From Sulfurospirillaceae bacterium (GTDB taxonomy: Bacteria; Campylobacterota; Campylobacteria; Campylobacterales; Sulfurospirillaceae), in contig JAQUGO010000001.1 in the NCBI GenBank assembly GCA_028684065.1, forward strand, positions 1 through 64,000: DNA of 64,000 bases. The letters run 5' to 3'. Below the pieces are notes generated by a model, which was given only the letters and a program-made list of their open reading frames with translations, ran no database searches and was not told the origin of the DNA. This document shows positions 1 through 64,000 of the stretch, in pieces. The translations under genes were made by a program, and so were the position numbers. The first letter of the stretch is position 1. Every line of letters starts with the position of its first letter.

Positions 1-99
1 TTGCAAGGCTTTATAGGCGTCTTTGGGTAGATTACTACCACTGTAGATAATACAATCTCTTATCCCTTTTACAATCTCTTGGTAGGCTATCTCTCTCAT
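1..99 (-). CDS. Class I fumarate hydratase, N-terminal fragment (cut by window edge)
   Basis: Only the first 33 codons are present. The ATG at 99 overlaps the mdh stop codon in an ATGA arrangement, so the two are probably translationally coupled. The visible N-terminus starts MREIAYQEIVKGIRDCIIYSG, which resembles the alpha (N-terminal) part of the oxygen-sensitive iron-sulfur class I fumarases and related tartrate dehydratases. A fumarase next to malate dehydrogenase makes metabolic sense, since the two catalyse consecutive TCA-cycle steps. The fragment is too short to show the cysteine cluster ligands, so the assignment rests on N-terminal resemblance and context. Confidence 0.6.
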   Translation of the reverse strand, partial: MREIAYQEIVKGIRDCIIYSGSNLPKDAYKALQ

Positions 100-1052
100 T
101 TCTTTCCTTTGAAATAGTTTTGTTGATGCAATACATCCAATAATGTATTCACTGATTCCACACTTTTTGCAAACTGTTGTTGTTCTTGTAAATTAAGGGG
201 AAGCTCTACAATTTTTTCAATTCCATTAGAGCCTAAGACGACAGGAACACCATTGACGGTATCGCGATAGCCGTATTCTCCTTCAAGCAGTGTAGCACAA
301 GGAAAAATGGCACGCGAGTCACTCAAAATAGCTTCTATCATTTTAACTGTTGAATTTGCAGGGGCATAATAGGCTGATGTACCCATATAACCGACAATTT
401 GAGCACCACCATGACGTGTTTTTTCGATAATATCTTCAATTTCCAAGGGTGTCATTAAATCTGTCAGTGCCACACCATTAACAGACGAATAACGAGGAAG
501 CGGGACCATATCATCACCATGACCACCCATTACACTGGCGGTTACTTGACCGTATCCAAAACCTAATTTGTCTGATATAAAGGTTTCCATACGTGAACTG
601 TCTAAAATTCCCGCCATCCCAATGACACGATTGCGTGGATAGTTACCACATTTAAGTGCCACATAGGTAATGGCATCCAGTGGGTTTGAAACGGTAATTA
701 AAATGGCTTTGGGAGCATAAATTTGTATCTGTTCAACAATACTTCGCGTGATATTCGCATTGATAAGTAATAAATCATCTCTACTCATACCCGGTTTACG
801 TGGACTACCTGCAGTAATAACAACAATATCGCTATTAAGAATATTTTTATAATCACTGGAAGCACTAATGAGGGTGTGACTTCCCTCTGGACTTGTAGCC
901 TGTGAGATATCAAGGGCCTTGCCAATGGCAACGCCCTCCACTAAATCTATCATTACAATTTCACGACAACTTTTTCGCATTGCCAACCAATAGCAAATCG
1001 TGGCACCAACATTACCAGCACCGATAATAGCAACTTTTTTGCCTTGTAACAA
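96..1052 (-). CDS. mdh: Malate dehydrogenase
   Basis: Cytoplasmic NAD-dependent interconversion of malate and oxaloacetate. The 318-residue protein has the Rossmann motif GAGNVG at residues 11-16. The substrate loop SPRKPGMSRDDL near residues 83-94 has the arginine that distinguishes malate from lactate dehydrogenases. The catalytic segment GGHGDDMV lies near residue 175. The start is TTG at 1052, preceded at good distance by AAGGAG; no closer ATG would keep the Rossmann strand. The downstream fumarase starts inside the mdh stop codon. A copy of the recurrent palindrome TTACATGTAA lies just upstream (1062-1071), between mdh and icd, and partly precedes the ribosome binding site. Confidence 0.95.
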   Translation of the reverse strand: MLQGKKVAIIGAGNVGATICYWLAMRKSCREIVMIDLVEGVAIGKALDISQATSPEGSHTLISASSDYKNILNSDIVVITAGSPRKPGMSRDDLLLINANITRSIVEQIQIYAPKAILITVSNPLDAITYVALKCGNYPRNRVIGMAGILDSSRMETFISDKLGFGYGQVTASVMGGHGDDMVPLPRYSSVNGVALTDLMTPLEIEDIIEKTRHGGAQIVGYMGTSAYYAPANSTVKMIEAILSDSRAIFPCATLLEGEYGYRDTVNGVPVVLGSNGIEKIVELPLNLQEQQQFAKSVESVNTLLDVLHQQNYFKGKK

Positions 1053-1061
1053 ATATACTCC

Positions 1062-1071
1062 TTACATGTAA
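1062..1071. repeat. TTACATGTAA palindrome, first of nine exact copies
   Basis: Ten-base perfect palindrome in the icd-mdh gap. Exact copies also lie at 11846-11855, 13500-13509, 24932-24941, 29543-29552, 30537-30546, 33029-33038, 33263-33272 and 37017-37026, with many one- or two-base variants. Some are intergenic, others lie within genes, where they encode Thr-Cys-Lys or Leu-His-Val. Function unknown. Confidence 0.8.
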
Positions 1072-1088
1072 CGAATACGCAAACTTTT

Positions 1089-3362
<2,274 letters not shown>

Positions 3363-3410
3363 CTATTTTCTTTATTAAAGTTGCTAAAAGCTTCAGACTA
3401 ATAAAGCTAG

Positions 3411-4349
3411 TTAATTTTTAATATTTTGCAGGTGTGTCTCATAATTTTGAGAAAAAGTATGCTCACCACTTTTATTTTTCACAAAATAAAGGTAATTCGT
3501 ATTTTTAGGAAAAATTGCTGCAATAATAGCTTCTTTACTCACAGCGCAAATCGGATAAGGGGGTAGACCTTTGTGCAAATAGGTGTTATAAACAGAAGTG
3601 TCTTCTTTGATGCGTTGTGCTGTTACTTTAACATGTGAATACTGACCATAATTGAGTGTTCCATCCATCTGAAGCTTCATATCTTTTTTCAACCTATTGT
3701 AGATAACAGATGAGACAATAGGCATTTCATCATTATTGGCAGCTTCTTTTTGGATGATTGAGGCGATTGTGATAAATTTATACCATTTTGCTTCATTAAA
3801 TTCACCAAAAATTTTCTCAAATACTTCTTGATGATATTTCTTTGCGTGGAGAACTAAAAAATGGATCATATCTTTTTCATTCATCCCAATAGGAATATAA
3901 TAAGTATCGGGAACTAAAAAGCCATCGATATAAGGAGTCGCTTGTGTATATTCTTGCAATAATTTCTCATACGATAAATCAAAATCAAGAGCAAGCTGTA
4001 CCATAAAAAGCTCTTTCGTTTCACCAGGAATATACGTCACAACTTTGAGTGGAGCCTTTGAATGGCTTAATTTATACAAGAAATCTCCCCGTGTTAAAAC
4101 ACGATCTTTAATACTCACCCAACCAGATTGTGGCTTACCAATCATTGCCAAAAGGTATTTATCTGTTTTTTCATATAAATCAAAATTTTTATCCACCATA
4201 TATGCTATAATTTGCCCAATTGAGCCTTGTGGAACAAATGCAACAGAGCTAGAAACCATGGGCCTTGATAAGTGAAACAGAAGTGAATATATGATTATTA
4301 ATGCAACATCACATACCATTAAAAATATTTGGATTTTTTTTACATTCAT
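3411..4349 (-). CDS. mltG: Endolytic murein transglycosylase MltG (YceG family)
   Basis: Inner-membrane lytic transglycosylase that cuts nascent peptidoglycan strands and sets glycan length. One N-terminal membrane helix spans about residues 7-26, followed by a periplasmic YceG domain. The catalytic glutamate lies in IIQKEA near residue 198. Other family signatures are LQMDGTLNYG and LPPYPIC towards the C-terminus. Length 312 is typical of the compact campylobacterial form. The start at 4349 lies inside the oppositely oriented AsmA-like gene, giving a 59-base divergent overlap. An internal ATG at 4316 would shrink the overlap but shorten the membrane anchor. No strong ribosome binding site decides between them. 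Confidence 0.88.
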   Translation of the reverse strand: MNVKKIQIFLMVCDVALIIIYSLLFHLSRPMVSSSVAFVPQGSIGQIIAYMVDKNFDLYEKTDKYLLAMIGKPQSGWVSIKDRVLTRGDFLYKLSHSKAPLKVVTYIPGETKELFMVQLALDFDLSYEKLLQEYTQATPYIDGFLVPDTYYIPIGMNEKDMIHFLVLHAKKYHQEVFEKIFGEFNEAKWYKFITIASIIQKEAANNDEMPIVSSVIYNRLKKDMKLQMDGTLNYGQYSHVKVTAQRIKEDTSVYNTYLHKGLPPYPICAVSKEAIIAAIFPKNTNYLYFVKNKSGEHTFSQNYETHLQNIKN

Positions 4350-6855
4350 TTTTGTTGTCTTTCTGGCATTAATAATTACCCTAATTCATGGTATTTCTAT
4401 CGACACGTTGACGCTGCCGAAAATCAAAATGGAGCAATTATATATTAAACTAGATAAAAAATTAATTGTCTCTATCAAGCGTCTTGACATCGACAAAGAG
4501 ACCCAAACTGATACATCTTTAGAAGAGACTTCTGCCATCATTCAAAATTTACCTTATCTCAATCAATTTTTTAAAAATATTGATATTAAAACACTATCAT
4601 ATGATAATGAAGAGATACACTTAAGTTTTAAAGATAATATCTTTAATTTTGAGAGCCAACATGCAAGCTTCATCCTTGAAGTCAATCCTGTGTCTCTTTT
4701 TAAAGTAGCCTTAGATATTCAATCAGCATACCTAAAAGATTATAATCTTATGTTCAAAGGTAATGCAGAAGTTGATTTTAAAACCAAAGCATACTCTTTT
4801 GAGGGTACCTATGATACGTTTGGTATTCGTGGGCTTACATCACTTGATATTAAAAATAATCTTCTGCACTATCACCTTCAATCGGAAGTTTTCACCAATG
4901 AAAACCTTAAAGCATTAATGGATTTTCTTGTCCTGCATGTAGAGCTAGAAAGCCTTGTCAAAGATTGGATTGATACCAAAATTATTGCCAAACACTATCA
5001 ATTACATTCAATGGATGGTCAATTAGATTTACAAACATTGGATTACTTTCCTCTCAAAATGAAGGGCACAGCAACAGCCACTGATGCACTCATACAATTT
5101 GAACCAAGTGTTCCCCCTGCACATATCGATCTCGTTGGTATTGAGCTTAAAGAAGATCAACTTTTATTTGATGTTCACAATGGAACCTATGGGCAAAAAC
5201 CCATTAAGCAAGCGGATGTCTATATCGATAAACTCCTTACCAAAGGTACTAAAATAGTTGTTGACCTTAACACATCAGCTTTATTAAATGAACCTATACA
5301 TAAAATTTTACATGCTTTTGCTATTGATGTACCTATTACACAAACCTCTGGAAAAACAGATGCTCATGTGGTTTTAGATATCCAATTTTTACCCTATGAT
5401 ATTAATGCAACCGGACAATTTCATGTCACCAACAGTCATTTTACATTAACCGATGTTCCCATGTTCTCACAAGAGGCTACCATTAGACTTGATAACTATA
5501 ATGTTTACTTAGATAAAGCCAATCTTCATTACAAAGATTTGTTTAACATATACGTCACAGGGTTATTTGATACAAAAACACAAACGTATCAAGGGCTAAC
5601 AGATATTGACTCTATTGCACTTAACTTTGGTGGCGCCTCACTTTTAAACATTACTTCACTTAAAGACATCAATGCAACACTTGCCATTGATGGTAATGAT
5701 ACACAAATTACTATTCCTTCACTTGAAACTTCAATTCTTTTTTCACCCAACAATAATCAATTCAATTTTTCAAATCTTTCAAAAATTGCGCCCTATTCTC
5801 CTTTACTGCACGATAATAACATTTCTGTAGGAACACTTAATGTCAAAACGACTGATTTTAAACAGTTTACAGCATTACTTAATCTAAATAATGTGAAAAC
5901 ACCTTTTTTAGATAACAATCAATCCCTTGATACTCTCTCCTTAGCCATCAGCACAGATACATATACTTTGGATGCCAAAAGTATTAATGGTAAACTTAAT
6001 GCTCATTTTGACACTGATATTACGCTCCATGTTAATGATCTTAATATTACTTTACCTAAAGATAGTGCAGATTTTGAGACTCCAATAACAATCAATCTTA
6101 TTGGCACACGTTCCTCTTTTATCAGCTATGATACAAACCGAACAATCTTAAGTGACAGTTATAAATTAAAACTTATAAAAAACGCTATCGTACTACACTC
6201 CACGTATAAACGTTCTACCTTTGATTATGAGAAGAAATCTAGAACGATGAACCTTATGGCACATGCCATGGATACCAACTTTATCAACAATCTACTTGGT
6301 TCCAATCACTTTGATAAAGGAGATTTTTCACTTCAATTAGAAGGTATAAATGATACCCATTACGAGGGAACATTTATTATGCATGAAACATTTATTAAAG
6401 ATATGAGATTCTTTGATAATTTAATGTCAACCATCAATGCGATTCCTTCACTTATCGCATTCAGTGACCCTAAATTTAACCAAAATGGCTATTTTGTTAA
6501 AAATGGCTATATCGAATTTAGTAGAGATGGTGATAAAGTCAGGATAAAAGAAATGAAGCTCACAGGCAACAATGCTGATATTGAGGGAAATGGTGACCTT
6601 GATTTTGGAAGCAATACTCTGAGTCTTGCCCTACGCATTCAAACACTCAATGCTATTAGTAATGCAATTGATTTCATACCTTTGGTAGGAGGAATTATCT
6701 TAGGCGACGATAAAAGAATAGCAACCAATATAACCGTTAGTGGCAATTTAGATGATCCTAAAATTGAAACGCATTTGATATTAGATACAATCAAAAGTCC
6801 CCTCAATATTATCAAGCGTACACTTCAAGCACCATTGGAGATATTTACAAAATAA
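4291..6855 (+). CDS. AsmA-like / DUF3971-type envelope protein
   Basis: Large 854-residue protein with one N-terminal membrane helix (about residues 12-33) and a long beta-rich periplasmic region without cysteines or catalytic motifs. The C-terminal 120 residues (IEGNGDLDFGSNTLSL, then NITVSGNLDDPKIETH) match the style of AsmA/YhdP proteins. These are thought to form bridge-like lipid conduits between the two membranes. In Campylobacterota such proteins usually have unassigned names. The start overlaps mltG by 59 bases on the opposite strand, and the 3-prime end overlaps the HAD gene by 11 bases convergently. The family call comes from architecture and C-terminal pattern. Lipid transport is inference. 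Confidence 0.7.
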   Translation: MIINATSHTIKNIWIFFTFIFVVFLALIITLIHGISIDTLTLPKIKMEQLYIKLDKKLIVSIKRLDIDKETQTDTSLEETSAIIQNLPYLNQFFKNIDIKTLSYDNEEIHLSFKDNIFNFESQHASFILEVNPVSLFKVALDIQSAYLKDYNLMFKGNAEVDFKTKAYSFEGTYDTFGIRGLTSLDIKNNLLHYHLQSEVFTNENLKALMDFLVLHVELESLVKDWIDTKIIAKHYQLHSMDGQLDLQTLDYFPLKMKGTATATDALIQFEPSVPPAHIDLVGIELKEDQLLFDVHNGTYGQKPIKQADVYIDKLLTKGTKIVVDLNTSALLNEPIHKILHAFAIDVPITQTSGKTDAHVVLDIQFLPYDINATGQFHVTNSHFTLTDVPMFSQEATIRLDNYNVYLDKANLHYKDLFNIYVTGLFDTKTQTYQGLTDIDSIALNFGGASLLNITSLKDINATLAIDGNDTQITIPSLETSILFSPNNNQFNFSNLSKIAPYSPLLHDNNISVGTLNVKTTDFKQFTALLNLNNVKTPFLDNNQSLDTLSLAISTDTYTLDAKSINGKLNAHFDTDITLHVNDLNITLPKDSADFETPITINLIGTRSSFISYDTNRTILSDSYKLKLIKNAIVLHSTYKRSTFDYEKKSRTMNLMAHAMDTNFINNLLGSNHFDKGDFSLQLEGINDTHYEGTFIMHETFIKDMRFFDNLMSTINAIPSLIAFSDPKFNQNGYFVKNGYIEFSRDGDKVRIKEMKLTGNNADIEGNGDLDFGSNTLSLALRIQTLNAISNAIDFIPLVGGIILGDDKRIATNITVSGNLDDPKIETHLILDTIKSPLNIIKRTLQAPLEIFTK

Positions 6856-7486
6856 CCTTTTGGAGGAGTACTTTTAGTTCCTTGATATCCCCTGCTCTTT
6901 GAAGCGCTGTTTCACTTGTACCATAACCCCAATCTGCGAAGATAAAATTGACATGAGCATTGCGAGCAGCATATTCGTCTTTCACACTGTCACCGACAAG
7001 AATAGTCTCACTTTTTGTACTTGAAGTAAGCTCAATAATCGTATCTATCATATCTGGTTCTGGTTTGGGAGCTTTAACGTTATTGGCCCCAAGTATGCAA
7101 GTAAAATACTCTTGTATACCCAGTAATGATAACATATGTCGTGCAAAAATATCATTAGCATTGGTTGCAATATTAAGTGTTGCCTTTGCATGTAAAGCTT
7201 CTAAGAGTTCGTGAACATCAGGATAAAGTGATATCATTGATTTGGTGGATTCAAGGTAATGCTCTTTAAAAAGTTCACGATGAGCTGGGTTATATACATC
7301 TGTATTGTAGAAAATTTTAGGAAGATGTTGGTCTGGCTGATTGATATAATATTCTAAAAAAGATTTTTCAATGGGCTCTAACCCTAAAGTATGTCTGACA
7401 TAATTAACACTTGCTGTCATCGCACGACTTGAGTCAATTAAAGTACCATCCATATCAAAGATAATACACGCTTTTTGAGTCACCAT
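6845..7486 (-). CDS. HAD-family hydrolase, phosphoglycolate phosphatase-like
   Basis: Cytoplasmic phosphatase of the haloacid dehalogenase superfamily, 213 residues. Motif I is DMDGT at residues 11-15 (nucleophile Asp11, general acid Asp13). Motif II is the threonine/serine region around ATNAND, motif III the lysine in KAPKPEPD, and motif IV GDSVKDEYAA. The helical cap inserted after motif I puts it in subfamily I with Gph and PGMB-like enzymes. Substrate cannot be read from sequence; phosphoglycolate or another small phosphate ester is plausible. Its ATG shares one base with the stop of the GNAT gene upstream (TAATG), indicating a coupled two-gene unit. Confidence 0.8.
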   Translation of the reverse strand: MVTQKACIIFDMDGTLIDSSRAMTASVNYVRHTLGLEPIEKSFLEYYINQPDQHLPKIFYNTDVYNPAHRELFKEHYLESTKSMISLYPDVHELLEALHAKATLNIATNANDIFARHMLSLLGIQEYFTCILGANNVKAPKPEPDMIDTIIELTSSTKSETILVGDSVKDEYAARNAHVNFIFADWGYGTSETALQRAGDIKELKVLLQKVIL

Positions 7487-7992
7487 TACTCTTTTATACG
7501 AAGTCCCAAAATTAAAAGGTCTTTATCGACCCCAGCAATATTGGCAATAGCACTTAAACATCCCCATTCTTTAAAGCCTAACTTTTTAAAGAGTTTTAAA
7601 CTGGGTAAGTTATCGGCAAAACTTAGTGCTAAAAGTGTTTTAATATCATAATCCAAAGCTTTTTCAACAGCCTCACTCAAGAATTGCTGGCCTAACTTTT
7701 TGCCTTGAAAATTCTTATCGATATAAATATTAATACGAGCACTGTATTGATACGCTAGCAATTTTTCATAAAAAGGTTGAAGACTAATCCATGCGATGAT
7801 ACGCCCGTGATACTCTTTAACCAAAATAGGATGATCGTCATTATGCGTGTAAAACCATTCTAGTTTATCATCTACAGTAACAATTTTACTATCCGCAGTT
7901 GAAATCCCATCAATAATAGCTTCATTATAAATCTTAACAATCTCTGGTAAATCTTCAATTGTTGCTTGTCTTAATTCCTTAATCATGCACAT
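7486..7992 (-). CDS. GNAT acetyltransferase, phosphinothricin acetyltransferase-like
   Basis: 168-residue GCN5-related N-acetyltransferase. The N-terminal pattern IYNEAIIDGISTAD and the core sequence ARINIYIDKNFQGKKLGQQFL (acetyl-CoA pyrophosphate loop, GKKLG) resemble the PAT/Bar and methionine sulfoximine acetyltransferase branch. Acceptor specificity is not evident. It is the first gene of a pair with the HAD phosphatase. The internal start MIKELRQATIEDLPE (third codon) is an alternative to the first ATG, as the preceding residues MC are not conserved-looking. A terminator-like hairpin separates it from the hyp operon that ends upstream. Confidence 0.78.
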   Translation of the reverse strand: MCMIKELRQATIEDLPEIVKIYNEAIIDGISTADSKIVTVDDKLEWFYTHNDDHPILVKEYHGRIIAWISLQPFYEKLLAYQYSARINIYIDKNFQGKKLGQQFLSEAVEKALDYDIKTLLALSFADNLPSLKLFKKLGFKEWGCLSAIANIAGVDKDLLILGLRIKE

Positions 7993-8010
7993 TTTCCATT
8001 ATTAAATATA

Positions 8011-8045
8011 TTTAGACTTCTTCATTATTTTACAAGAAGTCTAAA
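8011..8045 (-). terminator. Hairpin terminator of the hyp operon
   Basis: A perfect 12-bp inverted repeat (TTTAGACTTCTT / AAGAAGTCTAAA) with an 11-base loop lies just after the hypA stop codon. The downstream T-tract on the minus strand is weak (TATATTTAAT), so termination may be leaky. Confidence 0.6.
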
Positions 8046-8069
8046 TTATACATAAGTTTTACTTAGCTT

Positions 8070-8417
8070 TTAGTTACCATCCATCTCTAAACGCATCAGC
8101 ATCATCTCTTCACCGTCGATTACGCTCATGTCGGTACCTTTACATGTAGGACATTCAAATTCATTTTTTACCAAAGTATATTCAGCATTGCATATATTAC
8201 AATACACCACTAAATCTTGTACATGTACGACCAATTCAGCACCATCGCAAATCGTTTCTTCCTTAAAGGTATCAAACGCCGTTTGCAACAGACAAGGTTC
8301 AACCCCACTGAGTTTGCCTATCTTTATTTCCACTTTGGTAATCTTCGTTGCATTGTTGGCTATAGCATTTTTTTCACACAAATCTAAAAGTGCATTAACA
8401 ATGGAAAATTCATGCAT
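8070..8417 (-). CDS. hypA: Hydrogenase nickel incorporation protein HypA
   Basis: Small metallochaperone that hands nickel, with HypB, to the hydrogenase large subunit. The mature N-terminus MHEFS supplies the nickel-binding His2. The zinc-binding pair CNIC and CPTC lies near residues 73-95. I start it at ATG 8417, not the upstream TTG at 8423, because the ATG shares one base with the hypE stop (TAATG) and yields the obligatory MHE start. It is the last gene of hypB-hypC-hypD-hypE-hypA. About 115 residues, normal for the family. Confidence 0.95.
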   Translation of the reverse strand: MHEFSIVNALLDLCEKNAIANNATKITKVEIKIGKLSGVEPCLLQTAFDTFKEETICDGAELVVHVQDLVVYCNICNAEYTLVKNEFECPTCKGTDMSVIDGEEMMLMRLEMDGN

Positions 8418-9421
8418 TAGCAAATCCTTGGAAGCAATTCACCCTTTGGTGGTTCTAAAAATCTTTTTGAACCCCACGGTGTACTTAAAACAACTTTATT
8501 GACATACTTAGTGCTCACGGAGCCAATCAAAGCTGCCTTTTTAGTTTCATCAAACTGACGTAAAATAGCTAAAGCTTTCTCTTCCTCGCCCGCTTCAAGA
8601 CATAAAACCATCGTTCCTTCATTGGCAAATTCATAAGGTTCAAAGCCTAAAAGCTCACACACACCTTTGACTTCATTAGCTACAGGGATTTTTTCTTCAA
8701 ACACTTCGATGCAAACGCCTGATGTCTCCGCCCATTCATTTAAAACAGCGCTTAATCCACCCCTCGTGGCATCACGAAGCGCTTTGATTTTAATACCCGC
8801 TTCAATCAGTGCTTTCACAGGTTCCCACAACGAAGCACAATCAGTTTTAAGTTCACTTTCCAATTCAATGTCTTCACGTTTTGCTAAGATACACGCCCCA
8901 TGATTACCTACTTCATTGGAAACAAGTATGGCATGTCCTTCTTGTAAATTATGAGCTGAAATGCCTTCATAAACAATTTCACCAATTCCAGAAGTGTTAA
9001 TAAACAATCCATCAACGCCGCCTTTTGGTACAACCTTTGTGTCCCCAGCAACGATTTTAACCCCACTTTTGGCCATTTCATCACGCATTGCAAGAACGAT
9101 TTTTTCCAAATCGCTGTATAAAAAACCCTCTTCTATCATAAACGAGCACGTCAAATAACGAGGCTTTGCACCCATCATTACAAGGTCATTCACCGTTCCT
9201 GCAATAGCCAGTTTACCGATGTTACCACCGTTAAAAAAAAGAGGTGTGACCGTAAAGGAGTCGGTGGTAAAAGCGATACGCTTACTTTCCATCACCAAGC
9301 TTGCCGCATCTTCCATACGTAAAAGAATTTCATTGTCAAAATGTTTGAAAAACAACTCTTTAATCAAGCTTTGCGTCTCTTCACCACCACCGCCGTGAGA
9401 GAGAAGTATTTTTTTACTCAT
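8417..9421 (-). CDS. hypE: Hydrogenase expression/formation protein HypE
   Basis: ATP-dependent dehydratase that converts the carbamoyl group delivered by HypF on its C-terminal cysteine into a thiocyanate, the source of the active-site cyanide ligands. The protein ends in the essential PRIC tail, so the acceptor cysteine is intact. The glycine-rich N-terminus LSHGGGGEETQSLI and GDTKVVPKG belong to the PurM-like ATP-binding fold. 334 residues, normal. Its ATG overlaps the hypD stop (ATGA), and its own stop overlaps the hypA ATG, giving a tightly coupled chain. Confidence 0.96.
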   Translation of the reverse strand: MSKKILLSHGGGGEETQSLIKELFFKHFDNEILLRMEDAASLVMESKRIAFTTDSFTVTPLFFNGGNIGKLAIAGTVNDLVMMGAKPRYLTCSFMIEEGFLYSDLEKIVLAMRDEMAKSGVKIVAGDTKVVPKGGVDGLFINTSGIGEIVYEGISAHNLQEGHAILVSNEVGNHGACILAKREDIELESELKTDCASLWEPVKALIEAGIKIKALRDATRGGLSAVLNEWAETSGVCIEVFEEKIPVANEVKGVCELLGFEPYEFANEGTMVLCLEAGEEEKALAILRQFDETKKAALIGSVSTKYVNKVVLSTPWGSKRFLEPPKGELLPRIC

Positions 9422-10542
9422 AACATACCACCCTTTTGGGATAATTTTCCATATTTAAAATAAGCCGAGCAGGCTCCCTCACTTGAAACCATACACGAAC
9501 CCATTGGGTTACTTGGCGTACACGCTTTTCCAAAAACTTTACAATCAAAAGGTTTAGCTTTACCCTTTAAAATATCACCGCATATGCACATTTTATGGTC
9601 ATCCAACTCTTGTGTTGGCAAAACATCTTTAAAGATTATTTCAGCATCTAGATAGGCAAATTCATCTTTAAGTTTTAAAGCACTCAGCGGTATATCGCCA
9701 ATACCCCTCCATCTAAAATGAGTACGTTTTTCCATGTAGGTATTGATAAGATTTTGTGCCTTGACATTGCCCTCACGAGAAACAGCGCGTGCGTATTCAT
9801 TGTCAACAAACGCTTTTTTCTCATTCACTTGGCGGACTATGCGAAGTACCGATTCCATTACATCTGTTGGCTCAAACCCAGCAACGACGATAGGAGTTTT
9901 GTACTTTTGCGCAATGGGTTCATAAATCTTATAGCCTGTTATAACGCTGACATGTGAAGGTCCTAAAAAAGCATCAATCTTAGCATCACCACTGGACATA
10001 ATCGCCTCAACTGCCTCAGGCACGGTAACATGATTGATATGAAAATAGACATTGGTAAGTTTTTGCTCAATGACATGTTGAATCAAAACAGCACTCATCG
10101 GTGTTGTTGTTTCAAAGCCAATCGCAAAAAATACAACCTTTTTATCGGGATTTTCCTTGGCAATTTTAAGTACATCTAAGGGCGAATACAAAGAGCGAAT
10201 ATCTTTGCCATCGGCTCTTAGTTTTTGCAGTGATGTTTTGCTTCCTGGCACTCGTATCATATCGCCAAGAGTAGCTAAAATCGTGTTTGGCATTGAAGCC
10301 AATGCGATAGCATGGTCGATGCGCTCTTTTGGCATAATGCACACAGGACATCCAGGTCCATGCACAAAGTCAATCAAATCAGGCAAAATCTGTGAAAGAC
10401 CAAACTTCATAATCGTATGGGTATGTCCACCACAGACTTCCATAATATTGATTTTAGAAACACACTCTTTTTTAATGACCTCGGCTAATGCTTTCATATG
10501 TAAAGGATCACGAAATCCCTCAATAAGATCAACTTCAGGCAT
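9418..10542 (-). CDS. hypD: Hydrogenase formation protein HypD
   Basis: Iron-sulfur scaffold which, with HypC, assembles the Fe(CN)2CO moiety. The conserved cysteines are present in EVCGGHTH and GPGCPVC, and a cysteine-rich C-terminal segment (CICGDILKG, then FDCKVFGKAC and later cysteines) binds the [4Fe-4S] cluster. I chose ATG 10542 (MPEVDLIEGFRDP). The longer frame to 10614 lies inside hypC and adds a non-family N-terminus. ATG 10551 is an alternative, with GAGGG just upstream. The start overlaps the end of hypC by 8 bases. Confidence 0.94.
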   Translation of the reverse strand: MPEVDLIEGFRDPLHMKALAEVIKKECVSKINIMEVCGGHTHTIMKFGLSQILPDLIDFVHGPGCPVCIMPKERIDHAIALASMPNTILATLGDMIRVPGSKTSLQKLRADGKDIRSLYSPLDVLKIAKENPDKKVVFFAIGFETTTPMSAVLIQHVIEQKLTNVYFHINHVTVPEAVEAIMSSGDAKIDAFLGPSHVSVITGYKIYEPIAQKYKTPIVVAGFEPTDVMESVLRIVRQVNEKKAFVDNEYARAVSREGNVKAQNLINTYMEKRTHFRWRGIGDIPLSALKLKDEFAYLDAEIIFKDVLPTQELDDHKMCICGDILKGKAKPFDCKVFGKACTPSNPMGSCMVSSEGACSAYFKYGKLSQKGGML

Positions 10543-10804
10543 AGTTCGCATTTCCCTCTTCGTCATCAATCTCACCATTGCGCATCGCCTCGGCAATTTC
10601 AGCGTATGCATCAAGACTCAGTTGTGCCTCTTCTTTACTGATTTTATTCATCGCAAAACCCACATGAATCAACACATAATCCCCAATTTCAACTTTTTCG
10701 GCAATCAAATCCAAGGTCACTTTACGTCTCACGCCCATTGTATCAACAGTTGCCATATTATCTTCGTCAATCTCAACGACTTTTGATGGAATAGATAAAC
10801 ACAT
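10535..10804 (-). CDS. hypC: Hydrogenase assembly chaperone HypC
   Basis: Small OB-fold chaperone that binds the iron precursor with HypD and then the hydrogenase large subunit precursor. It begins MCLSIPSKV, with the essential Cys2, followed by the VDTMGVRRKV and DYVLIHVGFAM segments of the family. At 89 residues it is complete. Only one HypC/HybG-type chaperone is visible in the window, so it may serve both hydrogenases here. It lies 9 bases downstream of hypB in the same operon. Confidence 0.95.
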   Translation of the reverse strand: MCLSIPSKVVEIDEDNMATVDTMGVRRKVTLDLIAEKVEIGDYVLIHVGFAMNKISKEEAQLSLDAYAEIAEAMRNGEIDDEEGNANYA

Positions 10805-10813
10805 AATAGCTCC

Positions 10814-11665
10814 TTAGCGCATCGCTTTTTTCATTTTGAGGTAATTAACCCATGTATCAATACCCTTGCCACATTTGCTATCAATCTCAATCACATCTAC
10901 TTTTGGATTGAGTTTGCGCGCTTCTCTGACAGCTTTTTCGATACTAAAATCAAAATAGGGTAATAAATCACATTTTGTTATAAGCAACACATCAGCAGCT
11001 CTAAACATTACAGGATACTTAGCAGGTTTATCATCACCCTCTGGTACCGAAAGAAGTACCACATTAAAGTGTGTTCCGACATCGTAACTCGCAGGACATA
11101 CAAGGTTTCCAACATTTTCGATAAAAACGACATCCAAACCTTCAATAGGCAAATGATGCAGTCCTTCATGAACCATAAACGCATCTAAATGACACGCTTG
11201 CCCTGTAGCAATTTGATGCGCAGGAGCTCCTTTTGCGATGATACGATCAGCATCTTGGTTGGTCTCCAAATCGCCTTCAATCACGGCTAATTTAATTGCT
11301 TTGGTATCAATAGTCGCTTCTAATAGCGTTGTTTTCCCACTACCTGGACTGCTCATTAAATTAATAGCAAGTACGCCATGCTCATTAAAATGTTCACGGT
11401 TGTGACCCGCTTGTGTATCATTGGCATCTAAAATTTTTGTAATTACAGCGATTGTTTTTTTATCATTTAACTGAGGATTAGCATGAATCTCTTCATGACG
11501 GTGCTCATGATGATCGTGTTCGTGTGCATGAGGATGGTCATGGTGCTCGTGGTCATCGTGGTGATGACTGTGAGCATGGGTATGTCCATCGTGTGTGTGC
11601 TCATGTGAATGAACACTTTCTTTAATTTGTCCGTGGTTGATAGAACAACCGCAATCTTTACACAT
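10814..11665 (-). CDS. hypB: Hydrogenase nickel incorporation GTPase HypB, with histidine-rich nickel-binding stretch
   Basis: SIMIBI-class GTPase that drives nickel insertion together with HypA. It has the N-terminal CxxCGC metal site (MCKDCGC), a histidine/aspartate-rich stretch over about residues 18-62 that may store nickel, the P-loop SSPGSGKTT, and the Ni/Zn site around CQAC-like GQACHLD. I place the start at ATG 11665 because AGAAGG lies about nine bases upstream. The longer frame to 11704 and ATG 11674 sit on top of that ribosome binding site. First gene of hypBCDEA; the 100 bases upstream separate it from a divergent transposase-like gene. Confidence 0.94.
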   Translation of the reverse strand: MCKDCGCSINHGQIKESVHSHEHTHDGHTHAHSHHHDDHEHHDHPHAHEHDHHEHRHEEIHANPQLNDKKTIAVITKILDANDTQAGHNREHFNEHGVLAINLMSSPGSGKTTLLEATIDTKAIKLAVIEGDLETNQDADRIIAKGAPAHQIATGQACHLDAFMVHEGLHHLPIEGLDVVFIENVGNLVCPASYDVGTHFNVVLLSVPEGDDKPAKYPVMFRAADVLLITKCDLLPYFDFSIEKAVREARKLNPKVDVIEIDSKCGKGIDTWVNYLKMKKAMR

Positions 11666-11760
11666 TTTTTTCATCCTTCTATCTATTTTTGTTCTATTAT
11701 ACACTGAGAGGTTAAATAGGAGCTAAAAAAAGATGTTTCTTAGTTAGTTTTAGGAAAAAT

Positions 11761-12441
11761 ATGTGTATGAAAACATATCAAAAAAAGTGCATATTTTGTG
11801 GACATACAAAACTTTACAAAGTCTCTTCAACACAGTTTCGTTGCGTTACATGTAAACGAACTTTTAGCTACGAAAAACATGCACAAGAACTCAAAATCTT
11901 AGAGTATTTTATAAACAACACTAGTGCGTACGAATGTGCAACACTTTTGGGCCTCAACTATCTCACCATTGCCAAAAAATACCACAAACTTCGCCTTTTA
12001 CTCATGGAACATTCCGAAACACTTTATACCGAACAAATCGATACCTTTTCACAGTATGATGAGTATTATTTTCTGCCTACATGTAAACGTGGAAATCCAA
12101 AGTATCTCTTCGATGCCATTGGCATTTTAGGCATGTTGTACGGCAAACGCATTCACACCCTCTTACTCCCAGACCAATTTGCGCATCTTAAAAATTTAGA
12201 TGAAGATGCCATCGAAAAAGAGACGTATGCCCGCTATCTCAATCAACACAAAGTGGCCCATTATGAGAGTTTTGATAACGCCTTAGTCGATTTTTGGCAG
12301 TTTTTAGAAGGCTGGATGAATCATTTTAAGGGCATTCAAAAAGAGAACTTTATCTATTATCTCAAAGAAGCAGAGTTTAAATTTAACTATGACAAAGAAG
12401 AGCAACGATTCATTTTAAAAAGGATGCTGCGTAAAAAGTGA
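11761..12441 (+). CDS. ISXO2-like (IS1595-type) transposase-related protein, no flanking repeats
   Basis: 226 residues. An N-terminal zinc ribbon (CIFCGH at about residues 10-15 and CVTCKRTF at about 29-36) is followed by a helix-turn-helix-like segment (AYECATLLGLNYLTIAKKYHKLR). A DDE-type core follows, with YDEYYFLPTCKRG where IS1595 transposases have DE(S/T)Y, a GILGMLYGKRIHTLLLPD strand, and a C-terminal NALVDFWQFLEGW block matching the NGIESFW region. Length is near normal, so it may be intact or domesticated. I see no terminal inverted repeats or target duplication. AGGA sits six bases before ATG 11761. A regulatory or residual transposase role is open. Confidence 0.62.
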   Translation: MCMKTYQKKCIFCGHTKLYKVSSTQFRCVTCKRTFSYEKHAQELKILEYFINNTSAYECATLLGLNYLTIAKKYHKLRLLLMEHSETLYTEQIDTFSQYDEYYFLPTCKRGNPKYLFDAIGILGMLYGKRIHTLLLPDQFAHLKNLDEDAIEKETYARYLNQHKVAHYESFDNALVDFWQFLEGWMNHFKGIQKENFIYYLKEAEFKFNYDKEEQRFILKRMLRKK

Positions 12442-12711
12442 ATATGACTCTTTTTATATATATGAAATGAAGTGTGTGTTTTTATTTTTTATAACTTACT
12501 GACCTAAAATACGAGGGAACAAACAAAAATATTCATATTTTTTTGAATAATTTCCCTTTTATGCTAATGAACTACCAAATATCATTATTATATTAAGGAC
12601 TCATTAAGACGTTATCATAAGTAAAACCATGAGTAATTTCTCATGATTTATAGGCTTTCTTTAACTTAATTCATTGTAATATATCGCCTATTTTATCTTA
12701 AAAGACAAAGC
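12442..12711. other. AT-rich gap with nested inverted repeats
   Basis: No gene. TATTCA/TGAATA inverted repeats around a T-rich loop (about 12530-12558) sit inside a GGGAA/TTCCC pair, and a second hairpin CATGAG-N6-CTCATG lies at 12628-12645. TAATAT at about 12678 could be the -10 of the next gene. Confidence 0.4.
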
Positions 12712-13455
12712 ATGGAACTATCACAATCTCAAATCAATGAATTCAATATCAACGGTTTTTTAATACTCAAAAACTTTGCAGATTCACAGTTGTGTGAAAC
12801 CCTATTGTCAAAAGCAAAAGAGCATTTAAAGGCAAAGATGGCTCCCATTGAGAGTGAGCAAGAGTACCTTAAAAACGATGATTCTAATGTTACTGTACGT
12901 AGATTACGACAAGTTTTTCAGCGAGAGGCAATTTTTGAGGAATGGATGACGTATCCAAAAATACGCACACTTTTGCACACACTTTTAAATGATACCCCTG
13001 TTCTTGTTTTAGCACATCACAATTCTATTATGACCAAGATGCCTAAAGAGAGTTCACGCACTTCTTGGCACCAAGATGCACGGTATTGGCATTATGAAAA
13101 TGACAATTTAATTTCTGTTTGGCTGGCTTTAGATGAGGAGTATTTGGAAAATGGACTTTTGGAGTTTATCCCAGGGTCACATAAACTAGCTCTTGAGAGA
13201 GAACAATTTGATGCACACAGTAATTTTTTAGAGGAACACCCTAAAAATAATGCATTGATTCAAACCAAAGTACACACCAATCTTTCCCGTGGCGATGTTG
13301 TCTTATTTCATTGTAAAACGCTTCATCATGCCAATAAAAATATCACCGATACTCCCAAAATATCATTTGTTTACACCATCAAAGGGCTTCATACAAAACC
13401 GATCAAAAATACACGAAGTGATTTTGAAGAGATTATTTTAGAAAATATCGATTAA
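12712..13455 (+). CDS. Phytanoyl-CoA dioxygenase (PhyH) family protein
   Basis: 247-residue Fe(II)/2-oxoglutarate oxygenase fold. The iron triad is visible as His and Asp in SWHQDARYW (near residue 121) and the distal His in KTLHHANKN (near residue 203). LLEFIPGSHKLALE is the usual PhyH signature between them. Substrate unknown. It is flanked by a transposase-like gene and a decayed oxidoreductase, suggesting an acquired patch. An oxygen-dependent enzyme is somewhat unexpected in a hydrogenase-rich, probably microaerophilic organism. Single gene; no operon partner seen. Confidence 0.8.
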   Translation: MELSQSQINEFNINGFLILKNFADSQLCETLLSKAKEHLKAKMAPIESEQEYLKNDDSNVTVRRLRQVFQREAIFEEWMTYPKIRTLLHTLLNDTPVLVLAHHNSIMTKMPKESSRTSWHQDARYWHYENDNLISVWLALDEEYLENGLLEFIPGSHKLALEREQFDAHSNFLEEHPKNNALIQTKVHTNLSRGDVVLFHCKTLHHANKNITDTPKISFVYTIKGLHTKPIKNTRSDFEEIILENID

Positions 13456-13480
13456 TAACGAAATAGCTAAATTTTTAACT

Positions 13481-13805
13481 TTACACTACTAAACGCTCTT
13501 TACATGTAAGCATTTTTGATAAAAATATTCTCATCAAACTAATAAACAGTATTGTTTGAGGCACAACTTCCGTGATTTCCACCTTGATAAAATCACCGTC
13601 TTCTAAATCATAATAAGCCGCGGTCATAGGATTTATTTCAGCAGTAGGACCGTGTGAATCTAAGAGCAGGAGATCTTCGTGTCATCGTTCCAACCGTATA
13701 TTGGTACACTTTTAGAGTGGTTAAAAGCTCTATTATTGGATACTCACTATTCGTTTTTTTATCCACAGAACCTGCCAGCATAACGTGCAGAATCAACCAC
13801 TCTAA
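13481..13805 (-). pseudogene. Frameshifted C-terminal remnant of a molybdopterin oxidoreductase (formate dehydrogenase-like)
   Basis: Minus-strand translation in two frames joins into one recognisable segment. The first frame (13640-13800) contains YPIIELLTTLKVYQYTVGTMTRRSPAL. The second (13481-13670) continues LDSHGPTAEINPMTAAYYDL then EDGDFIKVEITEVVPQTILF. This matches the order of the molybdopterin dinucleotide-binding domain of formate dehydrogenase and nitrate reductase-type enzymes: TGTMTRR, INPxTA, then DGDxVxVE. A one-base frameshift lies near 13660, the stretch after DGD appears deleted, and no upstream part of the gene remains. The family call is by motif recognition only. Confidence 0.6.
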
Positions 13806-13900
13806 TCTCTTACTATACTATTAATAATATTGAAAAATTGAAAGAGCGGTTACTTAATTAAATCACCAATATAATGTATGCAGATTTATTTTATATAGCG

Positions 13901-13929
13901 TTAATAGGAACCTTTTAGGTTCCTATTAA
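13901..13929 (-). terminator. Hairpin after nikR
   Basis: Perfect inverted repeat of 13 bp (TTAATAGGAACCT / AGGTTCCTATTAA) with a three-base loop, five bases past the nikR stop. It lacks a clear T-tract on either strand, so it may act as a 3-prime end stabiliser as much as a terminator. Confidence 0.55.
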
Positions 13930-13934
13930 CATGG

Positions 13935-14348
13935 TTATGAAGCGGGGATAGAAGCTTCTACTAATTTTGAGAATTTAACACCTTTTAATCCACCAATTTT
14001 TTGAGCAAAATCTTTTATTTTAGATACTTTCCCTTGAATCATAATAGTCTCAAGGCAATTTTCATGGTTTACGTGAACATGGGTATTACACATAATCTTA
14101 AGATGAGCATCATGCTGAATTTCTAAAATTTTCTGGACAAGTTCATTTTGATGATGCGTATAAATCATGGTTAAAACACCGATAACATCACTACCATCAT
14201 CTTGCCAATCATCTTTCACTATTTTTTCACGAATTAAATCTCGCGTAAATTCACTTCTTGAGGCATATCCCTGTGCTATAACTTTTTTATCAAGCTCTTC
14301 TAAGAGTTTTTCAGGCAAAGAGACACTAAAACGAATAATTTTATCCAT
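13935..14348 (-). CDS. nikR: Nickel-responsive transcriptional regulator NikR
   Basis: Ribbon-helix-helix DNA-binding domain ([21 protein letters not shown] onward, residues 1-45) plus a C-terminal ACT-type nickel-sensing domain. The metal-site signature is intact: HH near residue 78, HVHVNHENC near 92-100 with the square-planar His and Cys ligands. I start at ATG 14348, preceded by AAGGA at seven bases, instead of the upstream ATG at 14363. It probably adjusts nickel uptake to hydrogenase demand, in keeping with its place beside hypF and the hyd operon. 137 residues, normal. Confidence 0.93.
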
Positions 14349-14376
14349 ATTGACGTCCTTCATAGTAATTTTTCTT

Positions 14377-14382
14377 ATTCTA
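14377..14382 (-). promoter_or_regulatory. Likely -10 element of nikR
   Basis: TAGAAT on the minus strand, about 30 bases ahead of the nikR start codon, in an A/T-rich context typical of sigma-70 promoters in Campylobacterota, which often lack a -35 box. Confidence 0.35.
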
Positions 14383-14424
14383 GTCAGACTATTCTTTAAC
14401 TCTCACGAAAATTGAGAATTAATA

Positions 14425-16638
14425 TTATTTTGAAAGCATTTTATACAATTGTCCCATACAAATTCCACCATCATTGATAGGAATTTCATGGGGAAAATAG
14501 AGTGGCATTTTGCTCTTGACTAATAGATTTTCAAGAAGTGTACGATTTTGAAATACACCTCCGCTAAGCACCGTTGGTAGACCATATTTAGCTGAAAGTT
14601 CAACTACACAATCGACTAAAGCATTCATAAACTTTGTAGCAATGATACGAGGTTCTTTGTCATGGATCATATCCAAAAGTGTATGTTTATAATGTATCAT
14701 AGTACCTTCTAGATAAAATGAATAAGCCTCTGAAATAGTATTATCATACAAGCTTTCTAAGAGTAATCCACTCTCCCCATCATAGCTTACTTTATGCGAT
14801 AAACCACACAAAACCGCTACAGCATCAAATAATCGTCCTACAGATGAACATCGTGGTGCATTGATTTTTTTGTCATAGATTTGCTTAAGAAGTTTAATAT
14901 CTTTGGTATCAAATGGCATTTCATCAAAATGCTCAAAACCAATATCAAATAATAATGAAATCAAAATACGTCGTATATCCTTAATACTAGCATCACCACC
15001 TAAGAGCAAAAATGGTTCAAAATGGGCAACTCTTTCATAGGAAGTCGTATCACATACCAAAAATTCTCCACCCCAAATCGTACCATCATCACCATATCCT
15101 GTACCATCCCAGGCAATACCTAAGACTTTTTCATCCAAACGGTGTTCATAAAGCGTTGCCAAAATATGTGCATAATGATGTTGTACTTGTACAAAAGGTT
15201 TATTTTGTTTTTTAGCCCATTGCGTTGTGGCATAATTGGGATGCATGTCCCCAACGATAATATCAGGCTCAAAATCATAAAAATCTTTAAAACTTTGGAG
15301 TGTTTTTTCAAAAAATTCAAAAGAGTTCACCGTATCTAAGTCTCCAATATAAGGACTTAAAATGACTTGCTGATTATGGTAAATAGCAATAGCATTTTTT
15401 TGCTGAGCACCAACCGCTAAAATTTTTCGTGTCTCATGACTTGTAAACCGAAGACTTTTAGGTGCAAGTCCTCTTGATGCGCGCATGAGTAAAATTTTAT
15501 CGTCTATCACTTGTATGACACTATCATCACTAGCATTGACAATATCACGATTGTAATCAAGATAATAATCAACTACACCATCAAGTTTTTCAAGGAGTTC
15601 ATCTGAGTGCGTTATAATTGGCTCACCCGATCGATTGGCGCTAGTTGCGACAATTGGTGTTTGTAGATAATCAAAGAGCCTTACATGCAAAGGAGTGTAT
15701 GGCAAAAAAGCCCCTAACCTATCAATACGTGGCGCAATATAGATACTAATCCGTGAAAGCATTTCATGACGTTTCAATAAAACGATAGGACGTAATTGTG
15801 AGCAGAGTTCGTTTTCTTCAGAAACCTGCATCTGACACTCTTTCTTGACGTCATCAAGTGAACCAAACATCACAGCAAAAGGCTTACTTGGCCGATGTTT
15901 TCGTTTTCGAAGCTCCAAAACAGTCATATCACATGTTGCATCGCACATCAAATGAAAACCACCCATCCCTTTCATCGCTACAATATGCCCCTCACGGATA
16001 AATCGTGCAAAAATTTCAAGTGCTTTCTCATGAGTGGCTAATACATCTCCTTGAATATTTTTTAAACTAAGTGTTGGTCCACAAGCTTCACAACTAATAG
16101 GTTGAGCATGATAACGCCTATCTAAAGGATTGGTATATTCTTGTTCACATGCGTGACACATTACAAAAGGATGCATTGAGGTATTAGGCCTATCGTATGG
16201 AACAGTTTTGATAATCGAATACCGTGGGCCACAATGAGTACAATTGATAAAAGGATATCCAAAACGTCTATTGTTTGGATTTTTAAGCTCTTCTAAACAA
16301 GCGGGACATAATGCCATATCAGGAGAAATAAGGGTATGCTTTGAAGTGCTAACATCACTTTTTGATATTGTAAATTCAGTATAGTTTTGTAAAGGTAATT
16401 TTTTATCTTTTGTGATTAAATCAATGCGAGCCAAAGGAGGAAGCTCTACATGTAAAGCTTCCTCAAACTGATTAAGACTATTTTCAAAACCCTCAATATC
16501 GATTATGACACCTTCTGAGTTGTTTAAAACATAGCCCTTGAGATGAAAGCGTAAACACAAAGTATAGATAAAAGGACGGAAGCCGACCCCTTGTACTATA
16601 CCTTCAACATGGTAACGCCATCTAACACTATTGATCAA
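14425..16638 (-). CDS. hypF: Carbamoyltransferase HypF
   Basis: Makes the carbamoyl group for HypE from carbamoyl phosphate and ATP. Domains in order: N-terminal acylphosphatase (VEGIVQGVGFRPF at about 10-22), two C-x2-C zinc fingers (CPACLEEL through NCTHCGPRYS, then CHACEQEY through SCEACGPTL), a YrdC-like ATP-binding domain (MKGMGGFHLMCDA), and a Kae1-like domain with HHYAHI. 737 residues, complete. The start is TTG at 16638 with a weak ribosome binding site, overlapping hydE by 11 bases, so coupled translation is likely. Unlike hypBCDEA it belongs to the hyd operon. Confidence 0.96.
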   Translation of the reverse strand: MINSVRWRYHVEGIVQGVGFRPFIYTLCLRFHLKGYVLNNSEGVIIDIEGFENSLNQFEEALHVELPPLARIDLITKDKKLPLQNYTEFTISKSDVSTSKHTLISPDMALCPACLEELKNPNNRRFGYPFINCTHCGPRYSIIKTVPYDRPNTSMHPFVMCHACEQEYTNPLDRRYHAQPISCEACGPTLSLKNIQGDVLATHEKALEIFARFIREGHIVAMKGMGGFHLMCDATCDMTVLELRKRKHRPSKPFAVMFGSLDDVKKECQMQVSEENELCSQLRPIVLLKRHEMLSRISIYIAPRIDRLGAFLPYTPLHVRLFDYLQTPIVATSANRSGEPIITHSDELLEKLDGVVDYYLDYNRDIVNASDDSVIQVIDDKILLMRASRGLAPKSLRFTSHETRKILAVGAQQKNAIAIYHNQQVILSPYIGDLDTVNSFEFFEKTLQSFKDFYDFEPDIIVGDMHPNYATTQWAKKQNKPFVQVQHHYAHILATLYEHRLDEKVLGIAWDGTGYGDDGTIWGGEFLVCDTTSYERVAHFEPFLLLGGDASIKDIRRILISLLFDIGFEHFDEMPFDTKDIKLLKQIYDKKINAPRCSSVGRLFDAVAVLCGLSHKVSYDGESGLLLESLYDNTISEAYSFYLEGTMIHYKHTLLDMIHDKEPRIIATKFMNALVDCVVELSAKYGLPTVLSGGVFQNRTLLENLLVKSKMPLYFPHEIPINDGGICMGQLYKMLSK

Positions 16639-18301
16639 TGGGCAATTCTTTATTGAAGCAGATAGGGCTATTTGGCTTGATATTTTTACATACTGTTTCT
16701 GTTAATCTTCGGTACCCAAATAATGAGCCACCTAATGCAATTTTTTCATTACTAATGTTTTCTTTATAATAATCACTCATATCTGAGAGAAAATAGCCTA
16801 AACTTTCCATATAGCCAAAACTCAGTGTTGTATCGTCAGTTCCCGCTAATTTAAAGCTTATACCACTGCGAATGAATTTCATCACATTAAAATCAGACAT
16901 TAAAGCCTCTTCATTAAGCAGAAAATAATCAATACGAGGACCTTTTTGACCACCAAAATTTTCTGCATTTTCGACTAATTTTTCAGCGGCACTTTCAAAG
17001 TCAGAGCTAAAGCCTAAAATCATAGAAACAATCTTCCACAATGAATAAATGTTTTGAGGAAGGTTTTCAGGAATAGGTGTTTGGATTACATGGGCATAAA
17101 GTTCAGGATACATGGTTTTATAATTTTCAATTAATTTTGCACCACTATTGCTACTTTGAGTAACTAAAGTAAACACAGCCTCGAATGAATTCGGTAAGTA
17201 AAAATTGACCAAATCTATCATACCTTTTTCTTTGGAATAGTGCATAAATTTATCATTATGCGAACGACTTAAATAAAAACAACTTGTATTAGAGTCAAAA
17301 AGCTTATGCTCTTGCATAATAGAGGCATAGGAAGCGTGAGCATATTCTTTAAATTTTCCAAGACTATCTTTAAGTCTCGGGGATGCATAACTTGTACTTT
17401 TGAGTAATAAAATTTCGCCATTTTCCAAAACAGTTACTTCAAGAGGCTCCATATAAGGAAGCTCTCGATTAAAATCAAGCGAATAGGCATAAGGTAGCGC
17501 ATCCTGTGATACTTTAAAAAGGAAATGAACACCTTTTTTAAAGAGTTGTTCACACACCAAATGCATTATTAAATCATCGGACAAACGTAAATGAACACGC
17601 TCAGTTGGCAAAATACCTTTTTGGGCATAAAAAGCGTTGACCTTAAGTCGAATAGAAGGACGCTCAAGTGAAGCCAATACTTTGAGTTCATTTTCGCGAA
17701 CAACCGCCATTCTCTCAACCATAGACATATCAGTTGCAATGACTTCAAAAGCGCCTTTATACTCTCTCAGTAATGGATTTTCGACATTTCCATAAACATA
17801 AAAACCACTTTTAGTTTTGATACGGATACATTCATTTTTAGCGATTACATCCGCAATAGTATCATATAATTTTACGAAATCTTCGGAACATGTGGCATCA
17901 ATAACGGTCGTTTTATTTTGCACCAATGAAAGGCATGTATCCTCATCTTTACGACTAAAAGGATAAGCATACATGGAAGAATTTGAATCGGCTATTGCGT
18001 TTAAGATACGAGGTAAGAACTCTATATCAAAGGGACAAAAAGGAATAACTTCTTGTACAGTAGGAATAGCATCAACAACACTCACACTTGACGATTTAAA
18101 AAAGATAGATAAAGGTAAATGAAGTGAAAGATAATCTGCAAATTTTCCTAAAATATCACCGCTCTCTTCAACAAAAAGCGTAACGATAGAATCATTGCGT
18201 GTAATTTTATGTTTTAAGTCAAAGATAACAGCAATATTTTTAAGAATATTCTCTAAAACGCCATTATATGAAATGTATTGAAATTCAAATGCTAATATCA
18301 T
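16628..18301 (-). CDS. hydE: Hydrogenase accessory protein HydE (HypF/Kae1-like C-terminus)
   Basis: Position directly after hydABCD matches HydE of Wolinella and Helicobacter pylori, which is needed for hydrogenase activity but has no defined biochemical role. About 557 residues. The C-terminal part contains GPRIDYFLLNEEALM and IALGGSLFGYRRLTE, resembling the end of HypF and Kae1-type carbamoyltransferases (GGVFQN motif), while the N-terminal half has no obvious domain. I begin at ATG 18301, which forms ATGA with the hydD stop; the longer frame to 18316 is possible. It should not be confused with the radical-SAM HydE of [FeFe] hydrogenases. Confidence 0.82.
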   Translation of the reverse strand: MILAFEFQYISYNGVLENILKNIAVIFDLKHKITRNDSIVTLFVEESGDILGKFADYLSLHLPLSIFFKSSSVSVVDAIPTVQEVIPFCPFDIEFLPRILNAIADSNSSMYAYPFSRKDEDTCLSLVQNKTTVIDATCSEDFVKLYDTIADVIAKNECIRIKTKSGFYVYGNVENPLLREYKGAFEVIATDMSMVERMAVVRENELKVLASLERPSIRLKVNAFYAQKGILPTERVHLRLSDDLIMHLVCEQLFKKGVHFLFKVSQDALPYAYSLDFNRELPYMEPLEVTVLENGEILLLKSTSYASPRLKDSLGKFKEYAHASYASIMQEHKLFDSNTSCFYLSRSHNDKFMHYSKEKGMIDLVNFYLPNSFEAVFTLVTQSSNSGAKLIENYKTMYPELYAHVIQTPIPENLPQNIYSLWKIVSMILGFSSDFESAAEKLVENAENFGGQKGPRIDYFLLNEEALMSDFNVMKFIRSGISFKLAGTDDTTLSFGYMESLGYFLSDMSDYYKENISNEKIALGGSLFGYRRLTETVCKNIKPNSPICFNKELPIDQ

Positions 18302-18837
18302 CTTTCCTCTTTGCATGACAAATCAGCAATTGTTTGAATATCCAAATCTGAGATTTGTTCATAGCAAAAGCCGAGTTCACCAAGATGTTTTAATAAAATT
18401 TTTTCCATAACAACACTACCTTTTAAAACAGGAAGTGTCATTTTTAATGTGGTATCATCCACTACTTCGGGGATTATACCAATAATTTTAGTAGGTGGAC
18501 GATCTCCTACCATATCCATCATATTCAGTGTCTGAAGCATTTCAACTTCATGGACACTTCCTTGCCAAGAAATTGTATTGGGCACATTTTCAAAGTCAAA
18601 GAAATAGACATCACCAATCTCGCCGTCATTAGCATCAACACAGTCTAAGACAACAAGATGATCGTATTCTACAATAATGGGAATTAATCTTTCCGCAAGC
18701 GTACCACCATCCATAAACGTAATGGTGTGCTCTTGTGAAGAAAAAACGTAGTTGTGTTCCATAAGGCGGCACAGATGAACCCCGACACCTTCGTCGGAGA
18801 ACATCACATTGCCAATGCCTAAAACAAGCACTTTCAA
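18298..18837 (-). CDS. hydD: Hydrogenase maturation protease HydD
   Basis: HyaD/HybD-type endopeptidase that removes the C-terminal tail of the large subunit once nickel is inserted. The nickel-sensing ligands are visible: Glu in SDEGVG (residue 16), Asp in VLDCVDAND (near 62), His in GSVHEVEM (near 94). 179 residues. It starts at TTG 18837 with AAGAG upstream; no ATG is available at the conserved N-terminus VLVLGIGN. Its substrate is presumably HydB, as the other large subunit here has no tail to cut. Confidence 0.92.
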   Translation of the reverse strand: MKVLVLGIGNVMFSDEGVGVHLCRLMEHNYVFSSQEHTITFMDGGTLAERLIPIIVEYDHLVVLDCVDANDGEIGDVYFFDFENVPNTISWQGSVHEVEMLQTLNMMDMVGDRPPTKIIGIIPEVVDDTTLKMTLPVLKGSVVMEKILLKHLGELGFCYEQISDLDIQTIADLSCKEER

Positions 18838-18848
18838 ATCAATTACTC

Positions 18849-19520
18849 TTAATGCTTGTTAGATTTGTTATATCTATAACCACTAATAATAGAATCCATA
18901 GAACCCTCTTTACCCATAATAGAGTTAAAGATAGCCATATAAATATGGACAGGTATAAATAACATGATTCCCCACATCGTAATATGGTGAATCTCTCGTA
19001 CCATGGCCAAACCACCCATCATCGCTTCAATAGGACGCATGTAATCATAAAGTGCGCCACCAACTCCACTGTGATATGCATGAACATACAATATCAAACC
19101 TGTTAAGCTAACAAGTATTAGCATGGCATATAATCCAATATAAGCTACAAATTGTAGTGGATTATAGGCGCCACGTAATTCTGGATGTTTTCCCATAAAC
19201 AAGTAATACTTGATTTGCTGGAACCATACTTTTGGGTTTAAAATATCCATAAATGCTATTCTCTCTTTATAGCTTTGTCTGTCAATAATAAACAAATAGC
19301 CTTTAAAAATTGTAACAGCAATCAATAAAAACCCAGCGATCTCATGCCACATTCTAAATTTTGCATTTAAGAAAAGTACTGGCTCATCCGAAGCTGCTGG
19401 CACAATAAAAACATAGGCCAGATAAAAACCAGTAACAATCAATACGAAAATAGCAAGAGCTCTAAGCCAGTGCGTCCAACGCAACCCTGCAGAGAATTCA
19501 AATTCTGTATATCTTTTCAT
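18849..19520 (-). CDS. hydC: Hydrogenase cytochrome b subunit HydC
   Basis: Di-heme membrane cytochrome that anchors HydAB and passes electrons to menaquinone. About four membrane helices in 223 residues, with candidate heme histidines in LRWTHWLRA (residue 16), RMWHEIAGFLL, LYVHAYHSG and REIHHITMW/VHIYMA. It begins MKRYTEFEFSAGLRWTHW, typical of the Wolinella HydC group. GGGAGT precedes ATG 19520. It is 21 bases downstream of hydB. Confidence 0.94.
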   Translation of the reverse strand: MKRYTEFEFSAGLRWTHWLRALAIFVLIVTGFYLAYVFIVPAASDEPVLFLNAKFRMWHEIAGFLLIAVTIFKGYLFIIDRQSYKERIAFMDILNPKVWFQQIKYYLFMGKHPELRGAYNPLQFVAYIGLYAMLILVSLTGLILYVHAYHSGVGGALYDYMRPIEAMMGGLAMVREIHHITMWGIMLFIPVHIYMAIFNSIMGKEGSMDSIISGYRYNKSNKH

Positions 19521-19541
19521 TCTAGACTCCCTTTTTCGCTT

Positions 19542-21290
19542 TTAGCAAGACGCGCCGCTAAGATCCACCTTATAACTACTCATCTCATTACCCTTAGTAT
19601 CCATAACATGTACAGCACATGCTAAACATGGGTCATATGAGTGGATAATTCTAACAATTTCCAGTGGTTGAGAAAGATCATTGATTTTCAAGCCAATAAG
19701 TGACTCTTCATATGAACCTCTAACACCTTTAGCATCTTTTGGACTTGCATTCCATGTTGTTGGAACAACAGCTTGATAGTTTTCAATTACACCATTTTTG
19801 ATTTTAACCCAGTGACTTAAAACACCTCTTGGAACATTACCAATATAGCGTCCTTTATACTCTTTGTTTTTATCAATTTTGTAACTGGTATAAGTTGAAT
19901 CATCCACTTTAAGGTTATTAATTAAAGCCGTAAACGCTTCTATACCATAATCAGCAATTACTTTTGCTTCAAGCATACGACATGCAGTTCTACCAAGTGT
20001 TGAAGCAACCGCTGTGATAGGAAGACCTGTATCTTTTAAGAATTTATTGACAACCGTTTGAACACGCTTGTTACCAAGTGCATAGTTAACAACGATATTT
20101 GCCAATGGTCCGACTTGTAATGGCTTACCATCATAACGTGGTGCTTTGACCCATGTATATTTACCTTTTTCATCAATAACTTTAGTAGGAGCAAGGACCC
20201 CTTTGTCATTGATAGTTTCGGCATCTTTAAACCCTGTATAATTAGGCTCTTGACGACCCTCATATGGATGGTATGCAGCATTATCTTTATACCAAGCGTG
20301 AGTGGCTTCTTCTGTAATTTTGCTTTCATCTAAAGGATGTACTTTGAATGGTTTGCCAGATACTAAATTAATAACATCTTCACCAAACATGACACCACTA
20401 TTAAATAAAAACTCTTTTGAATTGATTTGGAACTCTTCAAATGTAAAGAGGTTGGCAACACCAAGCCCAGCATTGACACTTGGTTCACCTGCATAGGCAA
20501 GACCAGCCATAACAACATCAGGATAATACGCACGATTAACAAACTCAGAAATCTCTTTAAACTTAGTCAACCACTCACCAAGACGCGCAGGTGATTGTAA
20601 ATCCATAACACATGTCACACCACCAACGGTTAAACTTTGTGGATGAGGTTGTTTTGCACCAAAGATTGCCATCATTTGTGCAGCAACACGTTGTAACTCT
20701 AACGCTTTTAAGTAGTGAGAAACGGCAATTAAGTTTTGCTCAGGTGTTAACTTATAAGTCGCATGTCCCCAGTACGCATTCGCGAATGGTCCAAGATGAC
20801 CTTTTTTAACAAATTCCGCTACTCTCTTTTGTGTCGCAACCAAATCATCAGCGCCACATGCCATAGGAGCATCCGTATATTTAAATGCTTCCTCAGCAGC
20901 TTTATGCGGATCAGCTTTAAGAGCAGATACCACATCAACCCAATCTAGTCCATGTAAATGATAAAAATGAACTGGGTGGTCATGCAAGAAAAGTGCAATG
21001 TTCATTAATGTACGTGTTAATTTTGCATTCAATGGTGGCTCAATTCCTAGAGCATTCTCAACAGCACTAATTCCCGCTTTATAGTGAGAATACGTACATA
21101 CACCACAAATTCTTTGAGTGAAGAAACCAGCATCTCTTGGGTCTCTTCCTTTTAGAATTGTCTCAATTCCTCTCCACAGTGTAGATGAAGAATATGCCTC
21201 CGTGACAACATTGTTGTCATCAACGATAACTTCAACTCTTAAGTGCCCTTCAATTCTGGTGATAGGGTCAACGACTATTCTTTTACTCAT
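19542..21290 (-). CDS. hydB: Ni-Fe hydrogenase large subunit HydB (periplasmic uptake type)
   Basis: Carries the Ni-Fe site. The N-terminal ligands are in RICGVCTYSH (near residue 61) and the C-terminal ligands in DPCLACAVH, followed by a 21-residue tail ending SGASC that HydD should remove after the histidine. 582 residues. It has no signal peptide of its own and would be co-exported with HydA. Sequence and operon resemble group 1b hydrogenases of Campylobacterota, which support hydrogen-driven respiration. Confidence 0.96.
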   Translation of the reverse strand: MSKRIVVDPITRIEGHLRVEVIVDDNNVVTEAYSSSTLWRGIETILKGRDPRDAGFFTQRICGVCTYSHYKAGISAVENALGIEPPLNAKLTRTLMNIALFLHDHPVHFYHLHGLDWVDVVSALKADPHKAAEEAFKYTDAPMACGADDLVATQKRVAEFVKKGHLGPFANAYWGHATYKLTPEQNLIAVSHYLKALELQRVAAQMMAIFGAKQPHPQSLTVGGVTCVMDLQSPARLGEWLTKFKEISEFVNRAYYPDVVMAGLAYAGEPSVNAGLGVANLFTFEEFQINSKEFLFNSGVMFGEDVINLVSGKPFKVHPLDESKITEEATHAWYKDNAAYHPYEGRQEPNYTGFKDAETINDKGVLAPTKVIDEKGKYTWVKAPRYDGKPLQVGPLANIVVNYALGNKRVQTVVNKFLKDTGLPITAVASTLGRTACRMLEAKVIADYGIEAFTALINNLKVDDSTYTSYKIDKNKEYKGRYIGNVPRGVLSHWVKIKNGVIENYQAVVPTTWNASPKDAKGVRGSYEESLIGLKINDLSQPLEIVRIIHSYDPCLACAVHVMDTKGNEMSSYKVDLSGASC

Positions 21291-21307
21291 TCAATTATCC
21301 TTACCAA

Positions 21308-22468
21308 TTATTCTTCAGAATGTTTATTGCCGCCCTTAACTGCCGCAATAGCAGCATGTGCAGCAATACCTACAGCAGTCGCAGTTAACAATGCAACACC
21401 CACTTTGTCAGCGGTTTTATCTGCACCTTCACCATATACTGTCTGATAGAGTCTATCCCCAAGAGGCGATTCAAATGGTCCCATGTTATCCCAGAAGTCT
21501 GGTTCTGAACAACCAATACAACCATGTCCTGCTTGAACTGGCCAAGAAGTATGTTGATTAAATCGTTCACGTGAACAGTTATTAAATGTATATGGCCCTT
21601 TACAACCAACTTTGTAAAGACAATACCCTTTTTTAGCACCTGCATCACCAAATTCTTGTACAAATTCACCTGCATCAAAATGGCCACGTCTTTCACAAAG
21701 GTCATGGATTCTAATACCATAAGCCCATTTTGGACGATTGTATGCATCAAGTGCTGGCAATGTACCAAATAAAATATAATGTAAAACGTTACCCACGATA
21801 TTTTTCTCACTTGGAGGACATCCTGGAACATTAATAACAGGTTTATTAGTAATTTTACTCAAAGGTTGTGCATTGGTTGGATTTGGATGAGCCGCTTGAA
21901 CACCACCAAAACTTGAACATGAACCAATAGCAAAAATGGCTGCAGCTGATTCTGCGGCTTTTTTTGCACTTGCTTGTCCTGTTTGACCATGTGGTCCAAC
22001 CGTTAAGAAAAATTCACTGCTTCCAGCTGGAATCCCACCTTCGACCATTAGAATATATTTGCCCTTATATTTTTCAATGGCACTCTCTAAATTGTGCTCT
22101 GCTTGCCATCCACATGCTACCATCAGTGTTTCGTGGTATTCCAATGAAATATAGTCAAAAATAAGACTATCAATCGTTGGAGCATCCGTTCTTAACAAAC
22201 TTTCACTACAACCTGTACACTCAGCCATATGCAACCAAACTACTGGTAGACGATCTGTCAATTCAGCAGCTTGAGCCATGAGTGGCGTAAACTCAGAAGG
22301 CAATGACAACATGGCAGTCACACCAGCAGCCCACTTCATAAAATCTCTACGATTGATGCCATTTTCTTCCATCAATAGCGCAATAGATTTGTCCTCCTTC
22401 ATGCGAGGGAACTTCTCAAGTTTGCTAAGTCTATCAGCAAGCTTTTGGTACAGTTTCGCGTGTTCCAT
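21308..22468 (-). CDS. hydA: Ni-Fe hydrogenase small subunit HydA
   Basis: Iron-sulfur subunit exported by the Tat pathway. The twin arginine motif NRRDFMKW is at about residues 39-46, followed by a hydrophobic stretch. The iron-sulfur ligands begin with CTGCSESLL, then GSCSSFGG, PGCPPSE, and a C-terminal set including GCIGCSEPDFWD. The C-terminus has a hydrophobic anchor (about 355-378) that holds the enzyme at the outer face of the inner membrane. 386 residues. It starts at ATG 22468 with AGGAGA upstream. First gene of hydABCDE-hypF. Confidence 0.96.
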   Translation of the reverse strand: MEHAKLYQKLADRLSKLEKFPRMKEDKSIALLMEENGINRRDFMKWAAGVTAMLSLPSEFTPLMAQAAELTDRLPVVWLHMAECTGCSESLLRTDAPTIDSLIFDYISLEYHETLMVACGWQAEHNLESAIEKYKGKYILMVEGGIPAGSSEFFLTVGPHGQTGQASAKKAAESAAAIFAIGSCSSFGGVQAAHPNPTNAQPLSKITNKPVINVPGCPPSEKNIVGNVLHYILFGTLPALDAYNRPKWAYGIRIHDLCERRGHFDAGEFVQEFGDAGAKKGYCLYKVGCKGPYTFNNCSRERFNQHTSWPVQAGHGCIGCSEPDFWDNMGPFESPLGDRLYQTVYGEGADKTADKVGVALLTATAVGIAAHAAIAAVKGGNKHSEE

Positions 22469-22535
22469 CAGATTCTCCTATGTAAAATTTACAATTTCAA
22501 ATTAGAATTCTCAAACAGCAAGTGAAATAACATGC

Positions 22536-22557
22536 ACTGAATGATTGTTCATTTAGT
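22536..22557. promoter_or_regulatory. Palindromic candidate operator ahead of hydA
   Basis: A 22-base dyad of the form ACTnAATGA-N4-TCATTnAGT, about 70 bases upstream of the hydA start. The size and symmetry suit a TetR-type dimer, and a TetR gene lies 2.5 kb upstream at the head of the hup operon. No second copy was found before tetR itself. Confidence 0.35.
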
Positions 22558-22658
22558 ATTAAATCAAATTTTCATTGATTGGTCATAATAATTTTACCAT
22601 ATTCAGTTTATTTTAATTATAATGTGAATTAATGTAACATTTAAACAAGACAAAAAGT

Positions 22659-22672
22659 GTGTAGTATTACAC
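22659..22672. promoter_or_regulatory. Inverted repeat in the hupL-hydA gap
   Basis: GTGTA-N4-TACAC, about 190 bases upstream of hydA in the 289-base gap between hupL and hydA. Could be a regulator site for hyd transcription. No factor is assigned. Confidence 0.25.
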
Positions 22673-22757
22673 TATTTTTGTAACTGAATACCCCAATATT
22701 AAGTAAAGCTTTTGATAATAAATTATTATTATTTTTATAGCTAAAATTTGTTTTTTC

Positions 22758-24101
22758 TCATTGCGTAGTACAGACAGAACAAACATCAAAACTTTTAAAA
22801 ATAAAATCTGCTTGTTGAATACTCTCTAATCCTATAATTGCTTTTTGGGCAATAGAAGGATTTTCATGGTCTCCATTCCCTAAATTCCAAACGGTAGGTG
22901 TGATAATATCATAGTGGGTGATATGCCCATTTTTGATTGATACTTCATGGATTAAACTACCACGAGAAGCTTCAACTATTCCAGTACCTTTACATGTCAA
23001 ATAATTAAGATTATATTTTGGAGGGATAAAAGAAGCCTCTTTTAAATTAAGATGCTCTAGTAAAAAAGCTGTCCGTTTTAGTAAATGAGCACATTCACAT
23101 AGGCGAGCTGTCACGCGTGTCAATGTTGAATCTTTATATCTTCGATGCAAATCACGTATTAAAGGATCTTTTGAAACCATCATGCGGGCTAATGGACCCA
23201 CTTCAAAATAATTTTTTTTATATAAAGCACTTTTAGAATATGTATATCCTCGTGTGGGGCTCTCAAAAAAAGTGTTTTCTAGACTTTCATTAACATACTT
23301 TACATCGGCACTCATAACGGTTGTTTTAGCCGACTTAAGTCCTCCTTCATACATATAAGAGTCCCCTAAAGCTAAAAATCTGTCATAACTTCTACCGCAA
23401 CTGTCAAAACCAAAATGCATCATGACATCAATAGCGCTGCTTAATTGAGAACGAGACCCCATAATTTGAATGGCAGAGTCATACGATAGAAATTCTTCCA
23501 GCGGACATCCAAGTAATGATCTTTCACAAAATCTGATGATAGTCTCTAAACAATTTTGCGCATTTATGACATCACTGCTTAAAGGATCACATGTCACTCC
23601 ACCACTCATCAAAAAAGAGCCATGAGGCCATTGACCCGAAAATATAGCGGATATTTTAAGGCTTTCCATAACCATTCGTTGAGCTTCTAACCATTCTTTA
23701 TCTTTGAACGCATCATTAAAAGGGACTTCTGCCATTTTTTTAAGTTCAGGCAAGATAGAAAAATAAAACCATTTTATATGATTTTGAATTTTTTCAGCAT
23801 TTAAAACAATTTCACGAATATCTTTTGCTTTTTGCGTGATGTTTAGAACTTCACCCTCTTGCGCAAAGCAATCTTCAATTGCCAGTGTTGCTGCTAGGGC
23901 ATGTGAAGAAGAACAGATACCACAGACACGCGGTGTAATGGCGATAGCATCGTGAATCGGTCTATTCACAAGAATTTGCTCAATTCCCCGAAAATTCATA
24001 AACTTAATTTTGGCAAAACGTATCTTTTCATCTTCCCACTCAAGCTCTAAAGTGGCTTCACCTTCAATACGTTCAATAATCTCTTTAGTTATCTTTTTCA
24101 T
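22758..24101 (-). CDS. hupL: Cytoplasmic Ni-Fe hydrogenase large subunit HupL, without C-terminal extension
   Basis: 447 residues, about 130 shorter than HydB. The N-terminal Ni-Fe ligands are in RVCGICSSSHA (near residue 58). The C-terminal pair is in FDVCSVC, and the protein ends three residues later (TTQ). The usual proline and terminal histidine of DPCxxCxxH are missing, and there is no tail for a maturation protease. This fits group 2-type cytosolic uptake or sensory hydrogenases, and Sulfurospirillum is known to have a HupSL. It overlaps hupS by 17 bases. Confidence 0.88.
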   Translation of the reverse strand: MKKITKEIIERIEGEATLELEWEDEKIRFAKIKFMNFRGIEQILVNRPIHDAIAITPRVCGICSSSHALAATLAIEDCFAQEGEVLNITQKAKDIREIVLNAEKIQNHIKWFYFSILPELKKMAEVPFNDAFKDKEWLEAQRMVMESLKISAIFSGQWPHGSFLMSGGVTCDPLSSDVINAQNCLETIIRFCERSLLGCPLEEFLSYDSAIQIMGSRSQLSSAIDVMMHFGFDSCGRSYDRFLALGDSYMYEGGLKSAKTTVMSADVKYVNESLENTFFESPTRGYTYSKSALYKKNYFEVGPLARMMVSKDPLIRDLHRRYKDSTLTRVTARLCECAHLLKRTAFLLEHLNLKEASFIPPKYNLNYLTCKGTGIVEASRGSLIHEVSIKNGHITHYDIITPTVWNLGNGDHENPSIAQKAIIGLESIQQADFIFKSFDVCSVCTTQ

Positions 24102-24984
24102 CCATCAACTTTCGTTCTAACCTTTCGATTTTAAAACTTTTGGCAATGCCCGCTAGTGAATAATACGCCCGCTTACTGATACCAAAAGGTGTTTGGGGTA
24201 AGGACATATTGGTATGTGTCTCGTACAATGCTTTTTTGGGAAAATCAAACTCCGTACAACCTAAACACGGTGAGCCTGCTCTTGTTTTGGAACTCACAGA
24301 ATTCCATAATATCTTATTACATGTGGAGTGCGTCATAGGTCCTTGGCACCCTTGCAGATAAAAAAGGCATCCTTCTTTTTCGCCAAACTGTTTGCTATCA
24401 ACTTTCCATTCAAAATATTCATTTCGCATACAACCGTGATGCATTAAATAAGAATAAATCTCTTTAGGTCTTAAATACTCATCTACACTAATCTTTTCTT
24501 CTTTGATTAATTGAAAGAGTGTATCAACCAGCCACCTAGGATGCAATGGGCATCCAGGGATATTAATAACATTCCTTTTTTCTTTCCAATACCCACCTTT
24601 ATTCTTACCACTAAACAATGCACCTGTAATTTTTGCTTCATCTCGTAATCTAAAAATACCGCCATAACTTGCACAACTTCCAGCACAAATAATATGCTTT
24701 GCCCGTTTTGAGAGATTATCAAGCACATCTTCAAAAGAGTGATTAAACTTTTGAAGTATCGTTTTATCGTGGCTTAAGGCACCTTCTAAAATTAGAAAAT
24801 CAAAAGTAATATGGCTCGCAAGTAACGATTCAAACGTTAGCTCACCTAATAAAAGGGGGTGATAGAGAACCTCAAAGTGGGTATCAAAACTTTCCATTTG
24901 AGGATAATTAAAAAAAGAGTGGCTATTTCCATTACATGTAAGCCCTTGTAACCAAACAATTTTTGCTTTTGCTATTTGACTCAT
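24085..24984 (-). CDS. hupS: Cytoplasmic Ni-Fe hydrogenase small subunit HupS
   Basis: 299 residues with no Tat signal and no C-terminal anchor, so cytosolic. Cluster ligands can be followed in LQGLTCNGNSH, GSCASYGG, PGCPLHP and, towards the C-terminus, HHGCMRNEYF, GCLFYLQGCQGP and GSPCLGCTEFDF. The proximal motif has CNGNS where periplasmic enzymes have CTGCS, so one of the two cysteines is replaced, as in group 2 hydrogenases. The electron acceptor is unknown; no electron-transfer partner gene is adjacent. Its ATG overlaps the tetR stop in ATGA. Confidence 0.88.
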   Translation of the reverse strand: MSQIAKAKIVWLQGLTCNGNSHSFFNYPQMESFDTHFEVLYHPLLLGELTFESLLASHITFDFLILEGALSHDKTILQKFNHSFEDVLDNLSKRAKHIICAGSCASYGGIFRLRDEAKITGALFSGKNKGGYWKEKRNVINIPGCPLHPRWLVDTLFQLIKEEKISVDEYLRPKEIYSYLMHHGCMRNEYFEWKVDSKQFGEKEGCLFYLQGCQGPMTHSTCNKILWNSVSSKTRAGSPCLGCTEFDFPKKALYETHTNMSLPQTPFGISKRAYYSLAGIAKSFKIERLERKLMDEKDN

Positions 24985-25568
24985 TGTTGCTTAAGTGCAT
25001 TATAAATATTGGTTGCTATATCCTCAATATAGTCATTAATATTTTTATTCAACACACCTTCCCCATTTAAAAAGACAAAGCCCCCCAAATAGCCCATAAA
25101 AAGGCCAAAGGCTGAGAAAAAATCTTGGTTACGTAGTTCACCCTTTGCAACACCTTCTTCAAAAAATATCATCAGTTCCGTTACAAACGCCGAAACACAT
25201 AACATTCCCTCACAACCGTCTTTAAAAACCTCTTTATTCGCAAGGTATACTCGTAAAAAGTAGTTAATATGTTGTGGTTTAACGGAAGCCATATCAAAAT
25301 AAAGTGTCACAATTTTGCGTATTTTTTCTTCTGATGAACACTCTTGTTCGTTGACTTTTCGAATCTCTTCACCCAAAATATCAGATGAATATTTAATAAT
25401 ATCTTTGGCTAATTTCTCTTTGGAAGAAAAGTAGTTATAAATATTGCCCACACTCATTCCCATCGACTTTGCGATATCTGGAATAGTTGTTGCGTAAAAT
25501 CCATTTTTTGAAAAAAGTAGTAAAGCAGCCTCTAAAATTTTTTCACTTTTTGATGACTTTTTATCCAC
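24981..25568 (-). CDS. TetR-family regulator heading the hup operon
   Basis: 195 residues with an N-terminal TetR helix-turn-helix: KILEAALLLFSKNGFYATTI, then PDIAKSMGMSVGNIYNYFSSKEKL. The C-terminal ligand domain is generic. The start is GTG at 25568, with AAGGA about ten bases upstream. It is coupled to hupS by a four-base overlap, which is unusual because hydrogenase genes are more often controlled by two-component systems or NikR-like proteins. Ligand and targets unknown; candidates are its own promoter (palindrome TAATGCATTA at 25586-25595) and the dyad ahead of hydA. Confidence 0.85.
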   Translation of the reverse strand: MDKKSSKSEKILEAALLLFSKNGFYATTIPDIAKSMGMSVGNIYNYFSSKEKLAKDIIKYSSDILGEEIRKVNEQECSSEEKIRKIVTLYFDMASVKPQHINYFLRVYLANKEVFKDGCEGMLCVSAFVTELMIFFEEGVAKGELRNQDFFSAFGLFMGYLGGFVFLNGEGVLNKNINDYIEDIATNIYNALKQQ

Positions 25569-25585
25569 AGTTGCTATCCTTGTCC

Positions 25586-25595
25586 TAATGCATTA
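25586..25595. promoter_or_regulatory. Short palindrome before tetR
   Basis: TAATGCATTA, a perfect ten-base palindrome about 20 bases upstream of the tetR GTG, in the divergent region shared with the TerB-like gene. Possible autoregulatory site, unproven. Confidence 0.25.
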
Positions 25596-25641
25596 AGAGT
25601 AATTCTACCATTTTTGTTAATATTTGTTTAATTTTTTTGAC

Positions 25642-25647
25642 TATAAT
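25642..25647 (+). promoter_or_regulatory. -10 element of the TerB-like gene
   Basis: TATAAT preceded by a T-rich stretch, 31 bases ahead of the GTG start at 25678; a good match to sigma-70 promoters of this phylum. Confidence 0.5.
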
Positions 25648-25677
25648 TGAATAAAACTATCTTAAAAGGACTTAAAC

Positions 25678-26076
25678 GTGTTACTTATGAAGCTAAAATC
25701 AGAAGAAAAATTTGCCTTTTTACAACTTGCGCAATACATTGCATATGCAGATGGAGAATATGGTCCAAAAGAAAAAGAGATTATTGCAGAGTATTGTATT
25801 GAAATGGGTATTGATTATTTTGAGATCAACAGAGAACTTATTAAATTTGAAGAAATTTTAAAAACCTTTCAGACGAGAGAAAGTCAAAGAATTGTCATGC
25901 TCTCTTTAATGGCATTGATTCATATTGATGATCATTTTGGTTTGCATGAGCATAAAACCATTAACCTCGTTGCAGAAAGATTTCAATTTACGTTAAAAGA
26001 ACTTCATGCTTTTTCTATTTGGGGGAAATCGGCTTCAGCCCTTTATGAACAAGGATTATCATTAATTGAAGGTTAA
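25678..26076 (+). CDS. TerB-like domain protein
   Basis: 132-residue all-helical acidic protein. The pattern LAQYIAYADGEYGPKEKEII, then LMALIHIDDHFGLHEHKTIN, resembles the duplicated TerB-type helix pairs with acidic DGxxxxxE and DDxxxxxE motifs that may bind metal. No tellurite genes are nearby, so the role is unknown. I accept the GTG at 25678 because AAAAGGA lies seven bases upstream, although an ATG at 25687 is available. Single gene, ended by a perfect palindromic terminator that overlaps its stop region. Confidence 0.65.
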   Translation: MLLMKLKSEEKFAFLQLAQYIAYADGEYGPKEKEIIAEYCIEMGIDYFEINRELIKFEEILKTFQTRESQRIVMLSLMALIHIDDHFGLHEHKTINLVAERFQFTLKELHAFSIWGKSASALYEQGLSLIEG

Positions 26077-26100
26077 ACAGAGGCTTAAGCCTCTGTTTAA
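26073..26100. terminator. Bidirectional terminator between terB-like and pgi
   Basis: A 28-base perfect palindrome with half TTAAACAGAGGCTT, spanning the stop codon of the plus-strand gene and ending five bases before the pgi stop. It is followed by ATTATTTTTTTC on plus and by the A/T-rich terB end on minus. Serves both convergent genes. Confidence 0.8.
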
Positions 26101-26104
26101 TGTA

Positions 26105-27358
26105 TTATTTTTTTCGTTTTTTCTCTTCGATAAGTTTTCGCTCTAAAATCTTTTTACCATCTTCAACACCCGGTTGGTCATAGGTATTAACATCCATCAT
26201 TTGGCCCACAAGTGACGTCAATAATTCATAATAAAATATAAGCTTACCAATATTCTCTTCATCAATATGACGTATTGTAATCGTATCAATAGGGATATCT
26301 TTTTTATCCAGTAAAGCTTCAATAGTTGAATCTGCTTGCATATTAATCAAATCACAAAAAGCAATACCATTCATCAAATCTAAACTTTCAAGCTCTTTAA
26401 GAGTAATGGAAGGGATTTTAATCTTATCATCAAAATTATCAACTTTTAAAACCGTCACACTCTTATCACGAAGCCCTTCAACAATTAACTGTAAAAATGA
26501 ATGCTGATCTTTTGGCCCAATCAAACCAATGGGTGTTAGACCCACATTAAAACTGCTTTGTCTTTGTTTTTTGCCTAAACTCTCACCCCATAATTGCACA
26601 TACCAATCGGTAAAATAATCCAAACTTTCAGAGTATGCAAATAGGGTATTAATATTGTAGTGCATTGAATTTTTTGCGTAATAGGTTGCTTTTTTTAATA
26701 ACGTCTCTTTGATGTAACCATCATCAAAAAAACTCTGTTTAATGGTGCGTGCTCCATCCAATAAGCGCTGAATATCAACACCTGCTAGTAGTAATGGGGC
26801 AAGTCCAGCCGCACTTAAAACAGAAAAACGTCCACCAACATTGAGAGGAATATGTAACACAAAAGAATGCATCGTTTTAGCGTGAGCTTCTAGTTTTGAG
26901 CCAATATCGGTTACAAACGTAAAACGATAGTCCAAAGGTACCTTTTTCTCTTGAAGTAAAGCTAATACATATTTATAAACCGAAATAGTTTCGATGGTTG
27001 AACCTGATTTACTAATGACAAAAAAGTGGGCATTGGTAATATCGAGTTTATTCAGTGTTGAGCGAATTGCAGCAGGGTCAGTGCTTTCAAAGAAATGTAG
27101 TTTCTTATCAAAATCTCGTATACCCTCCAACGCTCTAAAAATAGCCTTTGGTCCTAATGAGCTTCCCCCTATGCCGATAATAGCAATGTCTTTAATCGCA
27201 TCAAAATCGTTTTTACTTTTAAACTCTTCCAAATATGCTGCAAGATAAGTAATATCTTGGTCTGGTAGCGCATAGTATCCTATATTTTTTTGTTCCATTT
27301 GTATCTTTTCAAAGATACCCTCTTCAACTTTGATATTAAAATAAAGCGAATTTTTCAC
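26105..27358 (-). CDS. pgi: Glucose-6-phosphate isomerase
   Basis: Interconverts glucose 6-phosphate and fructose 6-phosphate. 417 residues, the compact form found in Campylobacterota. Sugar-isomerase signatures are GIGGSSLGPKA (near residues 66-76), SKSGSTIET (near 124-132), NVGGRFSVLSAAG (near 183) and QHSFLQL. Single gene, divergent from ygiQ. The C-terminus is lysine- and arginine-rich (EEKKRKK). Confidence 0.93.
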   Translation of the reverse strand: MKNSLYFNIKVEEGIFEKIQMEQKNIGYYALPDQDITYLAAYLEEFKSKNDFDAIKDIAIIGIGGSSLGPKAIFRALEGIRDFDKKLHFFESTDPAAIRSTLNKLDITNAHFFVISKSGSTIETISVYKYVLALLQEKKVPLDYRFTFVTDIGSKLEAHAKTMHSFVLHIPLNVGGRFSVLSAAGLAPLLLAGVDIQRLLDGARTIKQSFFDDGYIKETLLKKATYYAKNSMHYNINTLFAYSESLDYFTDWYVQLWGESLGKKQRQSSFNVGLTPIGLIGPKDQHSFLQLIVEGLRDKSVTVLKVDNFDDKIKIPSITLKELESLDLMNGIAFCDLINMQADSTIEALLDKKDIPIDTITIRHIDEENIGKLIFYYELLTSLVGQMMDVNTYDQPGVEDGKKILERKLIEEKKRKK

Positions 27359-27484
27359 ATCACATCCTTAAATGGCGATAATTGCTGAGATATTACTCTA
27401 TTTCATCCTATAGAAATCTTAAAAAAGCCAAATTATAGAGGCAATATGTTATATTTTGGAATCAATTACACCTAATGGAGATTT

Positions 27485-29203
27485 ATGTTTTTACCAACAA
27501 CACGAGCTGAGATGAAAAAAAGAGGATGGCGTCATTTGGATGTTATCTTAGTAACCTCAGATGCTTATATCGACAGCCCTTTTATGGGTGTTGCCGTCAT
27601 TGGTAGAATCTTAGAAAAAGCAGGCTATCGTGTGGGTATCATCGGTCAGCCAGATATTAGCTCAGATAGTGATATCAAACGCCTTGGCGAGCCTAAACTT
27701 TTTTGGGGTGTGAGTGGCGGTAGTGTTGACTCGATGGTTTCAAACTATACCGCTACTAAAAAGTTCCGAAGTGACGATGACTACACCCCTGGTGGTAAAA
27801 ACACCAAACGACCTGACCGTGCTAGCCTTGTCTACACTAACCTCATCCGCCAATACTTTAAAGAGACTGTTCCTATCGTACTTGGGGGAATAGAAGCAAG
27901 TTTAAGGCGTGTAAGCCATTATGATTTTTGGTCTAACAAACTCAAAAAGCCTATAATTTTTGATGCAAAGGCGGATTATCTCATTTATGGTATGGCTGAT
28001 CATAGTATTATCGAATTTGCAGATGCTCTAAAAGAAGGTATTCAGCCTTACCATGTCAGGGGTCTTAGTTACATTTCTAAAGAACTTAAAAGTGACTACA
28101 TCCAATTACCAAGCCATGATGAAGTAGTTAATGATAAACATAAATTTATCGATATGTTTGATTTGTTTTACCACAATAATGACCCCATTAGTGCCAAAGG
28201 TTTGTGTCAAAAAGTAGACAGTCGCTACCTCATCCAAAATCCTCCTTCTTACTACCTGCAAAGCAATGAACTAGATGAAGTAAGCGCCCTACCCTACGAG
28301 CGTGACTTACATCCGTATCATCAAGCAGAAGGAAAAGTAAAAGCCTTGGAGACAATCAAATTTTCTATCTCAACGCACCAAGGTTGTTATGGGGAATGTA
28401 GTTTTTGCGCCATCAGTGTGCATCAAGGGCGGACTATCAGAAGTCGCAGTGAAAATTCTATTATCAATGAAGCGAAACTTTTTACAACGTACAAAGACTT
28501 TAAAGGCATTATTTCTGATATTGGTGGGCCAACGGCCAATATGTACGGCTATGAGTGCAGTAAAAAAATCACAAAAGGAACCTGCGAAGAGAAAAGTTGT
28601 ATGTTCCCAACAATGTGCAAAGCCCTAAAACCAACGCATAAAAAGCAAATAGAGCTTTTACGCAAAGTACGCTCCATCGAAGGCATTAAAAAAGCTTTTA
28701 TCGCTTCAGGTATTCGGTATGATCTTATCAGTGATGACAAAGCTCACGGATATGAATACCTCAAAGAAATCGTCAATCATCACATTAGCGGACAAATGAA
28801 AATTGCCCCTGAACATATTGATGATGAGATACTTGGTCTCATGGGAAAACCAGGCAAGCAATCTTTGGTTGAGTTTAAAACACTTTTTGACAAACTCAAC
28901 CGAGAATCTGGTAAAAAACAGTTTTTAACCTATTACCTTATCGCCGCACATCCTGGGTGTGAAGAAAAGCATATGGTCAATCTGAAAGACTTCGCAAGTA
29001 ACGTACTAAAAATGAGTCCTGAACAAGCGCAAGTCTTTACCCCTACTCCATCAACCTATTCAACATTAATGTACTACACGGGACTTGAACCCAAAAGTAG
29101 AAAGCCACTTTTTGTGGAAAAAGATACCCAACGCAAAGAAAAACAAAAAGAGATTGTGGTGAGTAAAACAATAAAATCTTTTAAAAGTGGATTTGACAGT
29201 TAA
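27485..29203 (+). CDS. YgiQ-family radical SAM protein
   Basis: 572 residues. An N-terminal B12-binding-like segment (GVAVIGRILEKAGYRVGII) precedes the radical SAM cluster motif CYGECSFCAISVHQGR near residues 301-316, then the C-terminal region EHIDDEILGLMGKPG and FTPTPSTYSTLMYYTGL that mark the UPF0313/YgiQ family. Additional cysteines (CSKKITKGTCEEKSCMFPTMC) lie after the radical SAM core and could bind a second cluster. The reaction is unknown. Followed nine bases later by a thiamine-binding-like gene, likely one operon. Confidence 0.88.
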   Translation: MFLPTTRAEMKKRGWRHLDVILVTSDAYIDSPFMGVAVIGRILEKAGYRVGIIGQPDISSDSDIKRLGEPKLFWGVSGGSVDSMVSNYTATKKFRSDDDYTPGGKNTKRPDRASLVYTNLIRQYFKETVPIVLGGIEASLRRVSHYDFWSNKLKKPIIFDAKADYLIYGMADHSIIEFADALKEGIQPYHVRGLSYISKELKSDYIQLPSHDEVVNDKHKFIDMFDLFYHNNDPISAKGLCQKVDSRYLIQNPPSYYLQSNELDEVSALPYERDLHPYHQAEGKVKALETIKFSISTHQGCYGECSFCAISVHQGRTIRSRSENSIINEAKLFTTYKDFKGIISDIGGPTANMYGYECSKKITKGTCEEKSCMFPTMCKALKPTHKKQIELLRKVRSIEGIKKAFIASGIRYDLISDDKAHGYEYLKEIVNHHISGQMKIAPEHIDDEILGLMGKPGKQSLVEFKTLFDKLNRESGKKQFLTYYLIAAHPGCEEKHMVNLKDFASNVLKMSPEQAQVFTPTPSTYSTLMYYTGLEPKSRKPLFVEKDTQRKEKQKEIVVSKTIKSFKSGFDS

Positions 29204-29212
29204 GGAGAGAGT

Positions 29213-29524
29213 ATGAGCGTTTTAATGGAATTTAGTATGTTCCCATTAGAGGGTAGTGGAAGTAAAAGTGCTTATGTGGCTAAGATTGTTAAACTCATTC
29301 AAAACAGCGGTTATCCTTATAAATTAACGCCGATGAGTACTGTTGTAGAAACAGAGACGATGAATGAAGCGCTTAAATTATTGGAATATTCATATGTACA
29401 ACTGGATGAGTGTGAACGTGTTTATGCCTGCGTTAAATTTGATATTAGAGAAAACAGAGAAGATGGAATGCACCAAAAGATTGCTTCTATTCAAGACAAG
29501 CTTGATGAGCCTGTTATAACATAA
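29213..29524 (+). CDS. MTH1187/YqgV-family thiamine-binding-like protein
   Basis: 103-residue ferredoxin-like fold protein of the UPF0045 family. It begins MSVLMEFSMFPL, followed by YKLTPMSTVVETETMNEALKLL, the family core. Members bind thiamine or its precursor and are often linked to thiamine uptake. GGAGAG precedes the ATG. It trails ygiQ by nine bases. The function in this organism is inference. Confidence 0.78.
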   Translation: MSVLMEFSMFPLEGSGSKSAYVAKIVKLIQNSGYPYKLTPMSTVVETETMNEALKLLEYSYVQLDECERVYACVKFDIRENREDGMHQKIASIQDKLDEPVIT

Positions 29525-29559
29525 ACTTGTGTTAAACTATCCTTACATGTAAAGATAAT

Positions 29560-29937
29560 TTACTGGACATCCAACCACTTCTTGGCTTCGTCAATATCTT
29601 CAAAATAGTGCATTTCATAAGGCGTAAACCAATTGCTTATTTTAACACCATAGGTATATAATGCGCTTTTCCCAACAACAGCAATTTTATCAAATACGCT
29701 GTCATGTTGTAATCCAAATTTTATATCATCCCATGCCGCTTCTAATTCCCAGCCATCTAAATCTGTTATATCCACCAACATTTTTACTTTGGGCTCTTTT
29801 ATATCTTTCAAAGATTTTTCAAACAAAGGAACAAATGTAGCATAATCCTCATGCGTTAATGTACCGTTCACTTTTATGTAACAATAAAATGATTCACCCA
29901 AGCCCTTTAATTCAAAGTGCAATACTTTGGTTTTCAT
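29560..29937 (-). CDS. SpoIIAA-like (STAS superfamily) protein
   Basis: 125 residues resembling the SpoIIAA-like family: KVNGTLTHEDYATFVPLFE, then VKMLVDITDLDGWELEAAWDD and a C-terminal FTPYEMHYFEDIDEAKKWL. Such proteins form CRAL-TRIO/STAS-like folds and are thought to bind lipids or regulators; no function is established here. Single gene, convergent with the thiamine-binding-like gene, with a TTACATGTAA copy between the two stops. Confidence 0.75.
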   Translation of the reverse strand: MKTKVLHFELKGLGESFYCYIKVNGTLTHEDYATFVPLFEKSLKDIKEPKVKMLVDITDLDGWELEAAWDDIKFGLQHDSVFDKIAVVGKSALYTYGVKISNWFTPYEMHYFEDIDEAKKWLDVQ

Positions 29938-29982
29938 AGCATTCTCCTTGAGAGTTTTTAGTCAATATAGTACAAACAAACT

Positions 29983-30009
29983 TAAAAAAACTATCTATAT
30001 TACCGATAT
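29983..30009 (+). promoter_or_regulatory. Sigma-28 (FliA) promoter candidate
   Basis: TAAA at 29983-29986, 17 bases, then CGATAT at 30004-30009, with CC ahead of the GATAT. Spacing and -10 are identical to the sites before flgM and flaG in this window. It lies 21 bases ahead of the ATG of the hypothetical gene at 30031. Confidence 0.6.
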
Positions 30010-30030
30010 GCTTACTACAAGGAGTCTCCA

Positions 30031-30546
30031 ATGAATAGTATCAGTGCAAGCAATTATGCTTATAATGATTTTAGCCTTTCGCTGCAAACCAGTAGTGGTG
30101 ATACCATTAACCTAAAAATGTATGATGAAAAAGCAGTGGACTTTTCTCATAGTGAAGATAAAACCTCACGTAGCACAACTCTTTCACTCTCTCATGCCTA
30201 TGGTTATAGCTTTGAGTACAATGGGGATGGCATCGATGAGAATGATAAAAAAGAGATCCAAGCGGCGATGAAATTGGTTCAACCTATGATAGATGAGTAT
30301 CTCAATAATGTACAGAAAAGTGAGCCTAGTACGGCAGATATCACCAATACTGCCTTTGATATAAACACCTATTTACCGAAACAGAAAGACAGTAATACCA
30401 AAGGTTATTTAAATGACAATATCCTGAAAAGCATGGATAATACACTTGCGACAATGAAAAATAACAATGAAAAAATTCTTCAAAATGCCCAAAAACTTTT
30501 TGATGCAATTTTGAAACAAAATAACTCTTTTGAGCTTTACATGTAA
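30031..30546 (+). CDS. Hypothetical protein, probably co-expressed with flagella
   Basis: 171 residues, no signal peptide or membrane helix, no known domain recognised. The N-terminus (MNSISASNYAYNDFSLSLQT) is polar and serine-rich, like flagellar type III export substrates. A DxDG-like patch (YNGDGIDENDKKEI, about residues 69-82) resembles half of an EF-hand. The C-terminal half is predicted helical with heptad-like leucine spacing. AAGGAG precedes the ATG, and a sigma-28 promoter lies just upstream. It ends in TTACATGTAA, the TAA being the stop codon. Role unknown; a secreted or motility-linked factor is inference. Confidence 0.7.
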   Translation: MNSISASNYAYNDFSLSLQTSSGDTINLKMYDEKAVDFSHSEDKTSRSTTLSLSHAYGYSFEYNGDGIDENDKKEIQAAMKLVQPMIDEYLNNVQKSEPSTADITNTAFDINTYLPKQKDSNTKGYLNDNILKSMDNTLATMKNNNEKILQNAQKLFDAILKQNNSFELYM

Positions 30547-30570
30547 GGGACAAAGGGATACAATGGATTC

Positions 30571-31041
30571 ATGAAATATTTTACACTTAAGTATCAATGC
30601 CTTATCAATGCAACAGCACAAGAGGTCTGTCATTTTCATACCGATACAACAAATCTGCCACGCATTACGCCTCCTTCCACACATGTCACTATCGTCTCTA
30701 TGGCTGTACCACTTATCGAAAAAAGTATGGTGATTTTAGATATTAAACGACTGGGTTTTACAACCCGCTGGGAAATGGAAATCGAAACATTAAAGTGTCC
30801 ACATACCCTCGTCGATACTATGCGAAAAGGCCCTTTTCGTTTTTTCAGGCATGAACGTCATTTTATATCTGTTGATGAGCAAACAACACGCATGGAAGAG
30901 ACACTCACATTTAGACCTCCACTTCCTTTGTTAGGAATCCTTTCATTTTGGTTTTTAAAAAAAGACATGGATGCGATGTTTGCATATCGACATCATCAGA
31001 CACAACACTATTTTGATGCTCTAAAAGGTCAGAATACTTAA
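30571..31041 (+). CDS. SRPBCC (START-like) family protein
   Basis: 156 residues with the helix-grip layout of polyketide cyclase/ligand-binding proteins: an N-terminal strand, INATAQEVCHFHTDTTNLPRI, a middle of antiparallel strands, RMEETLTFRPPLPLLG and a long C-terminal helix. The family binds hydrophobic ligands; ligand unknown. It is 24 bases after the sigma-28-driven gene and followed by a membrane protein 24 bases later, so the three may share transcripts. Confidence 0.7.
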   Translation: MKYFTLKYQCLINATAQEVCHFHTDTTNLPRITPPSTHVTIVSMAVPLIEKSMVILDIKRLGFTTRWEMEIETLKCPHTLVDTMRKGPFRFFRHERHFISVDEQTTRMEETLTFRPPLPLLGILSFWFLKKDMDAMFAYRHHQTQHYFDALKGQNT

Positions 31042-31065
31042 CTCAATAGCGTAAAAGGATTCTCG

Positions 31066-32316
31066 ATGGATACACTTATATTTCAAAATGTCATTGTATC
31101 GATTGTTCTTGGCTTTTTAATTGGTTTACAACGTGAGATGCACATACTCTATGATAATCGTCAAAAACATTTTGCTGGTGCACGTACCTTTGCTTTAATT
31201 TGCCTTCTTGGGCATCTTAGTGCATGGCTATCAGCGTATATACCTTTTTTTGTGCTCATTGTCTTAGCCATCTTGGGGTCATTACTCGTGAGTGCTTATT
31301 ATCTTAATTATACCACTATTGAAAATGGTATGACGACAGAGTTTTCCGCTTTAGTGACGTTTTTAATTGGTGCCCTCTTGGTTTATGACTCTATAACGCT
31401 TAGCGTATTTATCGCCATTATGGTGCTGTTTATACTGAATATCAAAGAGAAGATTCAATCTTATGAAAAAGTAATTGAAAAAAAAGATCTCAGTGCAGCA
31501 ATTCTTTTTTTAATGATGAGCTTTGTTATATTGCCCTTATTACCCGATAAAACCATTGACCCATGGAACTATATTAATCTGTATAAAATATGGCTTATGG
31601 TTGTTTTAGTGGCAGGAATATCCTTTGTAGGCTATATCGCGGTACGGCTTATTGGAACAAAGCATGGACTTGGATTGGCTGGTTTTTTTGGAGGAATCGT
31701 CTCATCTACAGCAGTAACACTTAGTTTTGCCAGACGAAGTAAAGAAAATCCAGACTTTACCAAAAACTTTGCAATTGGCATCTGTTTGGCATGTTCTATG
31801 ATGCTTGTACGCGTATTTATAGAAATGTATGTGATTAATCCAGCATTAGCACACCATATTTTTATTCCTGTACTTATCGCTACTTTCGCAGGTTTTATTT
31901 TCATTGGTATTTTGTATCTCAAAACACACAAAGAGTGGATTGTGCATGAAATGCATTTAAAAAATCCTTTTAACCTTAATGAAGCTTTGCTATTAGGCTT
32001 ATTATTTGGAGCCATTTTAGCATTAATCACCTATGCCAATCAGCATTATGGAGACTCTGGAATTCTTACTGTTTCGTTTATTTCGGGTCTCAGCGATACA
32101 GATGCTATTGCTATCTCGCTTGCTTCTTTTGCAAAAACTGGTATTGTGGCAGAAACCATTTTAAATGCACTCATATTAGCAATCATCGCTAATTCTATCA
32201 TTAAATTGGCCCTTGTTTTTTTTCTAGGTAATCGCATCCTTGGGCTGTATATTAGTAGTTATCTTGGACTGACTATCGGCGTTTTTGCACTCTCTTACTA
32301 TTTAAGTATTGTATAA
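31066..32316 (+). CDS. MgtC/SapB-DUF4010 membrane protein
   Basis: 416 residues with about twelve membrane helices. The N-terminal half has the MgtC pattern FLIGLQREMH and GARTFALICLLGHL; the C-terminal half is DUF4010-like with GLAGFFGGIVSSTAVTLSFARRS and SGLSDTDAIAIS. Transport function unclear; relatives have been linked to magnesium limitation or ion transport. Same strand as the preceding SRPBCC gene. Confidence 0.8.
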   Translation: MDTLIFQNVIVSIVLGFLIGLQREMHILYDNRQKHFAGARTFALICLLGHLSAWLSAYIPFFVLIVLAILGSLLVSAYYLNYTTIENGMTTEFSALVTFLIGALLVYDSITLSVFIAIMVLFILNIKEKIQSYEKVIEKKDLSAAILFLMMSFVILPLLPDKTIDPWNYINLYKIWLMVVLVAGISFVGYIAVRLIGTKHGLGLAGFFGGIVSSTAVTLSFARRSKENPDFTKNFAIGICLACSMMLVRVFIEMYVINPALAHHIFIPVLIATFAGFIFIGILYLKTHKEWIVHEMHLKNPFNLNEALLLGLLFGAILALITYANQHYGDSGILTVSFISGLSDTDAIAISLASFAKTGIVAETILNALILAIIANSIIKLALVFFLGNRILGLYISSYLGLTIGVFALSYYLSIV

Positions 32317-32335
32317 TGATACAAAGGAAAATACT

Positions 32336-33013
32336 ATGTTGAAAAATACCCTACTTTTTTTAATTTTATTAGGCTTTTTGAGTGGTTGTACGGATAAAGA
32401 GGAAGAAAAACAAACAACGAGTATTGCACAAACGCAACCTGTAGAACAGCGCTACCAAAAAGCTATTAGAGAGAGCATCTTGAAAGGTCTCAAAGAGCCT
32501 GAAAAGTATAAAGAAATAGCGTGGAAGAAAATGTTCTGTAGTGATATTATCACCAAGCGTATTCACAAAAATGCTCTTTTTATCGCCCATACCTTTCAAA
32601 GTCAAAATATTTTTAAAGGACCGATTGTCAAAGACTATATCTATTTTATAGGCGAGGGGGCACCAAGTCTTTTGATTGATTTTGAATTTAAAATTGCCCT
32701 TGAAGAGTTCTTAGCCAACCCACATATCGGCGCATTATTTGCACCTTTTAACTGGGATTTTCCAACACTGTTGAGTGCTTACAAACAAAGCCAAAACGAT
32801 AAAGAGGCTAAAGCCAAATTCAATGCTTTTGTTTATGGCGTTCACACCTTGAGTAAAACTGATCAAGATTTTTTAGCGGATGAAATTTCAAAGCTTAATA
32901 CACCCATGTCACGTGCAAATAACTATGCGATTTTCATTGTTTTACGCTTGTTCCCCGAGTTGATGGAGGAATTACTGTTTGATACTATAACCGTGCCATC
33001 AAGCCAACCCTAA
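32336..33013 (+). CDS. Putative lipoprotein of unknown function
   Basis: About 225 residues. I start at ATG 32336 (MLKNTLLFLILLGFLSGC), as AAAGGA lies eight bases upstream and this gives a clean signal peptide with lipobox LSGC. The longer frame from 32309 overlaps the previous gene. The mature part is mainly helical and charged, starting TDKEEEKQ; no domain recognised. Likely anchored in the inner or outer membrane facing the periplasm. Probably co-transcribed with the DUF4010 gene. Confidence 0.75.
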   Translation: MLKNTLLFLILLGFLSGCTDKEEEKQTTSIAQTQPVEQRYQKAIRESILKGLKEPEKYKEIAWKKMFCSDIITKRIHKNALFIAHTFQSQNIFKGPIVKDYIYFIGEGAPSLLIDFEFKIALEEFLANPHIGALFAPFNWDFPTLLSAYKQSQNDKEAKAKFNAFVYGVHTLSKTDQDFLADEISKLNTPMSRANNYAIFIVLRLFPELMEELLFDTITVPSSQP

Positions 33014-33017
33014 GTCG

Positions 33018-33794
33018 TTAAAAAATCCTTACATGTAAACTATCGTCATAGGCTAAAGGTTTGGAAATTCGAGCTGTTTCGATGCAAAGCATTTTTGTGT
33101 AGTCTTCTTCTTTCATATCGGCTAATTGCATAACACCCTCTTTCCAAGGATTCCATACAACAACATCGCTATGGTTTTGATGAACAATACTTAGTGTTCT
33201 TGCATGTTCATTCAGATGCGTTACCTCGTTTGCTTGCGTGTAAATTCTATCAACTGCTTGGCTTACATGTAAAGCCTTTTCATAACTTTCGCAAACCGCT
33301 CCACCAGCCAAAGAATCGTTATAATGCGCACCTAAACCCTCTACTTTAACATCAAAAATATTCTTGCATGTTAGGTAGGTATGCAATGCGGCTGTACTCT
33401 GCATTTGAGCGTTTATACGCAAGCTTATACGGATGTCATGACCTAAGTGCATTTTAAGGGTTGTCATAAAACCATAAGGCCAGATTTCACGTGTTTTGGC
33501 TGAATCACGCAACTCAAATATAAGTTCAATACCCTCATCATTGCTAGAATGTTTGATAAGCTCCCACGGCATAATACGAGCAAAACCATGCGATGGACTT
33601 CCCGCTTTTCCAAACCATGGCCAACAGATTGGAATCCCACCACGAAATGCTTTGCCTTTTTCAAATGTGCCAAGTTCCGCCGCCCAAAGAATGGGATCGC
33701 CCCCTTTAGGCTGAAAATGAATCAGTTGTGCACCTTGACGTAAGATGATTGCATCACATAATGGGTGTGTAAGGGAAAGAAATATTTCATCCAT
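33018..33794 (-). CDS. D-hexose-6-phosphate mutarotase (YeaD family)
   Basis: 258 residues of the galactose mutarotase-like beta-sandwich superfamily. GGIPICWPWFG, then SPSHGFAR (near residues 52-73) is the YeaD signature. The catalytic pair is probably His in ALHTYL and Glu in MLCIETARIS near the C-terminus. Likely speeds alpha/beta interconversion of glucose 6-phosphate. Two copies of TTACATGTAA fall within it, one close to the 3-prime end. Confidence 0.85.
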   Translation of the reverse strand: MDEIFLSLTHPLCDAIILRQGAQLIHFQPKGGDPILWAAELGTFEKGKAFRGGIPICWPWFGKAGSPSHGFARIMPWELIKHSSNDEGIELIFELRDSAKTREIWPYGFMTTLKMHLGHDIRISLRINAQMQSTAALHTYLTCKNIFDVKVEGLGAHYNDSLAGGAVCESYEKALHVSQAVDRIYTQANEVTHLNEHARTLSIVHQNHSDVVVWNPWKEGVMQLADMKEEDYTKMLCIETARISKPLAYDDSLHVRIF

Positions 33795-33926
33795 TAAAAT
33801 ACCTTTGATAAATAATGATGAGATTATAGCAATAATATATTTTAGTCTCTACTAAACAAGACATTGATAGATATTTATAGAAAGTATTTGCTTAAAATTT
33901 AGTCATAGCACTTGCTTATTTTTTGA

Positions 33927-33932
33927 TAAAAT
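33927..33932 (+). promoter_or_regulatory. Possible -10 of the Amt-GGDEF gene
   Basis: TAAAAT in a T-rich context 22 bases ahead of the likely TTG start, leaving a very short leader. Confidence 0.35.
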
Positions 33933-33953
33933 TATTTTATTGATAGATAAGGA

Positions 33954-35777
33954 TTGAACATTAATACGCCAATTGACACACTTTGGGTTTTACTCTGCGC
34001 TTTTCTCGTTTTTTTAATGCAATTTGGTTTTGCATTGATTGAAACGGGTGTCGTTCGTTCAAAAAACACCATCAATGTTGCCATGAAAAACCTCATTGAT
34101 TTGGTATTTGGTGTCATCTTTTTTTGGATTGTTGGTTTTGGACTTATGTTTGGGGCAGATATTGACCATTTAGTTGGCAGTAGTAAATTTGTAATTGATG
34201 GTTATGATACCCAAGAAAATGCATTTTTCCTTTTTCAAGCTATGTTTGCCGCAACAGCGATTACTATCGTTTCAGGAGCCGTGGCTGAGCGCATTAAATT
34301 TGCAGCCTATATTATTGTCGCTATTATTGTCACAGCGATTATATACCCAATCTTTGGACATTGGGCTTGGTCTGAACAAGGTTGGTTAAAGGACCTTGGC
34401 TTTGTTGATTTTGCAGGCTCTTCTGTGGTACATTCGATGGGTGGATGGATCGGTCTTGCTGGAGCTATTGTTCTTGGACCAAGGCTAGGTAAATTTAAAC
34501 ACGGTGTTATCAAACACTTTGCTCAAAGTAACCATAACTTCATTGTTTTTGGTGTTTTTATTCTTATTTTTGCTTGGTTTGGTTTTAACGGTGGCAGTTT
34601 ACTCAAATTTGATTTACACGTAACAAGCATTCTCCTTAATACTCTCATTTCTGCTATGTTTGGCGGTTTAGGAGGATGGGTTATCAGCGTTTTCTTTAAC
34701 AAAATGGTTGAGATTGAAGTCTTCGCTTTCGGAATTATTTCTGGACTTGTTGGCATTACGGCAGGATGTGCCAGTATGGATATGAGGACATCTGCATTTG
34801 TTGGTTTTTCTTCAGCCTTTGTGATGGCATTAAGTGATTATATCATTTTGCGTAAGCTGAAAATTGATGACCCAGTCACAGCAGTTAGTGTTCACGGCTC
34901 TGTCGGCGCATGGGGAACACTCTGTGTTGGGCTTTTTGCTACGATTCCTGAAAACTTGACTCGTATAGATTTTATTCAAGTCCAATTACTGGGCATTATT
35001 GTTGTCTTCGCTTTTGCTTTTAGCTCTGGGCTCATACTATTTTATTTTCTTCACCGTATATCGTTGTTGCGTGTTTCAAAAAAATATGAAGTTATTGGGC
35101 TAAATGTTAGTGAGCATAACGCAAGACTTCCGTGGGTTGATACTGTCGAAAGTATTACTAAAATCATGAATACTGGGAATTTTAGTAAAAAAATCTATGA
35201 AGAACGTGATACTGAGATAGGAATGGTTGCTAAATTTTTCAACTATTTATTAGTCGTTTTGCAAGAAAAACAAATAGATTTGACAGAAAGAAATCAAATC
35301 TTAAAAAGTAAAGCAGAAATAGACCCTTTAACCAAACTTTTTAATCGTCGCACTGCATTAGAAACTTTACAATTAAAAACGGATCTGAATAAATTAGGTC
35401 TTATAGTCATCGATATTGATCATTTTAAATTAGTCAATGATACCTATGGGCACAATGCAGGTGATACTGTATTAAAAGAATTGGCACAAATATTGTCTAG
35501 TACAACACGCAAAAATGATATGGCTATACGATGGGGCGGAGAAGAATTTGTCCTCATAATACACAATACATCACTAAATGAGCTTGAAAATATTGCTGAA
35601 AAATTACGGATAAAAATCGAAAAACATTCGTTTTCGAAGGTCAAAAACATTACAGTCTCTTTAGGTGTAAGCGTTAATGAATCGATTGAACAATCTTTTG
35701 ATGAACTCTTTGAGTGCGCTGATAAAGCATTGTATCAAGCAAAAAAACTAGGCCGTAACCGAGTCTCCACACACTAA
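33954..35777 (+). CDS. Ammonium transporter fused to a diguanylate cyclase (Amt-HAMP-like-GGDEF)
   Basis: 607 residues. Residues 1-375 form an Amt channel with WFGFN (208-212) and the twin pore histidines in SSVVHSMGG (His160) and VSVHGSVGAW (His314). Residues ~385-435 look HAMP-like (TEIGMVAKFFN), then a short coil, then a GGDEF domain (450-607) with GGEEF at 528-532 and an RKND inhibitory I-site five residues before it. Transport and cyclase residues are both intact, so it may turn ammonium availability into c-di-GMP. No glnK lies nearby. The start appears to be TTG 33954, although AGGA is very close; ATT at 33960 has better spacing. Confidence 0.9.
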   Translation: MNINTPIDTLWVLLCAFLVFLMQFGFALIETGVVRSKNTINVAMKNLIDLVFGVIFFWIVGFGLMFGADIDHLVGSSKFVIDGYDTQENAFFLFQAMFAATAITIVSGAVAERIKFAAYIIVAIIVTAIIYPIFGHWAWSEQGWLKDLGFVDFAGSSVVHSMGGWIGLAGAIVLGPRLGKFKHGVIKHFAQSNHNFIVFGVFILIFAWFGFNGGSLLKFDLHVTSILLNTLISAMFGGLGGWVISVFFNKMVEIEVFAFGIISGLVGITAGCASMDMRTSAFVGFSSAFVMALSDYIILRKLKIDDPVTAVSVHGSVGAWGTLCVGLFATIPENLTRIDFIQVQLLGIIVVFAFAFSSGLILFYFLHRISLLRVSKKYEVIGLNVSEHNARLPWVDTVESITKIMNTGNFSKKIYEERDTEIGMVAKFFNYLLVVLQEKQIDLTERNQILKSKAEIDPLTKLFNRRTALETLQLKTDLNKLGLIVIDIDHFKLVNDTYGHNAGDTVLKELAQILSSTTRKNDMAIRWGGEEFVLIIHNTSLNELENIAEKLRIKIEKHSFSKVKNITVSLGVSVNESIEQSFDELFECADKALYQAKKLGRNRVSTH

Positions 35778-35781
35778 AGAA

Positions 35782-36525
35782 CTAGTGGAAACTCTCCACC
35801 AATTTTCCAACGAGTAAATTCCAGCCATCAACAAGTACAAAAATAAGTAGCTTAAATGGTAAAGAAATCATAACCGGTGGTAACATCATCATACCCATAC
35901 TCATCAAAACCGAACTGACGACCATATCAATAACAAGAAAAGGTAAAAAGAGTAAAAAGCCTATTTCAAATGCTGTTTTAAGCTCACTAATCATAAAAGC
36001 CGGTACGGCTACAGTCAAAGGTACTTCATCGATATTTTTGGGATTATCAAGATGACGAATGCGAAAGAAAAGGGCTAAGTCTTTTTCACGCGTATTGCGT
36101 ATCATAAATCCTTTAAAAGGGGCGGTTCCTCGTTCAAAGGCAACTTGATAACTTATTTGTGATGCCAGATAAGGTTTAACAGCTTTTTCATACGACTCCG
36201 TTGCCACAGGCTCCATAATAAAAAAGGTCAAAATCATTGCCAAAGAAACAAGGACTTGTGAAGGAGGCATTTGCTGTGTACCCAAAGCTTGTCTTAAAAA
36301 AGAAAAGACAATGAGTAAACGTAAAAAGCTTGTCATCACAAATATCAAAGAAGGAGCAAGTACCAGTATGGTTAAAACAATTAAGAGATTAAGACTTGTT
36401 ACAAGTTGTTGTGGGGTATCAGGTGCGCTTAAAGAGAGATTGACTGTGGGAATAGTATCAGCACCAAAGGCTAAAGGTGTTAGCAAAAAAAGTATTAATA
36501 AAAAAAGCTTCTTAGCTCTGTGCAA
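35782..36525 (-). CDS. fliP: Flagellar export apparatus protein FliP
   Basis: Core membrane component of the flagellar type III export gate. 247 residues with an N-terminal signal sequence, LIVLTILVLAPSLIFVMTSFLR and the conserved MAMILTFF-like segment, then four membrane helices ending with VDMVVSSVLMSMGMMMLPPV. Start is TTG 36525 with GAGGA seven bases upstream. It stands apart from other fli genes, as in C. jejuni, where it is also divergent from glmU. Ends four bases from the convergent Amt-GGDEF gene. Confidence 0.94.
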   Translation of the reverse strand: MHRAKKLFLLILFLLTPLAFGADTIPTVNLSLSAPDTPQQLVTSLNLLIVLTILVLAPSLIFVMTSFLRLLIVFSFLRQALGTQQMPPSQVLVSLAMILTFFIMEPVATESYEKAVKPYLASQISYQVAFERGTAPFKGFMIRNTREKDLALFFRIRHLDNPKNIDEVPLTVAVPAFMISELKTAFEIGFLLFLPFLVIDMVVSSVLMSMGMMMLPPVMISLPFKLLIFVLVDGWNLLVGKLVESFH

Positions 36526-36640
36526 ATGTTTTCCTCATAATGTGTTGTGTGATTTTAATTTGTTTTGCGTTAAAAGAACGTTAACTTTAAAGAACATTGC
36601 GTTAAAATAATAGACATTATCTTATGAGGAAACACTACTT

Positions 36641-37927
36641 ATGAATATATCTGTCGCTATTATGGCAGCCGGACTTGGTACCCGTATGAAATCTTCTATG
36701 CCAAAAGTCTTGCATACTATTAGTGGTTTTGAGATGCTTTACCACATTATAAAAGAGGCGAAATGCATCAGCGATGATGTGCATGTCATTCTTTTTCATC
36801 AAGCCGAGCTTATAAAAGAAAAAATGAGTCATTACTTTAATGATGTACATTTTATCATACAAGACCATCAAAACTTTCCTGGAACGGGTGGTGCCATTAT
36901 GGGTGTAGAGCCCAAATATGATAAACTTTTGGTTCTCAATGGCGATATGCCCTTACTTCAAGCAAAAGATATGCAAAATTTTACACATTTTCAAGCAGAA
37001 ATTGTCATGAGCGCCTTTACATGTAAAGAGCCTTTTGGATATGGTCGCGTCATTATGGACAGTGACAATCGCGTCAAAAAAATTATTGAAGAAAAAGATG
37101 CTAATGCTTTAGAAAAAGAAACTAAAACTGTTAATGCAGGCGTTTATCTTTTTCAAACCTCTTTTTTAAAAGAAAATCTACCAAAACTAACCAATCACAA
37201 TGTTCAAAAAGAGTATTACATTACGGATTTAGTAAGTCTATCAAACGATGTCAAAGCGATACTCGTTGAAGAAGATACTTTTATGGGTGTTAACTCTAAA
37301 TACCATCTTTCTATCGCCGAAACACTTTTACAAGAACGTATTAAAAAGAATTTTATGGAAAAAGGCGTCGTGATGCGTCTGCCACAAACTATCTACATCG
37401 AAGCCGATGTTGTAATAGAAGGTGAATGTATCTTAGAAAATGGTGTTTCACTTTTAAAAGGCACCAAACTCGTCAACACTCACATTAAAACCAACTCCGT
37501 GATTGAAAAAAGCACGATTAAAAACTCTTCTATTGGGCCAATGGCTCGTGTTCGTCCCGACTCTGTGATAGAAGATAGTCATATTGGCAATTTTGTTGAA
37601 ATAAAAAAATCAACCTTAAAGGGAGTCAAAGCAGGCCACTTAAGCTATCTTGGTGATGCTTGTATTGATGAAGGCACGAACATTGGATGTGGCACGATTA
37701 CATGCAACTATGATGGTAAAGCAAAGTATCAAACCATTATCGGTAAAAATGTTTTCGTGGGCAGTGACACACAACTCGTAGCACCTGTTACTATCAGCGA
37801 TGATGTGATAATTGCTTCAGGTACAACGGTGACTAAAAATATCCCCAAAGGCGCACTTGCCATTAACCGTGAGCCTTTAAAAATAGTCGAGAACTTTTTT
37901 TATAAATTTTTTGGAAGTCAAAAATGA
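36641..37927 (+). CDS. glmU: Bifunctional UDP-N-acetylglucosamine pyrophosphorylase / glucosamine-1-phosphate acetyltransferase
   Basis: Last two steps to UDP-GlcNAc for peptidoglycan and LPS. The N-terminal nucleotidyltransferase domain has AAGLGTRMKS (residues 10-19); the C-terminal left-handed beta-helix has GHLSYLGDA and NIGCGTITCNYDG, with hexapeptide repeats from about 245 to 400. 428 residues, slightly short but with both domains. ATG 36641 with GAGGAAA upstream. Overlaps coaBC by four bases. Confidence 0.95.
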   Translation: MNISVAIMAAGLGTRMKSSMPKVLHTISGFEMLYHIIKEAKCISDDVHVILFHQAELIKEKMSHYFNDVHFIIQDHQNFPGTGGAIMGVEPKYDKLLVLNGDMPLLQAKDMQNFTHFQAEIVMSAFTCKEPFGYGRVIMDSDNRVKKIIEEKDANALEKETKTVNAGVYLFQTSFLKENLPKLTNHNVQKEYYITDLVSLSNDVKAILVEEDTFMGVNSKYHLSIAETLLQERIKKNFMEKGVVMRLPQTIYIEADVVIEGECILENGVSLLKGTKLVNTHIKTNSVIEKSTIKNSSIGPMARVRPDSVIEDSHIGNFVEIKKSTLKGVKAGHLSYLGDACIDEGTNIGCGTITCNYDGKAKYQTIIGKNVFVGSDTQLVAPVTISDDVIIASGTTVTKNIPKGALAINREPLKIVENFFYKFFGSQK

Positions 37928-39138
37928 TCCCTAATCTTCTTGCAGATAAAAAAATTCTACTGGGTGTTACAGGAAGCATTGCTATTTATAAAAGCTTAGA
38001 ATTAATTCGCCTTTTTATAAAAGCAGGTGCAGAAGTTAAAGTGCTGATGAGTGAAGATGCAAAACGTTTTATCACGCCACTTACTTTTGAAGCCATTAGC
38101 CAAAATGAAGTGTTGCATAGTGGTACAGAAAATTGGAACAATGAGCTTAATCATATTCATATTGGAAAATGGGCTGACATTTTTGTCATCGCACCCGCTT
38201 CTGTAAACACAATTAATAAACTAAGCCATGGCATTGCCGACAATCTTTTAACCCAAAGTGTCATAGCTTATATAAAACCTATCGTCATTGCCCCCTCAGC
38301 CAATACCAATATGATTTTAAATGCCTTCACACAAGAAAGCCTTTCTAAACTTTTAGCCCATGGTATGCATATCGTTGCACCTCAAAGTAAATTGCTCGCA
38401 TGTAACGATGAGGGTATGGGTGCCCTTGCTGATGTGGAGAAAATTTTCTATCAAACCGCATCTATTCTTCTTGAAGATTCTTTTTGGAAAGAACGTGATG
38501 TCATTATCACGGGTGGTGGAACCATTGAAAAAATCGATGATGTTAGATGTCTTAGCAATTTTTCCAGTGGAAAACAAGCCTTCGCTTTAGCCCTTGCGTA
38601 TTATATCAAAGGTGCACGTGTTACGCTCATTAGTAGCCATGAAATGCCCACCACTGCTTTACCGATTACATTCTTACATGTCAAGAGTTCAGAAGAATTC
38701 AAATACACGCTTGAGGCCGCTGTGCAGGTAGCAAAACTCAGTAAAAAAGAGCCTTATGTTTTAATGGCAGCTGCTATTAGTGACTACATTCCTAAAACGA
38801 AATATCACGGTAAACTTAAAAAAGAAACGCTGGGTCAAGAGATAAGCCTTGAACTTGTATTAAATGAAGATATCCTTGCGGGTATAGATAAAACAGGTTT
38901 AAAAGTAATTGGCTTTAAAGCAGAAATGGATGAAACATCCGCTCAACAAAGTGCTAATAAAATGCTCATTAAAAAAGGCCTACATGCCGTATGTTTAAAT
39001 ATTTTAAAGGAAGAAAATCATTTTGGTAGTGCTAATAATACAGTAGAATTTATCACAGCAGAAACAAGCTTTACACTACCTCTCTCCTCAAAATTTGAAA
39101 TTGCCCAAAAAATTGTTGAGTTGTCTAAAAGCCTATGA
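37924..39138 (+). CDS. coaBC: Phosphopantothenoylcysteine decarboxylase / synthase
   Basis: Bifunctional coenzyme A biosynthesis enzyme. The N-terminal flavoprotein CoaC domain starts LLGVTGSIAIYKSLELIRLF, with His in HIHIGKWAD and the ADNLLTQ and PSANTNM segments. The C-terminal CoaB part begins near residue 190 with VIITGGGTIEKIDDVRCLSN and includes AAAISDYIPK. 404 residues. Its start overlaps glmU (ATGA) and its stop overlaps the next gene (ATGA). Confidence 0.94.
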   Translation: MIPNLLADKKILLGVTGSIAIYKSLELIRLFIKAGAEVKVLMSEDAKRFITPLTFEAISQNEVLHSGTENWNNELNHIHIGKWADIFVIAPASVNTINKLSHGIADNLLTQSVIAYIKPIVIAPSANTNMILNAFTQESLSKLLAHGMHIVAPQSKLLACNDEGMGALADVEKIFYQTASILLEDSFWKERDVIITGGGTIEKIDDVRCLSNFSSGKQAFALALAYYIKGARVTLISSHEMPTTALPITFLHVKSSEEFKYTLEAAVQVAKLSKKEPYVLMAAAISDYIPKTKYHGKLKKETLGQEISLELVLNEDILAGIDKTGLKVIGFKAEMDETSAQQSANKMLIKKGLHAVCLNILKEENHFGSANNTVEFITAETSFTLPLSSKFEIAQKIVELSKSL

Positions 39139-39869
39139 TTTCGACGCTTCACAAATTAGCCGGATTAAGTACAAATATTGTCGATACACACAATGCTTCT
39201 ATTAATTTTAACGCTAATTTACCTATAAGTATTGAAGTCTTAAAACAATTAGAATTGGGAAGATTTAAACTTAAATTGGGGCGAAAAGAATTAACTACTA
39301 AAAGTCAAAAAAACCTCAAAGAGGGTAAAAAATATTGGGGTAATTTCTATCAAGGTCAAGGTGGTATCTTAACGATTTCTAACCTATGCATGCAACCAGA
39401 AATTTTTCAATCCTATGATTCTTTTTTGCAAGAAGAAGATGCAATCTTATTTAAAACAATAATCTTGAATCCTCAGAATTTCAAAAATTTTTTACTTTAT
39501 AACCTTAGTGAAGAACACCTTAGTAAAGAGCAATTTGGTATTTTTTCCTCAATGCTCTTAGCATTACATAAAAATGTTATTCATCTTCCTTTTTTAAAAG
39601 AAGGCAAAAAAACATTACTTCAGTTTAAATATTTAAGCCATACTACACTAGCATTTTATGCTGCTTTTGAAAATATTGGTCCACTGGCAGGCATCCTTGA
39701 ACATACCGGTATCAATCTGGAACTTACCTTGTCTGCTTCCTATGATAAAAGTCTCTTTTATTTACGAAAAGAACTCGATACATTGGATATTAGTACAAAA
39801 TTATCGCTTCAAAATGAGATTATGCCTTTGTATGATACCAATGATTTAACATTAGATTTAAAAGGATAA
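39135..39869 (+). CDS. Conserved hypothetical protein, Cj0823-like position
   Basis: 244 residues, no signal peptide or transmembrane segment and no domain I recognise. The N-terminal half contains LELGRFKLKLGRKELTTKSQ and a WGNF motif. It sits exactly where C. jejuni has Cj0823, between coaBC and the membrane peptidase; there uppS follows, but here it does not. ATGA overlap with coaBC argues for coupled expression. Function unknown. Confidence 0.75.
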   Translation: MISTLHKLAGLSTNIVDTHNASINFNANLPISIEVLKQLELGRFKLKLGRKELTTKSQKNLKEGKKYWGNFYQGQGGILTISNLCMQPEIFQSYDSFLQEEDAILFKTIILNPQNFKNFLLYNLSEEHLSKEQFGIFSSMLLALHKNVIHLPFLKEGKKTLLQFKYLSHTTLAFYAAFENIGPLAGILEHTGINLELTLSASYDKSLFYLRKELDTLDISTKLSLQNEIMPLYDTNDLTLDLKG

Positions 39870-39876
39870 AGAAGCT

Positions 39877-40605
39877 ATGGAATTATTTTTAGTCACTCTT
39901 ATTGGTTTATGTTTTGGCTCATTTTTAAATGTTGCTATTTTACGTATCCCAAAAGGTGAAAGTATCAATTTCCCTTCATCTCATTGCCCTACATGCAAAC
40001 ATCCTCTTAAATGGTATCACAATATCCCACTTTTTTCATGGCTTTTTTTACGTGGAAAATGTGCTTTTTGCCATACCTCAATTTCTCTACAATATCCACT
40101 GATAGAACTTCTCGGTGCCCTTATTTTTCTCATTATATTTATCAAAACACCCCTCGTCAATGAAGCTCTTCTTTTGGGGGCTATTTTTGCACTTCTTTTA
40201 GCACTTAGCCTTATTGATTTACGTTACAAAGCAGTACCTGACACACTAAGTTTACCTGCCCTCTTCCTTTCTTTTTTTGTTGGTTCACCCTTAGTATCAT
40301 TTCAAAATGCCCTTTTGTTTATGGGTGGGTTTACGTTATTACGCTTTAGTATTTCAAGCATTATGAAAAAAGAAGTGATGGGAGAAGCAGATATTATCAT
40401 TGCTGGTATTATCGGAGCACTCTTAGGTATCAAACTTGGATGCTCTTCTATCTATCTATCTGCTATTATTGCACTTATTGCATTCGTTATTGTACGAAAG
40501 AAAGGATATGAATTGCCCTTTATTCCTTTTTTAAGTCTGGGACTTTTTATTACGTGGCTGTTTGATACAGAAATCTTATCTATATTGGGAATGATCTATG
40601 CATAG
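39877..40605 (+). CDS. Prepilin peptidase / A24 membrane aspartyl protease
   Basis: 242 residues, about seven or eight membrane helices. A cytoplasmic zinc-type loop with CPTCKHPLKW and CAFCHTSIS near residues 37-69 marks the bifunctional methyltransferase/leader peptidase type. The catalytic aspartates are in LIDLRYKAVPD (near 112) and GEAD (near 168), the latter a variant of GxGD. Probably processes type IV pilin-like or type II secretion pseudopilins; no such substrates are in the window. Confidence 0.85.
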   Translation: MELFLVTLIGLCFGSFLNVAILRIPKGESINFPSSHCPTCKHPLKWYHNIPLFSWLFLRGKCAFCHTSISLQYPLIELLGALIFLIIFIKTPLVNEALLLGAIFALLLALSLIDLRYKAVPDTLSLPALFLSFFVGSPLVSFQNALLFMGGFTLLRFSISSIMKKEVMGEADIIIAGIIGALLGIKLGCSSIYLSAIIALIAFVIVRKKGYELPFIPFLSLGLFITWLFDTEILSILGMIYA

Positions 40606-41623
40606 AGTTAATCATTATTTTTTAAAACATTTTAGTTCGCTTTTTAGTTCACTTTTTTTTATTCTTTTTTTTATTACGTCAGTAATCTTTTTTATCAAAA
40701 TAACGGCCTTAACCGCCATTATCCAAATGAACTTTTTAGAACTTGGAACACTTTATCTCTACTTGTTACCTAAAACACTTATTTATACACTGCCAATAAC
40801 ATTTTTTATAGCCTTATGTATTACCCTTTTTAACTTATCAAAAGAAAATGAAACGATTGTCCTCTTTACTCTTGGGTACAATCCACGAAAAATTGCCACA
40901 CTCTTTTTAAGTGTTGCTTTCGTTCTTTCAGCTCTTCTAGTTATTGATATTTTTGTGCTGATTCCTATTTCAAAACAACTTAATAGTAATTTTATTGATT
41001 ATAAAAAAGCTGAGGCAAAATTTAATATTAAAACAAGTGAATTTGGGCAAAAATTTTCCAATTGGTTTGTCTATATCGAGAGTATTGATAATACCAAGGT
41101 TTACAATGGTGTCACGTTGTACCAAAATCTTACGGCCAAGGAGAGTGAAAAACTTATCCTTGCATCAACGGCTACTATTGAAAATAGCAATAGTCTCTTA
41201 CGCTTAGCGCTCGATAAAGGAAAGATTTTTGAATTTCACCCAAATGAAATTGGCCAAGTAGATTTTGAAAAAATGTATATCAATACGCGACCCAGTTCCC
41301 CTATTGGCTATATGCAAAGTATTGCAGAATATTGGAATGGTGTCTTTGTCGATCAAAAAAGAGCCTATGACCTATCTTTTTTCCTATTGATTGCTCTTTT
41401 CCCTTTAGCCACGACATATATTGCCATTAGTATTGGTATTGTAACGCATCGTTATGATAAACATGGTATTTATCTTTTTATGTTTACTACCATTGCTTTA
41501 TATTTTGCGCTAACAACGCTCCTTTCAACGTGGCATCCGCAGAGCGCCCCTTTTATTGTTTTTGGATTGACCTTTGCTATTGCTTACCGTATCTATCAAA
41601 AGCGTATTAAGGCTATATATTAA
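40598..41623 (+). CDS. LptF/LptG-family permease
   Basis: 341 residues with the YjgP/YjgQ layout: two or three helices at each end and a periplasmic beta-jellyroll between about residues 120 and 245. Likely one of the two membrane subunits that extract LPS or lipooligosaccharide from the inner membrane with LptB. Which of F or G is not resolved. Overlaps the peptidase gene by eight bases. Confidence 0.83.
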   Translation: MHRVNHYFLKHFSSLFSSLFFILFFITSVIFFIKITALTAIIQMNFLELGTLYLYLLPKTLIYTLPITFFIALCITLFNLSKENETIVLFTLGYNPRKIATLFLSVAFVLSALLVIDIFVLIPISKQLNSNFIDYKKAEAKFNIKTSEFGQKFSNWFVYIESIDNTKVYNGVTLYQNLTAKESEKLILASTATIENSNSLLRLALDKGKIFEFHPNEIGQVDFEKMYINTRPSSPIGYMQSIAEYWNGVFVDQKRAYDLSFFLLIALFPLATTYIAISIGIVTHRYDKHGIYLFMFTTIALYFALTTLLSTWHPQSAPFIVFGLTFAIAYRIYQKRIKAIY

Positions 41624-41630
41624 AAGGTCT

Positions 41631-42371
41631 ATGATGCAGCGTGTTAAAGTAAAGTTAAGCTATGATGGATCTTGTTTCAATGGTTTTCAAATGCAGAAAA
41701 ATGAAAATTCACGTATTCAAACGGTGGCTGGAACTTTAAATAAAGCACTCTTGAAACTAAATATTATTACAACCATTGTAGGCAGTGGAAGAACAGATAC
41801 GAATGTGCACGCCCTACGGCAAGTGGTTCATTTTGATGTACCTTCCTTCTGGATAGAGAGACTTAATGCACTGCAAAGCGCGCTAAACGACTATCTTATG
41901 CCTTCCATCTATATCCAAAATATTGAATTAACTCCAGAATTTCATGCACGTTATGATGCACAAAAACGTCTTTATCGCTATATCATGTATGATGCTCCTT
42001 ATGTGCCTTATCTTGCAAATTATGCTTTACATGTAGACTTCATAGATGTTGATAAACTCAATTTATATGCTAAAACATTTGAAGGAAAACATCATTTTGG
42101 TCTTTTTAAAAAGCGTGATGGTGGACCAACAGGAGATGAGCGTACTATTTTTAAAGCAGGAGCTTATCGCTATCACCATTATATTGTTCTCTATTTTTTA
42201 GGAGATGCTTTCTTGCGCAGTCAAATTCGTCTTATGGGTGGTTTTTTATATAAAATGATGCAAGGTAAACTGACAGAACAAGATTTATTGCAACAGCTAG
42301 ATAGCGGCATTTCTATCTCATCAACACCGCTTCCTGCATGTGGACTGTATCTTTCGCGTATTTATTATTAA
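41631..42371 (+). CDS. truA: tRNA pseudouridine(38-40) synthase TruA
   Basis: Modifies uridines 38-40 of tRNA anticodon arms. The catalytic Asp is in GSGRTDTNVHA, and KVKLSYDGSCFNGFQMQ is the N-terminal signature. I start at ATG 41631, immediately followed by a second ATG (41634), with AAAGG upstream. The frame from 41574 lies in the preceding gene. 247 residues. Convergent four-base overlap with pyrC'. Confidence 0.94.
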   Translation: MMQRVKVKLSYDGSCFNGFQMQKNENSRIQTVAGTLNKALLKLNIITTIVGSGRTDTNVHALRQVVHFDVPSFWIERLNALQSALNDYLMPSIYIQNIELTPEFHARYDAQKRLYRYIMYDAPYVPYLANYALHVDFIDVDKLNLYAKTFEGKHHFGLFKKRDGGPTGDERTIFKAGAYRYHHYIVLYFLGDAFLRSQIRLMGGFLYKMMQGKLTEQDLLQQLDSGISISSTPLPACGLYLSRIYY

Positions 42372-43588
42372 ATTTCTTTGCCTGCAACGATAACTTTTTT
42401 GACTTTTCCAAAGAGAGTATCACCTTGATACAGTGAATTTTTATTCTTAATAATCGTTTCCTCATTAGGATCAAACAAAACGATATCTGCATCAAAGCCA
42501 ACACCAATGCGTCCTTTTGTTTCAAGTCCTAAAATATGAGCTGGTGTCGCACTACACATATTCATCAAATCTTCAAAATCAATAATGCCATCTTTCACTA
42601 AATGAGTGTAACATAATGGTAAAAATTCCTCAATAGAGCCTATACCAAATTCAGCATCTTCAAAAGCGACATCTTTGTAAAGAATAGACTTAGGAGCATG
42701 TGCAGAAGTTAAGATATCAATTGATCCTTCTTTTAATCCAAGAAGTAACGCTTGTCGCTCATCTTCATCACGTAATGGCGGCATAATTTTTGCATAGGTA
42801 TTAAAACCATCACAGAGTGTATCATTTTTGCATAAATGATGAATGGAAACTTCTGCATATAAAGCTGTATTAAGATTTTTATAACCTTGAGCAATATCTA
42901 AGGAACGTTTCGTTGATAAAGAATTTAAAACAACATTAGCTTTAAAACACAAAGCAAGTTCACAAACTTTTGCAACTTCAGCTGTTTCAGATATTTTTGA
43001 TATCCCAGAAAGTCCTAATTTAGAAGAAATTATACCTTCATTTACTAAACCATTATCGTCTAAATTAGGCTCATAGCAGTTGCAAAAAATAGGTTTATTT
43101 TTCATAATACTGTACTGCATGCCACGTCTTAGTAAATTAGCATTACGATAGGAATCAGCCAATATCGCCGCCGCACCATTGTTCAATAAAGTAGCTATAT
43201 TATTAAGTTGATCTTCTTTTTGATCTGCTAAAGGGGCACTCATTTTAATATCTATTTTTGCCTGATCAATTTTAAACTTTACCAACTCTAATAATGTTGC
43301 ACTATCCAAACGTGGTGAAAAGTCAGCCATCACAACGGCTGTTGTGACACCACCTGCTAAGCAACTTGATGCAAGTTTATCAATATGTTCTTGATTTAAA
43401 ATACTATTTGCAAAACGAACATTCAAATCAACAATACCTGGTAAAATATAGAGACCCGTTGCATCAATAACCTGTTCATTTTCTGCAACAATTTCTGGCT
43501 TCAAAGAGATAATTTTCCCCTCTTGAATTAGCACATCAGTTTGAATTAGCCCTTGCTTTGTCGGTAAAATAGCATTTTTAATAATCAT
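42368..43588 (-). CDS. pyrC2: Dihydroorotase-like protein lacking the metal-binding HxH (PyrC' type)
   Basis: 406 residues with the amidohydrolase fold and dihydroorotase features (LPGIVDLNVRF, CLAGGVTTAVVMAD, SAHAPK). The position where active enzymes have DxHxH reads DLNVRFA, so both first metal ligands are absent. Inactive homologues of this kind (PyrC') serve as structural partners of aspartate transcarbamoylase. C. jejuni has an equivalent second copy (pyrC2) next to gpsA and gatB, as here. Probably non-catalytic, by missing ligands; the partner role is inference. Confidence 0.8.
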   Translation of the reverse strand: MIIKNAILPTKQGLIQTDVLIQEGKIISLKPEIVAENEQVIDATGLYILPGIVDLNVRFANSILNQEHIDKLASSCLAGGVTTAVVMADFSPRLDSATLLELVKFKIDQAKIDIKMSAPLADQKEDQLNNIATLLNNGAAAILADSYRNANLLRRGMQYSIMKNKPIFCNCYEPNLDDNGLVNEGIISSKLGLSGISKISETAEVAKVCELALCFKANVVLNSLSTKRSLDIAQGYKNLNTALYAEVSIHHLCKNDTLCDGFNTYAKIMPPLRDEDERQALLLGLKEGSIDILTSAHAPKSILYKDVAFEDAEFGIGSIEEFLPLCYTHLVKDGIIDFEDLMNMCSATPAHILGLETKGRIGVGFDADIVLFDPNEETIIKNKNSLYQGDTLFGKVKKVIVAGKEI

Positions 43589-44673
43589 AGTTCACTCTTT
43601 TTTTGTGATATTTTTTCTTTAAAAGCTTTAATTCGTGTATACGATAGAAGTATTCTTTCATTTGAAATTTCACCCGTTTTAACAGCATCAAGCAAAATCT
43701 TTTGTACAGCAAATGGCATACTTGCATTATCTGCAAAATAATTTGAAAAGACGAGTATATCAGCTCCTGCATTGACTGACTTTATAATACGTTGTTTAAA
43801 ATCAAATTGTGGCGAAATGGAACTTGTACGTAGATTATCAACAAAAACAACACCCTCAAAATGCATTTTTTCACGTAACAACTTTTGAATCATATTAGAA
43901 GACATCAATGCAGGGAACTTATCATCGATATCTTTTTGCATTATATGAGACATCACAACAGCATCTACTTTCTCAAATGCAATCAAATCATAATAAGGTT
44001 TAAGCTGTTCAAAACGCCAGTTTTGTGTCATATTGACTTCACTGTTAAAATCATCAACTAAATTACTGCCTGCCGTTGGAAAATATTTAACGACAGAACG
44101 TATGTGAGCTTTTTTTTGAGCTTGTATCAATAGTGTCGCATATGTCGTAATAATCTCTTCATAAGAGGAATAACGACGTGATGATTGTTGTGGCTCATTG
44201 AGCCCAGCTTTAGGTGACAGATCTAAAACTGGAGAAAAATTAACATTTACACCACATGCAAAAAGCTCTTCACTCATTTTAGTGTATATTAAAGCACTTT
44301 CGTCAATATCTTTAGTATTGGCCATTTCTTGGGCTGAGGGAAAAGAGGAAAAGCCTTTTTTGGGCTCAAATATAGAATTATTGCCGCCCTCTTGTTCAGC
44401 AATAACTATTAAAGGCAATGAAATTGTTTGGGCTTTTAAGTAGTTTGTTAATTTTTTAAGTTGTGTACTATTTTGAATATTTTTGCCATCAATAATTACA
44501 CCACCAATTTTTGTGCGTTTAATATCTTTGGCAATTTGTTCAACCCACTTATCGCCCTCCTTTTGCCCGTCAAACCCAACAACAATCATTTGTGCAATCA
44601 TCTCTTCTAAAGAAGGATTGGCGGCATATAAAGGAAGGAAAAATAGGAAAAATAAGAAAAAGTTTTTTAACAT
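43585..44673 (-). CDS. Secreted glycoside hydrolase family 3 (NagZ-like) with altered active-site loop
   Basis: About 362 residues beginning with signal peptide MLKNFFLFFLFFLPLYA. I start at ATG 44673, which shares a base with the gpsA stop; the frame to 44706 is spurious. The GH3 barrel is recognisable: LEEMIAQMIVVGFDG, VIAEQEGG and VVFVDNLRTS, where D is the expected nucleophile. The NagZ loop KHFPGHG, which supplies the acid/base histidine, reads KYFPTAGS here, so activity is doubtful or altered. In GH3 enzymes of this type the role is removing N-acetylglucosamine from muropeptides. Overlaps pyrC' by four bases. Confidence 0.72.
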   Translation of the reverse strand: MLKNFFLFFLFFLPLYAANPSLEEMIAQMIVVGFDGQKEGDKWVEQIAKDIKRTKIGGVIIDGKNIQNSTQLKKLTNYLKAQTISLPLIVIAEQEGGNNSIFEPKKGFSSFPSAQEMANTKDIDESALIYTKMSEELFACGVNVNFSPVLDLSPKAGLNEPQQSSRRYSSYEEIITTYATLLIQAQKKAHIRSVVKYFPTAGSNLVDDFNSEVNMTQNWRFEQLKPYYDLIAFEKVDAVVMSHIMQKDIDDKFPALMSSNMIQKLLREKMHFEGVVFVDNLRTSSISPQFDFKQRIIKSVNAGADILVFSNYFADNASMPFAVQKILLDAVKTGEISNERILLSYTRIKAFKEKISQKKSEL

Positions 44674-45560
44674 TATGAATCCAACAAATCTCGTACACTT
44701 ACGCACGGATCTTTACCCTCTAAAATTAGTGCTATTTCACGAGCTATTGGTGTATAAATAGAATGCTTATGAGATAAATCACGAACAGCATTCGAGGTAA
44801 AAACACCTTCCGCGACCTCACCTAATTCATTCAAAATGACATCCAATGTTTTGCCTTGAGCTAAGAAAAGTCCTACACGATAATTTCGCGAAAGCGTGCT
44901 TGATGCAGTTAAAAAAAGATCTCCTGCGCCACTTAAACCTAAAAAAGTTTCATCGACGGCGCCAAAAAACTTACCAAAACGATGCATTTCAACAAGACCT
45001 CTTGCAATTAAACTCGCACGGGCATTATTGCCCAAATGAAGTCCATCACAAATTCCACTTGCAATGGCTAATACATTTTTATAGGCACCACACACTTCTG
45101 CACCAATAACATCATGGGAAATATACGTTTTTATAAATTTTGGAAAGAAAGAGGTAAATTCTTTTGCTAAAGTATCATTGCAAGAATTAATAACAACGGC
45201 GGTTGGTAAACCTTGTGTCACTTCAGCAGCAAAAGAAGGACCGGAGAGAAAAGAAAGATTTTCAGAAGGAATAAACTGTGCAAAAATCTCATTCAAAAAT
45301 GCACCACTGCCCTGCTCAATACCTTTAGCCGCTACTAATATTTTTTGTCCATGAAATTGAAAGTGCCTATTGAGCCATTCTCGAACAACTTGTGCAGGGA
45401 GAGCAAAAATAAGATATTCTGCCTTTAATGCTTGCTCTAATACCACAAAATTAGGAATCTCTTTTAATGTTCTTGAGGTAATCATACACGAAGTCTGTTG
45501 GGAAATCGCAAAATGAAGTGCTTGTCCCCATTTTCCCGCCCCAATAACTGCGATATTCAT
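44673..45560 (-). CDS. gpsA: Glycerol-3-phosphate dehydrogenase [NAD(P)+]
   Basis: Supplies glycerol 3-phosphate for phospholipids. 295 residues with N-terminal GAGKWGQAL (residues 7-15), AAKGIEQGSG, FLSGPSFAAEV and the catalytic-domain motif GAYKNVLAIASGICDGLHLG containing the lysine. Complete. It sits between gatB (20 bases upstream) and the GH3 gene, on the same transcript. Confidence 0.95.
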   Translation of the reverse strand: MNIAVIGAGKWGQALHFAISQQTSCMITSRTLKEIPNFVVLEQALKAEYLIFALPAQVVREWLNRHFQFHGQKILVAAKGIEQGSGAFLNEIFAQFIPSENLSFLSGPSFAAEVTQGLPTAVVINSCNDTLAKEFTSFFPKFIKTYISHDVIGAEVCGAYKNVLAIASGICDGLHLGNNARASLIARGLVEMHRFGKFFGAVDETFLGLSGAGDLFLTASSTLSRNYRVGLFLAQGKTLDVILNELGEVAEGVFTSNAVRDLSHKHSIYTPIAREIALILEGKDPCVSVRDLLDS

Positions 45561-45579
45561 CTGTTGATTGCCTTTTAAC

Positions 45580-47007
45580 TTAGTTATCTAATCGTTGTTT
45601 TAATAAATCATTAACCATTGCTGGATTAGCGGTGCCTTTACTCTCTTTCATTGTTTGCCCAACAAAGAATCCAAATAGTTTCTCTTTGCCCGCTTTATAC
45701 TCAGCAACTTTATCTGTATTAGCAGCGATAATTGCATCAATTATTTCTAAAATAGCCCCATCATCACTTACTTGTTTTAAACCAAGCTTTTCAATAGTTT
45801 CATCAATGCTGATTGCATTTTCCATTACATAGTCTAATACTTCTTTAGCTGCTTTGCCACTAATGGTACCATCTTCAATGCGCTTAACAAGTGACGCTAA
45901 TTTGACAGCATCAACAGGAGAGCTTAGAAGACTTAAGCCATGTGTTAAACGAGCTGTTAACTCAACAGTTAACCATGTGGTACTATTTTTGGCTCCAGCA
46001 CCTTCTGCTATCATTGTTTCATAAAAATGTGCCATTTCGACACTTGATGTAATGACCGTTGCGTCATACTCTTTAATACCATATTCTTTCACCAATCTAT
46101 CGCGCTTTTGATCTGGTAATTCAGGAATTTTACGGCACTCTTCCATCATATCATCAGGCACAATCACAGGTAATAAATCGGGATCTGGGAAATAGCGATA
46201 TTCTGCACTATCCTCTTTGCCTCGCATACTTCTAGTTTCATTTTTTTCAGTATCATAAAGTCTTGTCTCTTGAACAACATCACGTTCATACACGCCATCT
46301 TCCCAAGCCGCACTTTGGCGTGCTACTTCATAATCAATTGCTTTTTGGATAAATTTGAATGAATTTAGATTTTTAATTTCTGCACGCGTGTAAAGCTTCG
46401 TATCACCTTTAGGACGAATCGAAACATTAGCATCACAACGAAAACTTCCTTCTTGCATATTGGCATCGCTAATATCAAGATAACGTAAAATAGCATGTAA
46501 TTTTTTAAGATATAAAACGGCTTCTTCACTGCTTCGCATATCTGGCTCACTCACAATCTCTAGTAATGGAGTTCCTGCCCTATTCAAGTCTACGTGACTT
46601 ACACTACCGTGGTGAATATTTTTACCAGCATCTTCTTCAAGATGTGCTCGTGTTACGCCAATACGTTTACTTGTACCATCTTCAAAATCAATAATTATCT
46701 CGCCACCTTCAACAATAGGAATCTCAAATTGACTGATTTGGTAACCTTTTGGTAAATCAGGATAAAAATAATTTTTTCGATTAAAAATAGATTTTTTATT
46801 CACTTTTGCATTAATAGCTGTTCCAAATGCAATTGATTTTTTGACAGTCTCTTTATTAAGAACAGGTAATGCACCAGGAAGCCCCAAACAAACTTCACAT
46901 ACATTTGTATTGGGTTCATCACCAAAACTGGTTGGACAATTGCAAAATATTTTTGTTTTTGTATTTAACTGTGCATGAACTTCTAAACCAATGACTACTT
47001 CAAACAT
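45580..47007 (-). CDS. gatB: Aspartyl/glutamyl-tRNA amidotransferase subunit B
   Basis: Subunit of the GatCAB complex that converts Glu-tRNA(Gln) and Asp-tRNA(Asn) to the amidated forms. 475 residues, starting [21 protein letters not shown] with the FCNCPTSFG zinc site, [14 protein letters not shown], and the C-terminal tail domain [20 protein letters not shown]. Complete; gatA and gatC lie elsewhere. Confidence 0.96.
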
Positions 47008-47016
47008 AAAAAACCT

Positions 47017-47574
47017 TTACTTTAAAAAATAACGAATCGATGCAAAACCATAGACTCCAGTTTTTTCACATTCATCAATTTGTTCTTGACTGATGATACC
47101 ACCTAAGGCAAAACAGTTAAGAGAGATTTTATCATTTATTTCTTTCAATTTCTCTAAACCAAGAGGTCTACCCTTATTGGGCGTTACAAAAATAGGGCTT
47201 ATCGTAATAGCATCTGCTCCATATTTTTGAGCCATCAAAGCATCTTCTAAACTGTGTGCACTGTAAACAACTTCTAAACCCAATGATTTTGCTACAGCAA
47301 TCGTTTGAATTTGATGAGAAGGCAGATGAACACCATCAAAGTGCAATATTGATGCAAGTTCATAATGCGTGTGCAAGTAAAGTTTAATACCTGAAAAAGA
47401 AGTACGATTTTCACTTAAAATATTGGCCAAATCATTATACTGTGATGTTTTTTTGTCCCGTAAACAAATATAATCTATGTGATTTTTTACCTTACACTGT
47501 AACAATGTTTGCAAAAATTGCTTAGGTTCGGAAGAGTAAAAATTAGGATCAGTAATGAGATAACGTTTCATCAT
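47017..47574 (-). CDS. Thiamine phosphate synthase-like protein (ThiE/TenI family)
   Basis: 185-residue TIM barrel: ICLRDKK near residue 37, LHTHYELA, FDGVHLPSHQ, and the phosphate-binding AITISPIFVTPNKGRPLGL, where ThiE has TSSPI..T..K. Shorter than typical ThiE (~210), with LR-D instead of LReK, so it may be the TenI or campylobacterial ThiE variant. Overlaps the preceding small gene by 26 bases. No TPP riboswitch is visible upstream. Confidence 0.72.
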   Translation of the reverse strand: MMKRYLITDPNFYSSEPKQFLQTLLQCKVKNHIDYICLRDKKTSQYNDLANILSENRTSFSGIKLYLHTHYELASILHFDGVHLPSHQIQTIAVAKSLGLEVVYSAHSLEDALMAQKYGADAITISPIFVTPNKGRPLGLEKLKEINDKISLNCFALGGIISQEQIDECEKTGVYGFASIRYFLK

Positions 47575-47836
47575 CTAGATGTTGTGCAAGTTTTTCCAGT
47601 AATTTTGTCTGTTTTCTCAGTTCTTCAAGCTTATCGATTTGTATTTGAGCTATCTCAAAAACGACAACAAAGAAAAAACTAACTAAAAAAAGGAAGGTAG
47701 CTAGAAGTAAAGCGGTTAAAAAGCCAAATGGAAAGAAAAGTAAAAAAGTATATATACCACCCAAAATTGCAAGAGCCCATGAAGAGCCTTGCAATAAACT
47801 GAGTATTTTTTCGAAGAGTGTTCGACTTTGAATCAA
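47549..47836 (-). CDS. Small membrane protein of unknown function
   Basis: 95 residues, two adjacent membrane helices (about 19-62), then a charged coiled-coil-like tail (EIAQIQIDKLEELRKQTKLL). The start is TTG 47836, with TAGGA five bases upstream. It is coupled to the ThiE-like gene by overlap and follows atpB by 18 bases. No family recognised. Confidence 0.65.
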   Translation of the reverse strand: MIQSRTLFEKILSLLQGSSWALAILGGIYTFLLFFPFGFLTALLLATFLFLVSFFFVVVFEIAQIQIDKLEELRKQTKLLEKLAQHLDDETLSHY

Positions 47837-47854
47837 ACGGTCCTACTTTTAATC

Positions 47855-48532
47855 TTAATGTTCTTCACTAATAAGAACAGCGCCTGCCAAATAAACATAA
47901 GTAAGAATCATAAAAATAAATGTTTGCAAAATAGCTGAAAATGTCAACAAAGCATAAGCAGGAAGTGGTGCAACATAAGGTGCTAACATCAAAATAACAG
48001 CAAGGAAAAGATCATCACCTTTGATATTACCAAAAAGTCGAAATGACAATGAAATAATACGAGAAAGATGAGAAACAACTTCAATAGGAAACATCAAAGG
48101 AGCTAATATTTTCAAAGGACCCATAAAATGTCCAAAATAGTGAATCACACCATTAACACGAATTCCTTCAAAGTTATAATAGGTAAACACGATGAGCGCT
48201 AAGGCCAATGTCATATTAAGATTTCCAGAAGGAGATTCAAATCCTGGGATAATACCTACAAAGTTTGCAAAGAAAACCATCAAACCAAGAGTCGCTACTA
48301 AAGGTAGATATTTACGTGCCAAATCTTCGCCAATGACATCTCTGCCCATTGCAATGATACCTTCAAGATATGCTTCCATAAGGTTTTGAACACCACTTGG
48401 AACCAGTTGCATTTTAGATGTTGCAAGTTTCGCCAAAATAAGTACAATTGTACCAACAAGCAAAATATGTGACACAAAAATAAAACCATGTGTATGGTTA
48501 ATAAGGCCTAAAAATGTAAAAATTTCATTCAT
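47855..48532 (-). CDS. atpB: ATP synthase F0 subunit a
   Basis: Membrane subunit forming the proton half-channels against the c-ring. 225 residues, five or six helices, with the essential Arg in [16 protein letters not shown] near residue 160 and the C-terminal [17 protein letters not shown]. As in other Campylobacterota, it is not in the main atp operon. ATG 48532 with GAAGGA upstream. Confidence 0.95.
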
Positions 48533-48604
48533 TACACTTTTCCTTCGTCATTAAATTTTGGAGATTGTATCGTTAATTCATTTAATACTTGATTAAAATA
48601 GCTT

Positions 48605-48808
48605 TTAATGGCTCAGTTTGCGCAATTCAGTCACTTGTTTTCCGCCTATTCCCCAGTTATCAGTATCAACTTCTTCAATCACAACAACTGTAGTTGCAGG
48701 ATTTTTGCCAAGAACTCGTACTAATAGTTCAGTTGCTCCAGCAATTAACTCTTCTTTTTGTTCTTTACTAGCACCTTCTTTGGTGATTTTAATATTTATA
48801 AAAGGCAT
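48605..48808 (-). CDS. 4-oxalocrotonate tautomerase family protein
   Basis: 67-residue tautomerase with the catalytic Pro1 after Met removal (MPFINIKITKEGASKEQKEE), Arg residues near 31 and a normal VVVIEEVDTDNWGIGGKQ core. Substrate unknown; such proteins are common in Campylobacterota without aromatic degradation. Its ATG shares a base with the sulP stop, so the two are coupled. Confidence 0.85.
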   Translation of the reverse strand: MPFINIKITKEGASKEQKEELIAGATELLVRVLGKNPATTVVVIEEVDTDNWGIGGKQVTELRKLSH

Positions 48809-50499
48809 TAATTCTCCTTTAATATCTGGTTAGCTCTTAATAAAGCTTGGTCAATGTTATTGGTTATATTCTGAACACTAATTTGTGTTTCAAAACCTAA
48901 TCGTCTCATTTTGATTTTAATATGTGCATTAACACCTGATAAAACTAAAGTTGTACCATTGTCTTTACATAATTCATAAAATTCTTCTAAGGCATGAAGG
49001 CCCGATGCATCAATCATGGGAACATGACGCATACGTAAAATAAAAACTTTAGGAGGAAATTTGAGTACATCTAAGACATTCTTAAGCCTATCTGCAACGC
49101 CGAAGAAAAAGGGTCCATCAATTTCATAGACTTCTACTTCTTCTGGAACAATTTTACATGCAATAGCGTTCTCATCATTTTCTAAAGACTCTTCATCATC
49201 TTCTAAAAGAAGTGCAAAATCTTTTCTTCTATCTTTAATTCCCGTTACATCAACCATACGTTTGATAAACAAAAGAGCTGCAAGCATAATTCCTGTTTGA
49301 ACTCCTGTATTGAGATCAATCAAGACAGTTAGAAAAAAAGTCATCAACAACACAACAGCATCATTTCGTTCTGACTTTAAGGCAATGGCTTTAAAGTGAT
49401 GGAACTCACTCATATTCCACGCTACCACAATTAAAATTGCCGCTAATGTTGCAAGTGGAATTAATACAATAAATTTTGAAAATAAAAACATAAAGACCAA
49501 TAACATTAATGCATGTACCATGCCTGATACTGGGCTAACGGCACCTGCTTTAATATTGGTCGCTGTTCGAGCAATCGCCCCAGTTGCAGCAATACCACCA
49601 AAGATTACTGAAGCAATATTGGCTGTACCTTGTGCCAATAGTTCTTTATTTGAATGATGTCTATCACCTGTCATACCATCTGCAACAACACACGTTAGTA
49701 ATGATTCAATTGCTCCCAAAAGTGCTATGGTAATCGCATCAGGAAAAACTGCACGAATTTTCTCCAAAGAAAAAACTGGAAGTTCAGGTGACGGAAGCAT
49801 TGAAGGGAGTGCTCCAAATTTTGTACCAATTGTCTCAACGGGTAATTTAAAAATATAAACAATGATTGAAGAAATAATAATAACAATGATTGGTGCTGGA
49901 ACCCTTGGAAATAAATGACGCAATTTTAACAAGATTCCTAAACTCGCTAATCCTATAATAAGGGCAAAATAATTTATATCCACTACATGTAGAGCATACA
50001 ATGACCACTGCTCGGTAAAAACCGCAGGCATTTTCTGAATAGGTAAACCAAATAAATCTTTGATTTGTGAAGAAAATATAATCAAAGCAATACCCGTTGT
50101 AAATCCAACGGTTACTGGATAGGGTATATATTTTATGATAGTGCCTAATTTAAAAACGCCCATTAAAATTAGCATAATACCTGCTAAAAAAGTTGCTAAA
50201 ACGAGACCATCATAGCCGTGTTTCAAAATAACTGTATATAAAACTACAACAAAAGCTCCTGTAGGTCCTCCAATTTGGTACCGACTTCCTCCTAAAAAGG
50301 AGATGACAAAGCCTGCCACAATGGCAGTAAAAAGACCTTTTTCCGGGCTAACCCCACTTGCTATTGCAAAAGCCATTGCTAAAGGAAGTGCTATGATAGC
50401 AACTGTCGTACCAGCCATAACATCGGAACTAAAGCGTGATAAGGAGTAGCCTTCGCGCAAAACACATATACTTCTAGGTAACCAATATTTTAAATTCAC
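48808..50499 (-). CDS. SulP-family anion transporter with STAS domain
   Basis: 563 residues. The N-terminal transporter domain (about ten to twelve helices) has AGTTVAIIALPLAMAFAIASG and GSRYQIGGPTGAFVVV. A cytoplasmic STAS domain (from ~residue 440) contains MRHVPMIDASGLHALEEF. Substrate could be sulfate, bicarbonate or dicarboxylate. An acidic low-complexity insert (LLEDDEESLENDENA) lies between the two domains. Follows the TIGR02757 gene by 11 bases. Confidence 0.88.
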   Translation of the reverse strand: MNLKYWLPRSICVLREGYSLSRFSSDVMAGTTVAIIALPLAMAFAIASGVSPEKGLFTAIVAGFVISFLGGSRYQIGGPTGAFVVVLYTVILKHGYDGLVLATFLAGIMLILMGVFKLGTIIKYIPYPVTVGFTTGIALIIFSSQIKDLFGLPIQKMPAVFTEQWSLYALHVVDINYFALIIGLASLGILLKLRHLFPRVPAPIIVIIISSIIVYIFKLPVETIGTKFGALPSMLPSPELPVFSLEKIRAVFPDAITIALLGAIESLLTCVVADGMTGDRHHSNKELLAQGTANIASVIFGGIAATGAIARTATNIKAGAVSPVSGMVHALMLLVFMFLFSKFIVLIPLATLAAILIVVAWNMSEFHHFKAIALKSERNDAVVLLMTFFLTVLIDLNTGVQTGIMLAALLFIKRMVDVTGIKDRRKDFALLLEDDEESLENDENAIACKIVPEEVEVYEIDGPFFFGVADRLKNVLDVLKFPPKVFILRMRHVPMIDASGLHALEEFYELCKDNGTTLVLSGVNAHIKIKMRRLGFETQISVQNITNNIDQALLRANQILKEN

Positions 50500-50510
50500 G
50501 TATTCAACCT

Positions 50511-51263
50511 TTAGTTGATTCTTTTTTCTTGTCCTAAACGATACAGTGCGAAATCAAATTTTACTGGATCATTTTTATCAAACTTTTGACACGCTTGTGT
50601 CAATTCCAAAACAGCCTTAAAATCATAGGTCGAACGCGTAATCAGTCCTAACTTTTTACCTATACGAAAGGTATGTGTATCCAAAGGCATTAGTAAATCT
50701 TGCGTTCTTACATGTTTCCAAAGGCCTAAATCTAAACAATCTTTCCTTACCATCCAACGTAAATACATATGCCAACGCTTATAAGGAGAATGGTTGTTCT
50801 TTTGTGGAATTTTACCTAACAAAAACTGATAACCTCTTGACCTGTAGGTATTGATATCGTAGAGAAAAGTAATTAAGGAGCACAACCCATCCATAACATC
50901 ATATTTTTTTTGATACCCTTGCATAAAAATATTTTCAAGAGAGTCTATTTTTTTGGCTCGTTGAAGTGTAATGAACAATGCTTGAACATCAAGAGATGTT
51001 TGAAATCGATAATAATTCCCGCTAAGTCCATGCTCAATACTTTTTTCATCTTTATTTAATGCGGAGAAATCAAGTGAATTTAAAAAAGAAACAATAGCTC
51101 TTACATCGCCATATGCAAAAAGTGCACATACAAGGGCGCTATATTCTTCTTTATACCGTGAAGCCACCATAAGTGGATCTGGTTTTATATCACTTAATTC
51201 ATTTTTATTATTTCGTAGATCTACTTCATTACAAAGAAGTGCCACCAGCTCACTATCGTTCAT
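50511..51263 (-). CDS. TIGR02757 (DUF2400) family protein
   Basis: 250 residues matching the TIGR02757 pattern: DPLMVASRYKEEYSALVCALFAYGDVRAIV, LCSLITFLYD, RWMVRKDCLDLGLWK, and LLMPLDTHTFRIGKKLGL. The family is widespread and resembles helix-hairpin DNA glycosylase-like folds; no function is established. Overlaps the ABC permease gene by 11 bases. Confidence 0.82.
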   Translation of the reverse strand: MNDSELVALLCNEVDLRNNKNELSDIKPDPLMVASRYKEEYSALVCALFAYGDVRAIVSFLNSLDFSALNKDEKSIEHGLSGNYYRFQTSLDVQALFITLQRAKKIDSLENIFMQGYQKKYDVMDGLCSLITFLYDINTYRSRGYQFLLGKIPQKNNHSPYKRWHMYLRWMVRKDCLDLGLWKHVRTQDLLMPLDTHTFRIGKKLGLITRSTYDFKAVLELTQACQKFDKNDPVKFDFALYRLGQEKRIN

Positions 51264-52065
51264 TTAAAACATCTTTTTCATTACTTTTTGCTTGTAAAAA
51301 ATCTGAAATATTGATGAGTGAAAATGTGACTAAAAAGATGAGAAAGCCAGGGAAAAAACTAAGCCACCATGCAATATCAATGACTTCTTTACCTTCACTT
51401 AAAATCACACCCCAACTCATTTGAGGGGGTGTGATCCCAATACCAAGAAAACTTAGTCCACTTTCTGCGAGAATAGCACCACTGACACCAAATGTAAAAC
51501 TAATAAAAAAAAGTGGAGCCAATAATGGTGTAAAATATTTTAAAATTATTTTAATACGACTCACATCTGAAATTTTCAATATCTTAATAAAAGGAGCTTG
51601 TGAAATAGCAAAACTTTCACTTCGAATGAGACGAGCCATACTCATCCATCCCGTTATAGAAATAATAATCACCAATACCCATAAAGAGGCACTCATATAA
51701 CTAATTAATGCTAAAAGCAGAAAAAATGTTGGAAACGTTAGAAAAAGATCAATTAAAACAATAATTATTTTATCTACTTTTTTTTGAAAGAAGCCTGCAC
51801 TGATACCTACAATGAGTCCGAAGAAACTTGCAATAACAGCGCTTAAGATTCCAATCGTAAGGGATATTTGACCACCCTCCATAATGCGCGCTAATAAATC
51901 TCTTCCTAGTCTATCTGTTCCTAATATATGTGTTAAAGAAGGAGGAAGAAGTATTGCTTCTGGATCTAAAGCATACGCTGATGCTTGATAAAATATTGGT
52001 CCCAAAAAACAGATTAAGAAAATAAGCACTAACACAGTAGTGCTTATGAGAGGCAGTTTTTTCAC
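51253..52065 (-). CDS. Lone dipeptide/oligopeptide-type ABC transporter permease (DppC/OppC-like)
   Basis: 270 residues with an N-terminal helix, the HILGTDRLGRDLLARIMEGGQISL motif typical of OppC, five further helices and the FIKILKISDVSRIKIILKYF EAA-type loop. No OppB partner, ATPase or binding protein is adjacent. The start is GTG 52065, overlapping the flgK stop (TAGTG), so it is read as the next cistron after a flagellar gene. Sequence looks intact. Confidence 0.82.
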   Translation of the reverse strand: MKKLPLISTTVLVLIFLICFLGPIFYQASAYALDPEAILLPPSLTHILGTDRLGRDLLARIMEGGQISLTIGILSAVIASFFGLIVGISAGFFQKKVDKIIIVLIDLFLTFPTFFLLLALISYMSASLWVLVIIISITGWMSMARLIRSESFAISQAPFIKILKISDVSRIKIILKYFTPLLAPLFFISFTFGVSGAILAESGLSFLGIGITPPQMSWGVILSEGKEVIDIAWWLSFFPGFLIFLVTFSLINISDFLQAKSNEKDVLNER

Positions 52066-53912
52066 TACGCTTTTATACCTAATAAGGTATCTAACATTTG
52101 ACCTATTGTAGCAATGACTTTTGCATTTGCTCCATAAGCTGACTGAAATTTCATTAAATTAGCCAACTCTTCATCTGTATTAACACCACTAATTGACTGA
52201 AACTCAGTATAAACAGTATTATAAAGTGCCGTGTTACTATCGTAGCTACTATTCGATTTTTCACCATCTGAGGCAATGCGCGTTGTAACAAAACGATAAA
52301 ACCCTTCAACACTTTCAGTTGCTGTCGTACCATTCTTTCGGTAAAAATTTAATTTATCATATTGCATTTGAACCATTGCATTGGCAACATTATTATTCCC
52401 TGAGACGGGAGCAGAGTAACCTTGTATTAAAGAAGGATCTGTCTTATATTCACTTTTGACATCTATATTGGAGCCATCAGATCCAGAAAAAAACTGGCTA
52501 ACACCTATGGTACCAGGAAAATTCGTACCATGGTCTTCGAGAGCTATTTTATAACCTTGTAAACTATCTTTAAACATTAAACTAAATACTCCACCATCTG
52601 AGAATGAAGCAGTAAAATAATCATCAACGTCATTCATTGAATTATTATCAGCATTATCATCTGTGCTCGTATTAATTTGCTCTAAAATACTTTTTGAATA
52701 TGTACTATCATTCATTGTCGTTGAATTATTAATGGTAATACTCTTTCGAGCAACTTCTTGACCATTATTGTTGTACACAATAACATCAAAAGTTCCTTCT
52801 TGCAAATTTGAATAAGCATTTTTTAGCGATGTATCACTATTAACATCTTGCAATGGAGGTGATTGCATACTTGTTTTGGCACTCTGAGCATAAATATTAT
52901 TTGTTTCAGTAATGAGTGATTGTGCAAAAGTATCTAAATCATCAATATATCCCTGAATAGTCCCATCTTGAGGATAACCACTATTGACATTACTGTCTAA
53001 AATACGTCCTCTAAGGTCGAGCATAGCACCAATTTTTCCGCCTTGAATTTTTTCCGTCATATTGTACTGTCTACCATCTTGACTTTCAGAATAAATGGAA
53101 TAATAATTACTCTGATTTGAGGTATTATGAATGACTAATGGATGAAATGTTGCACCATCAACAAATGAATTGCCAGCAATATTTAGATAATAATCTATAC
53201 CCTGTGAAGTCATATTAGCATCAATACTATTATCACTTGTAATTTGACCTTTAAAAACAGAGAAATCTAGCAGTTTAGATAATGTAAGTTCTAACTCATC
53301 ACGCTGGTCTCTTAAATCGTTGGCATTATTCGTTGGGATAGATTCAATATTACTTATTTGTGCATTTAAGTCAGCAATCTTTTGTCCAAGGCCATTTACT
53401 TCATCAAGATTTGTTTTAAGCTGATCATTGAGTGAATCTTGTAAGGTACGTAATGTACTTCGTGAAGTTTGTATATCAGACGATAATGTTGACGCTGTTT
53501 GAACTAATGCGATTTTCTGAGCACCTTCACTTGCATTGGATGAAAAAGCATTCCATGCGGCATAATAATTAGCTAAATCATTTGCAATACCAACATCTTG
53601 CAAGTCAGGAAAATACTGTGCAACTTCTTCCAAGGTCTGTTTTGAATAGGCATCATAGGAAACAGCATTAGCCGTACTTTTAAGTCTGCTATAAACAAAT
53701 TCATCATGAATTCTCACAATTGAGGTTACGCTAACTCCCGTACCAATATCACCTGGCATATCATGGAAAGGTGTACTCGCCGCAAAAACTACTCGTTGGC
53801 GTGTATAATACTCATTATTAGCATTAGCAATATTATGGCTGGTTGTTGAAACAGCTGTTTGCGAGGCATTAAGTCCTGAAACACCAGTATTTAATGTGCT
53901 AAAAAGACTCAT
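52065..53912 (-). CDS. flgK: Flagellar hook-filament junction protein FlgK
   Basis: Hook-associated protein 1. 615 residues with the N-terminal LFSTLNTGVSGLNASQTAVSTTSHNIANANNE export and polymerisation signature and the C-terminal SGVNTDEELANLMKFQSAYGANAKVIATI coiled coil. The central region is variable. It immediately follows flgN (one base apart). Confidence 0.95.
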   Translation of the reverse strand: MSLFSTLNTGVSGLNASQTAVSTTSHNIANANNEYYTRQRVVFAASTPFHDMPGDIGTGVSVTSIVRIHDEFVYSRLKSTANAVSYDAYSKQTLEEVAQYFPDLQDVGIANDLANYYAAWNAFSSNASEGAQKIALVQTASTLSSDIQTSRSTLRTLQDSLNDQLKTNLDEVNGLGQKIADLNAQISNIESIPTNNANDLRDQRDELELTLSKLLDFSVFKGQITSDNSIDANMTSQGIDYYLNIAGNSFVDGATFHPLVIHNTSNQSNYYSIYSESQDGRQYNMTEKIQGGKIGAMLDLRGRILDSNVNSGYPQDGTIQGYIDDLDTFAQSLITETNNIYAQSAKTSMQSPPLQDVNSDTSLKNAYSNLQEGTFDVIVYNNNGQEVARKSITINNSTTMNDSTYSKSILEQINTSTDDNADNNSMNDVDDYFTASFSDGGVFSLMFKDSLQGYKIALEDHGTNFPGTIGVSQFFSGSDGSNIDVKSEYKTDPSLIQGYSAPVSGNNNVANAMVQMQYDKLNFYRKNGTTATESVEGFYRFVTTRIASDGEKSNSSYDSNTALYNTVYTEFQSISGVNTDEELANLMKFQSAYGANAKVIATIGQMLDTLLGIKA

Positions 53913-53913
53913 C

Positions 53914-54342
53914 TTATGCCCTAATCTTTAAGAAGGATGCTGGTTTATGATTAGCCATTTTATAGCCCTCCATATCCCTTGGAAAAATTTTATCTAACAA
54001 AGAATTATAAAATTGACTAATGGTTACTACAAATTTTGCATATTCTTTATTGATTATTTTTAATTCAGAAAGTTTGAGTTTCATAAGTGATAAAAGCTCT
54101 TTTTGTTCAGCATTAAGGAGTAATTCTAAAGAAGTTTCATGTGACTCTTTGAGTATTTTAACGAGCTCATTATCTAACAAAGATTTTTTTGTTTCAAAAG
54201 ATTGAATTAAATCATTTTTGATTTGAATGCGTCCAAAAATTTCATTATGATTGGCTACTTTAATATCTTCAATATCTTTTTTAGTTAAATCTATAAGATT
54301 GTCAATATCTTTGACGGCATTTTGTAAATAGTGTAACAACAT
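53914..54342 (-). CDS. flgN: FlgN-like flagellar chaperone
   Basis: 142 residues, almost wholly helical and coiled-coil with hydrophobic heptads (LLHYLQNAVKDIDNLIDLTKKD). Position between flgM and flgK matches flgN in C. jejuni, where it chaperones FlgK and FlgL before export. Sequence conservation in this family is low, so order carries much of the call. Confidence 0.8.
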   Translation of the reverse strand: MLLHYLQNAVKDIDNLIDLTKKDIEDIKVANHNEIFGRIQIKNDLIQSFETKKSLLDNELVKILKESHETSLELLLNAEQKELLSLMKLKLSELKIINKEYAKFVVTISQFYNSLLDKIFPRDMEGYKMANHKPASFLKIRA

Positions 54343-54366
54343 CTTTCATCCTTATAAATGAAGGAT

Positions 54367-54567
54367 TTAGAGTAATTCTTCCGTAATTGATTGTGCTGTT
54401 TTAAAAAGGTCTACTTGGTAGGTACCTTCTTGAATTTGCTTTTTCAAAGAGGAAACTTTATCTAACTCTTCACTTTTTTCTGTTTTATTAACGCCCTTAG
54501 ATTCATTTTCTTTAGGTGCACTCGATTGAATATACGCTGTACTTTGCGCATTAATATTTGAAATCAT
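54367..54567 (-). CDS. flgM: Anti-sigma-28 factor FlgM
   Basis: 66 residues, disordered N-terminus and a C-terminal helix KVSSLKKQIQEGTYQVDLFKTAQSITEELL-type (visible ends SSLKKQIQEG and TAQSITEEL) that binds FliA. Secretion through the completed hook relieves repression of late genes. It has its own sigma-28 promoter just upstream, plus read-through from flgI-flgJ. Shorter than enterobacterial FlgM, as usual for this phylum. Confidence 0.88.
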   Translation of the reverse strand: MISNINAQSTAYIQSSAPKENESKGVNKTEKSEELDKVSSLKKQIQEGTYQVDLFKTAQSITEELL

Positions 54568-54598
54568 TTTAAACCCTTATAATAGTTTTCTAACAACT

Positions 54599-54625
54599 AT
54601 ATCGCCTAAAACAATAAAACCTTTA
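54599..54625 (-). promoter_or_regulatory. Sigma-28 promoter of flgM
   Basis: On the minus strand TAAA (54625-54622), 17 bases, then CGATAT (54604-54599) with GG ahead. It lies 32 bases before the flgM ATG. Same spacing as the flaG and 30031-gene sites. Confidence 0.75.
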
Positions 54626-54632
54626 GTAAACA

Positions 54633-54923
54633 CTAACGCCCTTCCTTTAAAAAATTAAATATCATCTCACTAAATCCAAATTGTCCACTTAATGCAGTAC
54701 TCATCGTATCGTTATACATTGATTTATAAATTTTATCACCTGCATCTTTTGGATAGAGTTTATTATCACTCTGCATAGAAATATCTAATACTTGCTTAAT
54801 AAAAAAAGCCTCAAATTTATCAGTTTGTTCTTTCAGTAAAGCATCGTTATTGGCACTTTTATCAACATTAAATGATTTTAGATTTTGTGAATTCATTAAA
54901 GCAACACTAGTATCCACTTGCAT
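54633..54923 (-). CDS. flgJ: FlgJ-like rod-binding protein
   Basis: 96 residues corresponding to the N-terminal rod-scaffold domain of FlgJ ([20 protein letters not shown], then [12 protein letters not shown]-type core, GFSEMIF). The muramidase domain of enterobacterial FlgJ is absent, as is usual in Campylobacterota. Its ATG shares a base with the flgI stop. Confidence 0.88.
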
Positions 54924-55978
54924 TAGATAATCTCCAATTTAGCTGTAATGGCACCTGAACGTTTAATATTTTCTAAAATAGAGATAATATCCTTGGGTTT
55001 GGCCCCCAATTTATTCAGTGCTCTTGTGACATTTGCCACAGTCATACTCTCTTCAGTAATTTTAATTTGATTTTCATTAGCGGCAATTCTAACGTTATTA
55101 CCTATATCTATACTTTTATTGTCATCAAGAAAATTAGGTGTAGGTTCTATTTTAATGGTAATATCGCCGTGAGTAATAACAACGGGAGATACTTTAATAT
55201 TAACGCCGGAAACAATCGTACCTGTGCGTTCATCAATGATTATTTTGTCCTCTTTTTCATATTGAACATTAATATCGAGTGCACGTGCTAAAAATTCTAC
55301 GGATGATAAGTTTTCTGGTTTTGCTAATTTGATAGTACGTGAGTCAGAGGCAAAAGCAACTTCTTTGCCAAAAATCTTATTCACTTCTTTTTGTACAGAA
55401 ACTGCTGTGTTAAAATTAGATTCCTTTAAAGAAAGTGTAATGAAATTTTGTCCTTGTAAGTCATTATCAATTTCTCTTTCAACTAAAGCACCACCAAAGA
55501 CATTGGCAGATGTTGCGTGGTTGATTTGACCTTTTTCCTTACCATTCATTCCTCCTATCGTAAGGGATCCTTGACCCAAAGAGTAAATCTTTCCATCGAC
55601 ACCTTTCAAAGGTGTCAAAAGGAGTGTTCCTCCTTGAAGGGATTTTGCATCTCCAATGGATGAAACTGAGATATCAAGCTTATCACCCTGCCTCGCAAAA
55701 GGTGGAAGTTTGGTTGTGACAATAACTGCAGCAATATTTTTTGATTTAATATCTGCTGGATCTATTTTAACATTTACAGTTTGGAGTAAATTAGAAAGTG
55801 ATCGCAAGGTAAATGCAGAAGAGGAGCCATCACCAGTACCGTTAAGACCAACTACGAGTCCATAACCAATGAGTTGATTTTCTCGTACCCCAATCACATT
55901 GGCAATTTCGCCTATTTTTTCGGCATGCATCAATGAGAGAGAGCAACAAAAAGTCAATATCAACGTAGCAATTTTCAT
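54923..55978 (-). CDS. flgI: Flagellar P-ring protein FlgI
   Basis: Periplasmic ring around the rod. 351 residues with a Sec signal peptide ([20 protein letters not shown]), then [30 protein letters not shown], and the C-terminal [23 protein letters not shown]. Complete. First gene of the flgI-J-M-N-K series, behind a sigma-54 type promoter. Confidence 0.95.
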
Positions 55979-56016
55979 TAATTTCCTTTACATAACAACC
56001 TAAGTTGTCACAATTA

Positions 56017-56034
56017 AAGCAATTAATGTTCCAA
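56017..56034 (-). promoter_or_regulatory. Sigma-54 (RpoN) promoter of the flgI operon
   Basis: Minus strand reads TTGGAACATTAATTGCTT, with GG at 56032-56031, ten bases, and GC at 56020-56019. This is the GG-N10-GC arrangement and the GGAA...TTGCTT form used for middle flagellar genes in this phylum. It overlaps the last codons of rsmD, about 40 bases before flgI. Confidence 0.7.
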
Positions 56035-56604
56035 ATAATAACTTAACGAACTTTTTCCAAATTTTTTTCTCTTATACATAGAAAATATACCAATTTCTTC
56101 AGGAAGTTCCAATGAGCTCATATGTTCAATGATAATCATATGTACTTTTGATGAAGGAATACTTTTTATTAAAGCTAGCGTTTGGGTATAAACATTATCC
56201 ATCCCCTCTCGAATCGAAAAAGGCGGATCAAAATAGAAAAAGGCTTTGCATGTCAGTTCATCCAAAAGTTTAGGTAAAATTGAGAAACTATTACCTAAAG
56301 TGCAGTGAGTCACTAGTGGGGCAATCGTATGACAGTTTTTTCCCAAAATCAAAAATGCTGCTGTATCTTTTTCAATAAAATAAGCTTCTTTAGCACCCCG
56401 GCTTAGAGCTTCAAGCCCCATTGAACCACTACCACCAAAAACTTCAACGAAAACTTCACCTATTATGTCTGATTGAAGAGTATCGAACAAAGAATCTTTG
56501 ATAATAGATTTTGTGCTTCGCGTACTGTCTAAGGAAGGAAGAAGAAGCTTTTTCCCTTTATATTTACCAGCACTTATTGTGGTAAAAAGTGGCTTACTGG
56601 CCAC
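56023..56604 (-). CDS. rsmD: 16S rRNA (guanine966-N2)-methyltransferase RsmD
   Basis: 193 residues with the SAM-binding segment EVFVEVFGGSGSMGLEALSRGA (near residues 49-70) and catalytic DPPF in FYFDPPFSIREG (near 120). The start is GTG 56604, overlapping the preceding gene by 11 bases. In C. jejuni the same gene also lies just before flgI. Confidence 0.9.
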   Translation of the reverse strand: MASKPLFTTISAGKYKGKKLLLPSLDSTRSTKSIIKDSLFDTLQSDIIGEVFVEVFGGSGSMGLEALSRGAKEAYFIEKDTAAFLILGKNCHTIAPLVTHCTLGNSFSILPKLLDELTCKAFFYFDPPFSIREGMDNVYTQTLALIKSIPSSKVHMIIIEHMSSLELPEEIGIFSMYKRKKFGKSSLSYYLEH

Positions 56605-56947
56605 AATAGTCTCGTATTGTATTAATAAGGTCCTTACGAAATTGATCCGTCAATGCTGTAATTTTTTCCTCTAATAAAATATTGGTTTGATGGAATGGAG
56701 CGTCATTTTCAGTTAAACACTTTAGGTTGTACCAGAATTTATCTAACTCAATCATTAAGGAAGATTTAGAAAAAGGAATCAGTAAATTCCCTTCTATAGA
56801 AGAGATATAAAAAATAGGTTTATCAAGCTCAATCTTTTTATCACTAATAACGAAATCACACTGTTTATAAGAAACTATTATTTCTCCTAAAAAGCTTTTA
56901 AGTGCACGACTTAGTAGTAAAGATTGGCATACTACAGCTATTTTCAT
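56594..56947 (-). CDS. Conserved hypothetical protein, Cj1460-like position
   Basis: 117 residues without a recognised domain; begins MKIAVVCQSLLLSRALKSFL, like a short receiver-style strand-helix, but the acidic residues of response regulators are not evident. It is coupled to rsmD. Divergent from flaG. Possibly linked to flagellar regulation by location only. Confidence 0.65.
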   Translation of the reverse strand: MKIAVVCQSLLLSRALKSFLGEIIVSYKQCDFVISDKKIELDKPIFYISSIEGNLLIPFSKSSLMIELDKFWYNLKCLTENDAPFHQTNILLEEKITALTDQFRKDLINTIRDYCGQ

Positions 56948-57000
56948 TCCTTGCCTTTTCCATTGATTATCGAAATAGTAACACAGAAAATCTTAATAGT

Positions 57001-57027
57001 TAAACAAAATTTATCTTATGTCGATGT
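57001..57027 (+). promoter_or_regulatory. Sigma-28 promoter of flaG-fliD
   Basis: TAAA at 57001-57004, 17 bases, CGATGT at 57022-57027, 40 bases before the flaG start. Same architecture as at flgM. Confidence 0.6.
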
Positions 57028-57067
57028 GGTTTGTAGAAAAAAATGTAAAAATATCAAGGAGGATATG

Positions 57068-57433
57068 ATGGATATATTTAGCACAACCAGCAAACAGGTT
57101 GAAACTGCAGTTACACCAAAGGTTCAGCAACAAACACCTGTACGCCAAGTAGAGCAATCTAATGAAGCAACAAAAAGTCTCAGAGATAACAAACAAGATT
57201 CCCAAAATGTTGCTGAACAATTAAATTACACTGTTAAAGAACTCAACAAACAAATGGAATCACTTGACACCAATGTTACTTTTGGTTTTAATGATAAAAT
57301 TGATACCATGTTTGTCAGCGTTATGGAACGCAGTACAGGTAAAATGATTCGTAAAATTCCTACAGAAGAAGCGATGTCTCTTGCCGAAAAAATGAAAGAA
57401 ATTGTAGGAATGATTTTTGATAAAAAAGGATAA
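57068..57433 (+). CDS. flaG: Flagellar protein FlaG
   Basis: About 121 residues. N-terminal half polar and glutamine-rich, C-terminal half is the FlaG domain (LNKQMESLDTNVTFGFNDKIDTMFVSV, then GKMIRKIPTEEAMSLAEKM). FlaG limits filament length in C. jejuni. I start at the second ATG, 57068, because AAGGAGG lies five to six bases upstream; the long frame from 56924 runs through the promoter. fliD follows after three bases. Confidence 0.88.
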   Translation: MDIFSTTSKQVETAVTPKVQQQTPVRQVEQSNEATKSLRDNKQDSQNVAEQLNYTVKELNKQMESLDTNVTFGFNDKIDTMFVSVMERSTGKMIRKIPTEEAMSLAEKMKEIVGMIFDKKG

Positions 57434-57436
57434 GTA

Positions 57437-59887
57437 ATGGCAACTTCTTCATTAAGTTCGCTTGGTCTTGGAAGTAATAGCGTTTTATCTTATGATACCA
57501 TTGATAAACTTAGGTCTGTCGATGAATCAGCTATTTTAAAACCTATTGACAATAAGTTAACAACAAATTCATCTAAAAAAAATGATTTAACTGTATTAAA
57601 TAATTTGACAAAAACGTTTGAATCCATAACAAAATCACTCAGTGATGAATTAAGTTATCTACAAAGATCGGCCACATCATCAAATTCAGCTGTTTCCATC
57701 ACAGCTATTGCAGGTGCTAGTATACAGGACTTTTCTATTCATGTAAATACTCTAGCACAACGTGATATTTACCAAAGCAATGGCTTTGCCACAGCTACTT
57801 CTACCTTTTCAAATTCAACAACATCTGTTGCTGGAACGATTATAACACCAACAGCAACGACAACAGATGGCTTATCTGCTAATGTAGGAGTCACAGAAAC
57901 ATCAGATATTGCGTTCAATGTAGCTGACATGTCTACAGGGGATTCGCTTACAATTGGTGGCCTCACATTAACCGCGACAGGAACTATGACGCAAGCTGAA
58001 GTCATCGCTGCCTTTGAAAATTTAAGTTCTGGTGCAACAACTGGTAATGCTGTTAGTAATGGTACATGGTCTGGTACACTGACAGATTTTAGTTCAGGTG
58101 CAGCAAGTGGCTCCACAATTACATTTACTAGTACAATTGCTGATGCAAATGTTACTGATATTACAGCTTCATCAACGGGAACAACTATTGCGCCAATAAT
58201 TACAACAACTGATGGATCGGCACCTTCGACGGCAATGACTGAGTCAACTTTGGTTTCATTTGATGCTACAGATATGTCTGCAGGCGATACCTTAACTATT
58301 GGTGGTTTAACCCTAACAGCGACTGGAACTCTCACACAAGCAGAAGTTGTAGCAGCATTTTCAAGTTTAAGCTCTGGTGCAACATCTGGCAATGCAATCA
58401 GTAAAGGAACGTGGTCAGGTACTCTTACTGGATTTAATTCAAGTATAGCAACAGGAAATACGATCACCTTTACAAGCACAACAGCTGATACAAATGTGAC
58501 GGATCTTGCTATTTCTGCTACACAGGAAACGGCTGGAAATACAATTGCCGTCCCTGATACATATACTTTAACTATTAATATTGGTGGAGAGGCTTATGAT
58601 CTTGAGATGAGTTCAGGCACAACATTATCTCAGTTATCTGATATGATTAATGATAAAACAGGTGGTAAGATTACAGCTTCGCTCTTAAATGTTGGAGGAA
58701 CAAACCCTTATAAACTTATTATTAAATCAAATGAAGTTGGTGCATCCAATGCCATTACTTTTGGGTCAACCTCAATAAGTGCACTAAAAAATTTGGGGTT
58801 AGATACTGATTCATTATCAGCAACAAACGGAAACCATCTGCAAAATGCAACCGATGCTTCTTTTACGTACAATGGCGTAGCCATTACAAGAACATCAAAT
58901 TCTATTACTGATTTGGTAAACGGTGCTACTATTACCTTAAATGAAAAGCAAACAGATACTGCAACACAAACTAATCTTTCTATTACTCAAGATTTGAGCG
59001 GTATTAAAGATAAAATGTCTACTCTTGTTACCGCATACAACGATCTTATGACAAGCCTTAAAACAGCTACAAAATATGATATAACCACAAAAGAAGCAGG
59101 AATATTTCAAAGTACTAGCCAAATTAAAAATTTAAGTAGTGCGATTAATAGACAACTTCTTTCACAAGATGAAAAAGGAAGAAGTCTTATTGATTATGGG
59201 ATTACTCTTGATAGTACAGGTACATTAAGTTTTGATTCAACCACCTTTGATACAAAGGTAAGTAGTAGTACCACTGATTTAGAAGATTTTTTTAGAGGTT
59301 CAACCACATATTTACCTACAAATTATACAAGTAAGGCTATCTCTGCCAATGCACTTACTATTGCATCGGGAGAGTTTCAAATTAATGGTATTAATATCAT
59401 CTTTAATACTACTGGAACAGATGCACAAAGTAATGCATTAGCATTAAAAAATGCTATAAATGCCGCAGGAATTACAGGTGTTCTAGCAAGTATTGGAAGT
59501 GACAACAACATTAAACTTTCGAGTGCTTCTGGTTATGATATTGCAATTACAGGGGATAGTGCCCAACTAACACTATTAGGATTCAGTGAATCAACAACCT
59601 ATGGAAAAAGTACCACAAGAGATGGATTTTTTACAAAATTTGACGATTTACTTAAACAATACGTTGATGGTACAGATAGCATTTTTGGACTCTTTAGTAA
59701 ACAATTAGATACTGAAAAAACTTCCTTAACTGCACAACGAGTTAAGAGTGTTACAACGTTAGATAAAAAATATGAAGCTATGGCGACGAAGTTTGCTGCC
59801 TATGATTTAATTATCAGTCAACTTAATACCCAATTTGAAACATTATCGCAACAAATCAAGGCTTCCTATAATGGTACAAATAGTTAA
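57437..59887 (+). CDS. fliD: Flagellar cap protein FliD with duplicated adhesin-like insert
   Basis: 816 residues, well above the 450-650 of most FliD proteins. The N-terminal coiled region and D0/D1 part (ATSSLSSLGLGSNSVLSYDTID, then QDFSIHVNTLAQRDIY) and the C-terminal part (SGIKDKMSTLVTAYNDLM, then LTAQRVKSVTTLDKKYEAMATKFAAYD) are typical. Between about residues 140 and 375 two ~115-residue units are inserted, each with DMSxGDxLTIGGLTLTATG, a motif common in large bacterial adhesins. Sigma-28 promoter upstream with flaG. Confidence 0.92.
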   Translation: MATSSLSSLGLGSNSVLSYDTIDKLRSVDESAILKPIDNKLTTNSSKKNDLTVLNNLTKTFESITKSLSDELSYLQRSATSSNSAVSITAIAGASIQDFSIHVNTLAQRDIYQSNGFATATSTFSNSTTSVAGTIITPTATTTDGLSANVGVTETSDIAFNVADMSTGDSLTIGGLTLTATGTMTQAEVIAAFENLSSGATTGNAVSNGTWSGTLTDFSSGAASGSTITFTSTIADANVTDITASSTGTTIAPIITTTDGSAPSTAMTESTLVSFDATDMSAGDTLTIGGLTLTATGTLTQAEVVAAFSSLSSGATSGNAISKGTWSGTLTGFNSSIATGNTITFTSTTADTNVTDLAISATQETAGNTIAVPDTYTLTINIGGEAYDLEMSSGTTLSQLSDMINDKTGGKITASLLNVGGTNPYKLIIKSNEVGASNAITFGSTSISALKNLGLDTDSLSATNGNHLQNATDASFTYNGVAITRTSNSITDLVNGATITLNEKQTDTATQTNLSITQDLSGIKDKMSTLVTAYNDLMTSLKTATKYDITTKEAGIFQSTSQIKNLSSAINRQLLSQDEKGRSLIDYGITLDSTGTLSFDSTTFDTKVSSSTTDLEDFFRGSTTYLPTNYTSKAISANALTIASGEFQINGINIIFNTTGTDAQSNALALKNAINAAGITGVLASIGSDNNIKLSSASGYDIAITGDSAQLTLLGFSESTTYGKSTTRDGFFTKFDDLLKQYVDGTDSIFGLFSKQLDTEKTSLTAQRVKSVTTLDKKYEAMATKFAAYDLIISQLNTQFETLSQQIKASYNGTNS
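57866..58555 (+). repeat. Tandem 345-bp repeat inside fliD
   Basis: Two in-frame units with a period of 345 bases (115 codons): TTDG...DMS.GD.LTIGGLTLTATGT.TQAEV.AAF..LSSGAT, then GTWSGTLT.F and TITFTST.AD.NVTD in each. The copies differ at many third positions, so the duplication is not recent. Confidence 0.85.
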
Positions 59888-59914
59888 ATAACAAAAAAAT
59901 ATTAAAGGTTTCTC

Positions 59915-60292
59915 ATGTCAAGTTTAGCGTATTCAGCTTACTCACAAAATAATATTTCCATTGAATCTTCTGAAAAGTTGATCAAAATGCTCTATGAAGG
60001 AATTTTACGATTTGCTTCACAAGCAAAGCGCTCAATTGATGAAAAAAATATTGAAAAAAAAGCTTATTGGATTAATCGTACTTCTGCAATATTTTCTGAG
60101 CTTATCAATTCTTTGAATTATGATGGAGGGAATATCGCTCATTATTTAAGTGGTCTTTATATCCAACAAATTCGTTTACTTGCAGAAGCCAATATCTATA
60201 ATGATACAACAAAGCTTGATGAAGTGTTAAATGTTACAAAAATACTTCTACAAGCTTGGAAAGATGAGACAGACATTGCCGTGGACGAATAA
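59915..60292 (+). CDS. fliS: Flagellin export chaperone FliS
   Basis: 125 residues, four-helix bundle. It begins SLAYSAYSQNNISIESSEKLIKMLYEG, the family hallmark, and has YWINRTSAIFSELINSLNY. Binds flagellin C-terminus before export. 27 bases after fliD. Confidence 0.93.
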   Translation: MSSLAYSAYSQNNISIESSEKLIKMLYEGILRFASQAKRSIDEKNIEKKAYWINRTSAIFSELINSLNYDGGNIAHYLSGLYIQQIRLLAEANIYNDTTKLDEVLNVTKILLQAWKDETDIAVDE

Positions 60293-60497
60293 TCTTAAAA
60301 TTGCTGTTATTGAAAAAGATATTGAGCGCATTGGTACATTAATTCAAAATGTACCTTCTTTTACTGACATAGATGAGGCAAAAGAAGCACTTACTCTTAT
60401 TCAAGAATCCATCATTCTTGTCGACACGGAAAAAAACAAGATGATGGAAATTATGAAAAAGATAAAACAGACAAAAGCATTTCTTCAAAATCAATAA
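60264..60497 (+). CDS. FliT-like flagellar chaperone
   Basis: 77 residues, helical, following fliS as FliT does elsewhere and as Cj0550 in C. jejuni. Start uncertain: ATG 60264 overlaps fliS by 29 bases; the TTG at 60276 would shorten it. The mature-looking part is LKIAVIEKDIERIGTLIQNV. Probably a FliD chaperone, inferred from position. Confidence 0.6.
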   Translation: MRQTLPWTNNLKIAVIEKDIERIGTLIQNVPSFTDIDEAKEALTLIQESIILVDTEKNKMMEIMKKIKQTKAFLQNQ

Positions 60498-60541
60498 GTA
60501 AAAGTAGTGGCCTAGTCGTTTCAGCCACTTTTACTTTTCTT
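60496..60541 (+). terminator. Terminator of the flaG-fliD-fliS-fliT operon
   Basis: Stem AAGTAAAAGT-a-GTGGC against GCCACTTTTACTT with a 12-base loop, then TTTTCTT. It starts at the stop codon. Confidence 0.75.
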
Positions 60542-60695
60542 CACATTCAAATTCTTTTACAAATACAATCATCCCTCAAAGGCACATTTTTTCACACTAT
60601 ACATATCTTTTATTCTTAATAAATTAATAATCAGTAAAATATAAAGTTAATTTTAATACTCTTAAAAATTACAATTATGACGGAGCAAGACAATT

Positions 60696-62498
60696 ATGAA
60701 GCAAATTCTTATGGGAAATGATGCCATTGCACTTGGGCTTATCCATGCTGGTGTTGATATGATTTCAGGATACCCAGGAACACCATCAAGCGAAATCCTA
60801 GGTAACTTTCAAAAGTACAACACTAAATTTAAACTCAATGCCTATGCGCAATGGGCTACCAATGAAAAAGTTGGCTTTGAAGTAGCCTATGCTGGAGCAA
60901 TTTCAGGAAAACGTACGTGTGCTACCATGAAACAAGTAGGTTTAAATGTAGCCAGTGATGCATTGATGAGTGCTTCGTATCTTGGTTTAAAAGGTGCCAT
61001 GCTTCTTGTCTCATGTGATGACCCTGGCTTTTACTCTTCACAGACAGAACAAGACAGCCGTAGTTTTGCAAAATTTGCTCGCATTCCTGTTTTAGATCCT
61101 GCCACGCCACAAGAAGCCTACGATATGGTTAAACTTGGTCTTAATATCTCTCATCTTTTTGAGTCTGTCGTAATGCTTCGTCCCGTTATGCGAGTTAGTC
61201 ATGCACGTGAGATATGTGAAGTGGATGATGCTTTACATGTAGAAGCCGCGATAGGTCATTTTGAGCGCAATATTCCACGATGGGCAGCAGTTCCTCCCGC
61301 AGGAAGATTTAGACAAGGAAGAGAACAATTAGAACGTATAGAATATATTAAAGAATGGAACTGGATTAATTTAATAGAACCAAAAATAAAATCCCTTTAC
61401 AAAAACAACATTCTTTGCCTAACCAGTGGAACGGGTGATGGTTATGTACGAGAAACGCTTGATGAACTTCATCTTGATGCTGATGTTCTCAAATTGGATA
61501 TGCCCTATCCTCTTCCTAAAGAAAAAATTGAAAACCTTTTTGCTACTTATGATAAAGTAATTATTTTTGAAGAATCTTATCCGTGCATCGAAGAGCAATT
61601 AAGTTCTCCTAAGCTATATGGAAAACTCACCAAACATGCCCATGAAATTGATGAATTTTCAAAAGATAAAGTGGTAGATACTTTTGTTAAAGTAGGTGTT
61701 ATTGAACCACGCAATACTTATAAAAACGAAAAATATACCGAAGAGCTTCCAAAGCGACCACCAAATATGTGCCCAGGCTGTCCTCATCGAGATGTGCATT
61801 ATGCCATTACCAAAGTTTTTAAAAAGAAAACATCCATCTATGCCTCAGATATTGGTTGCTATACCTTAGGTCTGAATCAAGGTGCCATTGATATACTGTT
61901 ATGCATGGGTGGCAGTATTGCTTTGGCCAGTGGCTTTTCTATTTCAGACCCAGATAAAGCTGTTGTTGCAACCATTGGAGATAGCACATTTACCCATTCA
62001 GGTGTCGCTCCACTTATTAATGCTGTCTCACAAAATCATAAATTTGTCTTGGTGATTTTAGATAACTCAACCACCGCAATGACAGGGCGACAAACAACAC
62101 CAGAACGTACCAATCCAGCTCAAGTTGACATTAAACGTATCGTTGAAGGCTGTGGCATTGAATGCTTTGAATACGTATACGAGCAAGACTTAAATAAGAC
62201 TGTCAATTTTATCAAATCTTTAAAAAAAGTCTATGAAACAGCGAATGCCCCTGTTGTAGCTGTAGTGCGAGAATTTTGTGTCTTGGATAAAGAACTTGTT
62301 GAAGGGCGTCTTGGCAATGCTATTGTCTCGGTTGATGAAGAGAAATGCGTAGCATGTGATTCTTGTATTACCACCTATAAATGCCCACCGATGCATTACA
62401 ATGACGCAGGTAAAATGGAAATAGATCCTTTCTTGTGTGCAGGTTGTTCATCGTGCTTGGATGTTGTGTGCCCAACGGATGCTTTTATCAAAAAATAA
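60696..62498 (+). CDS. iorA: Indolepyruvate ferredoxin oxidoreductase, alpha subunit
   Basis: Oxidatively decarboxylates aryl pyruvates, formed from aromatic amino acids, to aryl-acetyl-CoA with reduced ferredoxin. 600 residues: pyruvate-ferredoxin oxidoreductase domain from IALGLIHAGVDMISGYPGTPSSEIL, TPP-binding half with NMCPGCPHRD and GDSTFTHSGV, and a C-terminal 2[4Fe-4S] ferredoxin (CVACDSCITTYKC and CAGCSSCLDVVC). Start ATG 60696 with GGAG upstream. Partner iorB follows. Confidence 0.93.
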   Translation: MKQILMGNDAIALGLIHAGVDMISGYPGTPSSEILGNFQKYNTKFKLNAYAQWATNEKVGFEVAYAGAISGKRTCATMKQVGLNVASDALMSASYLGLKGAMLLVSCDDPGFYSSQTEQDSRSFAKFARIPVLDPATPQEAYDMVKLGLNISHLFESVVMLRPVMRVSHAREICEVDDALHVEAAIGHFERNIPRWAAVPPAGRFRQGREQLERIEYIKEWNWINLIEPKIKSLYKNNILCLTSGTGDGYVRETLDELHLDADVLKLDMPYPLPKEKIENLFATYDKVIIFEESYPCIEEQLSSPKLYGKLTKHAHEIDEFSKDKVVDTFVKVGVIEPRNTYKNEKYTEELPKRPPNMCPGCPHRDVHYAITKVFKKKTSIYASDIGCYTLGLNQGAIDILLCMGGSIALASGFSISDPDKAVVATIGDSTFTHSGVAPLINAVSQNHKFVLVILDNSTTAMTGRQTTPERTNPAQVDIKRIVEGCGIECFEYVYEQDLNKTVNFIKSLKKVYETANAPVVAVVREFCVLDKELVEGRLGNAIVSVDEEKCVACDSCITTYKCPPMHYNDAGKMEIDPFLCAGCSSCLDVVCPTDAFIKK

Positions 62499-62542
62499 CT
62501 TCCGCCCATTAGACAAGCTTTAGGGCCATAGTGGCTAACGTA

Positions 62543-62567
62543 GAGATGAGAGCTTTGCTTTCATCTC
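62543..62567. other. Hairpin between iorA and iorB
   Basis: Eleven-base-pair stem with a three-base loop (GAGATGAGAGC / GCTTTCATCTC, one G-U pair) in the 91-base gap. No T-tract follows, so it may stabilise or process the transcript more than end it. Confidence 0.6.
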
Positions 62568-62589
62568 ACATAGAAATAAAAGGAGTAAG

Positions 62590-63126
62590 ATGAAATACCA
62601 AATTGTAATTGCAGGTATCGGTGGACAAGGTGCCGTTTTCTTGGTCAAAGTTCTCAGCATTGCCTCAGCTTTGGCCAATCAAAAATGCCTTGGAACTGAA
62701 AACCATGGGATGAGTCAACGTGGTGGTTCTGTTTCGTGTTATGTCAAAATTGGTGATTTTTATGCACCGGCAATTGATGAAGGGCAAGCTGATTTACTCA
62801 TAGCACTTGAAGCTAATGAAGCGTTACGCAATATCCAATACCTCAAAACAAGAGAAGGAACAATCATTGTAAATGCCACGAAAGAGTTTCCAAAACTCGC
62901 TTATACGACATTTACGATTGATGCTTTTTCAAAAGCCAAAGCAAAAGAGTTTCCTATTGAAGCACTCAATGTTTACATGTTAGGAACATGCATTGCACAA
63001 GATACTCATTTTCCTTTTAGCCTTACACAAATAGAACAAGCGATCACCCAAATGAATCCGAAAGTAGCAGAAAAAAATATTGCTGTTCTTCACTTAGGCG
63101 TTAACGATTCAAGGAGTCATGTATGA
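62590..63126 (+). CDS. iorB: Indolepyruvate ferredoxin oxidoreductase, beta subunit
   Basis: 178 residues of the gamma-domain type found in 2-oxoacid oxidoreductases: [22 protein letters not shown] and [19 protein letters not shown] near residues 41-60. Supplies the CoA-binding part to IorA. AGGAG precedes ATG 62590. It ends in ATGA shared with the ligase gene. Confidence 0.92.
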
Positions 63127-64000
63127 TTTGGAATAAAGATGAAATGCTCTCTCGCGTGGAACTCTCTGCACTTCAAACGAAACGTTTACAAGAAACCGTT
63201 GCACGTGTCTATGCGAATGTCCCTTTTTATCAACAGAAATTTAAAGAACTCAATATCACTCCTGAGGATATTGCCTCAATAGATGATATCTCAAAACTAC
63301 CTTTTACCAAAAAACAAGATTTGCGAGACAATTATCCTTTTGGACTTTTTGCTGTTAAGCAAGATGCCATTGTACGCATTCATAGCAGTAGTGGAACAAC
63401 TGGGAAACCAACCGTTGTTGGTTATACTAAGTCTGATTTAGATGTATGGAATGAGGTAATCGCCCGTGTTTACACAATGGCAGGTGTCACCTCAGAAGAT
63501 ACAGCACACAATGCTTATGGTTATGGTCTCTTTACTGGTGGATTAGGACTTCATTATGGTGCTGAAACCGTAGGGGCAACCGTTGTACCAAGTTCAGGTG
63601 GTTTTACTTCTCGACAACTCATGCTTATGAAAGATTTTGGTGCAACGGTACTGACTTCAACACCTTCTTTTGCTCTGCATATGGCCGAAACAGCCTTGGC
63701 TGAGGGCTATGATATTCAAAAAGATTTCAAACTTAAATGTGGTATCTTTGGAGCGGAACCAACCAGTTTGGGCCTTAAAGAAGAAGTTGCACGTGTTTGG
63801 GGAATTCATTATTGTGAAATATACGGCCTCTCTGAAATTATTGGACCGGGTGTTTCGAGCAACTGTTTTGAAAGTAAAGATCTCCATGTTTTTGAAGACC
63901 ATTTTTATCCTGAAATTATTGATTCAAAAACGGGTAAAGTACTTCCTTTGGGTGAAAAAGGTGAATTGGTTATCACTAGCCTTACGAAGCAAGGCTTTCC
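63123..64000 (+). CDS. paaK: Phenylacetate-CoA ligase, N-terminal part (cut by window edge)
   Basis: 292 codons present. Adenylate-forming enzyme with [15 protein letters not shown] (near residue 90), [16 protein letters not shown] and [10 protein letters not shown]...IYGLSEI, the PaaK pattern. In operon with iorAB it would act on the aryl-acetyl-CoA or aryl-acetate of the same pathway, in either direction. No upstream gap, since the start overlaps iorB. Confidence 0.9.

Follow-up and report, generated by a model that had tools for sequence, protein, structure and literature searches.

Why does the flagellar cap protein FliD of a Sulfurospirillaceae bacterium carry two tandem copies of a repeat that looks like part of an adhesin, and what might these copies do at the tip of the filament? 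The gene lies in the window, the whole stretch of 64,000 nucleotides of DNA that was analysed. In the available portions of two papers, FliD is described as a pentamer in which a D2-D3 plate lies on top of the D0-D1 helices, and D4 inserts in FliD are already known, that of C. jejuni lying away from the flagellin cavity (PMC7316729, PMC12221982). The original prediction for the locus was that two adhesin-like 115-residue repeats, maintained since their duplication, may add a binding domain to the cap. Here, we follow these repeats through their sequence, predicted fold, host proteins and distribution.

Results

Two constrained units in a flagellar cap protein

The gene is identified as fliD by domain order, gene order and family score. 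FliD_N (aa 20-109, E 6e-11) is followed by FliD_C (aa 471-797, E 6e-37) in the Pfam scan, the genes stand in the order flaG-fliD-fliS (Table 1), and the protein scores 531.8 bits against the NCBIfam FliD model NF009400, for which the cut-off is 448. A low-confidence model of the protein matches C. jejuni FliD (6sih) in a VIA comparison with Z 19.0 and an rmsd of 12.0 over 350 residues. Nothing marks FliD itself as a type I-secreted RTX adhesin: no HemolysinCabind match was found in it up to E 1, and no type I exporter lies beside fliD, where the neighbours tested are flagellar genes. An antisense open reading frame of 236 aa (57769-58479, minus strand) runs across the repeats and is probably a by-product of codon use.

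Table 1. Features of the fliD region, in window coordinates.
Feature	Position	Strand	Basis or identity
flaG, 5' of fliD	56924..57433	+	Pfam FlaG, E 2e-23
fliD, flagellar filament cap protein, 816 aa	57437..59887	+	ORF, Pfam, NCBIfam
Insert between FliD_N and putative native D3 (ends approximate)	57821..58555	+	Split matches in unit-less FliDs
Unit 1, core aa 152-251	57860..58204	+	Domain family common to RTX adhesins and flagellar axial proteins
Unit 2, core aa 267-366	58205..58549	+	Same domain family as unit 1
Putative native FliD D3, aa ~370-463	58544..58825	+	VIA match to FliD D2-D3 crystal structures
fliS, 3' of fliD	59915..60292	+	TIGR00208, E 5e-36

The ends of the insert were set by eye against the unit-less FliD proteins of the genus. 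Behind it, residues 370-463 of the FliD model resemble 5h5w 122-213 (rmsd 2.6 over 88) and 5xlj 122-215 (rmsd 2.8 over 90), both with Z 8.8 by VIA, and we infer from this model that they form the native D3. With D3 so assigned, the units would sit between the first strands of D2 and D3. Since the full-length model is weak (pLDDT 61.7, pTM 0.38), only the order of these elements along the chain is claimed for the placement of the units.

The two units are direct copies in register, and their starts lie exactly 345 nt from each other, as the original prediction had it, and they lie between the conserved ends of FliD; the span it gave, 57866-58555, is 6 bases off the unit ends on both sides. They are 72% identical over a 254-nt core and 65.5% identical over the full 345-nt register. 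As proteins, the two 115-codon units share 74 of 115 aligned positions (64% of amino acids; BLASTP E 3e-35), and the alignment has 4 gap positions close to its end. Tandem Repeats Finder returned no row for the units in the window, which can happen at such divergence. Mismatches over the 345-nt register fall 34/21/64 on the three codon positions, and the 98-codon core gives dN 0.23, dS 1.68 (close to saturation) and a dN/dS of about 0.14 (NG86). These values indicate that the copies are old and constrained, and the third-position divergence from which maintenance of the duplication had been predicted is real and looks like that of purifying selection.

The composition of the insert raises the alternative of a variable outer shield, whether antigenic, glycan-carrying or directed against flagellum-seeking phages, that is kept for its exposed surface alone. 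Ser and Thr make up 37% of the insert as against 28% of the rest of FliD, and it contains one Lys and no Arg. FliD size also varies widely: across the order, where 103 of 120 genomes gave a match, the FliD frames among the matches listed run from about 440 to 995 codons where they are not obviously cut. Against such a shield stands the constraint between the copies, which are not diversifying, and we consider this reading rather unlikely.

A foreign base composition was looked for and rejected, the GC content at four-fold sites being 0.227 in the insert and 0.197 in the rest of fliD. With no compositional trace left at these sites, any transfer of the insert would have to be old. Cysteine occurs in two of the 65 units that we compared and is absent from FliD; this near-absence would suit export in an unfolded state.

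The units are predicted to form a compact beta-rich domain

Modelled by itself with AF2 (aa 265-370), the unit is predicted to be a domain of about 100 residues, beta-rich, with seven strands and one helix (pLDDT 91.4, pTM 0.81). Foldseek found no match to the unit in the PDB at E <= 0.001. The top VIA rows are phage tail sheaths (8kee, Z 6.0, 2.8 Å over 81), and weaker rows include a flagellin outer domain (9atl, Z 4.6, 3.3 over 89) and residues 102-198 of P. aeruginosa FliD (5fhy, Z 3.6, rmsd 3.2 over 82). VIA's own notes call this range of Z, 3.6-6.0, common; we draw no descent from tail sheaths and see in these rows no more than a hint that the outer-domain fold is widespread. The unit fold is also matched by a predicted viral protein (BFVD A0A1P8VWA9, 263 aa; E 9.8e-7, TMq 0.83, 33% identity).

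Family scans of 32 units gave little. Pfam returned no match at E <= 0.001 and a best E of 0.0063; up to E 0.1, RNaseT2L_C and Nakanori-like appear in three of the 32 units each, and FlgK_2nd and six other families in one each. Two further families touch units below their cut-off of 27 bits, namely Lum_binding at the first unit of L051 (aa 372-396, 23.2 bits) and Ribosomal_TL5_C at the window units (16.1 bits). The PHROGs scan of the same units gave six families, each in one unit, with a best E of 0.011.

Homology of the units with RTX adhesin repeats

A profile built from the eight Sulfurospirillum FliD units was searched against 609 other open frames, and 77 domain matches were obtained at iE <= 1e-3 (best 85.4 bits). 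Duplicates of the same gene account for nine of these matches, and the number is not a frequency, the frames having come from loci fetched with unit profiles. Reversed frames gave no match (best 5.5 bits) and neither did locally shuffled ones (best 4.0 bits); these decoys test composition only, and their silence argues that the adhesin likeness is not a composition effect. In profile-profile comparison over 96-98 columns, the FliD units align with 16 adhesin units at Prob 99.87 (E 6e-32) and with 29 other flagellar units at Prob 99.87 (E 8e-32). Matches to units of the RTX adhesin-like proteins reach E 3e-32 with a mixed profile and 68-81 bits with the FliD-only profile. Thus, on these profile comparisons, the likeness to adhesin repeats is real homology, as had been predicted from a sequence pattern, and the repeats concerned are those of RTX, type I-secretion-type adhesins.

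The same comparisons bear on another possible origin, in which the units are diverged copies of FliD's own D3 or D4, enlarge the head in an ordinary way like H. pylori D4-D5, and resemble adhesins through a shared fold only. The weak VIA likeness to P. aeruginosa FliD and to the flagellin outer domain would fit such an origin, as would the resemblance of the fold of H. pylori D4-D5 to D2-D3 noted in the accessible part of PMC8306008. By profile, the units score Prob 1.33 over 15 columns against native D3 and 0.90 over 21 columns against the D4 block, as against 99.87 for the adhesin units, and a control of native D3 against the D4 block reaches 92.75 (39% identity over 70 columns). The D3 and D4 profiles were built from 16 of the 18 unit-less Sulfurospirillum FliD proteins, two broken frames being left out, and the lack of relationship applies to the D3 and D4-like blocks of these proteins. 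A recent copy of FliD's own domains is therefore disfavoured at the profile level, although a very ancient common origin of the fold is conceivable; we regard the own-domain reading overall as very improbable. The control itself suggests that, in Sulfurospirillum FliD (window about 59300-59550), one of the two native blocks, D3 and the D4-like one, arose from the other, the D4-like region of the unit-less proteins being our own reading of their sequences.

The unit family occurs in axial proteins and adhesins

Where else is the unit found? A profile search of the phylum detected it in six of 397 genomes. The hosts there are the FliD proteins of G000 and G014, a 1,019-aa FlgE in G337, RTX proteins of 1,868 aa (G338) and 2,194 aa (G266), and other large proteins in G338 and G105, the latter without a Pfam match. 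Among named genomes, 25 loci carry the unit: nine FliD genes (four of them Sulfurospirillum genes), seven flagellins (one, L062, called by its C-terminal end only), one FlgE, two RTX or type I adhesin-like genes (L060, with RTX repeats, and L073, a cut frame), five DUF4214 proteins (three with an RTX match above cut-off) and one other (L067). Pfam confirms the RTX repeats of three RTX adhesin-like proteins from Sulfurimonas and relatives (L051, L052, L060). With L073, which is cut by its contig end, these proteins share the domain family of the window units and carry several units each; they differ from FliD in their length of 1,868-2,194 aa and their RTX calcium repeats, FliD using flagellar export. 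The unit-bearing RTX adhesin gene L051:2237-10560 (G266) adjoins two flgG/flgF-like rod genes, as judged by eye.

G022 has a one-unit FliD. The unit also occurs there in a DUF4214 protein and in an adhesin-like frame cut by the contig end (L073), which adjoins an LssB-type exporter (742.3 bits) and an HlyD adaptor (343.5 bits), both above their cut-offs of 693.1 and 208.65, respectively. When long adhesins were sought in the window's own genome, as the original prediction proposed, nothing emerged: there is no second unit copy at E <= 10, and no match to the N-terminus of the unit-bearing G022 adhesin at E <= 0.001. A relative of that N-terminus is present in nine of 24 Sulfurospirillum genomes.

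Burkholderiales and other bacteria carry the same unit between the conserved axial ends of flagellin, FlgE, FlgK and FliD; they differ from the window in that the hosts are mostly other axial proteins, in other taxa. In Betaproteobacteria bacterium WB6_2A_069 (G407, L112-L115) the unit is found in a flagellin of 1,783 aa, an FlgK of 1,141 aa and an FlgE of 1,265 aa, as well as in two overlapping giant frames. The size of these frames and the ABC and HlyD-type genes behind them make them adhesin-like, although both of those genes score below the curated cut-offs (exporter 463.7 against 693.1; adaptor, a cut gene, 181.3 against 208.65). G409 has the unit in FliD and FlgE, and G418 in flagellin, FliD and a DUF4214 protein. 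Seven of 300 sampled genomes of G407's order, G407 included, carry it. Searches of phages and plasmids by tblastn (phage records with three unit queries) gave no match, and in a scan of viral contigs 22 stretches were picked by pattern and none confirmed. At these sensitivities, the family appears rare and scattered.

These hosts also bear on the claim that the repeats add a binding domain, which as stated is not supported, no ligand site having been found and Pfam being silent at E <= 0.001. In its full form this alternative holds that the units are true ligand-binding adhesin domains, that the cap thereby becomes an adhesin, and that duplication raises avidity. Homology to RTX adhesin repeats speaks for it, as does the report, in the part of PMC8306008 available, that FliD mediates mucin adhesion in P. 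aeruginosa PAK. A 1,466-aa FliD of Polynucleobacter sp. MWH-HuK1 (L077:4631-9028), with four unit matches, two of them partial, also carries a C-type lectin domain (PF00059, aa 633-719, E 9.8e-7, above cut-off). This lectin domain, the recognised binding domain of that protein, is separate from the units. Repeats of giant adhesins are usually the extender and not the ligand-binding part, the same module is present in hook and junction proteins, whose need for binding is less obvious, and the Pfam matches to the 32 units are scattered and weak. We therefore consider ligand binding by the units themselves unlikely. Recurrence of the same domain in hook, junction, filament and adhesin-like proteins argues instead for a general structural surface module. 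Downstream of the Polynucleobacter fliD, a flagellin-like frame also contains a partial unit.

The insert fits a single gain within Sulfurospirillum

All 24 Sulfurospirillum genomes match FliD, and the insert is present in six and absent from 18. Two units are found in G000 and G019 and one in G014, G022 and G023 (the fliD genes of G019 and G023 were each pieced together from two contig ends), while the FliD of G020 has one or more units around a 10-N gap. In the 18 unit-less proteins, matches to the window FliD split at aa ~128 and ~376 (1-128 and 376-815) with nothing between, and a search of these proteins with the FliD-unit profile was empty up to E 10. Sixteen of the unit-less frames are intact, at 554-575 aa, and five frames checked have 521-563 codons. 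Alignment of FliD and a count of units in relatives, the check by which the original prediction could have failed, thus gave a lineage-specific element. The fliD frame is interrupted in the unit-less G005 and G021 (L020, L025), by pseudogene formation or assembly error.

On a FliD tree built without the insert, the carriers form one group (support 100/99). The trees comprised 23 rows with five carriers, G022 being left out because its anchor was not found, and 12 rows with all six. The eight Sulfurospirillum FliD units likewise form one group among 65 units (100/93). Together, these trees fit a single gain of the insert in Sulfurospirillum FliD. G022 has a second FliD-like protein of 456 aa without units (L033:1323-2693), near a FliS-like open reading frame; contamination is possible.

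Copy number appears to have changed afterwards. In the 65-unit tree, the only unit of G014 groups with the second unit of G019 (97/91), which indicates a change within the clade by gain or loss. The best G014/G019 hybrid reaches 80.3% as against 75.8% for copy 2 alone, a gain that comes from the linker before unit 1, so no deletion event is claimed. Matches that span less than 75 columns of the profile were left out of the 65-unit tree, and so were the duplicate loci, namely L056-L059, L073, L118 and the flagellin of L112. Of its 62 inner branches 33 are open and the bootstrap had not settled, so that neither the donor nor the direction of transfer can be read from it.

Insertion sites in other FliD proteins

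We compared the site of the unit in five betaproteobacterial FliD proteins with that in the window, where 42 aa separate FliD_N from the units and 104 aa separate the units from FliD_C. In three of them (L063, L065, L066) the site differs, the unit following a D3-sized stretch and stopping 9-14 aa short of FliD_C. In the other two (L064, L117) the unit starts at a distance of 44-57 aa from FliD_N, with 84-89 aa left up to FliD_C, a site much like that in the window. Because these two share the approximate site of the window, the insertion site alone does not prove separate gains. The unit tree does not join the units of Burkholderiales and other axial proteins to those of Sulfurospirillum FliD, and this separate place, together with the differing sites, would suggest more than one insertion of the unit into FliD.

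Discussion

We think it probable that a unit of this family was inserted once into the FliD of the ancestor of a Sulfurospirillum subclade and later served as an extender or decoration at the filament tip. In the mechanism that we propose, a self-folding, beta-rich surface domain of about 100 residues would have entered once at the N-side D2/D3 junction of FliD, and copy number would then have varied between one and two. It would come from a family that builds repeats of RTX, type I-secretion-type adhesins and that is also inserted in flagellins, FlgE, FlgK and other FliD proteins. The conserved D0-D1 helices and the D2-D3 plate would provide for export and cap assembly, so that the extra domains should fold after export and project from the cap head. 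Projection from the cap plate is expected by analogy with the extra D4 of C. jejuni FliD. A pentameric cap with two units per chain would bear about ten modules and leave flagellin folding untouched. The units would enlarge the exposed surface of the tip and may alter how the tip interacts with surfaces, phages or neighbouring cells, as in adhesin stalks; a role as extender, with a benefit in attachment, may follow. An extender or decoration seems to us more probable than a specific binding site, given that hook, junction, filament and cap proteins all have the module among them and that the lectin domain of the Polynucleobacter FliD is separate.

Domain insertion in FliD is not itself new. 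According to the portions available of the respective papers, C. jejuni FliD D4 and H. pylori FliD D4-D5 are, like the units, extra folded domains, for which a role in adherence or virulence has been proposed (PMC7316729, PMC8306008). C. jejuni D4 differs in its place, sitting in the D1 bundle, whereas the window units are placed at the putative D2-D3 junction. The giant flagellins of Oceanospirillales resemble the window in that an outer module is duplicated in tandem in an axial protein, the Domain-Extension duplication then being inherited vertically, as the sections available of PMC6248924 describe; they differ in that the protein is flagellin and not the cap, and we set them beside the unit by description. 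The word 'adhesin' is absent from the main text of PMC6248924, and 'adhesin' and 'FliD' from PMC7018530. The accessible parts of PMC7316729, PMC8306008 and PMC12221982 name no source family for the extra FliD domains, and among open-licence papers, judged by title and the start of the abstract, we found none describing a domain family common to cap, hook, junction, filament and type I adhesin-like proteins. What is new is that this module family is shared.

A broader reading can be put forward tentatively: one extracellular domain family may circulate between flagellar type III export and type I secretion, giving a shared surface code, although we hold this to be somewhat doubtful. The flagellar and type I routes both export unfolded chains, which may explain how one self-folding, nearly cysteine-free domain could serve both. 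If the reading is right, the same module would, in some genomes, coat a giant adhesin as well as the hook, junction, filament or cap, and flagella and adhesins would share a code for common contacts, be it self-association, biofilm matrix or surface.

For Sulfurospirillum, the presence of none, one or two units within one genus offers a natural series for the effects of tip domains on cap assembly, swimming and attachment. The unit profile can be used to find other flagella that share modules with adhesins. In one branch of this genus, the flagellar cap shares a building block with adhesins, and a source family can be named for extra domains of FliD.
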